Notes under the pieces: generated by a model
Told to the model about the DNA's origin: nothing
What the model saw: only the letters and a program-made list of their open reading frames with translations
Databases searched by the model: none
Origin: Skeletonema tropicum
Lineage: Eukaryota > Bacillariophyta > Thalassiosirophyceae > Thalassiosirales > Thalassiosiraceae
Assembly: GCA_037178625.1 (NCBI GenBank)
Contig: CM074130.1
Location: forward strand, 4,464,001-4,528,000
DNA: 64,000 bases
Direction: 5' to 3'
Program-made: the position numbers and the translations under genes
Shown here: positions 1 through 64,000 of the stretch, in pieces
How the letters are laid out: each line of letters starts with the position of its first letter
Position numbering within the stretch: position 1 is the stretch's first letter

Positions 1-339
1 GCCAAGTTTGATGGGCACGAATATCTATCTTGTCACCTGTGAAGAATGAGCTTTCATTTCTTGAGTTGCTCAGTAAGATGAAGATGATACGTGGAAAATA
101 ACTCATCATGATATCACTGATGGGACCATAAAAGCTTCGTCAATCACTTGATCCGTCGTCATCTATATTGAAAACAGACTTTAATTTGTGTTCTATAGCA
201 CAGTACCGTATCATTTGTATCACAATTCGCCTTTGCAACTGAAATGAAATAAAACGCCAAAAATCCCATCCCTTTAGACTCTCGATACAACATATTGTAC
301 TTGTGAATCTCTTGAACACAGAACCCCCAGCATACATTT

Positions 340-930
340 CTAGAGATTCTCTCTATCACGTTCTTCCAGCGCTCGTTTGACTTGCTCTTCCACCTCCTTT
401 CGCTTTGCAAGTAGTTGTGCTTCCTTCTTCTTCTTCTCCTCCTCTTTTGATAGAGGAGGTGTTTCTATCCACGGCAATTCCCCCTTCTTCGATTTTGTCG
501 CATCGACGCCTGGTTGAGTCACCTTGAGCCAATTCACTTGCTCTATTTCTCCACACTTGTTGCACGGTCCAGGTGGTATATGCCGCAGATCATCCTTGAC
601 AGTATTGCCCTCACCGCCTTTAGGTATCCCGCAATGTCCACATGCCCAGCATACAACTCCTCGCCCCACGAGGAAATTCGATTTGCCGTCGGGATTGTTG
701 GAATATATATCAAGAAGATCTGCTACGTTCCTCTTTACGTTTTCTGCAGCGTCGACCATGCCCACTCGAAGGAATAATTCTGCAGCGTTGTGGAGGTTCT
801 TGGGCATGTTTTTGTCTTGGACCTCATCAGGTTTTGGAATGACGAGTATTGATGCTGATCTGATATCGATCTTGAGCTCGATCTCACGGAGTAGCTCGCC
901 AGATACTTCTTGGCCAGCCTGAGTTGTCAT
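340..930 (-). CDS. Small Cys4-type (zinc-ribbon-like) protein, unknown function
   Basis: A 196-residue intronless frame that I do not recognise as a named family. The middle holds two cysteine knuckles, CWACGHCG near residue 93 and CNKCG near residue 123, about 27 residues apart. They could form a single zinc-ribbon site. The C-terminal 45 residues are a highly charged Lys/Glu helix (KEEEKKKKEAQ and onward) likely to be a coiled coil. The N-terminal half is helical and begins at an ATG (MTTQAGQEV). No signal peptide or membrane segment is visible. The frame is long and even in composition, and the paired CxxCG motifs make it more credible than the overlapping plus-strand frames. The divergent neighbour is the UbiA gene about 480 bp away. 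Zinc binding is inferred from spacing only. Confidence 0.6.
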   Translation of the reverse strand: MTTQAGQEVSGELLREIELKIDIRSASILVIPKPDEVQDKNMPKNLHNAAELFLRVGMVDAAENVKRNVADLLDIYSNNPDGKSNFLVGRGVVCWACGHCGIPKGGEGNTVKDDLRHIPPGPCNKCGEIEQVNWLKVTQPGVDATKSKKGELPWIETPPLSKEEEKKKKEAQLLAKRKEVEEQVKRALEERDRENL

Positions 931-1407
931 GGCTTTTCACGCAGGGGATCTATTTGAATGTAATTCGATATGCGCTTTTATGGCTGGTTGATGTCCAAGC
1001 TCGCTTTCGGCGGTGATGGGATGGCGGATGTGAGAGTGAAGAGGCCATAGGGAGATGGAAAAGTTGATGTTTGTGGCAATTTGAAGGGCATTCTCTCATT
1101 CTCCCCTCATTATTTGTTTCCAATCGAGGTACTTTGATAGCAAAATGGACACCAGAGCTACCTCTGGTATCCGAATTACTTGCCTTGGGGCGTTTCGAGG
1201 GCAAGAGGGCATCTTCCGTCCGCTTTTCCTCCCTCTGTGAGCATCAGCCTTTTATGGTTGTAGGTGGGTGGTATGTTGACCATGATGTACGAGCATGCTC
1301 AATATTCATGCGATGCAGCGACAGAGCGAATGATATCTAATATTCGGTTGGTTAGGGTAGTGATCAGCGATCAGCAGCAGCGAGCGCACAATAATAGGTT
1401 GTAGGTG
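931..1407. other. Intergenic region between divergent genes
   Basis: About 480 bp between two divergently oriented genes, so it probably holds both promoters. Short open frames occur on both strands (for example 950-1204 minus), but none shows a domain or extends a neighbour. I see no TATA box I would defend. Confidence 0.4.
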
Positions 1408-2676
1408 ATGTATACTGATTCTCTCATGAAAATAAATGGTTACTGTCGCTGCTGCTGCATCATTGTAGCCCTCGTCGGCCTAAGAGTGGAACGCAGCTCC
1501 TCTTTCAGTCGACAACATCATCGTCGCCTTTTACGACCACATCGCGTAACTTCTGGCAACGTCAATACTATGCAACGGCGTGGCACGCCTCCATTTGACT
1601 GTCAATATAGCCGCCGTCGTAATGTTATCAATAACCTCAGTAATACAGAGAATTGCTTCGAACAGAAAGCAAAGTCCTACATCCGAATGATGCGACCCGT
1701 AACAATCATTCAAGCAGTCGGGGCCTTTTTGGTTGGCAGATTGGTAATTCTAACTTCATCTTCATCGGCGGCATCAAGGTCATCAAAGTTAATTCAAGAG
1801 GTTCCGAACATACTCGCAGCGTCGATATCGATTTATCTCAGCTATGGAGCGGGAATGGCAATGAATGATTGTGCCGATGTGGCGATTGACTCGATGCACG
1901 AAGAGAAACAACATAGATCAGTGGCTTCGGATGATATATCGATGGTAAATGCTTCGTTGTTTTGTGTAGCGTTATCGGCCCTCTCTTTGATCTTTTCATT
2001 CGTCGCGACGACAAGTTGGAAAGGGTGCAATGGCTTTCCGGTATGGAGTTTGTTCAATTTGACAATCATGGGAATGTACGCCTTAGGCCTTCAGCGTATT
2101 TTCCTCGTTAAGAATCTGATATGTGGCTATTTGGCAATAGCGCCACTGATTGGTGCTTCTCTCCTTGGTGGGATGTCAATTTTGGAAGGTGATGTTGCGG
2201 GGAAGTTGTACAAACTCGCATTTATTGGGTTTCCTTTACAGGTTGCACGAGAGATACTGAAGGATATTGAAGATGTACAAAGTTGATGAAGGGACGAAGA
2301 AGACGCTTCCTCTTGGTGAGTTCTTAACTCTCAAACATTTTTCAGTAGCTGATTGATTGAAGTGATTTATATTTACAATATCAACTGAATCAATACACGT
2401 TTTCTGTAAATTTTAGTGGTCGGCAAACGAGCATCGAAGTGGATTGCATACTCCCTAGTCGCGATGGTGAACGGGACAATGATATTGTCACCTTACTTTT
2501 GGAAAATGTTCAAATCAACACCAAATGTATACGCACTCTCCGTCGCTATTGGTACACCAATGTGTATTCGGGCTAGCATGCTACCTTTATCGGAGGGCCA
2601 GCAGATGCTGAAAAAGAGTATCTATGTTTTGCTACTGGGGATGATTTCAGCACTGTTAAATCAGGCAAGACTTTGA
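1408..2676 (+). CDS. UbiA-family membrane prenyltransferase (two exons, one-base frame break)
   Basis: Exon 1 is 1408-2315 and exon 2 is 2417-2676, with a 101-nt GT-AG intron (GTGAG donor, TTTTAG acceptor). UbiA enzymes attach polyprenyl groups to aromatic or chlorin acceptors inside membranes. The family signature is clear: MRPVTIIQAVGAFLVGRLV opens the domain near residue 95, the first Asp-rich motif NDCADVAID lies near residue 153, and the second, DIEDVQS, near residue 286. The expected continuation DEGTKKTLPLVVGKR is present but one frame over: a T at 2283-2284 creates TGA at 2284-2286. Skipping one base there restores the motif and runs correctly into exon 2. The hydrophobic N-terminus (CCCIIVALVGL) followed by a Ser/Arg-rich stretch could be a plastid leader. 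The substrate (chlorophyll, homogentisate, menaquinone or haem) cannot be assigned. The frame break is either an assembly error or a real lesion. Confidence 0.75.
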
Positions 2677-3403
2677 CGATCGAATGGGTGGAGAATATTC
2701 GTAGATACTTCTTTGTGCTTACGCAATAGATAGGAACGCAAAATGATAGGAAGAGGTGGCGTGATCGATGCATGAATACACAACGTGCGAAGTGGCCTGC
2801 TTGGCATTTGGAGCAAGACTTACCTTTACCACACGCAGGAGTTTGGAGTCACAGGGTATGAGATCGAGACACGGAATATAAAAGAAGGAACATATCACAT
2901 GCTCTTCATCGTTGAAAAACACACACTCAAAACTCAAAGGGATAAATAATGAAGTATTTGCTACAGATGCGGAGCGGCAGAGCTCTGCTGAAGACGTGAA
3001 AGATTGGCAGCAGACGTAGCTTTATATTGTATAAAATTCACTGGAAGAATAAAGTACTTAGCTTTCTTTCTTGTGTCACAACTGCATGACTATTTCGTCT
3101 TTCACGCCAGATACTTAAACTGCTTGCACGCATTCTTTTATGAGATGGGGTAGCATCCAGATGACAAACGAAACAAATCTCAATAGTTGTATATACTTAC
3201 ATTACCCCCCCCTGTGTGAGATACACATTGCACAAGACTGCATCAAATTATTGCTTTCGTTCATAGCCATTTGCTTATATATTTACTAGTATTAGAACAA
3301 CATTTCTATCGATACAATTATTTCCAGGCAACCCCTTGACGAGACCGCTGCACCACTATCAGAAGGATATAAATCTCTCTCTTCTTTCTTTTTTTTTCTT
3401 TCT
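2677..3403. other. Intergenic region, no gene seen
   Basis: The 3' ends of two convergent genes face each other across about 730 bp. The short frames here (for example 2719-2937 minus) have no recognisable content. The region is AT-rich with small homopolymer tracts. Confidence 0.4.
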
Positions 3404-4214
3404 CTAATCCCAATCCCTTTGTACTTGAATCGGTTCGGCACGTTTAATCCCAAGAAACGACATAACATCAACCTTGGGAGCACCTTTGAATTCCTTGTAA
3501 TGTTCTGGAATGTCACATTGCTGCAAGAAAATGATGATGAAAAGCGGGGAGCAAGATTCATTCAAAAGGATGATGAGTACAGAAATATGATTTTAGTTGA
3601 CAAAATAATAATGAGCAACAAATAATAATAACATCAAATGTCATAAACTGCACAGTCCACGGCACTATACTCACCTCGGAATCATCCCCACAATAATCCC
3701 CAAGGCAACTCCCCCCCTCTTCCCATTCCATCCAATCACCCAACACGACTACGTTTTCCTCACCATACAACAAGCTTTGTCCGGGAGATGATGATGATGA
3801 CGATACTACATCATCCTGATCATAATATTCGTCCGTCAATGACTCTAGGAGAGACGATGAGGATGTCACCGCCGCCGCAGAAGCATCATATAAACTTTCA
3901 AGTCGGGCCACTAGATACTCGTTTTCCAAACTCTTGTTTCGTCTCTTCTTATTCTTCTTGTCACTAGTACTACCACCATCATCATTATCGTCCGAAGCAT
4001 TAGTCACATCCTCCTCCTGATTATTCTTCTCAGTAGCCCTAAGTGACTTCATACCACCGCCGCCGCTGTTCGAATTGTGCGCGTGAAAGAAGCGGCCGCT
4101 GCTGCTGTGAGATGCGGAGAGGCGTGGTGTCCATGCTTGGATGATGACGGGTGTGCTGTGAAATAATAGTAATAATGATAGATGTAGTGATAATAGTATT
4201 GTTGTTGATGACAT
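3404..4214 (-). CDS. Secretory or plastid-targeted protein, unknown function (two exons)
   Basis: Exon 1 is 3675-4214 and exon 2 is 3404-3520, joined by a 154-nt intron with a GTGAGT donor and TTTCTTGCAG acceptor. The phase-0 join gives ...CGDDSE-QCDIPEHYKEF... and ends VDVMSFLGIKRAEPIQV plus a short tail. The start at 4214 gives MSSTTILLSL followed by a Leu-rich signal peptide and IIQA-WTPRL. An aromatic residue directly after Ala resembles the ASAFAP-type junction of diatom plastid leaders, in which Trp can replace Phe. Upstream in-frame Met codons at 4244 and 4361 are alternatives. The middle is low-complexity (Ser, Asp, Gly, a KKNKKRRNK patch), and the C-terminal 60 residues look like the conserved core, with two Cys near the splice join. 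Plastid targeting is inferred and the function is unknown. Confidence 0.6.
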
Positions 4215-4399
4215 TGTTGGTGGATGGAGAGTTGGTTTATTCATGATTAATATTGGTGCACTATTTGAATTGATGTTGATAGATGTTGTAAGATGTTGTA
4301 TTAGCAACACGTTTTTTTTCATGGCGGGCATCTGATGACATCTGATTTCCGGAAGAAGCAAGCTGGCGTCGGTGTCAGTGAAATGAGATAGGTGTCTTC

Positions 4400-5463
4400 A
4401 CACTTAAATGTCTATGGACATCATCTCGTCCGCGTCCGACGGCGACGCCATACATATGAGCTTGCTATTTTTTTTTTCACATATAAATAAGTGATTAGTT
4501 TAGGATGGTATTCAAGAGCTATTTACTGGGCAAGCTGGATCTGAACTTGCCCATTTTAGGTAATAAGAGGAGTTCAGTTATGAGCTTGCTATTGCTATTC
4601 CTGCATGCTTGCAGATGCTTGCTTCTTTTCTGCCGAATGGCAATATTGTAATAGGAATGACGATGATGCTCTCTCGCTCTTAGGGTAGTATATATACGCA
4701 GGCGGGTGTTGGAGCACAGAGGATTGCTACAACATCGCTCGATGATTACATTTTCAGGAGGTGGATTCTCAACACAACATGCGGCTAACAACGATGCATA
4801 TGTGAGTGGCGGATCAAGGTATATAATTCTATTTCTTCACGCACTCTAGTGCATCACCGCGAAGCAAGCAGGTTATATCGAGACCAGACTATTTACTTCA
4901 AGTAATGATGTTACATTGATATAATTCAGTTTCCTCACAGGACGATGAGCAAAAAAAGGATCTTTTCTTCGCAATATATACGTCGTCTTCCTTCCTCTTT
5001 TGCAACTCAACTTACGCGAAACGTAGACCTGACACTGCTACACTAAATATACCTACAGCATGCGCACATGAAGTTGTTATCTCGATGGAATATTGAGCAC
5101 ATTTGAACGTTGGAAGGAGTAACAGGTGTGTGGGAGACAAACCTTCCATTCTCTTTGTGGAAACTAACATGCAAAAAATGAGACTTGAACATATCTTAGT
5201 AGATCTTAGTGCTTCCATATGCAGTAGAAGCGATGCTACAGCCTCGTAGCTGATATATGAGAGGTCCAGTGTGGGCTGGCCGGCAGCATTACAATCCACC
5301 AAAATTGTCTCTATCATCGTCAATTTGCGCATGAGCCGCTTCTAGTGGCCCATTATACTCGGTGGCGATACTATACAAGCACATTGGCAGTCTGCTATAA
5401 ACAAGTCTTTCGTCTTACGCTTGTCTTGATGGTTCGATGTTCGTGGTGATATCAACTACGAAC
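4400..5463. other. Gene-poor spacer before the tandem array
   Basis: About 1 kb in which I see no supported gene. A 106-residue minus frame (5012-5332) starts with ATG but has no recognisable domain. From about 5400 the sequence resembles the end of the repeat unit (for example AGTCTTTCGTCTTACGCTTG, also near 12541), so the array's left boundary is ragged. Compared with later units, roughly 190 bp is missing here. Confidence 0.4.
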
Positions 5464-7640
5464 GTCCAATGTATAGAAGAGAAGATAGGCAGGCAGTTAT
5501 ACAGCTTTGATATGCATCTTTCAATGAGCTAGTACGAAGGAGAAAATTCAAGGCAAAGCATTCTCCAAATGGATATGTAGTTTTGTCGTCTGAAAAATAC
5601 AGGTAGAGGTCTGATGGACGGTGGGAATGACTCCTAAAAATGATGCAGCGAAAATATCATGCAAGACAGCCATTCTTACAGAAAAGGTGAAGAAGGTTGA
5701 TTTTCGGAGTATCGATGAACGATGTTAAGCATGCATAGTCTAAGGTCTGAGAGAAAAAGATGATGATGCTTTGTGGTGGAAAAGACAGTAAGAGGTGTAA
5801 ACCGAAGAGACAAGTTGGAGTATGTATCGATGAATTCTTGTCCCAGTGTCGATGAATGATGAATTCTTGTCCACATGGAAAGATTGTAGGTAAGCATACT
5901 CAATCACCTTCGTTGAGTGAAACGTAGTGATAGGAGAGGAAGAGATTGCTAGAGCTGCAAGATAGGCTTATCAATGATGGTGATGGATGATACATCATTT
6001 TGGAACAACTTGTCGCAAACAACCACATCACAAAGTCTACTGCTCCGATTACGCGAAAAAGAGTAAGAAGCTAGTAAGAGATGAGTCGTTTGCTCGCAAG
6101 AGAGAGTCGTCTGCTTGCATATGTTCAAACTCAGCGCTTATGGGACGAATGATGGGAGATAGCAAACCCAATGGATACCGAGATATTATGTTAAACATGA
6201 TTGGTGAAGTGAAATACTTCGTCCGGATAGAGACGAGACCAACTTTGACAATTGCATGAAACGAAAACGAGGTGGAGGACTGCCTCTCTTCTAGCCCTTT
6301 ATCGACGCTTGGATTGCAACTTAGCCGAGGCTACTATGATAGGCCCACCCCACTCGATGATTTTGAAGGCGAAATGAGTCGATTAAGATGGTTGAATTGG
6401 AAGAAGGCTGGTGCTAATTTCCAATCGCTTTAGTAGATACACCAAATAACTGATGAAGAAGTGGTTTGAGATGTCTTGGCACTTGGGATATCTTGACACG
6501 GCAAGGAAGAAGGTCGGTGACATTAAACGTCAAGAAAAGACTTGATGGAAGACTGCCCCTCTTGGAGGAGAGAAAAGCCTTCGCAGTCAACGTCAAGCGC
6601 ACTTTGGATTGCAACTTAGCTGAGGCTACTCTGATAAGCCCACTCCACGACGGCGAGGAAATGATAGTTTTGAAGACGCAAAGAGTCGAATAAGATGGTT
6701 GGATTGGCTCATCAATGATTGACGGGTGGATAGTAGATTGATATGGATGAAGTGAGGAACAAAATTCCAAACGCTGAAGTAGACACACCGTGCATATTGA
6801 TGAAGTGACTTGAGATGTCTTGACGCGACGATGAAGTAGGTTGGTGATATCAAACGTCAAAGGCGAGCTCTAACGTAGCCTCAAGGAGGCGGTTGAATAG
6901 ATTTGGTTGTCTGTTGTTGGTTTCCACTTCCCCTCGAGAGAGAAAAGTGTACTCATCCTCCAACGCCACGTAAAGGCCAACAGATATGATGGAGGTGGGC
7001 CATTGATCCCCGAAGGGAAAAGGTTAGACTTAAAGTTTAGCGGTACCCCCAAGGTACCTGCCTGGGAACTGTGCCCGGTCTTTGCCCGTGGCTCTGAACC
7101 GATGCCCTTTGCCTCCAGACGCCATCGTCTCTAGGAGCACCAGCCCGACGCTGGATTGAGAGCAAGGCGAAAGAACATGCCGATCAGCCTGGTTACTGAT
7201 ATGAGGCGAAAGAACATGCCGATCAGCCTGGTTACTGATATCATCATTCCTCCAGATAATCCACCGTCCGCACCCGCTCGTACTAAGTTGATGTTGAGAT
7301 AGAAAGGTTTATAAAGGAGAGAATTGGTGTTAGTGAAACAAGCATCGCAAAGTGAACCGAAGAATGAAGCACCATCATGCATACAAATAATCTTACCTCC
7401 CCCAATTCGAACCGCCGACACATCGCTGCTAAGAACAAGTAATTAGAGAGAAAATGGAAGAAGCAATGTTAGTGTGTGAGAACCCCCGACAGTGTTGATC
7501 AGGCACCACCGGAGGAGACGAACGAAAACAAAAATGATAGCACACAACTGCATCCCGCCCACTCTCTCACCGACTCAAACCCATTTGAACCCCAGAACCC
7601 GATCACCCAATCTCACCGCAAGCTCACAACATACGACCCG
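5464..7640. other. Left third of unit 1, no recognised gene
   Basis: Several frames of 60-148 residues (for example 5987-6259 plus, 6414-6860 minus, 6907-7134 plus, 7131-7421 minus) recur in the sister units. Near-identity of the units explains this without selection. A string beginning TTGGATTGCAACTTAGC and continuing GAGGCTACT occurs twice (near 6311 and 6604), showing an older internal duplication. None of the frames has a domain I recognise. Confidence 0.4.
7165..7241. repeat. Direct duplication of a 39-bp block (ISVTRLIGMFFRL on the minus strand)
   Basis: Two adjacent copies of a 39-bp block, each beginning AGGCGAAAGAACATGCCGAT. On the minus strand each copy would encode a 13-residue block containing VTRLIGMFFR. 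The diverged fourth unit has four copies (about 30922-31094) in an interrupted arrangement, so the block has expanded and contracted. Confidence 0.75.
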
Positions 7641-7803
7641 CCCTTCAGACCTAAAGAATACATAGAGATAGAAAACAAAAATAAAGAAGAGTTAATGAAC
7701 AATCTTAGTAGAATGCAAATAAAACTAGCGAACTCACCAAGGAACCTCAGCCCGAACCTTCAGACCACCCAACAATACCAATCACCCCAGCCTACAACAC
7801 GAT

Positions 7804-8840
7804 CTATGCACCCCACCTGACCCTACCCGCCTGGATGAGATAAACACAAAGACGAGGAAAGTTAAGGTTGTTGTTAGCGAAGAAGCAAAGTAGAAAAGCA
7901 AGCGCACATCGAACTGGAAACTCTAAACGTACCTTCCCCACTCCGATATCAACCCACTCGAAATCAATGAAGGATAATGAAGGACAATCAAACAAGGGAC
8001 AATCAAACAAGGGACAATCAAACAAGGGACAACCAAACAAGGGACAATCAAACAGACAATGGCGGCCCTCGGGGAATACAACCACGAAAGAGCAATACGC
8101 CTCAAAGCAACAATCAAACAGGATATGAATATGGTATACGGTCCCAAACCATCTAGATGAGATAGAAACAAAGAAGAGGAAAGTTAAGAGTTGTTGTTAG
8201 CGAAGAAGCAAAGTAGAAAAGCAAGCGCACATCAAATCGGAAACTCTAGACGTACCTTCCCTGCTCCGAAACCACCCACTCGAACTCAATGAAGGATAAT
8301 GAAGGACAATCAAACAAGGGACAATCAAACAAAGGACAATCAAACAAGGGACAATCAAACAAAGGACAATGGCGGCCCTCGGGGAATACAACCACGAACG
8401 AGCAATACGCCTCAAAGCAACAATCAAACAGGATATGAATATGGTATACGGTCCCAAACCACCTAGATGAGATAGAAACAAAGAAGAGGAAAGTTAAGAG
8501 TTGTTGTTAGCGAAGAAGCAAAGTAGAAAAGCAAGCGCACATCAAATCGGAAACTCTAGACGTACCTTCCCTGCTCCGAAACCACCCACTCGAACTCAAT
8601 GAAGGATAATGAAGGACAATCAAACAAAGGACAATCAAACAAGGGACAACCAAACAAAGGACAATCAAACAGACAATGGCGGCCCTCGGGGAATACAACC
8701 ACGAACGAGCAATACGCCTCAAAGCAACAATCAAACAGACAATGGCGGCCCTCGGGGAATACAACCACGAACGAGCAATACGCCTCAAAGCAACAATCAA
8801 ACAGGATATGAATAGAAGGTCCCGAACAAGCACACCACAT
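7804..8840 (-). CDS. Exon-repeat gene with Leu-Phe-Asp-Cys-Pro pentapeptide arrays (unit 1)
   Basis: No known family. Gene model on the minus strand: E1 8566-8840, E2 8256-8462, E3 7933-8152, E4 7804-7830. Introns are 103, 103 and 102 nt, with GTACGT donors, CTAAC branch-point-like strings and pyrimidine tracts ending ATCTAG or ATCCAG. The exons sum to 729 nt (242 residues plus stop). E1 starts at an ATG (MWCACSGPSIHILFDCC). E2 and E3 are diverged copies of E1: each reads HILFDCCFEAY, FVVVFPEGRHC, an LFDCP array and SFIEFEW or SFIDFEW. E1-E2 and E2-E3 joins have the same phase, so exons can be gained or lost without breaking the frame. A fourth splice pair (7651-7737) lies past the stop. The +1 frame (CLIVP/CLIVL repeats) is also open across the E1-E2-E3 joins, so the coding frame is not certain, and a spliced noncoding RNA is possible. 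The gene starts 170 bp after the membrane-protein gene on the same strand. Confidence 0.5.
7982..8671. repeat. 15-bp minisatellite arrays inside the exons (unit 1)
   Basis: Three arrays of a 15-bp unit (GGACAATCAAACAAG or A) occur at about 7982-8054, 8303-8369 and 8613-8671, one in each exon of the exon-repeat gene. On the minus strand one unit encodes LFDCP (or CLIVP in the alternative frame). Copy number differs between exons and between units, always in whole 15-bp steps among those I compared. E1 also contains a 66-bp direct duplication (about 8672-8803). Confidence 0.85.
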
Positions 8841-9009
8841 CCAAAAAAGAAGTCCAATCCCTCTTCAACTCAGCAAGGCACGCCTACTCAATCTTCAGCA
8901 CTGCAGAATACAGTGATGGCCCTGACGAATCAGCGACCACGTACCATAGCCAACAATCCGAAATATCAAACTTCTTTTCCACCTCTCCACCCTCACTAGA
9001 GAATACTCG

Positions 9010-10842
9010 CTACGGCTTGTATCTCTCTGGTTGCCGACGGACTCTTGCCCCCCTCCTAGGACGACTTGGGGTTACCCAGTAGCTACCCAACTGAGAACTG
9101 AGTTTCGCAACCTCGCTCCTCCTGCGACGGCGCTTCACACTAGGTGCAGGAACATCTTCCTCTTGCTCCCTCTCCTCCATAGCATCCGGCTGATCGAACG
9201 CTACTGGCTCCTCCGCTGCCAGCACTTCTACCGCTGCTTCAACAAGTCGATCTTCCTCTTCGATTCGAGGCATAGCATCAGCTTCTTCCTGTGCCCGTGC
9301 ACCAATAGGTTCAACAGCTGCTTCCTCGATGAGCTCCCTCTCCTCCACCGCATCCGGCTGATCGAACGCTACTGGCTCCTCCGCTGCCAGCACTTCTACC
9401 GCTGCTTCAACAAGTCGATTTTCCTCTTCGATACAAGGCGTAGCATCAGCTTCTTCCTGTGCCCGTGCACCAGGTTCAACAGCTGCTTCCTCGATCTGCT
9501 CCCTCTCCTCCACCGCATCCGGCTGATCAAACGCTACTGGCTCCTCCGCTGCCAGCACTTCTACCGGTGCTTCAACTCGATCTTCCTCTTCGATTCGAGG
9601 CATAGCATCAGCTTCTTCCTGTGCCCGTGCACCAATAGGTTCAACAGCTGCTTCCTGAATCACGATGTCAGCATTGTCAAATACTGCATCTTCCCATGTG
9701 CGTTGGACGATTGTCAACGATGGGTTAGGGAGAAATTCAGCCCGAAGCTTCATTTCAAGAAAGAGGATGTCGATTCCTTGCTCATAGAGTTTGCACTCTT
9801 TGAGCATCATTTCGTAGTCACTCCAGCTTCCAAGGCGTAGAGGGTGGTTCCTCCGAAAGCGTTTAAAGAGTGGAACGATGACCTTTAGAGCGCGCCGGGC
9901 TCTCCATTGCAAGTAGTAGTTTCCATCCACCATGGCACAAATCCTTCTGAAAGCGGCACGTCTACCAGCTTCCTTCATCGACACAATGTGTCGATTAACT
10001 ACTTCATCAGGCCAAGAGACCTTTAACACTAGCGGGAGACGGGCGATATAGTCGGAAGATTCCGATGTATCGGCGGCAGGAAGAGGAACGATGTTTGATG
10101 CGATAGCATCAGTGAGTACATCGAACCCGCGTAGGGCAAGCTGAAGGATCTCATACAATAGTATGGCGGAGGAGGATCCAACAACAACAACTACAATCAA
10201 TCCAAATATAGGAAGATTGGTAGGCATGACTTGGAGGAAGTCTTTTACCAACATCTGTAGAACTAGCGGAGCTATTATCAAACGGATGGAGTTGACAATC
10301 AGGCGGGTGACGAAACTGAAAGTCCGGAGAATAAGTCCCATGATGCGGCGACTCAAGAGGAAGACAGTCTTGATCATCAATGGGAATCTGAGGAAGGCAA
10401 GCAGATACATTGCGGCAACAACAAGTACTGCTATGAACAACTCTGGACCGAGAAGTTCAACGTTACAGATCTCTTCGATGACAAAAAGAGATGTAACCCA
10501 CGTTGCGATGACAAATAACTTGCCAAGATAGGTGCGGACGGACAGCACTCTATCGACTAAGATCAGGGTGGGGATCATAGTCCACATCGCGGTGACGATG
10601 GCAACATTGATCATGTGAAGAGCATGATCCAACGAGTACCACGAGTTGTTTGGATGGAAAACCCACACCAGAAGATCCAAACACATATCTGGTGTCACCA
10701 TTGCGAAGGCAACGGCGGCGAAGGCGACGACAAAGGCGACGATGGCGAACATGTTGATAACAGTTGTAAACAAACGATTGATAATCGATTTATGAGGTGA
10801 TCTCTCTAGCCGTTTCTGCGTGATGAAAGAGTGTGGGGTCAT
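9010..10842 (-). CDS. 610-residue multi-pass membrane protein with acidic repeats (unit 1)
   Basis: An intronless frame that I do not recognise. Residues 1-25 are basic. About seven hydrophobic segments follow (near 26-49, 78-96, 107-123, 134-152, 158-172, 181-199, 210-231). Residues 290-400 are a basic, Trp- and Arg-containing region (QWRARRALK, FKRFRRNHPLRL). About 398-565 is a tandem acidic domain: three copies of a roughly 55-residue repeat containing EEAAVEP, ARAQEEADAMPRIEEE, VEVLAAEEPVAFDQPDA. The last 40 residues are strongly basic (VKRRRRRSEVAKLSS, RRGARVRRQPERYKP). Start ATG gives MTPHSFITQK. Conservation of the frame in a diverged copy at 61248, with substitutions but no stops, argues that it is a real coding gene. 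The topology suggests a membrane anchor with a charged tail domain. A plus-strand 269-residue frame opposite the repeats is a shadow. Confidence 0.8.
   Translation of the reverse strand: MTPHSFITQKRLERSPHKSIINRLFTTVINMFAIVAFVVAFAAVAFAMVTPDMCLDLLVWVFHPNNSWYSLDHALHMINVAIVTAMWTMIPTLILVDRVLSVRTYLGKLFVIATWVTSLFVIEEICNVELLGPELFIAVLVVAAMYLLAFLRFPLMIKTVFLLSRRIMGLILRTFSFVTRLIVNSIRLIIAPLVLQMLVKDFLQVMPTNLPIFGLIVVVVVGSSSAILLYEILQLALRGFDVLTDAIASNIVPLPAADTSESSDYIARLPLVLKVSWPDEVVNRHIVSMKEAGRRAAFRRICAMVDGNYYLQWRARRALKVIVPLFKRFRRNHPLRLGSWSDYEMMLKECKLYEQGIDILFLEMKLRAEFLPNPSLTIVQRTWEDAVFDNADIVIQEAAVEPIGARAQEEADAMPRIEEEDRVEAPVEVLAAEEPVAFDQPDAVEEREQIEEAAVEPGARAQEEADATPCIEEENRLVEAAVEVLAAEEPVAFDQPDAVEERELIEEAAVEPIGARAQEEADAMPRIEEEDRLVEAAVEVLAAEEPVAFDQPDAMEEREQEEDVPAPSVKRRRRRSEVAKLSSQLGSYWVTPSRPRRGARVRRQPERYKP
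9160..9660. repeat. Three tandem coding repeats of about 165 bp (acidic domain)
   Basis: Near-identical blocks encode the acidic repeats of the 610-residue protein. The three tandem units keep three copies, while the diverged copies at 32463 and 61248 have two, so copy number is polymorphic within this window. Confidence 0.85.
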
Positions 10843-11751
10843 GTGTCATTTCATGACTCGTCATGTGCTAGCAAGCACATGATCAGATTTTGTCATGTGG
10901 TTCGCAAGATACACGTCTTAATTTTTGTACGTAGTCGACGGATACCACACATATTATATCAAGTGCCTTACTGTAGTCGTTGGCTGATATAATATCTTTC
11001 TTCCGTCATCCTATGAAGGCGATGGGTCTGATAATGCACCAGGATGCCGTGATGGTAATATCGTATCAATAAAAAAGAATCTTGTCTCAAAAAGTAAGTA
11101 GTGTATTGAATCGTAATCGTACTATGACGCAGGAATCTTTGGATGCTCGCACTGCTATACCTTTAGAAACATAGCCTGCAGTCCGCTGCGCTTATAGTGA
11201 ACATCGTGATGCGTGTTGAGGGGGGAAGCGCCTCTTGTACAGTCATCATTTACCTGCCTCTGCTGCAACAAAGCAAGGAATGAAGGTGAGGGCAAGTATC
11301 CTCATCTACGAGCTAGAACGGAAGGGGAATGTTAAGACACCGACTTATTTCATCAAAGACTTGCGAAATACAATACAGATAGTAGCTTATTCAGGCGAGT
11401 TTCAAATCAGGACTTTTCGATGATACCAAAACCTACACTACTGCCCGACCGGGAGGAAGTGAGAGTAGATGAAATTGTAAAAATGACCTGCGATGCATGT
11501 TGCAGCGATCCCGAGAAAGCATTTTTCTCTTCTTTCCTGCTCCATCACCCTCTCTCTTAGTGTGGGAAGTAAGGGACACGTTGTACATGCGGTGTCTTCA
11601 TTGCCAGTACAGTTCCGTATGCACAAATAATCGTCCCTCCATCTCCATCTACCAGTCCAACACTATTAGTAGATGCCACTACCGCAGTTCTCTTCATCCT
11701 GGTTCAACATATCACTTCCTTCCATTTGAGCAGGATGTCATTATTTGAATA
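10843..11751. other. Spacer upstream of the membrane-protein gene
   Basis: About 900 bp upstream of the minus-strand 610-residue gene and therefore likely to carry its promoter. It contains a palindromic patch, CATGTGCTAGCAAGCACATG (10863-10882), and a repeated string TTATATCA or TGATATAAT (about 10955-10990). Short frames (11235-11423 plus, 11438-11626 minus, 11497-11748 plus) have no recognised content. The palindrome is retained in unit 4 and, less perfectly (GTGATTGCTAGCACATG), in the right-hand inverted copy. Confidence 0.4.
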
Positions 11752-11952
11752 CTACTTGTAACGTATCTTCTTGATACAATCTATCTTGTGCCCAGTCTTC
11801 CACTGTTGCACTTGGCATTCCCTTCCACAGTACCACGCTCCTAAACATCTTGAACGACGCATAAATGAATGAAATCCTTCGTCCTTCGTGCAGTTTACAT
11901 CTTGTTGTCTATCAACGACATTGACTCGGCACGACTTGTCAACACATGGCAA
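11752..11952 (-). pseudogene. MYND-type zinc finger fragment (unit 1)
   Basis: The minus frame ends with CLGAWYCGRECQVQQWKTGH followed by KIDC, which matches the second half of a MYND finger (YC-x3-CQ-x2-x-W-x3-H-x3-C). The first Cys pair may be CVDKSC upstream, but its spacing is unusual. A TGA lies just upstream of the first codon, the first codon is TTG and no ATG precedes it, so the piece is an internal exon or a gene remnant. MYND fingers mediate protein-protein contacts and are often attached to ankyrin or SET domains. No such partner is visible nearby. Confidence 0.5.
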
Positions 11953-12781
11953 TCACCCTTCAGAACTCTTCGAGCCCAGAATAAAGATTTTGGGCTTGAC
12001 TATGACCATGCATTTCCAAGATCCCTTCATACTACTACTGCTGACAACCAGCTCCTCAAGCTCAATCATTGCTTATCAGACTTATCAGGTGACTCAATGG
12101 AAGTATGTTAGATAGTAGATCACCATTGCGTTTTGTGAGCCTGAAGAAACACGAAAGGGATGTGAGTCCGTTTCTCTGTAGAGAGAGATAAAGAGTAACT
12201 TTCTCTAGAGTAAGAAGCTCAACAGTATCCAGCAAGAGAAAACAGATTTCGCAATTTTCTGAGAGTCGCACCGACCGCGACTGGAAGATCTCACATTTTA
12301 AGTTTTAGTTTTAAGCATCTTCATTTACGTCTATCTTGCTGTACTTTTTGTGATGCTGATATGATGTATCGTACTCACTTTGACGTTGACAGCTAGCTGC
12401 TCGATGCTGATGACTGATGGCGCCGGCAACCTCAACATTTTTAGAAGAGAAGGATGATATGTACCGAACCTAAGGCTGAAAGCTGCCGAGTTGTCCGAGA
12501 GGTGCTCTCGGCCGGAAGCTACGCCTCGGCTATAAATATAAAAGTCTTTCGTCTTACGCTTGACTTGATGGATCGATGGTGTATCATGATAATATGCAAT
12601 CAAGCTATATGAGGTCGCAAACGTCTTTCTTGCACCAACCACATGATCAAGAATCTGCCAGTCGGCTCTTGAGGTCATCTGCAATGTCATGAAGGAGGAG
12701 ATCGTACGTGAGGCAGGCATTTTGTGATGGGTACTCCATCAACGCAGTTGCCAGTTTTATATTGTATATGTAGTTTTCGAA
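11953..12781. other. Right end of unit 1, no recognised gene
   Basis: It holds a 129-residue minus frame (12331-12720, MPASRTISSFMTLQMTSR start) whose first part is also present, decayed, near 29640, and a TATAAATATAAAAG string at about 12533 on the plus strand. A tRNA-like stretch (GAGTTGTCCGAGAGGTG, about 12490) resembles an A box but has no B box nearby, so I do not call a tRNA or SINE. Confidence 0.35.
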
Positions 12782-15120
12782 GTCCAATGTATAGAAGAGA
12801 AGATAGGCAGGCAGTTATACAGCTTTGATATGCATCTTTCAATGAGCTAGTACGAAGGAGAAAATTCAAGGCAAAGCATTCTCCAAATGGATATGTAGTT
12901 TTGTCGTCTGAAAAATACAGGTAGAGGTCTGATGGACGGTGGGAATGACTCCTAAAAATGATGCAGCGAAAATATCATGCAAGACAGCCATTCTTACAGA
13001 AAAGGTGAAGAAGGTTGATTTTCGGAGTATCGATGAACGATGTTAAGCATGCATAGTCTAAGGTCTGAGAGAAAAAGATGATGATGCTTTGTGGTGGAAA
13101 AGACAGTAAGAGGTGTAAACCGAAGAGACAAGTTGGAGTATGTATCGATGAATTCTTGTCCCAGTGTCGATGAATGATGAATTCTTGTCCACATGGAAAG
13201 ATTGTAGGTAAGCATACTCAATCACCTTCGTTGAGTGAAACGTAGTGATAGGAGAGGAAGAGATTGCTAGAGCTGCAAGATAGGCTTATCAATGATGGTG
13301 ATGGATGATACATCATTTTGGAACAACTTGTCGCAAACAACCACATCACAAAGTCTACTGCTCCGATTACGCGAAAAAGAGTAAGAAGCTAGTAAGAGAT
13401 GAGTCGTTTGCTCGCAAGAGAGAGTCGTCTGCTTGCATATGTTCAAACTCAGCGCTTATGGGACGAATGATGGGAGATAGCAAACCCAATGGATACCGAG
13501 ATATTATGTTAAACATGATTGGTGAAGTGAAATACTTCGTCCGGATAGAGACGAGACCAACTTTGACAATTGCATGAAACGAAAACGAGGTGGAGGACTG
13601 CCTCTCTTCTAGCCCTTTATCGACGCTTGGATTGCAACTTAGCCGAGGCTACTATGATAGGCCCACCCCACTCGATGATTTTGAAGGCGAAATGAGTCGA
13701 TTAAGATGGTTGAATTGGAAGAAGGCTGGTGCTAATTTCCAATCGCTTTAGTAGATACACCAAATAACTGATGAAGAAGTGGTTTGAGATGCCTTGGCAC
13801 TTGGGATATCTTGACACGGCAAGGAAGAAGGTCGGTGATATTAAACGTCAAGAAAAGACTTGATGGAAGACTGCCCCTCTTGTAAGAGAGAAAAGCCTTC
13901 GCAGTCAACGTCAAGCGCACTTTGGATTGCAACTTAGCTGAGGCTACTCTGATAAGCCCACTCCACGACGACGAGGAAATGATAGTTTTGAAGACGCAAA
14001 GAGTCGAATAAGATGGTTGGATTGGCTCATCGATGATTGACGGGTGGATGGTAGATAGATATGGATTAAGTGAGGAACAAAATTCCAAACGCTGAAGTAG
14101 ACACACCGTGATATTGATGAAGTGACTTGAGATGTCTTGACGCGGCGATGAAGTAAGTTGGTTATATCAAACGTCAAAGGCGAGCTCTAACGTAGCCTCA
14201 AGGAGGCGGTTGAATAGATTTGGTTGTCTGTTGTTGGTTTCCACTTCCCCTCGAGAGAGAAAAGTGTACTCATCCTCCAACGCCACGTAAAGGCCAACAG
14301 ATATGATGGAGGTGGGCCATTGATCCCCGAAGGGAAAAGGTTAGACTTAAAGTTTAGCGGTACCCCCAAGGTACCTGCCTGGGAACTGTGCCCGGTCTTT
14401 GCCCGTGGCTCTGAACCGATGCCCTTTGCCTCCAGACGCCATCGTCTCTAGGAGCACCAGCCCGACGCTGGATTGAGAGCAAGGCGAAAGAACATGCCGA
14501 TCAGCCTGGTTACTGATATGAGGCGAAAGAACATGCCGATCAGCCTGGTTACTGATATCATCATTCCTCCAGATAATCCACCGTCCGCACCCGCTCGTAC
14601 TAAGTTGATGTTGAGATAGAAAGGTTTATAAAGGAGAGAATTGGTGTTAGTGAAACAAGCATCGCAAAGTGAACCGAAGAATGAAGCACCATCATGCATA
14701 CAAATAATCTTACCTCCCCCAATTCGAACCGCCGACACATCGCTGCTAAGAACAAGTAATTAGAGAGAAAATGGAAGAAGCAATGTTAGTGTGTGAGAAC
14801 CCCCGACAGTGTTGATCAGGCACCACCGGAGGAGACGAACGAAAACAAAAATGATAGCACACAACTGCATCCCGCCCACTCTCTCACCGACTCAAACCCA
14901 TTTGAACCCCAGAACCCGATCACCCAATCTCACCGCAAGCTCACAACATACGACCCGCCCTTCAGACCTAAAGAATACATAGAGATAGAAAACAAAAATA
15001 AAGAAGAGTTAATGAACAATCTTAGTAGAATGCAAATAAAACTAGCGAACTCACCAAGGAACCTCAGCCCGAACCTTCAGACCACCCAACAATACCAATC
15101 ACCCCAGCCTACAACACGAT

Positions 15121-16173
15121 CTATGCACCCCACCTGACCCTACCCGCCTGGATGAGATAAACACAAAGACGAGGAAAGTTAAGAGTTGTTGTTAGCGAAG
15201 AAGCAAAGTAGAAAAGCAAGCGCACATCGAACTGGAAACTCTAAACGTACCTTCCCCACTCCGATATCAACCCACTCGAAATCAATGAAGGATAATGAAG
15301 GACAATCAAACAAGGGACAATCAAACAAGGGACAATCAAACAAGGGACAACCAAACAAGGGACAATCAAACAGACAATGGCGGCCCTCGGGGAATACAAC
15401 CACGAACGAGCAATACGCCTCAAAGCAACAATCAAACAGGATATGAATATGGTATACGGTCCCAAACCATCTAGATGAGATAGAAACAAAGAAGAGGAAA
15501 GTTAAGAGTTGTTGTTAGCGAAGAAGCAAAGTAGAAAAGCAAGCGCACATCAAATCGGAAACTCTAGACGTACCTTCCCTGCTCCGAAACCACCCACTCG
15601 AACTCAATGAAGGATAATGAAGGACAATCAAACAAGGGACAATCAAACAAAGGACAATCAAACAAAGGACAATCAAACAAGGGACAATCAAACAAAGGAC
15701 AATGGCGGCCCTCGGGGAATACAACCACGAACGAGCAATACGCCTCAAAGCAACAATCAAACAGGATATGAATATGGTATACGGTCCCAAACCACCTAGA
15801 TGAGATAGAAACAAAGAAGAGGAAAGTTGAGAGTTGTTGTTAGCGAAGAAGCAAAGTAGAAAAGCAAGCGCACATCAAATCGGAAACTCTAGACGTACCT
15901 TCCCTGCTCCGAAACCACCCACTCGAACTCAATGAAGGATAATGAAGGACAATCAAACAAAGGACAATCAAACAAGGGACAACCAAACAAAGGACAATCA
16001 AACAGACAATGGCGGCCCTCGGGGAATACAACCACGAACGAGCAATACGCCTCAAAGCAACAATCAAACAGACAATGGCGGCCCTCGGGGAATACAACCA
16101 CGAACGAGCAATACGCCTCAAAGCAACAATCAAACAGGATATGAATAGAAGGTCCCGAACAAGCACACCACAT
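15121..16173 (-). CDS. Exon-repeat gene, LFDCP arrays (unit 2)
   Basis: Same model as in unit 1: E1 15899-16173, E2 15574-15795, E3 15251-15470, E4 15121-15147, summing to 744 nt (247 residues). E2 is 15 bp longer than in unit 1, adding one pentapeptide and keeping frame. Splice donors (GTACGT) and acceptors (CTAG or CCAG) are unchanged. Confidence 0.5.
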
Positions 16174-16342
16174 CCAAAAAAGAAGTCCAATCCCTCTTCA
16201 ACTCAGCAAGGCACGCCTACTCAATCTTCAGCACTGCAGAATACAGTGATGGCCCTGACGAATCAGCGACCACGTACCATAGCCAACAATCCGAAATATC
16301 AAACTTCTTTTCCACCTCTCCACCCTCACTAGAGAATACTCG

Positions 16343-18175
16343 CTACGGCTTGTATCTCTCTGGTTGCCGACGGACTCTTGCCCCCCTCCTAGGACGACTT
16401 GGGGTTACCCAGTAGCTACCCAACTGAGAACTGAGTTTCGCAACCTCGCTCCTCCTGCGACGGCGCTTCACACTAGGTGCAGGAACATCTTCCTCTTGCT
16501 CCCTCTCCTCCATAGCATCCGGCTGATCGAACGCTACTGGCTCCTCCGCTGCCAGCACTTCTACCGCTGCTTCAACAAGTCGATCTTCCTCTTCGATTCG
16601 AGGCATAGCATCAGCTTCTTCCTGTGCCCGTGCACCAATAGGTTCAACAGCTGCTTCCTCGATGAGCTCCCTCTCCTCCACCGCATCCGGCTGATCGAAC
16701 GCTACTGGCTCCTCCGCTGCCAGCACTTCTACCGCTGCTTCAACAAGTCGATTTTCCTCTTCGATACAAGGCGTAGCATCAGCTTCTTCCTGTGCCCGTG
16801 CACCAGGTTCAACAGCTGCTTCCTCGATCTGCTCCCTCTCCTCCACCGCATCCGGCTGATCAAACGCTACTGGCTCCTCCGCTGCCAGCACTTCTACCGG
16901 TGCTTCAACTCGATCTTCCTCTTCGATTCGAGGCATAGCATCAGCTTCTTCCTGTGCCCGTGCACCAATAGGTTCAACAGCTGCTTCCTGAATCACGATG
17001 TCAGCATTGTCAAATACTGCATCTTCCCATGTGCGTTGGACGATTGTCAACGATGGGTTAGGGAGAAATTCAGCCCGAAGCTTCATTTCAAGAAAGAGGA
17101 TGTCGATTCCTTGCTCATAGAGTTTGCACTCTTTGAGCATCATTTCGTAGTCACTCCAGCTTCCAAGGCGTAGAGGGTGGTTCCTCCGAAAGCGTTTAAA
17201 GAGTGGAACGATGACCTTTAGAGCGCGCCGGGCTCTCCATTGCAAGTAGTAGTTTCCATCCACCATGGCACAAATCCTTCTGAAAGCGGCACGTCTACCA
17301 GCTTCCTTCATCGACACAATGTGTCGATTAACTACTTCATCAGGCCAAGAGACCTTTAACACTAGCGGGAGACGGGCGATATAGTCGGAAGATTCCGATG
17401 TATCGGCGGCAGGAAGAGGAACGATGTTTGATGCGATAGCATCAGTGAGTACATCGAACCCGCGTAGGGCAAGCTGAAGGATCTCATACAATAGTATGGC
17501 GGAGGAGGATCCAACAACAACAACTACAATCAATCCAAATATAGGAAGATTGGTAGGCATGACTTGGAGGAAGTCTTTTACCAACATCTGTAGAACTAGC
17601 GGAGCTATTATCAAACGGATGGAGTTGACAATCAGGCGGGTGACGAAACTGAAAGTCCGGAGAATAAGTCCCATGATGCGGCGACTCAAGAGGAAGACAG
17701 TCTTGATCATCAATGGGAATCTGAGGAAGGCAAGCAGATACATTGCGGCAACAACAAGTACTGCTATGAACAACTCTGGACCGAGAAGTTCAACGTTACA
17801 GATCTCTTCGATGACAAAAAGAGATGTAACCCACGTTGCGATGACAAATAACTTGCCAAGATAGGTGCGGACGGACAGCACTCTATCGACTAAGATCAGG
17901 GTGGGGATCATAGTCCACATCGCGGTGACGATGGCAACATTGATCATGTGAAGAGCATGATCCAACGAGTACCACGAGTTGTTTGGATGGAAAACCCACA
18001 CCAGAAGATCCAAACACATATCTGGTGTCACCATTGCGAAGGCAACGGCGGCGAAGGCGACGACAAAGGCGACGATGGCGAACATGTTGATAACAGTTGT
18101 AAACAAACGATTGATAATCGATTTATGAGGTGATCTCTCTAGCCGTTTCTGCGTGATGAAAGAGTGTGGGGTCAT
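16343..18175 (-). CDS. 610-residue membrane protein with acidic repeats (unit 2)
   Basis: The protein appears identical to the unit 1 copy: seven hydrophobic segments, a three-copy acidic repeat domain and a basic tail. Near-identity at DNA level means its intactness says little about selection. The diverged copies are more informative. Confidence 0.8.
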   Translation of the reverse strand: MTPHSFITQKRLERSPHKSIINRLFTTVINMFAIVAFVVAFAAVAFAMVTPDMCLDLLVWVFHPNNSWYSLDHALHMINVAIVTAMWTMIPTLILVDRVLSVRTYLGKLFVIATWVTSLFVIEEICNVELLGPELFIAVLVVAAMYLLAFLRFPLMIKTVFLLSRRIMGLILRTFSFVTRLIVNSIRLIIAPLVLQMLVKDFLQVMPTNLPIFGLIVVVVVGSSSAILLYEILQLALRGFDVLTDAIASNIVPLPAADTSESSDYIARLPLVLKVSWPDEVVNRHIVSMKEAGRRAAFRRICAMVDGNYYLQWRARRALKVIVPLFKRFRRNHPLRLGSWSDYEMMLKECKLYEQGIDILFLEMKLRAEFLPNPSLTIVQRTWEDAVFDNADIVIQEAAVEPIGARAQEEADAMPRIEEEDRVEAPVEVLAAEEPVAFDQPDAVEEREQIEEAAVEPGARAQEEADATPCIEEENRLVEAAVEVLAAEEPVAFDQPDAVEERELIEEAAVEPIGARAQEEADAMPRIEEEDRLVEAAVEVLAAEEPVAFDQPDAMEEREQEEDVPAPSVKRRRRRSEVAKLSSQLGSYWVTPSRPRRGARVRRQPERYKP

Positions 18176-19084
18176 GTGTCATTTCATGACTCGTCATGTG
18201 CTAGCAAGCACATGATCAGATTTTGTCATGTGGTTCGCAAGATACACGTCTTAATTTTTGTACGTAGTCGACGGATACCACACATATTATATCAAGTGCC
18301 TTACTGTAGTCGTTGGCTGATATAATATCTTTCTTCCGTCATCCTATGAAGGCGATGGGTCTGATAATGCACCAGGATGCCGTGATGGTAATATCGTATC
18401 AATAAAAAAGAATCTTGTCTCAAAAAGTAAGTAGTGTATTGAATCGTAATCGTACTATGACGCAGGAATCTTTGGATGCTCGCACTGCTATACCTTTAGA
18501 AACATAGCCTGCAGTCCGCTGCGCTTATAGTGAACATCGTGATGCGTGTTGAGGGGGGAAGCGCCTCTTGTACAGTCATCATTTACCTGCCTCTGCTGCA
18601 ACAAAGCAAGGAATGAAGGTGAGGGCAAGTATCCTCATCTACGAGCTAGAACGGAAGGGGAATGTTAAGACACCGACTTATTTCATCAAAGACTTGCGAA
18701 ATACAATACAGATAGTAGCTTATTCAGGCGAGTTTCAAATCAGGACTTTTCGATGATACCAAAACCTACACTACTGCCCGACCGGGAGGAAGTGAGAGTA
18801 GATGAAATTGTAAAAATGACCTGCGATGCATGTTGCAGCGATCCCGAGAAAGCATTTTTCTCTTCTTTCCTGCTCCATCACCCTCTCTCTTAGTGTGGGA
18901 AGTAAGGGACACGTTGTACATGCGGTGTCTTCATTGCCAGTACAGTTCCGTATGCACAAATAATCGTCCCTCCATCTCCATCTACCAGTCCAACACTATT
19001 AGTAGATGCCACTACCGCAGTTCTCTTCATCCTGGTTCAACATATCACTTCCTTCCATTTGAGCAGGATGTCATTATTTGAATA

Positions 19085-19285
19085 CTACTTGTAACGTATC
19101 TTCTTGATACAATCTATCTTGTGTCCAGTCTTCCACTGTTGCACTTGGCATTCCCTTCCACAGTACCACGCTCCTAAACATCTTGAACGACGCATAAATG
19201 AATGAAATCCTTCGTCCTTCGTGCAGTTTACATCTTGTTGTCTATCAACGACATTGACTCGGCACGACTTGTCAACACATGGCAA
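19085..19285 (-). pseudogene. MYND-type zinc finger fragment (unit 2)
   Basis: Same 66-residue frame as in unit 1, with the WYCGRECQVQQWKTGH core and no ATG start. Confidence 0.5.
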
Positions 19286-22200
19286 TCACCCTTCAGAACT
19301 CTTCGAGCCCAGAATAAAGATTTTGGGCTTGACTATGACCATGCATTTCCAAGATCCCTTCATACTACTACTGCTGACAACCAGCTCCTCAAGCTCAATC
19401 ATTGCTTATCAGACTTATCAGGTGACTCAATGGAAGTATGTTAGATAGTAGATCACCATTGCGTTTTGTGAGCCTGAAGAAACACGAAAGGGATGTGAGT
19501 CCGTTTCTCTGTAGAGAGAGATAAAGAGTAACTTTCTCTAGAGTAAGAAGCTCAACAGTATCCAGCAAGAGAAAACAGATTTCGCAATTTTCTGAGAGTC
19601 GCACCGACCGCGACTGGAAGATCTCACATTTTAAGTTTTAGTTTTAAGCATCTTCATTTACGTCTATCTTGCTGTACTTTTTGTGATGCTGATATGATGT
19701 ATCGTACTCACTTTGACGTTGACAGCTAGCTGCTCGATGCTGATGACTGATGGCGCCGGCAACCTCAACATTTTTAGAAGAGAAGGATGATATGTACCGA
19801 ACCTAAGGCTGAAAGCTGCCGAGTTGTCCGAGAGGTGCTCTCGGCCGGAAGCTACGCCTCGGCTATAAATATAAAAGTCTTTCGTCTTACGCTTGACTTG
19901 ATGGATCGATGGTGTATCATGATAATATGCAATCAAGCTATATGAGGTCGCAAACGTCTTTCTTGCACCAACCACATGATCAAGAATCTGCCAGTCGGCT
20001 CTTGAGGTCATCTGCAATGTCATGAAGGAGGAGATCGTACGTGAGGCAGGCATTTTGTGATGGGTACTCCATCAACGCAGTTGCCAGTTTTATATTGTAT
20101 ATGTAGTTTTCGAAGTCCAATGTATAGAAGAGAAGATAGGCAGGCAGTTATACAGCTTTGATATGCATCTTTCAATGAGCTAGTACGAAGGAGAAAATTC
20201 AAGGCAAAGCATTCTCCAAATGGATATGTAGTTTTGTCGTCTGAAAAATACAGGTAGAGGTCTGATGGACGGTGGGAATGACTCCTAAAAATGATGCAGC
20301 GAAAATATCATGCAAGACAGCCATTCTTACAGAAAAGGTGAAGAAGGTTGATTTTCGGAGTATCGATGAACGATGTTAAGCATGCATAGTCTAAGGTCTG
20401 AGAGAAAAAGATGATGATGCTTTGTGGTGGAAAAGACAGTAAGAGGTGTAAACCGAAGAGACAAGTTGGAGTATGTATCGATGAATTCTTGTCCCAGTGT
20501 CGATGAATGATGAATTCTTGTCCACATGGAAAGATTGTAGGTAAGCATACTCAATCACCTTCGTTGAGTGAAACGTAGTGATAGGAGAGGAAGAGATTGC
20601 TAGAGCTGCAAGATAGGCTTATCAATGATGGTGATGGATGATACATCATTTTGGAACAACTTGTCGCAAACAACCACATCACAAAGTCTACTGCTCCGAT
20701 TACGCGAAAAAGAGTAAGAAGCTAGTAAGAGATGAGTCGTTTGCTCGCAAGAGAGAGTCGTCTGCTTGCATATGTTCAAACTCAGCGCTTATGGGACGAA
20801 TGATGGGAGATAGCAAACCCAATGGATACCGAGATATTATGTTAAACATGATTGGTGAAGTGAAATACTTCGTCCGGATAGAGACGAGACCAACTTTGAC
20901 AATTGCATGAAACGAAAACGAGGTGGAGGACTGCCTCTCTTCTAGCCCTTTATCGACGCTTGGATTGCAACTTAGCCGAGGCTACTATGATAGGCCCACC
21001 CCACTCGATGATTTTGAAGGCGAAATGAGTCGATTAAGATGGTTGAATTGGAAGAAGGCTGGTGCTAATTTCCAATCGCTTTAGTAGATACACCAAATAA
21101 CTGATGAAGAAGTGGTTTGAGATGCCTTGGCACTTGGGATATCTTGACACGGCAAGGAAGAAGGTCGGTGATATTAAACGTCAAGAAAAGACTTGATGGA
21201 AGACTGCCCCTCTTGTAAGAGAGAAAAGCCTTCGCAGTCAACGTCAAGCGCACTTTGGATTGCAACTTAGCTGAGGCTACTCTGATAAGCCCACTCCACG
21301 ACGGCGAGGAAATGATAGTTTTGAAGACGCAAAGAGTCGAATAAGATGGTTGGATTGGCTCATCAATGATTGACGGGTGGATAGTAGATTGATATGGATG
21401 AAGTGAGGAACAAATTTCCAAACGCTGAAGTAGACACACCGTGCATATTGATGAAGTGACTTGAGATGTCTTGACGCGACGATGAAGTAGGTTGGTGATA
21501 TCAAACGTCAAAGGCGAGCTCTAACGTAGCCTCAAGGAGGCGGTTGAATAGATTTGGTTGTCTGTTGTTGGTTTCCACTTCCCCTCGAGAGAGAAAAGTG
21601 TACTCATCCTCCAACGCCACGTAAAGGCCAACAGATATGATGGAGGTGGGCCATTGATCCCCGAAGGGAAAAGGTTAGACTTAAAGTTTAGCGGTACCCC
21701 CAAGGTACCTGCCTGGGAACTGTGCCCGGTCTTTGCCCGTGGCTCTGAACCGATGCCCTTTGCCTCCAGACGCCATCGTCTCTAGGAGCACCAGCCCGAC
21801 GCTGGATTGAGAGCAAGGCGAAAGAACATGCCGATCAGCCTGGTTACTGATATGAGGCGAAAGAACATGCCGATCAGCCTGGTTACTGATATCATCATTC
21901 CTCCAGATAATCCACCGTCCGCACCCGCTCGTACTAAGTGGATGTTGAGATAGAAAGGTTTATAAAGGAGAGAATTGGTGTTAGTGAAACAAGCATCGCA
22001 AAGTGAACCGAAGAATGAAGCACCATCATGCATACAAATAATCTTACCTCCCCCAATTCGAACCGCCGACACATCGCTGCTAAGAACAAGTAATTAGAGA
22101 GAAAATGGAAGAAGCAATGTTAGTGTGTGAGAACCCCCGACAGTGTTGATCAGGCACCACCGGAGGAGACGAACGAAAACAAAAATGATAGCACACAACT

Positions 22201-22454
22201 GCATCCCGCCCACTCTCTCACCGACTCAAACCCATTTGAACCCCAGAACCCGATCACCCAATCTCACCGCAAGCTCACAACATACGACCCGCCCTTCAGA
22301 CCTAAAGAATACATAGAGATAGAAAACAAAAATAAAGAAGAGTTAATGAACAATCTTAGTAGAATGCAAATAAAACTAGCGAACTCACCAAGGAACCTCA
22401 GCCCGAACCTTCAGACCACCCAACAATACCAATCACCCCAGCCTACAACACGAT

Positions 22455-23491
22455 CTATGCACCCCACCTGACCCTACCCGCCTGGATGAGATAAACACAA
22501 AGACGAGGAAAGTTAAGGTTGTTGTTAGCGAAGAAGCAAAGTAGAAAAGCAAGCGCACATCGAACTGGAAACTCTAAACGTACCTTCCCCACTCCGATAT
22601 CAACCCACTCGAAATCAATGAAGGATAATGAAGGACAATCAAACAAGGGACAATCAAACAAGGGACAACCAAACAAGGGTCAATCAAACAGACAATGGCG
22701 GCCCTCGGGGAATACAACCACGAACGAGCAATACGCCTCAAAGCAACAATCAAACAGGATATGAATATGGTATACGGTCCCAAACCATCTAGATGAGATA
22801 GAAACAAAGAAGAGGAAAGTTAAGAGTTGTTGTTAGCGAAGAAGCAAAGTAGAAAAGCAAGCGCACATCAAATCGGAAACTCTAGACGTACCTTCCCTGC
22901 TCCGAAACCACCCACTCGAACTCAATGAAGGATAATGAAGGACAATCAAACAAGGGACAATCAAACAAAGGACAATCAAACAAAGGACAATCAAACAAGG
23001 GACAATCAAACAAAGGACAATGGCGGCCCTCGGGGAATACAACCACGAACGAGCAATACGCCTCAAAGCAACAATCAAACAGGATATGAATATGGTATAC
23101 GGTCCCAAACCACCTAGATGAGATAGAAACAAAGAAGAGGAAAGTTGAGAGTTGTTGTTAGCGAAGAAGCAAAGTAGAAAAGCAAGCGCACATCAAATCG
23201 GAAACTCTAGACGTACCTTCCCTGCTCCGAAACCACCCACTCGAACTCAATGAAGGATAATGAAGGACAATCAAACAAAGGACAATCAAACAAGGGACAA
23301 CCAAACAAAGGACAATCAAACAGACAATGGCGGCCCTCGGGGAATACAACCACGAACGAGCAATACGCCTCAAAGCAACAATCAAACAGACAATGGCGGC
23401 CCTCGGGGAATACAACCACGAACGAGCAATACGCCTCAAAGCAACAATCAAACAGGATATGAATAGAAGGTCCCGAACAAGCACACCACAT
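22455..23491 (-). CDS. Exon-repeat gene, LFDCP arrays (unit 3)
   Basis: E1 23217-23491, E2 22892-23113, E3 22584-22788, E4 22455-22481, summing to 729 nt (242 residues). E3 is one 15-bp unit shorter and E2 one longer than in unit 1, so total length matches unit 1 by coincidence. All splice signals are kept. Confidence 0.5.
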
Positions 23492-23660
23492 CCAAAAAAG
23501 AAGTCCAATCCCTCTTCAACTCAGCAAGGCACGCCTACTCAATCTTCAGCACTGCAGAATACAGTGATGGCCCTGACGAATCAGCGACCACGTACCATAG
23601 CCAACAATCCGAAATATCAAACTTCTTTTCCACCTCTCCACCCTCACTAGAGAATACTCG

Positions 23661-25493
23661 CTACGGCTTGTATCTCTCTGGTTGCCGACGGACTCTTGCC
23701 CCCCTCCTAGGACGACTTGGGGTTACCCAGTAGCTACCCAACTGAGAACTGAGTTTCGCAACCTCGCTCCTCCTGCGACGGCGCTTCACACTAGGTGCAG
23801 GAACATCTTCCTCTTGCTCCCTCTCCTCCATAGCATCCGGCTGATCGAACGCTACTGGCTCCTCCGCTGCCAGCACTTCTACCGCTGCTTCAACAAGTCG
23901 ATCTTCCTCTTCGATTCGAGGCATAGCATCAGCTTCTTCCTGTGCCCGTGCACCAATAGGTTCAACAGCTGCTTCCTCGATGAGCTCCCTCTCCTCCATA
24001 GCATCCGGCTGATCGAACGCTACTGGCTCCTCCGCTGCCAGCACTTCTACCGCTGCTTCAACAAGTCGATTTTCCTCTTCGATACAAGGCGTAGCATCAG
24101 CTTCTTCCTGTGCCCGTGCACCAGGTTCAACAGCTGCTTCCTCGATCTGCTCCCTCTCCTCCACCGCATCCGGCTGATCAAACGCTACTGGCTCCTCCGC
24201 TGCCAGCACTTCTACCGGTGCTTCAACTCGATCTTCCTCTTCGATTCGAGGCATAGCATCAGCTTCTTCCTGTGCCCGTGCACCAATAGGTTCTACAGCT
24301 GCTTCCTGAATCACGATGTCAGCATTGTCAAATACTGCATCTTCCCATGTGCGTTGGACGATTGTCAACGATGGGTTAGGGAGAAATTCAGCCCGAAGCT
24401 TCATTTCAAGAAAGAGGATGTCGATTCCTTGCTCATAGAGTTTGCACTCTTTGAGCATCATTTCGTAGTCACTCCAGCTTCCAAGGCGTAGAGGGTGGTT
24501 CCTCCGAAAGCGTTTAAAGAGTGGAACGATGACCTTTAGAGCGCGCCGGGCTCTCCATTGCAAGTAGTAGTTTCCATCCACCATGGCACAAATCCTTCTG
24601 AAAGCGGCACGTCTACCAGCTTCCTTCATCGACACAATGTGTCGATTAACTACTTCATCAGGCCAAGAGACCTTTAACACTAGCGGGAGACGGGCGATAT
24701 AGTCGGAAGATTCCGATGTATCGGCGGCAGGAAGAGGAACGATGTTTGATGCGATAGCATCAGTGAGTACATCGAACCCGCGTAGGGCAAGCTGAAGGAT
24801 CTCATACAATAGTATGGCGGAGGAGGATCCAACAACAACAACTACAATCAATCCAAATATAGGAAGATTGGTAGGCATGACTTGGAGGAAGTCTTTTACC
24901 AACATCTGTAGAACTAGCGGAGCTATTATCAAACGGATGGAGTTGACAATCAGGCGGGTGACGAAACTGAAAGTCCGGAGAATAAGTCCCATGATGCGGC
25001 GACTCAAGAGGAAGACAGTCTTGATCATCAATGGGAATCTGAGGAAGGCAAGCAGATACATTGCGGCAACAACAAGTACTGCTATGAACAACTCTGGACC
25101 GAGAAGTTCAACGTTACAGATCTCTTCGATGACAAAAAGAGATGTAACCCACGTTGCGATGACAAATAACTTGCCAAGATAGGTGCGGACGGACAGCACT
25201 CTATCGACTAAGATCAGGGTGGGGATCATAGTCCACATCGCGGTGACGATGGCAACATTGATCATGTGAAGAGCATGATCCAACGAGTACCACGAGTTGT
25301 TTGGATGGAAAACCCACACCAGAAGATCCAAACACATATCTGGTGTCACCATTGCGAAGGCAACGGCGGCGAAGGCGACGACAAAGGCGACGATGGCGAA
25401 CATGTTGATAACAGTTGTAAACAAACGATTGATAATCGATTTATGAGGTGATCTCTCTAGCCGTTTCTGCGTGATGAAAGAGTGTGGGGTCAT
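23661..25493 (-). CDS. 610-residue membrane protein with acidic repeats (unit 3)
   Basis: Differs from the unit 1 protein at one residue that I can see (PDAV to PDAM in the second acidic repeat) and otherwise has the same architecture. Confidence 0.8.
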   Translation of the reverse strand: MTPHSFITQKRLERSPHKSIINRLFTTVINMFAIVAFVVAFAAVAFAMVTPDMCLDLLVWVFHPNNSWYSLDHALHMINVAIVTAMWTMIPTLILVDRVLSVRTYLGKLFVIATWVTSLFVIEEICNVELLGPELFIAVLVVAAMYLLAFLRFPLMIKTVFLLSRRIMGLILRTFSFVTRLIVNSIRLIIAPLVLQMLVKDFLQVMPTNLPIFGLIVVVVVGSSSAILLYEILQLALRGFDVLTDAIASNIVPLPAADTSESSDYIARLPLVLKVSWPDEVVNRHIVSMKEAGRRAAFRRICAMVDGNYYLQWRARRALKVIVPLFKRFRRNHPLRLGSWSDYEMMLKECKLYEQGIDILFLEMKLRAEFLPNPSLTIVQRTWEDAVFDNADIVIQEAAVEPIGARAQEEADAMPRIEEEDRVEAPVEVLAAEEPVAFDQPDAVEEREQIEEAAVEPGARAQEEADATPCIEEENRLVEAAVEVLAAEEPVAFDQPDAMEERELIEEAAVEPIGARAQEEADAMPRIEEEDRLVEAAVEVLAAEEPVAFDQPDAMEEREQEEDVPAPSVKRRRRRSEVAKLSSQLGSYWVTPSRPRRGARVRRQPERYKP

Positions 25494-26402
25494 GTGTCAT
25501 TTCATGACTCGTCATGTGCTAGCAAGCACATGATCAGATTTTGTCATGTGGTTCGCAAGATACACGTCTTAATTTTTGTACGTAGTCGACGGATACCACA
25601 CATATTATATCAAGTGCCTTACTGTAGTCGTTGGCTGATATAATATCTTTCTTCCGTCATCCTATGAAGGCGATGGGTCTGATAATGCACCAGGATGCCG
25701 TGATGGTAATATCGTATCAATAAAAAAGAATCTTGTCTCAAAAAGTAAGTAGTGTATTGAATCGTAATCGTACTATGACGCAGGAATCTTTGGATGCTCG
25801 CACTGCTATACCTTTAGAAACATAGCCTGCAGTCCGCTGCGCTTATAGTGAACATCGTGATGCGTGTTGAGGGGGGAAGCGCCTCTTGTACAGTCATCAT
25901 TTACCTGCCTCTGCTGCAACAAAGCAAGGAATGAAGGTGAGGGCAAGTATCCTCATCTACGAGCTAGAACGGAAGGGGAATGTTAAGACACCGACTTATT
26001 TCATCAAAGACTTGCGAAATACAATACAGATAGTAGCTTATTCAGGCGAGTTTCAAATCAGGACTTTTCGATGATACCAAAACCTACACTACTGCCCGAC
26101 CGGGAGGAAGTGAGAGTAGATGAAATTGTAAAAATGACCTGCGATGCATGTTGCAGCGATCCCGAGAAAGCATTTTTCTCTTCTTTCCTGCTCCATCACC
26201 CTCTCTCTTAGTGTGGGAAGTAAGGGACACGTTGTACATGCGGTGTCTTCATTGCCAGTACAGTTCCGTATGCACAAATAATCGTCCCTCCATCTCCATC
26301 TACCAGTCCAACACTATTAGTAGATGCCACTACCGCAGTTCTCTTCATCCTGGTTCAACATATCACTTCCTTCCATTTGAGCAGGATGTCATTATTTGAA
26401 TA

Positions 26403-26603
26403 CTACTTGTAACGTATCTTCTTGATACAATCTATCTTGTGTCCAGTCTTCCACTGTTGCACTTGGCATTCCCTTCCACAGTACCACGCTCCTAAACATC
26501 TTGAACGACGCATAAATGAATGAAATCCTTCGTCCTTCGTGCAGTTTACATCTTGTTGTCTATCAACGACATTGACTCGGCACGACTTGTCAACACATGG
26601 CAA
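26403..26603 (-). pseudogene. MYND-type zinc finger fragment (unit 3)
   Basis: Same 66-residue frame as in units 1 and 2. Confidence 0.5.
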
Positions 26604-28163
26604 TCACCCTTCAGAACTCTTCGAGCCCAGAATAAAGATTTTGGGCTTGACTATGACCATGCATTTCCAAGATCCCTTCATACTACTACTGCTGACAACC
26701 AGCTCCTCAAGCTCAATCATTGCTTATCAGACTTATCAGGTGACTCAATGGAAGTATGTTAGATAGTAGATCACCATTGCGTTTTGTGAGCCTGAAGAAA
26801 CACGAAAGGGATGTGAGTCCGTTTCTCTGTAGAGAGAGATAAAGAGTAACTTTCTCTAGAGTAAGAAGCTCAACAGTATCCAGCAAGAGAAAACAGATTT
26901 CGCAATTTTCTGAGAGTCGCACCGACCGCGACTGGAAGATCTCACATTTTAAGTTTTAGTTTTAAGCATCTTCATTTACGTCTATCTTGCTGTACTTTTT
27001 GTGATGCTGATATGATGTATCGTACTCACTTTGACGTTGACAGCTAGCTGCTCGATGCTGATGACTGATGGCGCCGGCAACCTCAACATTTTTAGAAGAG
27101 AAGGATGATATGTACCGAACCTAAGGCTGAAAGCTGCCGAGTTGTCCGAGAGGTGCTCTCGGCCGGAAGCTACGCCTCGGCTATAAATATAAAAGTCTTT
27201 CGTCTTACGCTTGACTTGATGGATCGATGGTGTATCATGATAATATGCAATCAAGCTATATGAGGTCGCAAACGTCTTTCTTGCACCAACCACATGATCA
27301 AGAATCTGCCAGTCGGCTCTTGAGGTCATCTGCAATGTCATGAAGGAGGAGATCGTACGTGAGGCAGGCATTTTGTGATGGGTACTCCATCAACGCAGTT
27401 GCCAGTTTTATATTGTATATGTAGTTTTCGAAGTCCAATGTATAGAAGAGAAGATAGGCAGGCAGTTATACAGCTTTGATATGCATCTTTCAATGAGCTA
27501 GTACGAAGGAGAAAATTCAAGGCAAAGCATTCTCCAAATGGATATGTAGTTTTGTCGTCTGAAAAATACAGGTAGAGGTCTGATGGACGGTGGGAATGAC
27601 TCCTAAAAATGATGCAGCGAAAATATCATGCAAGACAGCCATTCTTACAGAAAAGGTGAAGAAGGTTGATTTTCGGAGTATCGATGAACGATGTTAAGCA
27701 TGCATAGTCTAAGGTCTGAGAGAAAAAGATGATGATGCTTTGTGGTGGAAAAGACAGTAAGAGGTGTAAACCGAAGAGACAAGTTGGAGTATGTATCGAT
27801 GAATTCTTGTCCCAGTGTCGATGAATGATGAATTCTTGTCCACATGGAAAGATTGTAGGTAAGCATACTCAATCACCTTCGTTGAGTGAAACGTAGTGAT
27901 AGGAGAGGAAGAGATTGCTAGAGCTGCAAGATAGGCTTATCAATGATGGTGATGGATGATACATCATTTTGGAACAACTTGTCGCAAACAACCACATCAC
28001 AAAGTCTACTGCTCCGATTACGCGAAAAAGAGTAAGAAGCTAGTAAGAGATGAGTCGTTTGCTCGCAAGAGAGAGTCGTCTGCTTGCATATGTTCAAACT
28101 CAGCGCTTATGGGACGAATGATGGGAGATAGCAAACCCAATGGATACCGAGATATTATGTTAA

Positions 28164-31100
28164 ACAAGGATATTATACTATGACGCAGGAATCTTTGGAT
28201 GCACGCGATCCTCCCTCTAGAAAGATAGCCTGCCGTCCGTTGCGCTCATAGTGAACATCGTGATGCGTGTTGAGAGGGGAAACGCTTCTTGTACAGTCAT
28301 CATTTACCCGCCTCTGCTGCAACAAAGCAAGGAATGAAGTCGCGGGCAAGTATCCTCATCTACGAGCTAGAAAGGAAGGGGAATGGTAAGACACCGACTT
28401 ATTATTAGAGACTTGCGATATGCAATATAGATGGACCCACACTTACTGCCCGACCGGGAGGAAGTGAGAGTAGATGAAATTGTAAAAATGACCTGCGATA
28501 CATGTTGCAATGATCTCGAGGAAGCATTTTTCTCATCTTTTCTGCTCCATCACCTCCTGTCCGTGCATCGCCCTCTCTCTTTTCATACATACGCAACAAT
28601 AGCGACTCGATATTTCATTCGCGAGGTATACATAGTCGCACCTATCAACAGAAATACAACAGACATAGCGAGTTTCAAGATTCGACAGCCACAAATCTCT
28701 ACAATATCACATCTGACATACATGCAACATTTCGACCACTACCTTTCCTCGTGAGAATATTGATTAGTCTATCCCTGCCGCAATCAGTCGGGGTACTCCT
28801 TTCTACTACAATTTTGGTTCGATATCTTCTTGCTTCGTCTGTGGCAAAATAATGCTGGTGCTGGGGCAGGTAATAATGATTTACTATGTTCCAGTCTGTC
28901 GAGATAAAAGATGGCGTCTAAAAGGAAAAGAGAAACCCTCGCACTACTGTTGACTATCAAATTTGTCAAACTGGTGAGCTAGTTAGGAAGAGAAGGCTCT
29001 GGCTCTGGGCTTGGCCTGTAGGATTTGTCTTTGATATACATAATAGGAGGCGTAAATAGGAACTTGCTTATATAGTTGAAGAGGAATGTTCATGCACCAA
29101 ATTTGACTCTTTCCTTGTCGTATTTTAGATGATACTTTCTCCTTTTTGTTCATTTATCAGGATTTCTATTCCATGGTGCATACTTATGAGGATTGAGTAT
29201 TCAGTATTGCTTGGCAGCCTCGAAAGAGATGTGAGTCCGTAGTCTGTCGTCTGTCAATCTCTCTCTCTCTGGAGAGATAAAAGAGAGGAGATGGATAGTG
29301 AGAAATTCTTTAAAAGAAGCTCCTTACACGGCTCCTTAAGTATCCAACAAGAGAAAAGTCGCATCGCGACTGAAAGATCTCACAAACCTTTTCCTTTTGC
29401 CTTTGCTGCGCCCTGCGCCACTTGCCCTCCCGCTGTCTAACTTGAAGTTGAGAGCGAGTTACAAAGCTGCATCGATGCAGATGAAGCCGACAACCCAAAC
29501 CTCTTAGAAGAAGGATTAGTAGTATGAGGTCGCAAACGTCTCTGTTGCACCAACCATGTGATCAAGTAGCAAATTTTAATGCCAGTCGAATCTTGCGGTC
29601 ATCTGCAATGTCATGAAGGAGGAGATCGTACGTGAGGCAGGCATTTTTGTGATGGGTACTCCATCAACGCAGTTGCCAATATTTATGATATGTGATTATT
29701 CCTAGGATACGAACGTCCAATTTACAGATGAGAAGATAGGCAGGTAGGCAGTTATACAGCTTTGATGTGCATCTTACCGATGAGAAAGTATGAAGGTGGC
29801 AAGGCAAGGCAAGGCAAGGCATTCTTGAAATGGATAGTTTTGTCGTCTGGAAAATGCAGGTAGAGATTTGATGGACGGGGGAACGACTCCAAATGATGCA
29901 GTGAAAATATCATGCAAGACAGCCACTATTGCTAGAAAAAGTCGAAGAAGGTTGCCTTTCGGAGAATCGAAGAACGATGTTAAGCATGCTTAGTCTAAGG
30001 TCTGGGAGAAAAAGATGATGATGCTTTGTGGTGGAAAAGACAGTAAGAGGTGTAATTTACGGAGGAAAGAACCCGAGAGACGCCGTGAAAAGATGCAAGA
30101 ACGCCACTCTTCCAGAAAAGAAAATGGGAAAGGTTTATTTGGAGTATCGATGAATTCTTGTCCACATGGATGAACGATGGTAAGCATACTCAATCGCCCT
30201 CGTTGACGAAATAAAGTGACTCTATTAGGGGAGGAAGAGATTGCTAGAACTGCAAGATAGGCTTATCAATGATGGTGATATGGATGATACATCAAATCGG
30301 AACAACTTGTCTCAAACTACCACATCACGAAGTCTACTGCTCCTATTACGCGAAGAGTAGCAATAGCAATTCAGAGAGATATAAAATTTGAGGTCACTCT
30401 CAAATTAGAGATCAGAATCAGTGCCACCTGATGTTACAGTGAAGATGAGGTGAAGTAGGCTGGAAGATTTGTTGCGAGCAGAGGCTGGAAGTTGCTATAA
30501 TGATTGCAGATGCCAAGATACATGCAGCAAGATTGCTAGCCCAACTCCAACTCCAACTCGACTTATCCTACACAAAGCTGCCGCAAGATCGAGTGAGGTG
30601 ATGACATTAGACGTCAGAGACGAACTCTAACATAGACTCCAATGAGAGGAGGGAATTGAATAGATTTGGTTGTCTGTTGTTGGTTTCCACTTCCACTCGC
30701 GAGAGAGAAAAGTGTACTCATCCTCCAACGCCACGTAAAGGCCAACAGATATGATGGAGGTGGGCCATTGATCCCCGAAGGGAAAAGGTTAGACTTCAGC
30801 GGTACCCCCAAGGTAGCCGCCAGGGAACTATGCCCAGTCCTTGCCCGTGGCTCCGAACCGGTGCCCTTTGCCTCCAGACGCCATCGTCTCTAGGAGCACC
30901 AGCCCGACGCTGGATTGAAGTGAGGCAAAAGAACGTGCCGATCAGCCTGGTTACTGATATGGGCAAAAGAACATGCCGATCAGCCTGGTTACTGATACCA
31001 TCATTCCTCCAGATAAAGGCGAAAGAACGTGCCGATCAGCCTGGTTACTGATATGGGGCGAAAGAACATGCCGATCAGCCTGGTTACTGATATCATCATT

Positions 31101-31700
31101 CCTCCAGATCCAACTCCCCGATCTCTCCAACCCGCAATCCGCACCCCGCTCGTACTAAGTGGATGTTGAGATAGAAAAGATTATAGAAGAGAGAATTGGT
31201 GTTAATGAAACAAGCATCGTTAAGTGAACCGAAAAGTGAAGCACAAATCATGCAACAAGGAAACGTACCTCCCCCAATTCGAACCGACTCATCGCTGCTC
31301 GTACTAAGTGAGAGGAAAAGGAAGAAGCAATGTTATTGTGTGAGAACCCCCGACAGAGTTGATCAGGCACCACCGGAGGAGACGAACGAAAACAAAAGTC
31401 ATAGCACACAATCAACTACATCCCAACCATTCTCACCGACTCGAACCCATCCGAAACTCAGAACCCGATCATCCTATCCCACCGCCAGCTGACATGTACG
31501 ACCCGCCCTTCAGACCTGATGAATGTAGAGATAGAAAACAAAAAGAAGAAGGAGTTAATGAACAATCGTAGTAAAAAGCAAACAACACTAGCGAACCCAC
31601 CAAAGAACCTCGGCCCAAACTCCATCCTGTCAACTCCCGCAGCTAACAACACCCTCCATCCTTTCCACCTGGATGAGATAGAAACAAAAACGAGCAAAGT
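28164..31700. other. Diverged part of unit 4, no intact gene
   Basis: This stretch aligns piecewise with unit 1 (for example 28184-28530 with about 11135-11520, and 30660-30910 with 6900-7140). Short frames are disrupted relative to unit 1. Four copies of the 39-bp block type lie at about 30922-31094. No new gene is recognisable. Confidence 0.5.
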
Positions 31701-32101
31701 CGAGAGTTGTTGTTAGCAAAGAAGTAAAGTTAAAGTAGAAAAGCAAGCGCACATCGTTTTGGAAACTCGAAACTTACCTCCCCCTCTCCAAAACCAGCCC
31801 ACCGAAATGAAATGAAATGAAAGGTAATGAAGGATTCAAACAGGACAATCAAACAAAGGACAATCAAACAAGGACAATCAAACAAGGACAATCAAACAAA
31901 GGACAATCAAACAGACAATGGTGGCCCTCGGGGAATACAACCGCGAACAAGCAATACACCTCAAGCAGCAACAATCAAAAGATAGAAAACGGAACGAACA
32001 AGCCCAATCTCTAAGAAAGAAGAAGAAAGATAAAAGTTGTTGTTAGGGAAGAAGCAAAGTAGAAAAGCAAGCATAAAGTAAATAGGAAACTCGAAACGTA
32101 C

Positions 32102-32295
32102 CTCTCCGCTCCAAAACCAGCCCACTCGAACTCAATGAAGGATAATGAAGGACAATCAAACAAAGGACAATCAGACAAAGGACAATCAAACAGACAATGG
32201 CGGCCCTCGGGGGATACAACCACGAACGAGCAATACGCCTCAAAGCAAGAATCAAACAGGATATGAATATAAGGTCCCAAACAAGCACACCACAT
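32102..32295 (-). pseudogene. Exon-repeat gene, decayed copy (unit 4)
   Basis: E1 starts at ATG 32295 (MWCACLGPYIHILFD), keeps FVVVSPEGRHC and the SFIEFEW end, has only three LFDCP-like repeats, and retains the GTACGT donor after 32102. The next exon (about 31830-32010) has a 2-nt insertion that switches it from the LFDC to the CLIV frame and then stops, so the copy is probably non-functional in that frame. Splice signals survive despite divergence. Confidence 0.5.
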
Positions 32296-32462
32296 CCAAA
32301 AAAGAAGCCCAATCCCTCTTCAACTCAGCAAGGCACACCTACTTGATCTTCAGCACTGCAAATACAGTGATGGCCCTGACAAATCAGCGACCACGTGCAT
32401 AGCCAACAATCCGAAACACCACACTTCTTTTCCACCTCTCCACCCTCACTAGAGAATACTCG

Positions 32463-34172
32463 CTACGGCTTGTATCTCTCCGGTTGCCGACGGACTCTTG
32501 CCCCCCTCCTAGGACGACTTGGGGTTACCCAGTAGCTACCCAACTGAGAACTGAGTTTCGCAACCTCGCTCCTCCTGCGACGGCGCTTCACACTAGGTGC
32601 AGGAACATCTTCCTCTTGCTCCCTCTCCTCCATAGCATCCGGCTGCTCGAACGCTACTGGCTCCTCCGCTGCCAGCACTTCTACCGCTGCTTCAACAAGT
32701 CGATCTTCCTCTTCGATTCGAGGCATAGCATCAGCTTCTTCCTGTGCCCGTGCACCAATAGGTTCAACAGCTGCTTCCTCGATGAGCTCCCTCTCCTCCA
32801 TAGCATCCGGCTGATCGAACGCTACTGGCTCCTCCGCTGCCAGCACTTCTACCGGTGCTTCAACAAGTCGATCTTCCTCTTCGATTCGAGGCATAGCATC
32901 AGCTTCTTCCTGTGCCCGTGCACCAATAGGTTCTACAGCTGCTTCCTGAATCACGATGTCAGCATCGTCAAATACCGCATCTTCCCATGTGCGTTGGACG
33001 ATTGTCAACGATGGGGTAGGGAGAAATTCGGCCCGAAGCTTCATTTCAAGAAAGATCATGTCAATACCTTGCTCATAGAGTTTACACTCTCTGAACATCA
33101 ACTCGAAGTCACTCCAGCTTCTAAGGCGTAGAGGGTGGTTCCTCCTGAAGCGTTTCATGAGTGGAACGAGTCCCTTTAGAGCGCGCCGGGCTCTCCATTG
33201 CTACTCGTAATTTCCATCCACCATGGAACAAAGCTTCCTGAAAGCGGTACGTCTACCAGCTTCCTTCATTGACACAATGTGTCCACTAACAACATCTTGC
33301 GCCCAAGAGACGTGTAACACTAGCGGGAGACGGGCGATATAGTCGGAAGATTCCGATGTATCGGCGGGAGGAAGATGAACGATGTTTGATGCGATAGCAT
33401 CAGTGAGTACATCGAACCCGCGTAGGGCAAGCTGAAGGATCTCATACAATAGTATGGCGGAGGAGGATCCAACAACTACAATCAATCCAAATATAGGAAG
33501 ATTGGTAGGCATGACTTGGAGGAAGTCTTTTACCAACATCTGTAGAACTAGCGGAGCTATTATCAAACGGATGGAGTTGACAATCAGGCGGGTGACGAAA
33601 CTGAAAGTCCGGAGAATAAGTCCCATGATGCGGCGACTCAAGAGGAAGACAATCTTGATCATCAATGGGAATCTGAGGAAGGCGAGCAGATACATTGCGG
33701 CAACAACAAGTACTGCTATGAACAACTCTGGACTGAGAAGTTCGATGTTACAGATCTCTTCGATGACAAAAAGAGATGTAACCCACGTTGCGATGACAAA
33801 TAACTTGCCAAGATAGGTGCGGACGGACAGCACTCTATCGACTAAGATCAGGGTGGGGATCATAGTCCACATCGCGGTGACGATGGCAACATTAATCATG
33901 TGAAGAGCATGATCCAACGAGTACCACGAGTTGTTTGGATGGAAAACCCACACCAGAAGATCCAAACACATATCTGGTGACACCATTGCGAAGGCAACGG
34001 CGGCGAAGGCGACGGCAAAGGCGACGGCAAAGGCGACGATGGCGAACATGTTGATAACAGTTGTAAACAAACGATTGATAATCGATTTATGAGGTGATCT
34101 CTCTTGAGTCTTTTCCGCGTGATGAAGGAGTGTGCTGAAGAAAGGGTCATGTGTCATTTCATGACTCGTCAT
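32463..34172 (-). pseudogene. Membrane-protein gene broken by an amber codon (unit 4)
   Basis: Homologue of the 610-residue gene with two acidic repeats instead of three. The frame opens at 34172, runs through the membrane segments, and stops at TAG (33201-33203) after MVDGNYE. The same frame then continues as QWRARRALK to the usual basic tail. The orthologous codon at 61248-62912 is AAG, so a single A-to-T change made the stop. The N-terminus differs from units 1-3 (HAEKTQERSPHKS instead of the KRLERSPHKS type) because of small indels. A truncated membrane-only product of 323 residues is still possible. Confidence 0.8.
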
Positions 34173-35070
34173 GTGCTAGCAAGCACATAAATATGATAAT
34201 GATCGATTTTGTCATGTGTTTTGCAAGATACACGTCTTAATTTTTGTACGTAGTCGACGGATACCACACATATTATATCAAGTGCCTTACTGTAGTCGTT
34301 GGCTGATATAATATCTTTCTTCCGTCATCCTATGAAGGCGATGGGTCTGATAATGCACCAGGATGCCGTGATGGTAATATCGTATCAATAAAAAAGAATC
34401 TTGTCTCAAAAAGTAAGTAGTGTATTGAATCGTAATCGTACTATGACGCAGGAATCTTTGGATGCTCGCACTGCTATACCTTTAGAAACATAGCCTGCAG
34501 TCCGCTGCGCTTATAGTGAACATCGTGATGCGTGTTGAGGGGGGAAGCGCCTCTTGTACAGTCATCATTTACCTGCCTCTGCTGCAACAAAGCAAGGAAT
34601 GAAGGTGAGGGCAAGTATCCTCATCTACGAGCTAGAACGGAAGGGGAATGTTAAGACACCGACTTATTTCATCAAAGACTTGCGAAATACAATACAGATA
34701 GTAGCTTATTCAGGCGAGTTTCAAATCAGGACTTTTCGATGATACCAAAACCTACACTACTGCCCGACCGGGAGGAAGTGAGAGTAGATGAAATTGTAAA
34801 AATGACCTGCGATGCATGTTGCAGCGATCCCGAGAAAGCATTTTTCTCTTCTTTCCTGCTCCATCACCCTCTCTCTTAGTGTGGGAAGTAAGGGACACGT
34901 TGTACATGCGGTGTCTTCATTGCCAGTACAGTTCCGTATGCACAAATAATCGTCCCTCCATCTCCATCTACCAGTCCAACACTATTAGTAGATGCCACTA
35001 CCGCAGTTCTCTTCATCCTGGTTCAACATATCACTTCCTTCCATTTGAGCAGGATGTCATTATTTGAATA

Positions 35071-35271
35071 CTACTTGTAATGTATCTTCTTGATACAATC
35101 TATCTTGTGTCCAGTCTTCCACTGTTGCACTTGGCATTCCCTTCCACAGTACCACGCTCCTAAACATCTTGAACGACGCATAAATGAATGAAATCCTTCG
35201 TCCTTCGTGCAGTTTACATCTTGTTGTCTATCAACGACATTGACTCGGCACGACTTGTCACCACATGGCAA
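35071..35271 (-). pseudogene. MYND-type zinc finger fragment (unit 4)
   Basis: Nearly identical to the fragments in units 1-3 (PCGDKSC in place of PCVDKSC), lying in the block of unit 4 that is homogenised with the others. Confidence 0.5.
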
Positions 35272-35370
35272 TCACCCTTCAGAACTCTTCGAGCCCAGAA
35301 TAAAGATTTTGGGCTTGACTATGACCATGCATTTCCAAGATCCCTTAATACTGCTACTGCTGACAACCAA

Positions 35371-35880
35371 AATATCATGCAAGACAGCCATTCTTACAGA
35401 AAAGGTGAAGAAGGTTGATTTTCGGAGTATCGATGAACGATGTCGATGTTAAGCATGCATAGTCTAAGGTCTGAGAGAAAAAGATGATGATGCTTTGTGG
35501 TGGAAAAGACAGTAAGAGGTGTAAACCGAAGAGACAAGTTGGAGTATGTATCGATGAATTCTTGTCCCAGTGTCGATGAATGATGAATTCTTGTCCACAT
35601 GGAAAGATTGTAGGTAAGCATACTCGATCACCTTCGTTGAGTGAAACGTAGTGATAGGAGAGGAAGAGATTGCTAGAGCTGCAAGATAGGCTTATCAATG
35701 ATGGTGATGGATGATACATCATATTGGAACGTCTTGTCGCAAACAACCACGTCACGGAGTCTACTGCTCCTATTACGCGAAGAAGAGTAGCAATAGCAAT
35801 TCAGAGAGATAAGGTGAAGTAGGCTGGAGGATTCGTTGCGAGCATGGAGATGGAGGCTGGAAGTTGCTATAATGATTGCA
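35371..35880. repeat. Truncated fifth repeat unit
   Basis: Begins abruptly at AATATCATGCAAGACAGCC (equivalent to about 5654 of unit 1) and can be followed to about 35880, where a string shared with unit 4 near 30480 (GAGGCTGGAAGTTGCTATAA) fades out. This marks the right edge of the array. Confidence 0.7.
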
Positions 35881-36060
35881 TATGCTAAGTACCTGCATGA
35901 AGGAAAATTGCACCATCTGACAAGAAATGATATGAAAGCTCTCTTGGATTACATTGTCCCACGTTATCCACAGAAACAGAATGAGACTGCATTTGACAAA
36001 ACCTTAAAAAAACACAACTGTGGAAAAGATGAGAAACCGACTTGGCATTACCATTCATGA
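35836..36060 (+). other. Short open frame at the array edge, unknown
   Basis: A 74-residue frame whose second part (KLHHLTRNDMKALLDYIVP) looks protein-like. It overlaps the array edge and has no domain I recognise. It could be a fragment of a gene cut by the duplication. Confidence 0.25.
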
Positions 36061-36357
36061 CAAAGAGGATTGCTTGACTAAATACTTCCCAAAGGAATAG
36101 GTCCGGAATATCTATAAACCTATATAGCTAATAGGAAAACTTTGGAATAAACCCGACAACAAGTGAAAGTACCATCACATGATTCTGAATGTATCTCTTT
36201 TCTCCCGACCTCTTTTCTGCGAGATTTTGGTTGTATCCTACGTAGGAATTAATATCCTAAAAGGCGGGGGGAATCCTTTGAAATCGTATCGACATCATCG
36301 TGTCGATGATCGATGACGATGACATCACTTCATATCTCGTGACGGTTACTTCGCACA

Positions 36358-37862
36358 ATGTCGTTGATGTTGTCACGCAATGGTGTGGTAGGTACTGTCT
36401 ACTGTTGCATTGTCTGTAATCATCATACTTTCCGCTCACGTTCAGAATGGTGCCGCGTTTCGTAGCACGTGCTGCAATTGGCGTAAAACATCACCACATA
36501 ACAGAGTTACACTTTCACTTCTAGATTCTTCGTCATGTGCTGATAATGATATCTTTGATCCACCCGACGATGACGATGGCGATGGGTCTGATAATAAAAC
36601 TTATGCGGCTCTTCAGCGTAGACTTCACTTGACAGCCGATGAAGTCAATCTAATTCAAAATAGAATTGGTGGAATAACCCCGAGGAGGAAAAAACAGCCG
36701 AAGAAAAATCATCCTCATGATGATGATAATAATGACGTCACTGCAGAAGAAGAACATAATCTGACATATCTCAAAGAGCATCTAAGTATGACAACCGATC
36801 AATTGCGAAGAACTGTGGTGGGGTATCCGCTTGTACTGAAAAGAAAACGACAAATTTGATGTCAACGGTGGATTTCTTTGTCAATGCATTATGGGATGAT
36901 AGCGGCAGCAGCAGCAGCAGCGGTGATTTCAATAATCATGAAACAACCATTCCACATGATTCTTATAATGATCATAAAAGACGAGTGTCAGCATTTCTAT
37001 GCAAGTCGCCACAATTGCTGGAGTACAATGTGAACAAGAGGCTGAAGCCACGTCTGAAACGACTTCGAAAAGTGCAAGAAAAACAGAAGAGAGGCATTCT
37101 GCAGGTGTCGATGAAGAAATGCTACGTTCCGTTGCCACTCTGACCGATTCTAGATTTGAGACTTGGCTTGTACAACAAACCATTGGTGCATCAAAGAGTG
37201 GTGGTGGCGTTGGTGGCAATGAGGAAACAACCATCAAAGGTTATCCAAAACTCGTACCACCGCACGAACGAAAACAACCCATCAATAATCCATCCTCATA
37301 CGTCATAGTATCAAATCTTCAAAGTGGTGGAAACATTGGCAACATAGTACGAAGTGCCTCCATCTTTGGGTGTGAAGAGTGCATCGTCGTTGGGCAGAAA
37401 CGCTACCGAATGACGGGTGATCATGGATCTAGATTGGACTTACCTCAACGACACATGTGGACTCATGACGATGTGAAGGAGTATCTTGGTAAGAAGAAAG
37501 TGCGGATATATGGCATTGAGATTATGGAAAATGCCTCTCCTATTATGCAGTATGATAGAGAGACGGGAGTTGTAACGTTTCCTTTTCAACCAGAGTGTGA
37601 GGGTGGTTGGTCGGGATCAGCCTTTATCTTTGGGAATGAAGGTCAGGGCTTGTCAACCAAGCAGAGAGAAATTTGTGATGAGTTTCTCTTCATACCTCAA
37701 AATAGGGGTGGGTCAAGAGATAGTATCGTCGCTGGTAGCAGAGAGAAAGTTGGCTCTGCGAGTATGAATGTGGCATGTGCAGCTGCGGTGGTTTTGCAGG
37801 CTTACTCTATGTGGGCAGGGTATTCTGAAGCAAGATTCGAAGGAGAAAAGTTTCTGACATGA
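36358..37862 (+). CDS. mTERF-like plus SpoU-type RNA 2'-O-methyltransferase (frame-broken fusion)
   Basis: Three frame changes separate four pieces that read as one protein. ATG 36358 gives MSLMLSRNGVVG; a shift before about 36410 leads to VALSVIIILSAHVQNGAAFRS, a signal peptide with an A-F junction like a diatom plastid leader. mTERF-type helical repeats follow (LKEHLSMTTDQLRRTVVGYP; after a second shift near 36840, KTTNLMSTVDFFVNAL; then CKSPQLLEYNVNKRLKPRLK). After a third shift near 37080 the SpoU domain begins: SNLQSGGNIGNIVRSASIFG, FIFGNEGQGLS and GSASMNVACAAAVVLQAY are the three SAM-binding knot motifs. SpoU enzymes methylate ribose 2'-OH in rRNA or tRNA, and mTERF repeats bind nucleic acid. 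If fused, the mTERF part could deliver the enzyme to organellar RNA. Two shifts sit beside A-runs, so assembly errors are likely. Two adjacent genes are the alternative. Confidence 0.6.
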
Positions 37863-38040
37863 ATCAATAACCCTCGATATATTGGCGTGCGGCGGCAGGG
37901 CAAGCTTCTCCCGGCTTTCGTGCTTCCGCTCTCTTCTCTCTCACTCTCAGAGCTCGCACTACTGTAAGAATAAGTTCTTGTTTTCTGTCAAAATCTACTA
38001 AGCTGCTATTTCTATTTCTATGAACTTTCTTATTACTTTT

Positions 38041-38790
38041 AGATGACTTATGAACTCTTCACTGCATCGTTTCGATCTCCGCATTTGATTGGTAACCCAA
38101 CATGTCGAGAATTGGTACGTAGTTCTTTGTTGGCCTTCAATCGTTGCTCGAAGCGAATGAGATTCTGAGGGACGTTGAAGCTGCGTTCCAGGTCTAAGGT
38201 TTTCATCAGATAGAGTCCAGCTAGTGTTCTCACCCTCGACAAGACAACGTAGACCCAGTTCACGATCGATAATTCCAGTCATTGACGATGAGGACGTCTT
38301 TGAACATCCCCTGCAGCTTGTGGCCTGTTGTTGCTATGTTAGAGTTGACAGGAACCTGTTTGACCTTGGCGTTGCCTATGGTTGTAGTTATTGTTTCAGT
38401 CAGAGGGAACTTGATTGTGGCTGAGAATTCTTGTGGTTTGAGCTTGAAGGTCCGTGCTTTGGTGCTTGTGGTTGGGTAATGCTCGAACTCCACTCACCCG
38501 ATGTCGTCAACCGACACAGTCCATACCTTCTTTCCATCCCAATTTTTCCACCTCCTCTCCCGCCCATCCTTTTTGAGTTTGAGTTTCAAGCACTTGCGAA
38601 GAGTCCCGTTGCCTCGCCTTGATCAAGATCCTCATTCCTTATGCACATATGGTGGGATCCGGGGTAGATGCGTAGTGCAGGCTCGATTTTAGCTCCATTT
38701 GCTCCCCCCACTCCATCAGAGGACATCATCAAGTCATAGACTGGACCTCGGTTCTTGCTCGTCATCGCTCTGTCCTTCTCTGCATGCACT
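38041..38790 (-). pseudogene. Decayed Pif1-like helicase C-terminal region
   Basis: The pieces in order on the minus strand resemble the end of Pif1/RRM3-type helicases: ALRIYPGSHHMCIRNEDL, then in another frame NGTLRKCLKLKLKKDG, a TGA within a WVEFEHYP-like stretch, VNSNIATTGHKLQGMFKDV, and NWVYVVLSRVRTLAGLYL. The last two match helicase motifs V and VI (TGHKLQG, YVxLSRVRTLxGL). Several frame changes and a stop show it is dead. Such helicases occur as cellular genes and as Helitron cargo, and no Helitron Rep domain is visible. Upstream sequence to about 39110 may be more of the same but cannot be read. Confidence 0.6.
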
Positions 38791-39119
38791 CAAGGGATAC
38801 TTGAGGTTGAGGAGGTTCCTTTCATCAAACACAACAGACAGACTGTGGGTGTTGTGACACTTAAAACTATCTCTAGACAACCATGCGAAAAACCCACACG
38901 ATGCAATGTGGCAGCAAGCAAGCTCGCTCGGACCAGGGGATGACGGAAAAGTGGGGATAGAGTCCGGACACCCGCTTGCCTGTCCATCACCCCAAAATAG
39001 AGCTTTCTGAAGTGAAAGTTGTGAATGAGATTTTGCAAATTCAAATACCGGTCAACGTCTCTGCGTGGGATGGATGGTTGTGCCCACGTACATATAATGT
39101 TACACACTCTATCTACTTC

Positions 39120-39519
39120 ATTAGAGCTCCTCAGATTTCCGGAATAAGCCTAAGCTTGACAATAGTCGAAGCTTGGACAGATACTCAAAAGCTCCACTCT
39201 ACAGAAAGTGGCAATTGCACCCATATTGCATTTGTTGTCTGTTGTACTACGATTGTGCTCTTGTCGAAAAATGTCAACAACGTGATCATCAAAATGCTAC
39301 AGAAAGTGACTACACTTCATGATAGAGAATAAAAGCCTTTATCTCCTGCAGCAACAATGCTACAACATTCTTCTCGTGATGAGGTCCAATTTAGGCTTGT
39401 ACTCAGTAAAAAGTAGCAAAGTGTAACGCTTTCTTCTATAGTAAAAAGGTTTCATTTTATTATCGTTGTTGCCATGTTGTCCATCAAATGCCAACAACCC
39501 CTCTATATTGTATGCGTTT

Positions 39520-39553
<34 letters not shown>

Positions 39554-39724
39554 CACTCTCTATTGTGTGTGTGTTTTGATTTCTCGCTGCCATGATATAA
39601 TATTGTTGTAGCCTCACGTTCCGCCCCATCTCGAACCTTCTTTTTCATTGGTACAGTTATATATCATCCTATCTTTCAATCCATCTCTCTCTCTCTCTCT
39701 CTCCACAAGTCTATTATTTGATAT
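39120..39724. other. Spacer with two CT microsatellites
   Basis: No gene is visible. CT dinucleotide runs lie at about 39524-39550 and 39684-39703, downstream of the acidic-protein gene. Confidence 0.6.
39524..39550. repeat. (CT)n microsatellite
   Basis: About 13 CT dinucleotides in a row. A shorter run lies at 39684-39703. Confidence 0.9.
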
Positions 39725-41901
39725 TCAAGGGTAAAACATTCTCATTCGTTTGGCACGATGAACAATCACCCTATTCCCACCATTCCCACAAGTAGACGAT
39801 TGTTGATGATGATATCCACCCAATGCGGAAGAATATGTTTGTACCACTGGTACTCTTCCACCACTACTACTACTCTCATTACTACAACCACCACCACTAC
39901 TACTACCTCTCTCATTGCCACCACAATCATCATGATGAACAGGATGGACCCACTCCCCCTCCTCATCAACCTCCACCATTTCCGTCTCTTCCGTAACACT
40001 CCTCCAATCATGATTATCATACGCATATTCCTTCTTATTACGGATTTTATTGAGACGTAATTCTTCACGTTTGGTGTAAATGGATTGAAGGATGGAAGGG
40101 GGGGTAGATCGGAGGTTTGGTTTCGAATATTGGATGGATTGTTAGGGTTGTGTGAAAGGTTACGGATGGTGATTGTTGGTATTGTTGGTGGTGGTAGTAT
40201 TGTCAGTTTCATCATCTGAATTGTTGTTGGTAGTGACAGTAGTAGAATGTGACGAAGATGAATTACCAGAAGAACCAATGGAACCATTATTGGATGAAAC
40301 AACATTCTGGTCACGTCGTGATGATGAAGAAGAGGAGGAAGATCCATTCCACAATCGTGGACGTAATCCACCATTCCCAGTACGATGATGATGAATCATA
40401 TAAGTCCGATGAGGATATGCCTGATTCACACCACTACACTCATTTTCCCCATTATCATCCTCTTCTTCTTCCTCCATATTCGTATACCCACTACAACTTT
40501 CTTCATCATCGTCTTCATCGTCAGAATCATACTTGAGCGCCTCATACTCAGTCTCCATCCCACGTGGCAAATACAATTCATGATTGGTAAAGGATGAAGA
40601 TGTAAAGATGGGGTGTTGATGTGGTGGTATACCTTGATAATTTTCCATGAGGGGTTCTTGTTGTTCATCATCATCGTCATTGTTGTTGTTGGGATGGCAA
40701 GAAGAGGATGTGGAAAATGTATATTCATAGTCTTCTTCCTCGTCTTCGTCATCTTTATGAGAGGAAAATGAGGAGGAATCTTCTATACTCACATCATCAT
40801 CTTCTTCTTCACTTTCAACACCCATTTCCTCGTCAGAAGAGGAGGCTACACTTTCCTCTTCCTCCTCCCCTTCAGAATCAGATGCTCCTCCTTCTTCTTC
40901 CTCTTCTTCTTCTTCTGGATCAACATCACTTTCCTCTCCCTCTGACAAAGAGTCAATTTCCATACACCCCTCTTCTTCCTCCTCTTCCGAAGAATCTGCT
41001 CCATCATCCTCATGATCACTATCCTCTTCCTCACTGGAGGAAGAAGATGAAGAAGAGTCAGAGTCATGTAAAAACGACGACATCATTCGATGCTGCTGCT
41101 GCTTTTTGACACCATTTACCCTTGGATAATACGACCCATGATACTTTCGTGATGATACAAGTGACGAAGGTGGTGAAGGTACAGATGAGGATGATCTTGT
41201 ATTAGCCTCAACTGTAGTAGTAGCAGCATTGGTGGTAAGATCCTCTTCTTGACAGCCTCCATCATCATCATTGTAGTGACACTTCTTATTGGCCCCGGTG
41301 GTATCATCATTCCTACTAGCCGTATCAACATCATCACTAGACGAGGATACGGCAGTAGAATTATTCGGATTGTCATCAAAATCACAACATTCGGAATCAG
41401 ATCCACTTTCTTCTTCCTCTTCTTCGGAACTGGCCGATTCTTCCGTTTCACTAGCCGAAGAAGACGAAGAGCCCACTTCTTCATCTGTGGTGACTGCCGA
41501 TGCCATCAGTATTGACAATGATGAGGAGGAAGTGGATCTTATCGATTTATTAGTATTATCATGGTCCTTTTGTTGGTACGATTGTGAGGATGACTGTGAT
41601 ACAGCAGCCATATTGGTGGTGGTTGGTTGTAGTGGGTTGTTACCACCACCTGAACTACCTCTCAAAGACGCGTGTCCATCATCATCATCTATCATTGGCG
41701 GATCATTATTATTTTGATCATCCAGCGTTAGATCCCCTTTCAACGCCGTGGGTGTTGGTCCCGTTGTATCCGTACCAACGGCATTGGCTGTAGTGTTGTT
41801 GTTGACGGCGGATGTGGAGGAAAGGATTTTTGAGTGGTGTGAGAAGATTGTTGGTGATCATTGGTTGTATCATTGGTCGTAGTAGTGTCTAGCTTACTCA
41901 T
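39725..41901 (-). CDS. Highly acidic low-complexity protein, unknown function (frame-broken)
   Basis: The longest open piece (40160 to about 41820) encodes more than 500 residues rich in Ser, Asp, Glu and Asn, with runs such as SSSSSSSSEEEDSD and EEEEEEEEGG, like disordered nuclear or chaperone-type acidic proteins. A likely start is ATG 41901 (MSKLDTTTTNDTTNDHQQSS), one frame off, with the change at an A-run near 41827. At the 3' side the frame hits TAA at about 40158. A 60-nt stretch is open only in another frame (RNLSHNPNNPSN), and then the original frame resumes with SIYTKREELRLNKIRNKKEY and runs to a Cys/Gly-rich end finishing HRAKRMRMFYP at 39725. A run of seven C lies at one switch point. 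No AG acceptor exists between about 40080 and 40216 on the minus strand, so a simple intron does not explain the 3' switches. Function cannot be assigned. Confidence 0.5.
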
Positions 41902-42359
41902 GATGATATTATTTGTTTCTATTGCTAGTAATATGATGTCGTGAGCACTCTTCTGAGGTGATCGTGATACTGTTTTGGATGTAATCGTGTGGGTGTAAAG
42001 TGCCGGCTGTTCCAAAATACGGAGGGAATGAAGGATCGAAAAAATTTCATGGGGAGGATGCGTGAGTAAGTACGGTACGGTAGGTGGTGGGGTGTCGTTG
42101 CGTCGGTGTCGTTGGCAGTGCGTGAGAGATGTGGCGCAAAACGCAAAAGATGGCGTTGGTTTTTTTGGGGGGTTCGTTCGTTGAGACAAAGGCGAGTGCG
42201 CGATGCAATGCGAAAATGAAACCTGCGAACCTGTGGGAAGGCACGTAATCAACAAAGTAGTAGTGATTCCCATGGTGGACTCTAGACACATTTTCATCAC
42301 TTTTCAAGAACAAAGATGCGGACCAACTTTCTTTCTCATGCTCGGCAATCATCCGGATC

Positions 42360-43019
42360 CAATCCGATGACGGGCCACTCGCGGCAAGACGTTCAAAACT
42401 GTCATTTCTTGCAAAAGCTCTTCACTCTTCATCTGCCCTGAATGATGAAGCCTGGCCTGGATTGGGGATACTTATTACTACTCTGAGACATTGGAATATC
42501 AGGTAGAGGTGATGAGGTATCCTTACTTATTCCACGACGATTCTTTGAAGCTCCGACAAGCAAAACATTATTCTCGAGGCACATGTACAATATCGGTTGA
42601 TACGGCAATTAGTCATTGAGCTGAGGCTGAAACTGAAACGAGTTGAAAGTGAGTTGATGAGTCGTGTGTCATTCAGAAACACGTGCAGATCCTGTGCCTA
42701 TGCGAGAGCCTATCAAATGCACTATCACTGCAAGGATAAACAGCTATGTGTCTATGCCTATGTAGTTAAAAAGTGTTGTTTTAGGGTATTGGAGGATGGT
42801 ACAGTAGTAGCATCGGCTAGCGATAGCTGATGGTTGAGTTTCGAATGTTTGTATCTTCAATCTGACGCTGAAAAAATGTGTGGCCGCGTCTACCATACTA
42901 ATCTTAATTCTAAGGCTACATTAAGGTTCATTGATTGATTTGAATATTTGATGCTTTGAGCCTATGAATTTGTAATCCAAATCTCAAGCTTGAGGATGAA
43001 ATGCATTTGGAGTTATTGA
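42360..43019. other. Spacer, no supported gene
   Basis: A 77-residue frame (42597-42830 plus) begins at TTG and has no recognised domain. It may belong to an upstream exon of the IQ-like gene, but I cannot join it with confidence. Confidence 0.35.
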
Positions 43020-44719
43020 ATGCAGCGTAGCCTGCACCCGCAGCTCAAATTTTACTCAAAGGAGACAGCCCAAAGCTTGTTCAAGGGCACAAATCCTGAC
43101 GATCATATCCAGTATATCAAGAGAGTATTGAGAGTTCTGCGTCAGATTTGTAAGACCCCTATTAAAGAACGCAACAAGTTGGAGGGATACATCGAGAGGA
43201 ATTTGCTACAATTGGAAGGGAAAGTATCGAGACTTATGCAACGTCTGTCCCAATTGTACAAAGTGGAAGAAAAGCGTCGAACTGTGCTAGAATCAGCAGC
43301 TGCCACCACGATTTTCTGCTGGTGGCGTCGAAAGCAACTTAGAGGTTATTTTGAAAAGCAGAGGGGGTGGTGTGGTGTAGTGGTATCACCGCCTCTCTTC
43401 TGGTTCGGGGTCTTGGGTTCGAGTCTCCCCCGTGCCAAATCCTGGCTGTTTGAGGTGTCGCAGCTCGGAGTGCGATCTGGGAAAAAAGACCATTACTTGG
43501 TTTGGAATTTCATATCACTGCCTCTTTGCTAATTCCGGGGTGATGGAAAAACTGTTGGTTATTTGCTTAATTACACTCGAAGGGTAGTAACTTGTGACAT
43601 TGCTCTAGATAATTGTAGATAATTTCGCCCCTGGAGGGCCAACCATGACGTACTTTAAGATTTCCGTTAATTTTTTTTTTTTGAAAAGCAGCAAGCTGCA
43701 AGAATCATTCAACTTAAGAATCGTCGGTGCATGCTCAGTATTCGATGCAAGGCATTACAAGCAGCCACCAACATCCAACGTTGGCGTCGTTCCCTGGTAA
43801 ATCGTCGAAAGGAAGACAAACTTGCAGCAGCTGCTCTCTCATCTCCACTTCGTGATAGGGGACAGCCACTACACCATCTCAGCCGTCGTACACGCCATCG
43901 TTATAAGCTACGTGCGGAGAGGCAATGCAATTCAAAACGTTACCGATCTAAACGCAAGCGAGGACAACGGCGTGGTCGTCCACCTAATCCAACTCAACCA
44001 CAGCAGTCACAGCAACAGTCTATTAAGCGCAGAGAAAACACATTGGGTATTGCTCTCTCCAATAATGGTAGATCGAGCACAAGAGGAAGCGTAATTGGGT
44101 CAGTTCACAATAATAGTAGTGGATTGAATACAGCAGGACCTTACGTATTGGGCAGAGACTTCCGTCGAAGGGATTCGAACGGCAAAGTCACCGTACTCGG
44201 GACAGCTCTCCAGTCATCTGGATTGAGCAGCAGAGAAAACGTAATTGGGAAAACTCTTCAAGGTATTGAACCGAGTAGCAGAGGAAATACGGCAGAGATT
44301 CCTCAGCAGGATAGCAGCAAATCTCATCGCAGCACCACCACCCAGCCCATATCCTCCCTGACAAGCCAATCTCGTCGCCGCAGACGCCGTTGTCGACGCC
44401 GACGTAAACAACCACAAACACCATCCACCGTCTGAAGGATGAAGCGTCAACATCTCAACCCATCGAACCACCTACAATTGACAAGATTGAATCTATTTCA
44501 ACATCACCAACCGTCGATAGTAACCCATCTTCAACTACCAACAACGAATCATTTTCTTCTATCAATATTGTGGACAGTCACACTCCTAAGTCTACTACTA
44601 CCAAACTGACTGAGTTATCTAGTTCAGCCTACATTAACACAGAAGAAACCACAACCCGCCGTGAGAAGACATTTACCTACTTGCAAGCACTCATCGGCAC
44701 AACATCGAATTGTGGATAG
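43020..44719 (+). pseudogene. IQ-motif-like basic protein gene interrupted by a SINE
   Basis: The first part (43020-43361) encodes a helical protein (DDHIQYIKRVLRVLRQICK, EGYIERNLLQLEGKVSRLMQ) ending in an IQ-like segment, AAATTIFCWWRRKQLRGYF. The SINE plus one target duplication (43362-43691, 330 nt) then intervenes. Removing it gives, in frame, FEKQQAARIIQLKNRRCMLS, CKALQAATNIQRWRRSLVNR and a long basic Arg-rich region. IQ motifs bind calmodulin or myosin light chains. Inside the SINE the frame stops at about 43530. Near 44420 a second break occurs: frame 0 stops at 44435, while frame +2 continues RLKDEASTSQPIEPPTIDKI to TAG at 44717-44719. With both lesions the locus is probably dead, unless the SINE region is spliced out, and I see no obvious splice pair that would do it exactly. 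Confidence 0.6.
43362..43680 (+). mobile_element. tRNA-derived SINE with target-site duplications
   Basis: A 319-bp insert. Its head is tRNA-like: GGGGGTGGTG, an A box TGGTGTAGTGG (43373-43383), a B box GGTTCGAGTCT (43416-43426) and a CCCCC block able to pair with the opening GGGGG. Its tail ends in a T-run (43671-43680). The direct repeat TTGAAAAGCAG flanks it at 43351-43361 and 43681-43691. Internal Pol III promoter boxes, the terminal homopolymer and the flanking duplication are the hallmarks of a SINE mobilised by LINE machinery. Confidence 0.85.
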
Positions 44720-45621
44720 TGGAATACTTCTTACTTGGATATTCTATTCATTTATGTAATCTACTTCGTTGGATATTTAAACATCCAATAGTGGGGGGGT
44801 AATCTACAGCACCCTGTGCAGTACCAACACTTACCTCTGTCAATCAACTGGAATATTTCTCGGAGTACCATCGACCCTTTGATTCCAGTGGATTCATTCA
44901 TTTATTTTTGTTTGTTAACGGAGCGAGCTAACTTTTGACTACTTGAGTTCTCCATCATTTGAACACTTGCACAGTTATGATATCATGCAAAGCGTTTTCA
45001 CTCTCACAACTCCTTTGTCATTCTGAAAGTGTGGGGGGGTGTTAGCATACACATACCTGTATCGTTACCTAGATAGATAACTCGACCATAGGTAGTCTCA
45101 CAACTTCATCATCATAATACGATGGACTCGGATGCTTACATCATTTCCCTCGATGAACTGCGTCATGACTATGTTCCACAACTCACAACTGAAGACCAAA
45201 CCCTTCTTTTTGGTGATAATGTTTTGTGTGAGATTTGAAATTGGCACTACTGGTGCCACTTTCTTCCCGCCAGTTGCGTCCGGTCTGCGATCGAGAAAGA
45301 TTGATGAAATTTAATCGTATCAAATTTCTGCATTCGCAGCAAAGAATGCCGTTCTATGTCGTTGTGACACGAATTGCACTACGTAATTGAAGAAAACCGA
45401 GCCGCAAACTCAAGAAAAAATGATCTCAAAATTGCTCGAGCGCTGCGAGCTGCAAATCTTTTTGACACAAACTGCTCGAGCAGTCGAGATGGACAATAAC
45501 ACATCTGATTGCGATCGTAACCTACAAAGACGCTGCTAAGAAAAGCTCATAAATCTTTCAATCTGAAGAGTCGTCTACGATTCCAAAGTCCGTCCATTGT
45601 ACTTCATTATAACATCTCATT
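44720..45621. other. Spacer with G-run/TGTTAG junction, no gene
   Basis: GTGGGGGGGTGTTAGCATAC (45031-45050) looks like a polypurine tract next to the TG start of a Copia-type LTR, and a second G7 run lies at about 44792. I could not find a matching LTR end, primer-binding site or pol remnant, so this is only suggestive. A 38-residue ATG frame starts at 45122 (MDSDAYIISLDELRH). Confidence 0.3.
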
Positions 45622-48270
45622 ATGATGCTGAACGCCAAAAAGATCTCCGTCCTCCTCAGCCTCGCATCCACCGCTGTCACTGTCGATGCCGCCAAAGTTT
45701 CGGGTTGGCTGTATGGTGAGAGATTCGTCCCTACATGTGTCGTGCTCGTGTAATACACTCTGCTCATTGTCACCGTTGCTCACACTCTTACGTCTTTATC
45801 CGTCGTTCTTCTTTTCAAATCTTGCCCTACACACACGCACATCATTACAGACAATCTTTGCATCAACAACTGCGAAGGAACCAGTGGTCCGACCAGCTGT
45901 ACTCCCGACGGGAGTAATGCTTTTTACACCCCTTCGGTGCACACTGGAGAATGTCTCCTCTTTGATGTAGGTAGTGTTTATATTGTTCTTCATATTATTG
46001 TTACAATTTCTAGTTTTGTTTTGTTCTAACGTGGCGTTGGATCTTTTCGACGCAACATAATATAATAGTTCTGCATTGCATCTGGACACAGTATCATGTC
46101 GGAGGTAAGTCATGAGAAGAAAATATATTGACACATCTCACAATGCACGTGTTGATTTCTAACAAAATATATACATTCAATATCTGTGCAGTTTCCAGGA
46201 GAAGACGGCCGTCATAGTATTGTCCTCAAGTTGGTAGGTGACGCAAACACGACAGCATACGAACTTGTCAAGGATAGTGGAATCACTTCTGCATTTCCCT
46301 TGGTAATGGCTGACTTTGACGAAAGTCAAGTCGTCTCCACCGATGCAGATGGTGTGCCAAGTGTATCCACCGTGACATTAACCTATGAAGCACCTCCCGA
46401 AGATCCATGGGCTGAAAACCCAGACAAGTATTACAGTGGAGCCGCCACTACTCAAGCTGTCTGCAGCAAACCCTCCGATGGTAGTATTGATAATAATAAT
46501 ATGTGTTTTCGTTCGGATGTGGAGGTTTCCGAGGAGGATGGCATGCTTGTGATTGAATCCAATGGATGTCCTGATCATGCGAGTATGACGGGAGGATCGG
46601 ATGGTACTATTGTTGATGAAAATGAATTTCCTTGTGACGTGTTTGAGTTTGCACCTGGGTGCACTAAGGAAAAGCCAGCTGGATGGTAAGAGCTCTTTTA
46701 TCACTCTTGAACTCACGATATATTGTTATCCTTAGGATTGCTTGCTCACCCTCTTCTCTTTTCTCTCATTATTGTGTTCAGTTGCGGAGGAGGCTGTTGC
46801 GGTGGAAAGTGTGGCGGATGTAACGCTTGCAGTGATAAGTGCTATGCCTGCAGTGATAAGTGTTCTACTTGTGGCGTGTCAGGTTGCTGCAGCACTTGTT
46901 CCTCGAAGACTTGCGGTACCTGCTGCGCCGGCTCATGTGCTGCCTCGTGCTCTGGTGGTGGATGCTCCTCGAAGACTTGCGGTACCTGCTCTGCTGGCTG
47001 TGGCACATGCTATGCTGGAGGGTGCTCTTCAAAGACTTGCGGCACCTGCTCTGCTGGTGGATGCTCCTCGAAGACTTGCGGTACCTGTTCTGCTGGCTGT
47101 GGCACATGCTCCGCTGGTGGATGCTCCGCAAAGACTTGCGGTACCTGTTCTGCTGGCTGTGGTACATGCTCTGCTGGTTCTACTGGGTGCTCCTCAAAGA
47201 CTTGCGGTACCTGTTCTGCTGGCTGTGGCATATGCTCTGCAGGTTCTACTGGATGCTCCGCCAGTAACTCGACTATTACGTGCGGTGTCGGATGCTCTTC
47301 TAAGACTTGTTCCACTGGATGCTCCTCGAAGACTTGTGGCGCTTGCTCTACCGGATGCTCCTCGAAGACATGCGGCGCTTGCTCTGCTGGATGCTGCTCA
47401 AAGACTTGTGGCGCTTGCTCTACTGGATGCTGCTCTAAGTCCTGCGGCGCTTGTTCTACTGGATGCTGTTCGAAGACTTGCGGCGGTTGTGATGGCCACT
47501 GCAGCAAGTGCGACAGCTGCTCCACCTGTGATTGCGGAGGAATGTGCTGCGGCAGCAGCGATTCTATTGGAAAATATACTCCAACATTTCAACACTACAA
47601 ATTGAAGATTCCGAAAGCGCCTGGTGCTCCTGGAGACAAGCAGCTCTTGAAAGATGACGTGGTTGGACTGATGTTCAACGGAGTTATTTTGGACAGTCAT
47701 AAACAAACGTGGGCTTACGATATGTGCAATGGGCACTCCGACGAGAATCATCAATATCACTATCATATCCCTCAATCATGTTACCTTGAATCCATGGGAG
47801 TAGCTTTTGCAGATGGCCCAAATTGGTGGATCAATGATGCGGGCGACCAAGTTCGTAAGTTTGATGATATGGCTGCCCAGTTTCCTGCTACCGGTCCCGC
47901 TAGCCCCGTCATCGGAATGGCTCTCGATGGTTATCCAATCTACGGGTTGTATGACGAAAACGGTGAGCTTCAACGTAGCAAGGCTTTTGGAGGAAGTCTT
48001 GATGAATGTAACGGAAAGATTGATAGTCAGGACAACTACGGATATTACCTGTCAGCCGATCCTCCATTTGCGCCTGCTTGCCTCAAAGGAACGCAGATTG
48101 GAACATTCGATTACTGGAGCTACAACAAGGCCTGTCCCAAGGACGGTATTAAGAATACCATCCAACAGCTCACGGTCAAGGAGAATGATCCAAGTACTGC
48201 ACCGATCAGTATTCCTTACCTCTCCGCAATCGTATTTTCGGTGTCATATGCTTCAGCTCTCTTGTTCTAA
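45622..48270 (+). CDS. Secreted Cys-rich repeat protein with YHYH domain (five exons)
   Basis: Exons 45622-45715, 45851-45966, 46069-46104, 46192-46685 and 46782-48270 have GT-AG borders and sum to 2,229 nt (742 residues) in one frame. A signal peptide (KKISVLLSLASTAVTVDA) starts the protein. A domain with paired Cys follows (NLCINNCEGTSG, CIASGHSIM, FPGEDGRHS). About 240 residues of Cys-Gly-Ser repeats come next, mostly CSSKTCGTCSAG or a close variant. The C-terminal half is a YHYH domain: QYHYHIP carries the name motif, with GMALDGYPIYG and DECNG. The last 20 residues are hydrophobic, which fits a GPI-anchor signal or a membrane tail. Likely role: a cell-surface or wall protein. Cys-rich repeats could bind metal or cross-link by disulfides (inference). 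The mini-exon of 36 nt was chosen because only that acceptor keeps the frame. Confidence 0.8.
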
Positions 48271-48388
48271 GCTGTTGTCCATCTTTTTCATGCGCTTTTT
48301 ACGTCCCCTCGGTGCGTCTGTAAACTTAATTGTAAACGCACAATAATTTTCTGAATATATCAATGAATTATGTTAGGAGTACATTCTA

Positions 48389-50868
48389 TTATGAGAACCA
48401 TTTCTTGCCCGCCTTCAGTCTGTTCAGTTCCTCATGGAGACGAGCATTTTCAGATCGCAAGTCCTTTACTTCGTTTGTTGATTCTATTAGTTCACAAGAC
48501 ACAAGCTCAAGAGATCGTTGCATATATGCCACTTCACCCTTTTTCGCAATGACTTCTTGTTCTAACTTTTGATTGACACAGGAAAAGCTTTCAGAAATGG
48601 ATCTCAAATTGTCTAGTGCAGAAGACAAGAGCTGTTCTTTTTCAGAGTTTTCGTTCGACAAAGCGAGTAATTGTGAGCGGAGATTTTCATTTTCCGTTTT
48701 GCATTCGTCGTGTTTTCTTTCTGTGGTATTCTGCCTTTCAACCAATTCATCATTCTCTTGTCGAAGACTGTCTAGATCACTAGATTCATTTGACAACAAT
48801 ATTTCTGTTCGTGATTTCTCCTCATCAGATTCTACCTCCTTTTGATGCTCCCTTAAGCAATTTAACTCTGCCTCCAGGCTTTGGATCTTTTCTCTCAACT
48901 GTCTTTCAATGTCACTCTGCGTTTCCTGAGAAGCTTTTAGATTGGTCATCAGCATCGACGCACGCTGGTTTGCTTCTTCTACAAGCAGCTTTTCATTAAT
49001 GTACAGGAGCTTGGTTCTATGTAGCTCACTTCGAAGCTCATTGATTTCTTCTTGGCAATTATTTGATACTCGATTGTATTGTCCAGAAACAAGTTGCTCA
49101 AGCTTTTCTACTCTTTCCACCAGCTTTTTCTGTTGCGACATGTTGTGTTCTTCGTCTTTTCCGTCACAAGAATCAGCTGTGTGAAAATAATCCATCTCTG
49201 CTGCAATCGATAGCAAGTCACTTTTACGAGAAGGAGTAATTTTCTTTTGCTTTTCTGTATCCTTTTGCCTGTTGCTTGATTTCGGAGTCAACTGCTTGAT
49301 TGCATGTAGAATGATGTTACTTGCAGTCTCGGTAAAAGCCGAGGATGCCGCAGAGGATGGCGAAAAAGGACTCGCAAAGGGACGCGGTGTGGCACCGATT
49401 GACATACGAGGGCGAGATGACTTTGATGAATATTTTTCCCGTCGCGGTGGAGTTAGTAACATGTTCGTGGCAACTAGTGCCGATGCCAAAAAGCTACTAT
49501 CAAGTTGCTCCGGTGATTTCATTGGTGTCCCCACTGTCGAGTCATCTCTTGCTGTATCTAATACGGGTTCTTCTCCTTGCACATACAGCTCATTGCTTCC
49601 TTCAGTCAATGCAGTAGCGAGGAAACTGCCGTGTGTTTGCTTTGGTGACATTTTTCTCATCATATCTTGCGCCGGATTGGTTAACAGTGTCTCTTCAATC
49701 CACTTCTTTCGCTCTGTTGTCAACTCGTGACTATCCTTATTTTTGCAGCATTCCTCCCGCTCTTTCGTATGGTAGGGTGTGTACTCCCTTTTGCTCAAGA
49801 GCGTCTTGTGAATCCATCTCTTCCTCTCTGCCGTCAAACAAGCTTCTCGAGGATGGATAGGAGAAAGACGATGTCTCTCTTCAGGAATGTTTTCATCATT
49901 TGCACCTCCGCAAACCGTTGAGCAGCAGTTAGTCCGTAGCGCAGCAAATAAGTCAGTGACTACGCTACTGGACGCTTCCGTTAATGCAGCATTACTGTGT
50001 GCCACGCTTGGTATTGGAGAACTAACTACCATGTCACTTTGTAGCTGCAGTGGCGAGAGTGTATCTTCACCTTCACGTATGTAGGCTGATGAAGTTGTAG
50101 ATTTGTTTGGACTTTGTGCCATCTCCACCTCATTGCTGCCATGTAGAAACTCACTTTCTTCTTGCGCAAATGGTGTTGGTGAGATGGGTTCTTCCTCATT
50201 ATCTTCAGCTGAAGGTGTCGTCGATTCTTTAACACGACCCTCACAACCCACTGTCCAAATCGTCTCTAGATCTACCAATCACTTGATCATCATCGGATTA
50301 GTGCCCTCTCATTTGATGGCTCGATACTACCACCACTGATAGCGCTGAATGCATCACTGCCCAATATTTCCATGGCACTATCATAACATTTTTGAGCCAG
50401 TTGCTGCTCTCTGGAAGTGCCAACTACACTTCTTACTATCGATTTTTGCAGGCTCTGATCTAGTTTTGTCGTTTTTTCAATCACTTGTTGCTGTGATTTG
50501 ATGTCATGTTGGACTGATAAATTCTCTTTGTCACTGTCAGTAAAGCCTTGTGACACTGTATCATTCGGATTGCCACAATCATCATCACTGATACCATCGT
50601 CATCGACATCCGAAGCCTCACTCTCCGATGAAGGCGAGTCAGTATATGTATAATGCACCCTCGGCAACGACCATTGTGGCCTCGGAGTCTGCTGCGTCTT
50701 CTGCCTACACGGTGTGTTCGGGGTGTTACAATCGCCATCACTCATCTTCAATACGTGGTTTGATTTGGTCGGTTGCGATGACCACCTGACATTGCCTGGA
50801 TTTGCTTTTGTGGATAGTGGAGGTGTTAACACTTCTCTCAGTTTGTGACGCGAACTGAACACTGTCAT
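48389..50868 (-). CDS. Coiled-coil protein, unknown function (two exons)
   Basis: Exon 1 is 50331-50868 and exon 2 is 48389-50271. The 59-nt intron (GTAGTA...GGTAG) is inferred because the exon 1 frame stops at 50290-50292 and the exon 2 frame has a TGA just before its open part. The join gives AISG-DLETIWTVG and 806 residues. The N-terminal 500 residues are disordered, Ser/Pro-rich, with two similar short segments (TAERKRWIHKTLLS and TTERKKWIEETLLT). The C-terminal 260 residues are a continuous coiled coil from about MSQQKKLVERVEKLEQLV to ENARLHEELNRLKAG. No motor, kinase or known cargo domain is visible. It could be a cytoskeletal or centrosomal scaffold by architecture only. It is convergent with the YHYH gene, with 118 bp between stops. 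Confidence 0.7.
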
Positions 50869-51108
50869 TATTGTAGCTATCTGATCAACCTTGGTTTCAT
50901 TACTATTTTAATAAGGAATGCGCAGGCAGCTATTGTAAGTCTATACAATAACAACTACAGCTCGCTAGAGAGAGTACAGTGCAACCTCTTCACTTCGGCA
51001 TCAGTCGAACTTGTGAGCGAAAGGTCGGAGGGAAGTTTGAATCGAAAGAAGATCGCCAACTCATGAGAAAGGCACACACAAGTAAGTTGTGTGTGTGTCG
51101 TAGCCAGG
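50869..51108. other. Short spacer upstream of the coiled-coil gene
   Basis: Likely promoter side of the minus-strand coiled-coil gene. No other structure seen apart from a GTGTGTGTGT run at about 51089. Confidence 0.3.
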
Positions 51109-51256
51109 GCTATGTACCCGTGGTACCCACGCCCGAAGTACCCGAAAAATGGGTAGGTTCCGGGTGTGGGAATACCCGTAAGTACCTACCCGGCGGGCTT
51201 TCGGGATGGGTAGATGCCCATGCATACCCACCTACCCGAGTATGTAGGTACATAGC
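51109..51256. repeat. Foldback element rich in GGGTA/TACCC
   Basis: A 148-bp segment bounded by a 10-bp inverted repeat (GCTATGTACC at 51109-51118, GGTACATAGC at 51247-51256) and packed with internal TACCC and GGGTA strings that can pair with one another. A second cluster of the same words lies at about 51559-51660, so the whole 51109-51660 stretch could be one larger element. The left end, CAGGGCTATG, resembles hAT-type ends, but no 8-bp target duplication was found. Confidence 0.5.
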
Positions 51257-51705
51257 TCTTTTGGACAGGTGGGTACCTACTTGAAAAGAGATCAAAAGGA
51301 GGAAAAATTGCTGGAGGAGGTGACAGGATTAGTGCAAATGTGAATTGCTCGTAAATCAATGCAGTTTTAGTCGAATTGCATACAAAATGAATGCATATTA
51401 TGTACATTCTCCTCCTCAGACCTGCATTTACAGTGAAAGAAATAGCCTCTTTTCGAAACGCTAAGGACCAATTTTTGTGCATGTGCAAAAGACATCATCA
51501 ATGAAGGCATTTGATGCACGTAGAGCTAAGATTGGCAGTGCTACATTGAAGATCTATTAGGTACCCACACCTCCAAAACCCAGCAATATGGGATGGGCTG
51601 TATGGGTAGGTAGATACCCACACCACCAGCATGGGGTGAACGTTTTGGATACTACCCATTCCTACATCGTGGTTTACATCGTCCAAATTCCCAAACGCCT
51701 CCAAC

Positions 51706-51921
51706 ATGGCTCACCAAGCATTAACTAGAACCCCATCAAACATCCTAGAAAGAGCTGATTCAATTTGGAAATCGAAACAACGAAACTATCACTACGGGGG
51801 ATCCTATAAAAGCCCAGACCCAAGCACCTACTACTCCTACACACAAATATTCGGGAAAACGGTTTGTAAGGCAAACGGCTCGGCAGGACTAGCTGCCATT
51901 CAAGCAACAATGGCCCGATAA
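51706..51921 (+). CDS. Small 71-residue frame, unknown
   Basis: ATG in a fair context (CCAACATGGCT). It encodes MAHQALTRTPSNILERADSI and ends GLAAIQATMAR. Composition is protein-like, but there is no recognised domain. It may be a conserved small protein or a fragment. Confidence 0.3.
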   Translation: MAHQALTRTPSNILERADSIWKSKQRNYHYGGSYKSPDPSTYYSYTQIFGKTVCKANGSAGLAAIQATMAR

Positions 51922-52379
51922 CAACATCATCACTTAATGATGACCAAATTTCATATTTATTGTACAGTACAGGTGGCAGATCTACTTCACAACGAAGGTA
52001 TATGTAACAGAAATTTTAAAGTACGTCTGGTGGGCCCTCAAGAGGCGACTGTGAAGTAGCTCTCAGTCGACTCAAGAGTCTTCTCAGACTTTCACAGATG
52101 CTTTTCTTGTTCAAAATACCAGAGATACGTAGTTTACCGTAGCACAGAAATAACCTAAAGCCCCACACACAAACCAATGATGGCACGCACACCACAACAT
52201 GCACCCTGGTCCAGCGGCTTCTTAAGGTCTCTTCGCCTTTTACCATTTCCCCTCATAATTATATGTGATTATTTGTTACCTACAAGTATTACCTACCTAA
52301 ACACATCACCAAACCGTTTTTGTTAGCCACTCATCACACAAAATCCACAAAATCCATCGCCACCATGGCGGTACTTCGC

Positions 52380-52620
52380 CGCACGCTAGTACCTCAGGGA
52401 GTGGTCGGTTACCCGGAACAAACACATTAAATCGTCTCTAATACGTCTTTAGAATCGATTTTGTCTGTTTGTTCCGGGTACACAGTCAATATTGAGAGAG
52501 CTAGAGAGTATTTTCAGCGGCAGTGTCGTGTGTTGTGGAAATCAATGGGTTTAACAGTACCGACGCTCTTTCTAGGTGAATTTCTTCATCGACGGTGTCG
52601 AGATCACATCCTACCGGTGA
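52380..52620. repeat. Hairpin-bearing repeat, copy A
   Basis: One of two diverged direct repeats about 360 bp apart. It contains CTAGTACCTCAGG, then a 15-bp perfect hairpin (TACCCGGAACAAACA 52410-52424, TGTTTGTTCCGGGTA 52466-52480) around a 41-nt loop, then CAGCGGCAGTGTCGTGTGTT. A short frame from ATG 52366 with a strong Kozak context (CCACCATGG) reads MAVLRRTLVPQGVVGYPEQT, then His and TAA, with the stop inside the loop. Confidence 0.6.
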
Positions 52621-52741
52621 ATGATTTGTAACATGGGATCTCCGCGGCCAAAGAGACGTACCGCTACCCTGATCCGCTTCGAGAACTCCTTCGACACGGA
52701 GATGTGTCATGTCTGAAATAAATATCATACTTATCGCCACT

Positions 52742-52985
52742 TCAACATGTGCTAGTACCTCAGGAAGTGGTGCATTACATGGACTTGACACATTAAACCG
52801 TCTCTTATGCTTCTTTTGAATCGATTAGACCTATCAAGTCCATCTAATTTGAAAGAATTGAGCGATGTAGAGAATATCTTCAGCAGCAGTGTCGTGTGTT
52901 GAGTAAAAAAGATCTTGCTGTGGATTGTCACCCTCTAGACCAACGCCTACCTCAAGAGCAGTGCCGATAGCGCATCCATCATGCG
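52742..52985. repeat. Hairpin-bearing repeat, copy B
   Basis: A diverged copy of the 52380 repeat: CTAGTACCTCAGG, a hairpin with completely different arms (ATGGACTTGA 52779-52788, TCAAGTCCAT 52834-52843), a conserved loop (CATTAAACCGTCTCT, GAATCGATT) and CAGCAGCAGTGTCGTGTGTT. The same reading frame gives LVPQEVVHYMDLTH and TAA. Confidence 0.6.
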
Positions 52986-53000
52986 ACCATCATCGCCGAA

Positions 53001-53195
53001 ATGGAAAAGGGCAATAGTAACATCAACAGAGTCAATCGTAGTTATCTACTTGATGCATATCAGAAATTAGCTGCAGCGAAGGGAGGTCGGTTTACTCAAC
53101 AATCAACAACAGGCATCCTTGATGAATTCGTCACTTTATGTGCTTATGTTAGCATCTGTTGTTATCACAGGGAAAGACCCCCAGAAAGACAATAA
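53001..53195 (+). other. Short frame, unknown
   Basis: A 64-residue ATG frame (MEKGNSNINRVNRSYLLDAY) just downstream of hairpin repeat B. It could be part of the same repeated element, but nothing is recognisable. Confidence 0.25.
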
Positions 53196-53199
53196 ATAT

Positions 53200-53898
53200 T
53201 ATAGACGTAGGTGAGATTGTATAGTGCATCCATTAAAAGTTGTGCCGTCAAGAGAATCTGACTTTGTCGCATATGTTTTAGAAGAGGGAAGAGCTCAATA
53301 GAGTGTTGAGTCTTTATCGTGACTTCATGTTATTGCAAAGACGATTCATTACACATGGTTACAAAATAATGTTCATTAGTATTAATACCTACATATTTGA
53401 ATTGATTACAATTGAAGGTTGTACCCAAGAGGTTGGTTAACGGTTACAATGACTTAGACACTGAAATCTCACACACTCTTATTCCATGGTATGGAAGACG
53501 ATGGCTGTTGATGGTACTGTTTTGCACTCTAGTACATATTATCATGCTGCGTGGGTGTTAAGGGACGGAAGTGACGGAAGTCATGGTGAAAAGAAGTAGT
53601 AGTTCATGGTAGCTCATCTATTAGTCTGCCCTCGGGGGCATGCCCGCAAGTTTCTCTAAAATGAAGACAAAAAGGTAAAACAGAAAAAAGATGTTATGAA
53701 GCAATATCTCGATTTTGGACCAGGGTGCATGCTGAAACGTCCCTCCCTCCTCACCTGAAACCAACGCTGCAGAAGAGGAAGACCGCGAGTCGCGAGGACG
53801 GGGAGCAGTAGATTGTGAAAGACAAAATCCAACAACCCTGCGTGGAGCCTCCAATCGCATCGAGCAACCCTCTCATCTTCGTCTACTCGAATCACTAC
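53200..53898. other. Spacer downstream of the ABCG gene, no gene
   Basis: Overlapping minus-strand frames of 79 residues (53621-53860, 53656-53895) lie in the 3' flank of the ABCG gene and have no recognised domain. Confidence 0.35.
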
Positions 53899-56311
53899 TT
53901 ACTCATCTGAGTAGACAAACGCCCTCCTCGCCCTATATTTGTGCCAGAGTAGATAGATTATGGTCACCAAGTGCATGCAAAACATCCACGAAACAAGTAT
54001 CACAATATCCATTTTCGGATTGTAACCCTTCATCTCGTAACTTTCTAGAAGATCATTACCTTCTAGACCTTCACTACATTCTCGAAGATCATTCCCAGAA
54101 ATGGGCTCTTTCGATTCCATTCCGTCTGCAGATATCTGCAAATCAGCATCTGTAAACTCGAGAAGCATCAAGGCACGAAATCCATACGTCATAAAAGGAA
54201 TATAGTATAGCCATCGTATCCTGAACAGACAGATGTCACATCAAGAGTATGATTATGATTAAGATATCGTCGAAGAAAAATGACACATAACGAGAAGAAG
54301 ACATACATACACGAACTTACCAAACTGGCATCGCACTCGGAAGAATAATGAACCCCATCACCATCGTCATGATACCGAAAATGCCTGTCGCAATGCATAT
54401 AGCACTAACCAACTCAGGTGCAACATGTCCGATGAACATTGAAGTGGCATCAGCACAAAGAAACACGCAGAACAAGACTAGCGCCGAACTCATTTTGCTC
54501 TCATAATTAACACCTCCCAGACCTGTCATCCCGCCGACAATCAGAGAAACAATGAGGGAGAGTAAAAGAGATACTGGCACGCTCACAAGGGCTTGGCTGA
54601 GATGGTAGAATACTGGATGGAAACGCTTGTTTCTGACTTCCTTCTCGACAATACTTCTCTCTATCATGGCAAACGGAATGGCTGCCACTGACATGGACGA
54701 ACCAAATGCAAGAATGAAGTACAAAAGGGCCGTTCTGGAAACAATCACAGCATGAAACTGCGTCTGATCTGTTAGACGCCAAAAGAGCATTCCAATGAAG
54801 ATAGACATGCCTCCGTAAATGCCCACTCGAAGTCCCAAGATGATGGGATTCTTGAATAGATTAGTGAAGGAGCGTCTAGACAACTCAACTACAGAAACGC
54901 TGGCTTTCTTCGTCCTTGTCCTTACGGATTTCTCCGGAGCATCACGAAAGACAAGCCTTGTGCTCTTCAATTGTCGCATTGACTGGTGCGTACTAGCTCG
55001 TTTGTTGGCTGCAAACTTCTGAAACTGAATGTATTTCTTGTCACAAGATTTCCACTTTTGGAAGCTTTCATTCCACATCTCTTCCTTGCTTTTGCCATCT
55101 GCTCCTTTGGCTGATCCTCCAACCACAGGAAAGTTAGAAAGAGCTTCAATGTAATGATCCGCAGGGTTGAAGTTGAGTGGAAGCGGATGACCACATGAAG
55201 CATAAAAGGAGTCCATCATCGTCCTACGGCCCTGGTAGATGAGCCGCCCTCTAGCAAGGATGACGACATTATCGATGAGCTCCCAAATACGAGAGGAGGG
55301 TTGATGGATAGTGATTATCACTCGATGCCTCTTGCCAGACACTGGGTCCTTTTTACGGGCATATGTCTTGAGATACTCCATCAATTCCAGCGCCGACTCC
55401 GAGTCAAGACCAGATGTGGCTGAATGAGGAATGTTATGTAAGTATTCGTTAAGAAGAGAAGAAAGAATTAATACAATGTGCAACAAATTATACTCACGTT
55501 CATCGAGAAACAAGTTCATGGGACTAGACAATGCCTCCAAAGCAACAGAGAGACGGCGTTTCTGACCGCCTGACAACCCACGCCGAAACAAACCCCCAAC
55601 TGGAGTATCTTTCTGTGCCGACAAACCAACCTCATCCAAAATGCGAGCAATTAAATTATCAGTGGATAGAGTCAGGTTTGCAGCTTCTTCATCCTCGTCA
55701 TCACCATCTCCATTGTTTGTTGCTTTCTTCCTCTCACAGCAATCGAACAGTTTCTTCATCCCAGATAGGCGTGCATAGTGCTCCATGTATTGCTGACAAG
55801 TGTAAAAGCCGTGCAAACGATCATCTTGAGGTACATATGCATCGTTGTCGGGAAGGCAGACCTGGCCGCAGGCATTGACACTCGAACCCAGCATGCCTGT
55901 GATGAAATCAAGGAGAGTGGTTTTGCCTGCGCCTGAGGGACCCATGAGAGCTGTAACACAGCCCTCGGGAAACTCGGCAGTGAAGTCATGAAGGATCGTT
56001 TTAACTTTTTCATCCTTCCTGCACAAGAGCTTACTCATCAACGAAGGTTTAGTTTTGACGAATTCAACATCCACATGGCCTGAACCTTCGGTACTTGATG
56101 GGCTGCTACTTGGGTAGGTGGTGCTTTGAGCCGCAGCAAGTTGGTTTTGTACGTCTTGTAGTTTTGCTTTTAGTTCAACGACCGAGTTTTGTTGATCATC
56201 CGTCCTTCGCTTCTGCCCTGTGGATCGAAGGAGGGACACTTCGCAAGAATCACCACCACCGGTAATGGTAGTGTTCTTCAGAGGGCTGTTGGGGTCGATG
56301 TCGTCACTCAT
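53899..56311 (-). CDS. ABCG-family half-transporter (three exons)
   Basis: Exons 55498-56311, 54321-55419 and 53899-54220 sum to 2,235 nt (744 residues). The start is the first ATG (MSDDIDPNSP); the extra codons upstream begin at TTG. The nucleotide-binding domain comes first, as in ABCG/White: Walker A GPSGAGKTTLLDF, signature LSGGQKRRLSV, Walker B NLFLDEPTSGLDS spanning the first splice join, and switch His in ITIHQPSS. The membrane domain follows with about six segments (ILGLRVGIYGGMSIFIGMLF onward). An extracellular Asp/Glu/Cys loop (GNDLRECSEGLEGNDLLESY) precedes the last segment, which ends YSDE. ABCG half-transporters dimerise to export lipids, sterols or drugs. The partner and substrate are unknown. 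Intron 1 is 78 nt, a multiple of three without a stop, so unspliced mRNA stays open. Confidence 0.9.
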
Positions 56312-56715
56312 AATCGACAACGTCAAGAAGATTGCATAGACAGGGCTCTTCCCGAAGTGAATGTTTTTTTGCAGGGGAAGCTCCGCAACGCTAAGTTCCG
56401 ATAAATGGCAGAAAGAAGTGCATGCAAGCTAGAGCAACATGAAAAAAGGTTCACTCACGTGTAGAAAAGAAGAGACACTTCTATCTGCAGCCCGCAGCGA
56501 CGCGTGTCGTTAGATATTTCCAATTTGTGAGTGTGTGCACGTGTCGTAGCAGCCCGACGCGCCTGAATAAATCGTGTCATAAAAAAGAGAAAATGCCATG
56601 ACAGTGAATCATGCCGCATTGCCGCAGCTCTAGCCGGAGTAGCAGACTCATTACGTAATTGTAGAGGCGTCAATATATAGTTATACATCTAACTTCATCC
56701 TCATTAATCACCACC

Positions 56716-57276
56716 ATGGGAGGATTTGACTTCGAATGGAAAGGCAAACTCTACATCATCAACACCGAGGGAGGATGCCCCTTCTTCGAAAGTGATGAGG
56801 AACTAAACGCATTCGAGGAGTGGCGAGTAACACCAGAGGGGATTCGACTCTTCGGTCCCGTTCCAAAGGATTGGTCAGAGGAGCATTACTTGGATGATCG
56901 GTATCCGTGAGATCCTGACAGGGGGTGTCGTGTCGATGTGGAAGAAGATGTTGGGAAGGATGAGAAGAGTAGAAATAATTATAATGGTAGCAGTGATTCG
57001 GAGGATGATTATTATGAGGAGCCCGACATTGATTGGTGCTGGTATGAAAAGTGCCGATACAATTGCTACCGCCACTTTTATATTACAAACAAGACGCATG
57101 AATGTACAAAGTGTGGTGTAATGTCTTGTAAGGCGTGTGCCAATGGTTCATTCAAGAAATGTTCGGGTGATGGCTGCAACGAAAACCTTTGTGGTGATTG
57201 TGACTATTGCGACTATTGTGAGGAGGAAAAGAAGAAGAGCAAGCGTGGCAAGAGGAAGATGAAGAGTAGTCACTGA
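56716..57276 (+). CDS. Cys-rich, probably zinc-binding protein with in-frame TGA
   Basis: ATG in a strong context (CACCACCATGGGA). The first 64 residues (MGGFDFEWKGKLYIINTEGG, PVPKDWSEEHYLDDRYP) end at TGA 56908-56910. The very same frame then stays open for 121 codons: DPDRGCRVDVEEDVGKDE, an acidic spacer, WCWYEKCRYNCYRHF, CTKCGVMSCKACANGS, CSGDGCNENLCGDCDYCDYC and a basic end at 57276. Both halves look like one protein. CGA to TGA at a CpG (CCGCGA to CCGTGA) would explain the stop as a nonsense mutation. Readthrough or selenocysteine is possible, but no convincing SECIS element was seen. The Cys pairs suggest two or three zinc sites, perhaps RING- or B-box-like. The family is unknown. Confidence 0.6.
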
Positions 57277-58183
57277 ATATGCATTTCCATTGCAAGTATA
57301 CGTAAGGAAGCAGTGTTTGTATTGGTATTGAAAAATACAAGAGCTGATTCTGAGTTAGGATACTTTAGTATTGATATATGAATGCAATACAAATAACAAA
57401 TGAATTTATTATCAAAATGTCATGTCTCTATTATATAGAAACACTGAACGACCCCTAATGACATTATGATGTGCTAATTTCTCCCTCTTCAGAGTTACAA
57501 TTCATTCTCCACGCTCGAAGTCAGCATGAACATCTACATCTATAGGCTACAGTGCTGCAACAAAGTGCCACATCAAACGCCAATCTCCTAAGTCAGCTAG
57601 CATGCTTTATCTTATCTGTTCATTGCTGATTGCTGTGCAGGCACAAAATGAAAAAGGATCGATGGAGAGGTAATCGAGAGCTGAAGTGTGCCAGTGGATG
57701 TCGGGAGTTTGTCATTATCCAAAGCGTCATTATATCTTCCGGAAAGCCTTGTGCTTTTCTCTTTCGCTTTCTCTTTCTTACTTGCCCTGTCGCCGAAATT
57801 CTGAAGCTTTTTCTTGTTTGCGATGCGCGGCAGTATTGCACAAAATCACTCACAATGACGATGCGATGAAAATTTGAAAAAGTGAACCTGTAGCCTGCAA
57901 GCGATGTCGAAGTAAATTTAGTCGAGTGAGTCAACTGAAAGTAAGAAAGGCAATACACCATTCACTTAAGTAGTTGAACTGTCGGTTGCGGATCGGTGTG
58001 CATTCATTCGGTCGCTTTTTTATCCGCATAGAGTTCAGCGAAGATATCGTAGGAGACTGCGCTTTCAAAGATTGCTCGGCAAGTTTTCTAAAGAAGAACA
58101 CAACCTTCCAAAAGATAGAATCGGTGCACATTACACAATAACCTTCACGCGCACACAACACACTACCTCTCTCTTCCATCAAA
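57277..58183. other. Spacer, no gene seen
   Basis: About 900 bp between the Cys-rich gene and the NECAP gene. Open frames of 60-113 residues on both strands (57620-57961 minus, 57630-57869 plus) overlap one another and lack domains. Confidence 0.4.
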
Positions 58184-58846
58184 ATGGCCGACGAAGTAGT
58201 AATCGAACGTCTCCGCCTCAAAATCTCCAACGCCCACATCTTCAAACTCCCACCCAAACCCTCCGCCGGGGGGTGGCGAGGAGCCGAATGGCGTGACAAA
58301 ATATGGCAGGGCACACTCAAGGTAGTCGAACGGAATGATCAAACGGCCGTCTTATTAGTAGACGCGAACGAAGAACGGAATATATTTGCAGTTTGTCCTA
58401 TCCACCATCAGCTAGATGAACGGGCCAATAATGGGGGGAATGGAGTAGATCGATGTATTGATTCATCGAGGTACTTTGTATTGAGAATTCAAAATGCACA
58501 AGGCCGGCATATGTTTATCGGGTTGGCGTTTAATGAACGGAATGATGCGTTTGATTTTAATACCGCGTTGGAGGATAGTCGGAGGGAGAAGGTGGCGGAG
58601 AAGAAGGCGGCTGCGGCTCCTTCGTTGTTGTTGGGGGGGAATAATAGAGTGAGTAGTGTCGATTATAAGATGAAGGAGGGGGAGAAGATAAAGGTTTCAA
58701 TTGGTAATAATGGAAGTGGAGGAAGTAGAGGAGGTGGCGGTGGAGCAGCAGCAAAACGACGATTGGGAAAAGCACGTTCTAGTAATACAGGGAGTGGAGG
58801 ATTTTTGAAACCATCGTCAAAAGATACTCCTTCTAGATTGACATAA
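58184..58846 (+). CDS. NECAP-like clathrin accessory protein
   Basis: An intronless frame of 220 residues. The N-terminal 130 residues match the NECAP PH-like (PHear) domain: IERLRLKISNAHIFKLPP, WRGAEWRDKIWQGTLKVVE, a central strand block (AVLLVDANEERNIFAVCPI), SRYFVLRIQNAQGRHMFIGL and FNERNDAFDFNTALED. The tail is Gly/Ser/Lys-rich and disordered (KMKEGEKIKVSI, the usual NECAP end of the fold, then Gly runs). NECAPs bind AP-2 and help clathrin vesicle formation at the plasma membrane. The C-terminal WxxF-type AP-2 motif of animal NECAPs is not evident. ATG context is AAAATGG. Confidence 0.85.
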   Translation: MADEVVIERLRLKISNAHIFKLPPKPSAGGWRGAEWRDKIWQGTLKVVERNDQTAVLLVDANEERNIFAVCPIHHQLDERANNGGNGVDRCIDSSRYFVLRIQNAQGRHMFIGLAFNERNDAFDFNTALEDSRREKVAEKKAAAAPSLLLGGNNRVSSVDYKMKEGEKIKVSIGNNGSGGSRGGGGGAAAKRRLGKARSSNTGSGGFLKPSSKDTPSRLT

Positions 58847-59243
58847 AGTGAAGAATGAGGGAGACAATAACCACCAAGCACCGAGAGGTAATGATTGGGC
58901 TCGGACTAATGAAACAATTATTTGAACGGACCCGATGAACTCTTTCTATACAACAGCAAAAAATGGCAACTACCACTTATTAGTGTTGTCTACAATACTC
59001 ATCTTATTATATCATAAACTAATCTTTTTTTTGTTGAAAAAAAAGCTTGCTTGCTTCACTGTATTGACTTTTCAATAGAATTTCTATTTGGATATCAGTA
59101 TTTCCCAACATGATGTTGTAGACAAGAAATCGATTGTACTTCATCTTATTTCATGCACACCAAAGAAAAGTACAACAAGTCCAAAGAAAAACTCTCAGTC
59201 ATTACTTCATCTTCATTACATATGCATACAATATTACTTATAT
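58847..59243. other. Convergent 3' region
   Basis: The NECAP and p47-like genes converge across about 400 bp. No separate gene is supported. A short T-run and A-run near 59023-59043 could fit transcript ends. Confidence 0.35.
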
Positions 59244-60106
59244 TTACGCCTTCTTCAGTACAACCTGTGCCCCCTTCAAACCCGCCTCCTCCACACTCAC
59301 ACTCAAATCCTCAATCACCGCGGGAGGGTACCCACTCGTCAACACATACGGCTCACCCCCCACAGCGTCCGAATCAATATGCTGTCCCAATTCCAAAACG
59401 GGTGAGTCTAAATTAATCTTGACCACGAGACGTTTTCCATTCAACAGACGAATGGCGATGGATGTGGATGGTTTGGATGTATCTAGTGGTGGTGGTGGTG
59501 TTGATGATGATGTGTTTGGATTGATTATTCCACCGGATGGTGCAGCGGATGCTGCAGAGGAAGAGTCAACTAGTGCTTGTCCTTCCCCCGAAAAACTTTG
59601 AAATCCACCACCACTACCACCACCTCGTTGTCCATGCCGTTCTTCATCATACTCTTCCCCCCTCTTATCCACCAAACCAACCATAACCTCACCACCCCCT
59701 TCCGCATTATCCTCCCTCAACTCACGGGGGATCAACCCACGTGCCAAACTTCCCAAAAATTCGGCATTGGAAGGATCATCCAATCTCCTATACGGACCAT
59801 TATCAACGGTAAATCCAGATCGATACATTGTAATCATTCGTCGTACTTCTCCACCTCCACCACCACTTGTTGCATCACCACCACCACCAGCCTCGGCCAA
59901 ATTAAAGATAGAATCACTCGCAGCATCCCCATTACTATTTGATGATTGGGCAATACGGCTAAACCAGAGCCACCACCGCGAGAGGAAACACCACCGACGT
60001 AACGGTTGTTTTCGTCATTATTGTCCGAGTCAGAGTCGTTATTGGAGGGACGGCGGGGGTTGTTGTTGTCGTTGCGGAGGGAGGATAGGCCGTGAATGTT
60101 GGGCAT
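59244..60106 (-). CDS. p47/Shp1/UBXN2-type p97 cofactor (SEP plus UBX), one frame break
   Basis: ATG 60106 starts MPNIHGLSSLRND, the usual short N-terminal motif of SEP-UBX proteins, followed by an Asp/Asn-rich linker and GGVSSRGGGSG. Near 59960 the frame changes: the following part reads FSRIAQSSNSNGDAASDSIF one frame over, consistent with a base missing from a T-run. The SEP domain is VRRMITMYRSGFTVDNGPYR, RRLDDPSNAEFLGSLARGLI, PREL. A disordered Ser/Pro/Gly linker follows, and the UBX domain is the last 75 residues (TSIAIRLLNGKRLVVKINLD to GAQVVLKKA). These proteins recruit the AAA ATPase p97/Cdc48 for membrane fusion and ubiquitin-dependent processes. The UBA domain of animal p47 is absent, as in UBXN2A/B-type proteins. 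Frame break aside, all core motifs are intact. Confidence 0.8.
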
Positions 60107-60654
60107 GGTGAATATATTGTTGTTGTTGCTTACTTATTTTCTGTGTGATGCCTTTTTGTTTCGATAGCCTTCGATTTTAGGAGCGTGCTGGAGTGATTGG
60201 ATCTTTTCTTGAAAGTTTGAGTCACGAGCGATAAATCCAAAGCAGGACAAACCTCTTAAAACTTCTTTGTTGTACGACTCAAAAAAGGTGACTTTTCCAC
60301 AGCCTCATCGCCCAGTGCGCGCGCAGAAATCCGAAATCCCAACAATCAACGATAATCATCAACGAGCTCTCTCTCGCTTCTTCACATCTTCTATTGTCGA
60401 CCTACCGCGACATTCTACTGTGAATAACTCAAATAATTCCGAAAATATCACTGGAATCCCTGACAACTACGAGCACTATCCACTCTCCACATCATCATCA
60501 TAAATCTATTTTCGGCCTTCGACCCATACTCTAATGACTCACCACTACAAAATCCACCGACACATCCGCCCTACACAATATATATACAAATAAATATGGC
60601 CATTTGTATCCTACGACTCTATAAGAGAAACTTTGACGAAATCATGGTACATAC
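60107..60654. other. Spacer, no supported gene
   Basis: Probably the promoter side of the p47-like gene. A 78-residue plus frame (60267-60503) starts at TTG and has no recognised domain. Confidence 0.35.
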
Positions 60655-61247
60655 CACGGAAAGTCCTCATTTGAAACTTGCCTGAATGAGCAACTATCCA
60701 TGTTTCATGTCGCAAGTCTCTGTTCTAGTAAGTCGGTATCTTACTAACCCCCTACCTTGCTAGCCTTGCCCGCGACTTCATGCCTCGCTTTGTTGCAGCA
60801 TGCAGAGGCACAGGTAAATGATGACTGCACAAGAAGCGTTTCCCCCCTCAAAACGCATCACAATGTTCACTACAAGCAGCGGACGGCAGGCTATCTTTCT
60901 AGAGGAAAATGAGCTCGTGCAGCCAAAGATTCCTGTGTCATTGAAATATTATATTCTTGCGTACGATACAATGCATTACTTTTCGCTACAAGATTCTTTT
61001 TTATTGATACGACATTACCATCACGACATCCAAGTGCATTATCAGACCCATCGCCTTCATCGATGACGGAAGAAAGATATTATATCAGCAAATGACTGCA
61101 GTAATGTGTAATGTGATACAATACTGATGATGTGACGACAGAATAAAATATAGTGTATTTCTACGAAATAAGACGTGTATCTTGCGAAACACATGAGACA
61201 ATATCGATCATGTGATTGCTAGCACATGACGAGTCATGAAATGACAC

Positions 61248-62912
61248 ATGACCCTTTCTTCAGTTATCACGCGGAAAAGGCTAGAGAGATCACCTCATAA
61301 ATCGATTATCAATCGTTTGTTTACAACTGTTATCAACATGTTCACCATCGTCGCCTTTGTCGTCGCCTTCGCCGCCGTTGCCTTCGCAATGGTGTCACCA
61401 GATATGTGTTTGGATCTTCTGGTGTGGGTTTTCCATCCAAACAACTCGTGGTACTCGTTGGATCATGCTCTTCACATGATCAATGTTGCCATCGTCACCG
61501 CGATGTGGACTATGATCCCCACCCTGATCTTAGTCGATAGAGTGCTGTCCGTCCGCACCTATCTTGGCAAGTTATTTGTCATCGCAACGTGGGTTACATC
61601 TCTTTTTGTCATCGAAGAGATCTGTAACATCGAACTTCTCAGTCCAGAGTTGTTCATAGCAGTACTTGTTGTTGCCGCAATGTATCTGCTCGCCTTCCTC
61701 AGATTCCCATTGATGATCAAGATTGTCTTCCTCTTGATTCGCCGCATCATGGGACTTATTCTCCGGACTTTCAGTTTCGTCACCCGCCTGATTGTCAACT
61801 CCATCCGTTTGATAATAGCTCCGCTAGTTCTACAGATGTTGGTAAAAGACTTCCTCCAAGTCATGCCTACCAATCTTCCTATATTTGGATTGATTGTAGT
61901 TGTTGGATCCTCCTCCGCCATACTATTGTATGAGATCCTTCAGCTTGCCCTACGCGGGTTCGATGTACTCACTGATGCTATCGCATCAAACATCGTTCAT
62001 CTTCCTCCCGCCGATACATCGGAATCTTCCGACTATATCGCCCGTCTCCCGCTAGTGTTACACGTCTCTTGGGCGCAAGATGTTGTTAGTGGACAGATTG
62101 TGTCAATGAAGGAAGCTGGTAGACGTACCGCTTTCAGGAAGCTTTGTTCCATGGTGGATGGAAATTACGAGAAGCAATGGAGAGCCCGGCGCGCTCTAAA
62201 GGGACTCGTTCCACTCATGAAACGCTTCAGGAGGAACCACCCTCTACGCCTTAGAAGCTGGAGTGACTTCGAGTTGATGTTCAGAGAGTGTAAACTCTAT
62301 GAGCAAGGTATTGACATGATCTTTCTTGAAATGAAGCTTCAGGCCGAATTTCTCCCTACCCCATCGTTGACAATCGTCCAACGCACATGGGAAGATGCGG
62401 TATTTGACGATGCTGACATCGTGATTCAGGAAGCAGCTGTTGAACCTATTGGTGCACGGGCACAGGAAGAAGCTGATGCTATGCCTCGAATCGAAGAGGA
62501 AGATCGACTTGTTGAAGCAGCGGTAGAAGTGCTGGCAGCGGAGGAGCCAGTAGCGTTCGATCAGCCGGATGCCATGGAGGAGAGGGAGCTCATCGAGGAA
62601 GCAGCTGTTGAACCTATTGGTGCACGGGCACAGGAAGAAGCTGATGCTATGCCTCGAATCGAAGAGGAAGATCGACTTGTTGAAGCAGCGGTAGAAGTGC
62701 TGGCAGCGGAGGAGCCAGTAGCGTTCGAGCAGCCGGATGCTATGGAGGAGAGGGAGCAAGAGGAAGATGTTCCTGCACCTAGTGTGAAGCGCCGTCGCAG
62801 GAGGAGCGAGGTTGCGAAACTCAGTTCTCAGTTGGGTAGCTACTGGGTAACCCCAAGTCGTCCTAGGAGGGGGGCAAGAGTCCGTCGGCAACCGGAGAGA
62901 TACAAGCCGTAG
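61248..62912 (+). CDS. Membrane protein with two acidic repeats (inverted copy)
   Basis: A 554-residue intact homologue of the array's 610-residue protein. ATG 61248 gives MTLSSVITRKRLERSPHKS. It has the same membrane segments, basic middle region and basic tail (RRRRRSEVAKLSS, RRQPERYKP) but two acidic repeats. Substitutions relative to unit 1 are often conservative (for example ALKVIVPLFKRF to ALKGLVPLMKRF, MLKECK to MFRECK, NADI to DADI), and the frame is open throughout, which supports it as a real protein-coding family under some constraint. The codon that is TAG in unit 4 is AAG here. Confidence 0.8.
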   Translation: MTLSSVITRKRLERSPHKSIINRLFTTVINMFTIVAFVVAFAAVAFAMVSPDMCLDLLVWVFHPNNSWYSLDHALHMINVAIVTAMWTMIPTLILVDRVLSVRTYLGKLFVIATWVTSLFVIEEICNIELLSPELFIAVLVVAAMYLLAFLRFPLMIKIVFLLIRRIMGLILRTFSFVTRLIVNSIRLIIAPLVLQMLVKDFLQVMPTNLPIFGLIVVVGSSSAILLYEILQLALRGFDVLTDAIASNIVHLPPADTSESSDYIARLPLVLHVSWAQDVVSGQIVSMKEAGRRTAFRKLCSMVDGNYEKQWRARRALKGLVPLMKRFRRNHPLRLRSWSDFELMFRECKLYEQGIDMIFLEMKLQAEFLPTPSLTIVQRTWEDAVFDDADIVIQEAAVEPIGARAQEEADAMPRIEEEDRLVEAAVEVLAAEEPVAFDQPDAMEERELIEEAAVEPIGARAQEEADAMPRIEEEDRLVEAAVEVLAAEEPVAFEQPDAMEEREQEEDVPAPSVKRRRRRSEVAKLSSQLGSYWVTPSRPRRGARVRRQPERYKP

Positions 62913-63079
62913 CGAGTATTCTCTAGTGAGGGTGGAGAGGTGGAAAAGAAGTGTGGTGTTTCGGATTGTTGGCTATGCACGTGGTCGCTGATTTGTCAGG
63001 ACCATCACTGTATTTGCAGTGCTGAAGATCAAGTAGGTGTGCCTTGCTGAGTTGAAGAGGGATTGGACTTCTTTTTTGG

Positions 63080-63590
63080 ATGTGGTGTGCTTGTTCGGGA
63101 CCTTCTATTCATATCCTGTTTGATTCTTGCTTTGAGGCGTATTTCTCGTTCGTGGTTGTATTCCCCGAGGGCCGCCATTGTCCTTTGTTTGATTGTCCTT
63201 TGTTTGATTGTCCTTTGTTTGATTGTCCTTTGTTTGATTGTCCTTTGTTTGATTGTCCTTCATTATCCTTCATTGAGTTCGAGTGGGCTGGTTTTGGAGC
63301 GGAGAGGTACGTTTCGAGTTTCCGATTTGATGTGCGCTTGCTTTTCTACTTTGCTTCTTCGCTAACAACAACTCTCAACTTTCCTCTTCTTTGTTTCTAT
63401 CTTATCCAGGTGGTTCGGGACCGTGTACCATATTCATATCCTGTTTGATTGTTGCTTTGAGGCGTATTGCTCGTTCGTGGTTGTATTCCCCGAGGGTTGC
63501 CATTGTCCTTTGTTTGATTGTCCCTTGTTTGTTTGTCCCTTCTTTGATTGTCCTTTGTTTGGTTGTCCTTTGTTTGATTGTCCAATTTGA
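63080..63590 (+). CDS. Exon-repeat gene, inverted copy (partial or shortened)
   Basis: E1 63080-63306 (MWCACSGPSIHILFDSCFEA, FVVVFPEGRHC, about five LFDCP units, SFIEFEW) uses a GTACGT donor. The 103-nt intron (63307-63409) ends TTATCCAG. E2 starts at 63410 and, in the same phase as in the array copies, reads RWFGTVYHIHILFDCCFEAY, FVVVFPEGCHC and a short pentapeptide array, then TGA at 63588. The conserved ATG, splice signals and phase in a diverged copy are the best support for the gene model. Further exon-like blocks with splice-like borders follow to the end of the window. Confidence 0.45.
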
Positions 63591-64000
63591 TTCCTTCATT
63601 ATCCTTCATTGAGTTTGAGTGGGTTGGTATTAGAGTGGGGTAGGTACGTCTCGAGTTTCCAATTCAATGTGCGCTTGATTTTCTACTTTGCTTCTTCACT
63701 AACAACAACTCTTAACTTTCCTCGTCTTTGTGTTTAATTGTCCTGTTTGAATCCTTCATTACCTTTCATTTCATTTCATTTTCGGTGGGCTGGTTTTGGA
63801 GAGGGGGAGGTAAGTTTCGAGTTTCCAAAACGATGTGCGCTTGCTTTTCTACTTTAACTTTACTTCTTTGCTAACAACAACTCTCGACTTTGCTCGTTTT
63901 TGTTTCTATCTCATCCAGGTGGAAAGGATGGAGGGTGTTGTTAGCTGCGGGAGTTGACAGGATGGAGTTTGGGCCGAGGTTCTTTGGTGGGTTCGCTAGT

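What the first reader, a model, noticed from the sequence alone, without database searches (positions are those of the whole stretch)
7804..8840. A spliced gene made of tandemly duplicated, phase-matched exons carrying a 15-bp minisatellite
Seen directly: on the minus strand each roughly 310-bp direct repeat is an exon plus an intron of 102-103 nt, with GTACGT donor, CTAAC string, pyrimidine tract and TAG or CAG acceptor. Joining them gives 729, 744 and 729 nt open frames in units 1-3, and an open E1-E2 join in the diverged inverted copy. E1 starts at a conserved ATG. I know of no described family with this LFDCP pentapeptide array and duplicated-exon design. It sits 170 bp downstream of a membrane-protein gene in every copy.
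Basis: partly seen in the sequence, partly recalled or inferred. Interest (0 to 1): 0.8.

Follow-up and report, generated by a model that had tools for sequence, protein, structure and literature searches.

The report
Repeated noncoding exons behind diatom gene
In a diatom, a repeated stretch of small exons and introns that looked like an unknown protein gene is most likely the noncoding, spliced tail of a multi-copy gene, and one intron of this family also sits in an unrelated enzyme gene whose near-identical twin lacks it.

Summary
The repeats, introns and coordinates are real; the protein is not supported. In 30 genomic copies I placed 73 array introns, all with GTACGT or GTAAGT donors and a CTAAC-like string; a homologue is a necessary intron of a peptidase M11 gene. 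But unit 3 has an in-frame TGA, and a second frame is open in all three window units. The proposed frame is open through the array in 3 of 30 copies, the next frame in 4 of 30; internal exon lengths mod 3 are 11/22/10. Exon changes show no codon signature; those of the 610-codon ORF upstream do. Three further introns follow the proposed stop in 27-29 of 30 copies. A hairpin in intron 5 and a 246-nt 3' block are the best-conserved parts, shared with another gene family. Best reading: noncoding spliced 3' region of the 610-codon gene with 1-5 tandem exon-intron units. Extra: the M11 intron is absent from a 96% identical paralogue and groups with one array intron, probably a recent intron gain. 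No RNA data were available.

The parts
9010..10842 (-).
   Evidence: ORF; 11 protein relatives at 43-83% identity; codon-position bias and 11 of 12 indels in multiples of three. Membrane nature not tested.
8841..9009 (-). about 170-nt noncoding spacer between stop codon and array
   Evidence: blast, 92-100% identity in 30 copies
8566..8840 (-). array exon E1 (275 nt), starts at the proposed ATG
8463..8565 (-). array intron 1 (103 nt, GTACGT...CTAAC...TAG)
8256..8462 (-). array exon E2 (207 nt)
8153..8255 (-). array intron 2 (103 nt)
7933..8152 (-). array exon E3 (220 nt)
7831..7932 (-). array intron 3 (102 nt, CAG acceptor)
7738..7830 (-). exon 4; contains the proposed stop codon at 7806-7804 and continues to the next donor
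   Evidence: sequence
7651..7737 (-). intron 4 (87 nt here), downstream of the proposed stop; found in 29 of 30 copies
   Evidence: coordinates from the sequence; copies
7429..7570 (-). intron 5 (142 nt here); found in 29 of 30 copies; holds the conserved hairpin
   Evidence: coordinates from the sequence; copies
7483..7515 (-). 33-nt hairpin block CCTCCGGTGG...GGGGG, shared with the dispersed small-protein family
   Evidence: pattern found in 28 of 30 copies and 13 of 19 dispersed loci
7283..7396 (-). intron 6 (114 nt); found in 27 of 30 copies, in one of them with a TAA acceptor
   Evidence: coordinates from the sequence; copies
7165..7241 (-). two copies of a 39-nt motif (CAGTAACCAGGCTGNNNGGCATGTTCTTTCGCC), 100 places in the genome at up to 2 mismatches, control 0
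6915..7160 (-). conserved 3' block with core CTTCGGGGATCAATGGCCCACC (47 genomic places at up to 2 mismatches; core found downstream in 28 of the 30 copies)
15121..16173 (-). array of unit 2 (exons 275, 222, 220, 27 nt)
22455..23491 (-). array of unit 3 (exons 275, 222, 205, 27 nt), in-frame TGA near 22681
31669..32295 (-). array of a diverged fourth copy
63080..63918 (+). array of the inverted diverged copy; E1-E2 join stops inside E2

Best explanation
The array is not a protein gene of its own. It is the noncoding, spliced 3' part of a multi-copy diatom gene whose coding part is the 610-codon ORF directly upstream. One exon-intron unit of about 310 bp was copied head to tail, presumably by unequal exchange, giving 1 to 5 array introns in different gene copies. 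The primary transcript would run from the ORF through the array, lose the array introns and three more introns, and end in a conserved block of about 250 nt that is probably the working part of the tail (RNA stability, localisation or 3'-end formation: inferred). The LFDCP frame is a by-product of the 15-bp minisatellite. Shown: copy number, splice signals, loss of frame, lack of coding constraint, downstream introns, conserved 3' blocks. Inferred: one transcript from ORF to 3' block, actual splicing, any function of the tail.
For: 30 copies with the spacer and array behind the ORF; introns 4, 5, 6 behind it in 29, 29 and 27 of 30 and the 3' core in 28 of 30. 73 array introns, donors GTACGT 57 and GTAAGT 16, a CTAAC, CTAAT or CTAGC string in 73 of 73, TAG 38 and CAG 35 (GTA and YAG were required, the rest not). 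In 26 distinct instances 1 of 12 core splice positions varies against 46 of 103 overall, P=0.006. A homologous intron must be spliced out of an M11 protease gene. Frame open in 3 of 30, next frame 4 of 30; 43 internal exons mod 3 = 11/22/10. Exon variable sites by codon position 19/30/28 against 39/20/55 in the ORF; 40 of 133 exon indels are multiples of three against 11 of 12 in the ORF. Mean distances (7-11 copies each): ORF 0.046, spacer 0.048, E1 0.067, introns 4-6 0.048-0.071, hairpin 0.021, 3' block 0.022. A second gene family with another ORF but a similar C-terminal motif has the hairpin and 3' block in the same order and no array.
Against: No RNA data. No test shows that ORF and array are on one transcript; a promoter inside the spacer cannot be excluded. 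Over all distinct instances exons vary less than array introns (3.3 against 6.5% of cells), which could mean some constraint on the exons, although E1 alone is as diverged as introns 4-6. The hairpin pattern is missing from 6 of 19 dispersed loci. Several introns after a stop codon would make an mRNA a decay target in organisms with junction-dependent decay (recalled; not tested in diatoms). The copies are related by duplication and conversion, so they are not independent.
Confidence: 0.62

Rival explanations
1. One reading: a separate spliced gene that codes a 242-residue protein of LFDCP pentapeptide repeats.
For: Units 1 and 2 are open from the ATG to the TAG in E4 when spliced; ATG in 28 of 30 copies.
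Against: In-frame TGA in unit 3 and a second fully open frame; open in 3 of 30 copies, no bias to 3n exons; no codon signature and many 1-2 nt indels; no Pfam match; the sole protein hit is a read-through ORF; introns continue past the stop.
Confidence: 0.05
2. A separate spliced long noncoding RNA gene with its own promoter in the spacer, ending in the same conserved 3' block.
For: Same splice-signal and noncoding evidence; the spacer is 92-100% conserved.
Against: The dispersed small-protein genes carry the same 3' block 452-834 nt behind the stop codons of their own ORFs, without an array (14 loci with such an ORF), which fits one transcript from ORF to 3' block better. No promoter test was made on the spacer.
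Confidence: 0.2
3. Neutral satellite: decaying duplicated intron and exon pieces behind the ORF, transcribed rarely or spliced inefficiently, with no role.
For: E1 is as diverged as introns 4-6; unit number varies 1-5 and two intron hits lack a usable donor or acceptor; several ORF copies are broken.
Against: Core splice positions are conserved and the hairpin and 3' block are better conserved than the ORF itself.
Confidence: 0.13

Closest known systems
Introner-like elements (PMC4457414 and PMC3879977, seen only as search listings with abstract starts)
   Same: Near-identical introns in many places, one of them a probable recent gain in a coding gene.
   Different: Of 57 places with the intron core pattern 56 lie in the array family and 1 outside; within the family they multiplied by tandem duplication together with an exon.
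Intron transposition or intron transfer (review PMC3443670, passages read; its Table 1 lists 14 and 3 unambiguous events, as of 2012)
   Same: The M11 intron has an identified relative elsewhere and is absent from a 96% identical paralogue.
   Different: The relative lies in a tandem noncoding array; route and direction are not shown, and about 35 nt of the 5' exon flank are diverged, which points to a conversion or repair patch.
Tandem exon duplication
   Same: Exon plus intron duplicated head to tail.
   Different: Exons show no coding constraint and no preference for 3n length.
mRNAs with introns in the 3' untranslated region (recalled)
   Same: Introns downstream of the stop codon.
   Different: Up to eight such introns in one copy (C1_11402: five array introns, introns 4-6 seen), in varying number between related gene copies; expression untested.

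Membership tests
Protein-coding gene of tandem 3n exons (reader) | Frame open in most copies | tested here: not met
   3 of 30 open through the array; frame +1 4 of 30; TGA in unit 3
Protein-coding gene of tandem 3n exons (reader) | Substitutions and indels respect codons | tested here: not met
   19/30/28 variable sites by codon position, 40 of 133 indels 3n; ORF control 39/20/55 and 11 of 12
Protein-coding gene of tandem 3n exons (reader) | Symmetric internal exons | tested here: not met
   lengths mod 3 0/1/2 = 11/22/10 of 43 internal exons
Spliceosomal introns | Conserved donor, branch and acceptor | tested here: met
   73 introns; P=0.006
Spliceosomal introns | Removed from RNA | not testable with these tools
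   no RNA data; indirect support from the M11 homologue, which must be removed to give a Peptidase_M11 protein
Introner-like element | Many copies inserted in unrelated genes | tested here: not met
   57 core-pattern places at up to 3 mismatches, 56 in the array family and 1 outside; the scored list likewise
Intron gained by transposition or transfer | Present in one paralogue, absent from close ones | tested here: met
   96.2 and 96.4% identical flanks without the intron. In one search, 11 of 27 matches run unbroken from residue 10 or earlier to 116 or later (the close paralogue and ten others, eight of them with one in-frame TAG), and one more reads through the site (L058); shorter matches not counted, since the intron gene itself gives one that runs into the intron
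Intron gained by transposition or transfer | Identified source intron | tested here: inconclusive
   groups with the C2_25534 last array intron at 100/99 support, but direction is not shown
Transposable element (dispersed small-protein genes with the same 3' block) | Target-site duplication or terminal repeats | tested here: not met
   5 loci examined: best direct matches 12 nt at one locus, away from the ends, and 8 nt or none at the others; no terminal inverted repeat over 9 nt; 3' ends differ
Known Rfam RNA for the 3' block | Match at the curated threshold | tested here: not met
   0 matches in the window; three sub-threshold rows with E 0.046-0.8
Structured RNA (3' block) | Stability beyond shuffles or covariation | tested here: inconclusive
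   z -0.79 and +0.39; 3 of 62 pairs with changes on both sides

The most novel reading that the evidence does not exclude
The array is a local amplifier of spliceosomal introns in noncoding exons, and its intron lineage recently supplied a new intron to an unrelated coding gene: the peptidase M11 gene at C16:224 kb gained it after splitting from its 96% identical paralogue at C16:167 kb. The 30 gene copies would at the same time be a natural dose series of exon junctions (about 4 to 8) behind one stop codon.
Probability: 0.45. Interest if true: 0.72.

Novelty: new variant of a known kind. Interest (0 to 1): 0.45.

Why it matters
If the tail is transcribed with the ORF, related gene copies differ in how many exon junctions follow the stop codon, a ready-made test of whether junction-dependent mRNA decay works in diatoms. 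The presence or absence of a related intron in two 96% identical protease genes is a case in which a probable recent intron gain comes with a candidate source, which bears on the open question of how spliceosomal introns arise. The conserved hairpin and 3' block, shared by two otherwise different gene families, may mark an undescribed RNA element.

Tried and rejected
Virus origin: no exact match of the 22-nt core and no relative of the 610-codon ORF in viral contigs. Known RNA: none at threshold in the window, only sub-threshold rows elsewhere. tRNA: none in the window (bacterial code setting). Strong fold of the 3' block: not supported. Transposable element: no convincing target duplications or terminal repeats at five small-protein loci. 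Introner family: one place found outside the array family (the lists are capped at 40 scored). Literature: the ten searches listed no paper on such an array by title or abstract start; of papers only passages of PMC3443670 were read. This does not show that nothing is in print.

Superseded steps: the first intron regex missed introns in some copies and was replaced. The first ORF comparison caught 6 of 11 representatives and was replaced. One search joined exons one base off at each junction and was replaced. Some segment borders (intron 5, intron 6, exon 5) are off by a few bases from those. Two intron hits were skipped for lack of donor or acceptor. In one search one row (L014) was taken at a wrong place; one search replaced it. 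In one search one row (L044) lacks part of the block.

Full report
Setting. The window is G000:C4:4464001-4528000 of a 78.4-Mb genome in 125 contigs. It is a diatom: the silicon-transporter family PF03842 gives 9 matches, 6 of them nearly full length (E down to 2.7e-245), and no control genome passes the cut-off.

Observation. The repeats are as described. Exons of unit 1 are 8840-8566, 8462-8256, 8152-7933 and 7830-7804; introns 103, 103 and 102 nt; spliced lengths in units 1-3 are 729, 744 and 729 nt. Unit 3, however, carries an in-frame TGA at codon 202, and in all three units the next frame is open through the array as well. Openness is therefore a property of the 15-bp repeat and says little.

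The family. A genome search with the array gave 38 matches. I fetched stretches around them; blast with the spacer found 30 copies there on C1, C2, C4, C5, C6 and C8. 37 of the 38 matches lie beside these 30 copies. Two partial ORF matches elsewhere (C2:4821 kb, C8:384.5 kb) have no array match. In one search I set introns in all 30 copies by blast to intron 1, requiring GTA and YAG: 73 introns, donors GTACGT 57 and GTAAGT 16, a CTAAC, CTAAT or CTAGC string in 73 of 73, acceptors TAG 38 and CAG 35; two hits were skipped. The number of array introns per copy is 1 (2 copies), 2 (19), 3 (5), 4 (2) and 5 (2). In 26 distinct intron instances 1 of 12 core splice positions varies against 46 of 103 positions overall (P=0.006).

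Coding test. The proposed frame is open through the array in 3 of 30 copies, one of them a copy with a single detected intron; the next frame in 4 of 30; the third in none. The 43 internal exon lengths mod 3 are 11/22/10 for 0/1/2. The tail GGGCTGGT occurs 36 times and the 1-nt shorter GGGTGGT 6 times, which are E1 and E2 of the three window units, so the phase match is private to these units. In 47 distinct exon hits the variable positions by codon position are 19/30/28 and 40 of 133 indels are multiples of three (hits, not independent events). The control, 843 nt of the 610-codon ORF in 11 representative copies, gives 39/20/55 and 11 of 12. The spliced 242-residue frame has no Pfam match and one protein hit, P0038 (E 2.4e-17, 30% of the query), which, read by eye, is an unspliced ORF that runs through an intron and changes frame in the minisatellite. 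Against this: over all instances exons vary less than array introns (3.3 against 6.5% of cells).

What follows the stop. Three more introns lie behind the proposed stop codon at 7804: intron 4 in 29 of 30 copies, intron 5 in 29 of 30, intron 6 in 27 of 30. Then come copies of a 39-nt motif (100 places in the genome, reversed-pattern control 0) and a block with the core CTTCGGGGATCAATGGCCCACC (47 places in the genome, control 0; behind 28 of the 30 copies). Mean distances among 7-11 representatives: ORF 0.046, spacer 0.048, E1 0.067, exon 4 0.033, introns 4-6 0.062, 0.048 and 0.071, exon 5 0.088, a 47-nt hairpin block in intron 5 0.021, 3' block 0.022. So E1 evolves like intron, and what is best held are the hairpin and the 3' block. 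The hairpin keeps its 12 pairs in 5 to 7 of 7 distinct 33-mers, but it is clearly more stable than shuffles in only one of three folds; its pattern was found in 28 of 30 copies and 13 of 19 dispersed loci. The 3' block is not unusually stable (z -0.79, +0.39) and shows changes on both sides in 3 of 62 pairs, so its structure is open. Rfam has no match at threshold in the window.

A second family. Outside the array family the 3' block lies behind genes for a basic protein of about 155 residues at dispersed places: 19 loci read, 14 with that ORF or a large part of it, 5 without; 25 matches in the genome; 26 relatives in the protein database. It shares with the 610-codon protein a C-terminal motif of the type REVA.L.S.LG.YW and, in blast, only the two noncoding blocks, in the same order. 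This supports the view that ORF and 3' block belong to one transcription unit and that the array was put between them in one family. Boundaries at five loci show no convincing target duplication or terminal repeat.

The intron elsewhere. The one unassigned match lies at C16:224562-224651. There the array-type intron (106 nt, GTAAGT...CTAAC...CAG) splits a gene; with it and a second intron removed the reading frame is continuous and matches Peptidase_M11 (E 1.1e-13), with it left in there is an immediate stop. A paralogue 57 kb away on C16 is 96.2 and 96.4% identical at DNA level on the two sides and lacks the intron. About 35 nt of exon just upstream are much more diverged, a possible conversion or repair patch. 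In a tree of 24 distinct array introns plus this one it groups with the last intron of copy C2_25534 at 100/99 support; identity without gaps is 93%, to the others 78-85%. One such place was found outside the family (whole genome at up to 3 mismatches, capped lists). In one search, 11 of 27 matches cover the site unbroken over a long stretch (the close paralogue and ten others), and L058 reads through it too. Gain in this gene is thus more likely than loss; direction and route are not shown. A 2012 review lists 14 unambiguous cases of intron transposition and 3 of intron transfer (PMC3443670, passages).

Judgement. The array is best read as a noncoding spliced 3' region whose exon-intron unit multiplies by tandem duplication; the evidence for one transcript with the ORF is positional only. 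The most interesting lead is the related intron in the M11 gene.

Noticed in passing
L055:948-1053 (G000:C16:224548-224653), L056: Array-type intron inside a peptidase M11 gene, absent from a 96% identical paralogue 57 kb away.
   Followed up: yes
L029-L047: Dispersed genes for a ~155-residue basic protein with conserved SILRK-like and R.V.FSA motifs (these resemble PP1-docking motifs, recalled), followed by the same 3' block, in 14 of 19 loci read.
   Followed up: partly
window 9010-10842 C-terminus: The 610-codon protein and the small basic protein share a C-terminal motif REVA.L.S.LG.YW..; no Pfam match for the proteins scanned.
   Followed up: partly
window 5464-28403: Tandem units of 7318-7333 bp, practically identical over much of their length, so very recent amplification or conversion.
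   Followed up: no
window 11752-11952, minus strand: An ORF piece that looks like a MYND zinc finger (YCGRECQVQQWKTGHKIDC), by recall only.
   Followed up: no
L044 and L045 (C15:2429900-2431700 and C15:2492100-2493900): 99.9% identical stretch of 1568 bp in opposite orientation about 60 kb apart, carrying the 3' block.
   Followed up: no
G000:C14, M11 places: Eight of the nine M11 matches on C14 read with one in-frame TAG in the scored stretch.
   Followed up: no
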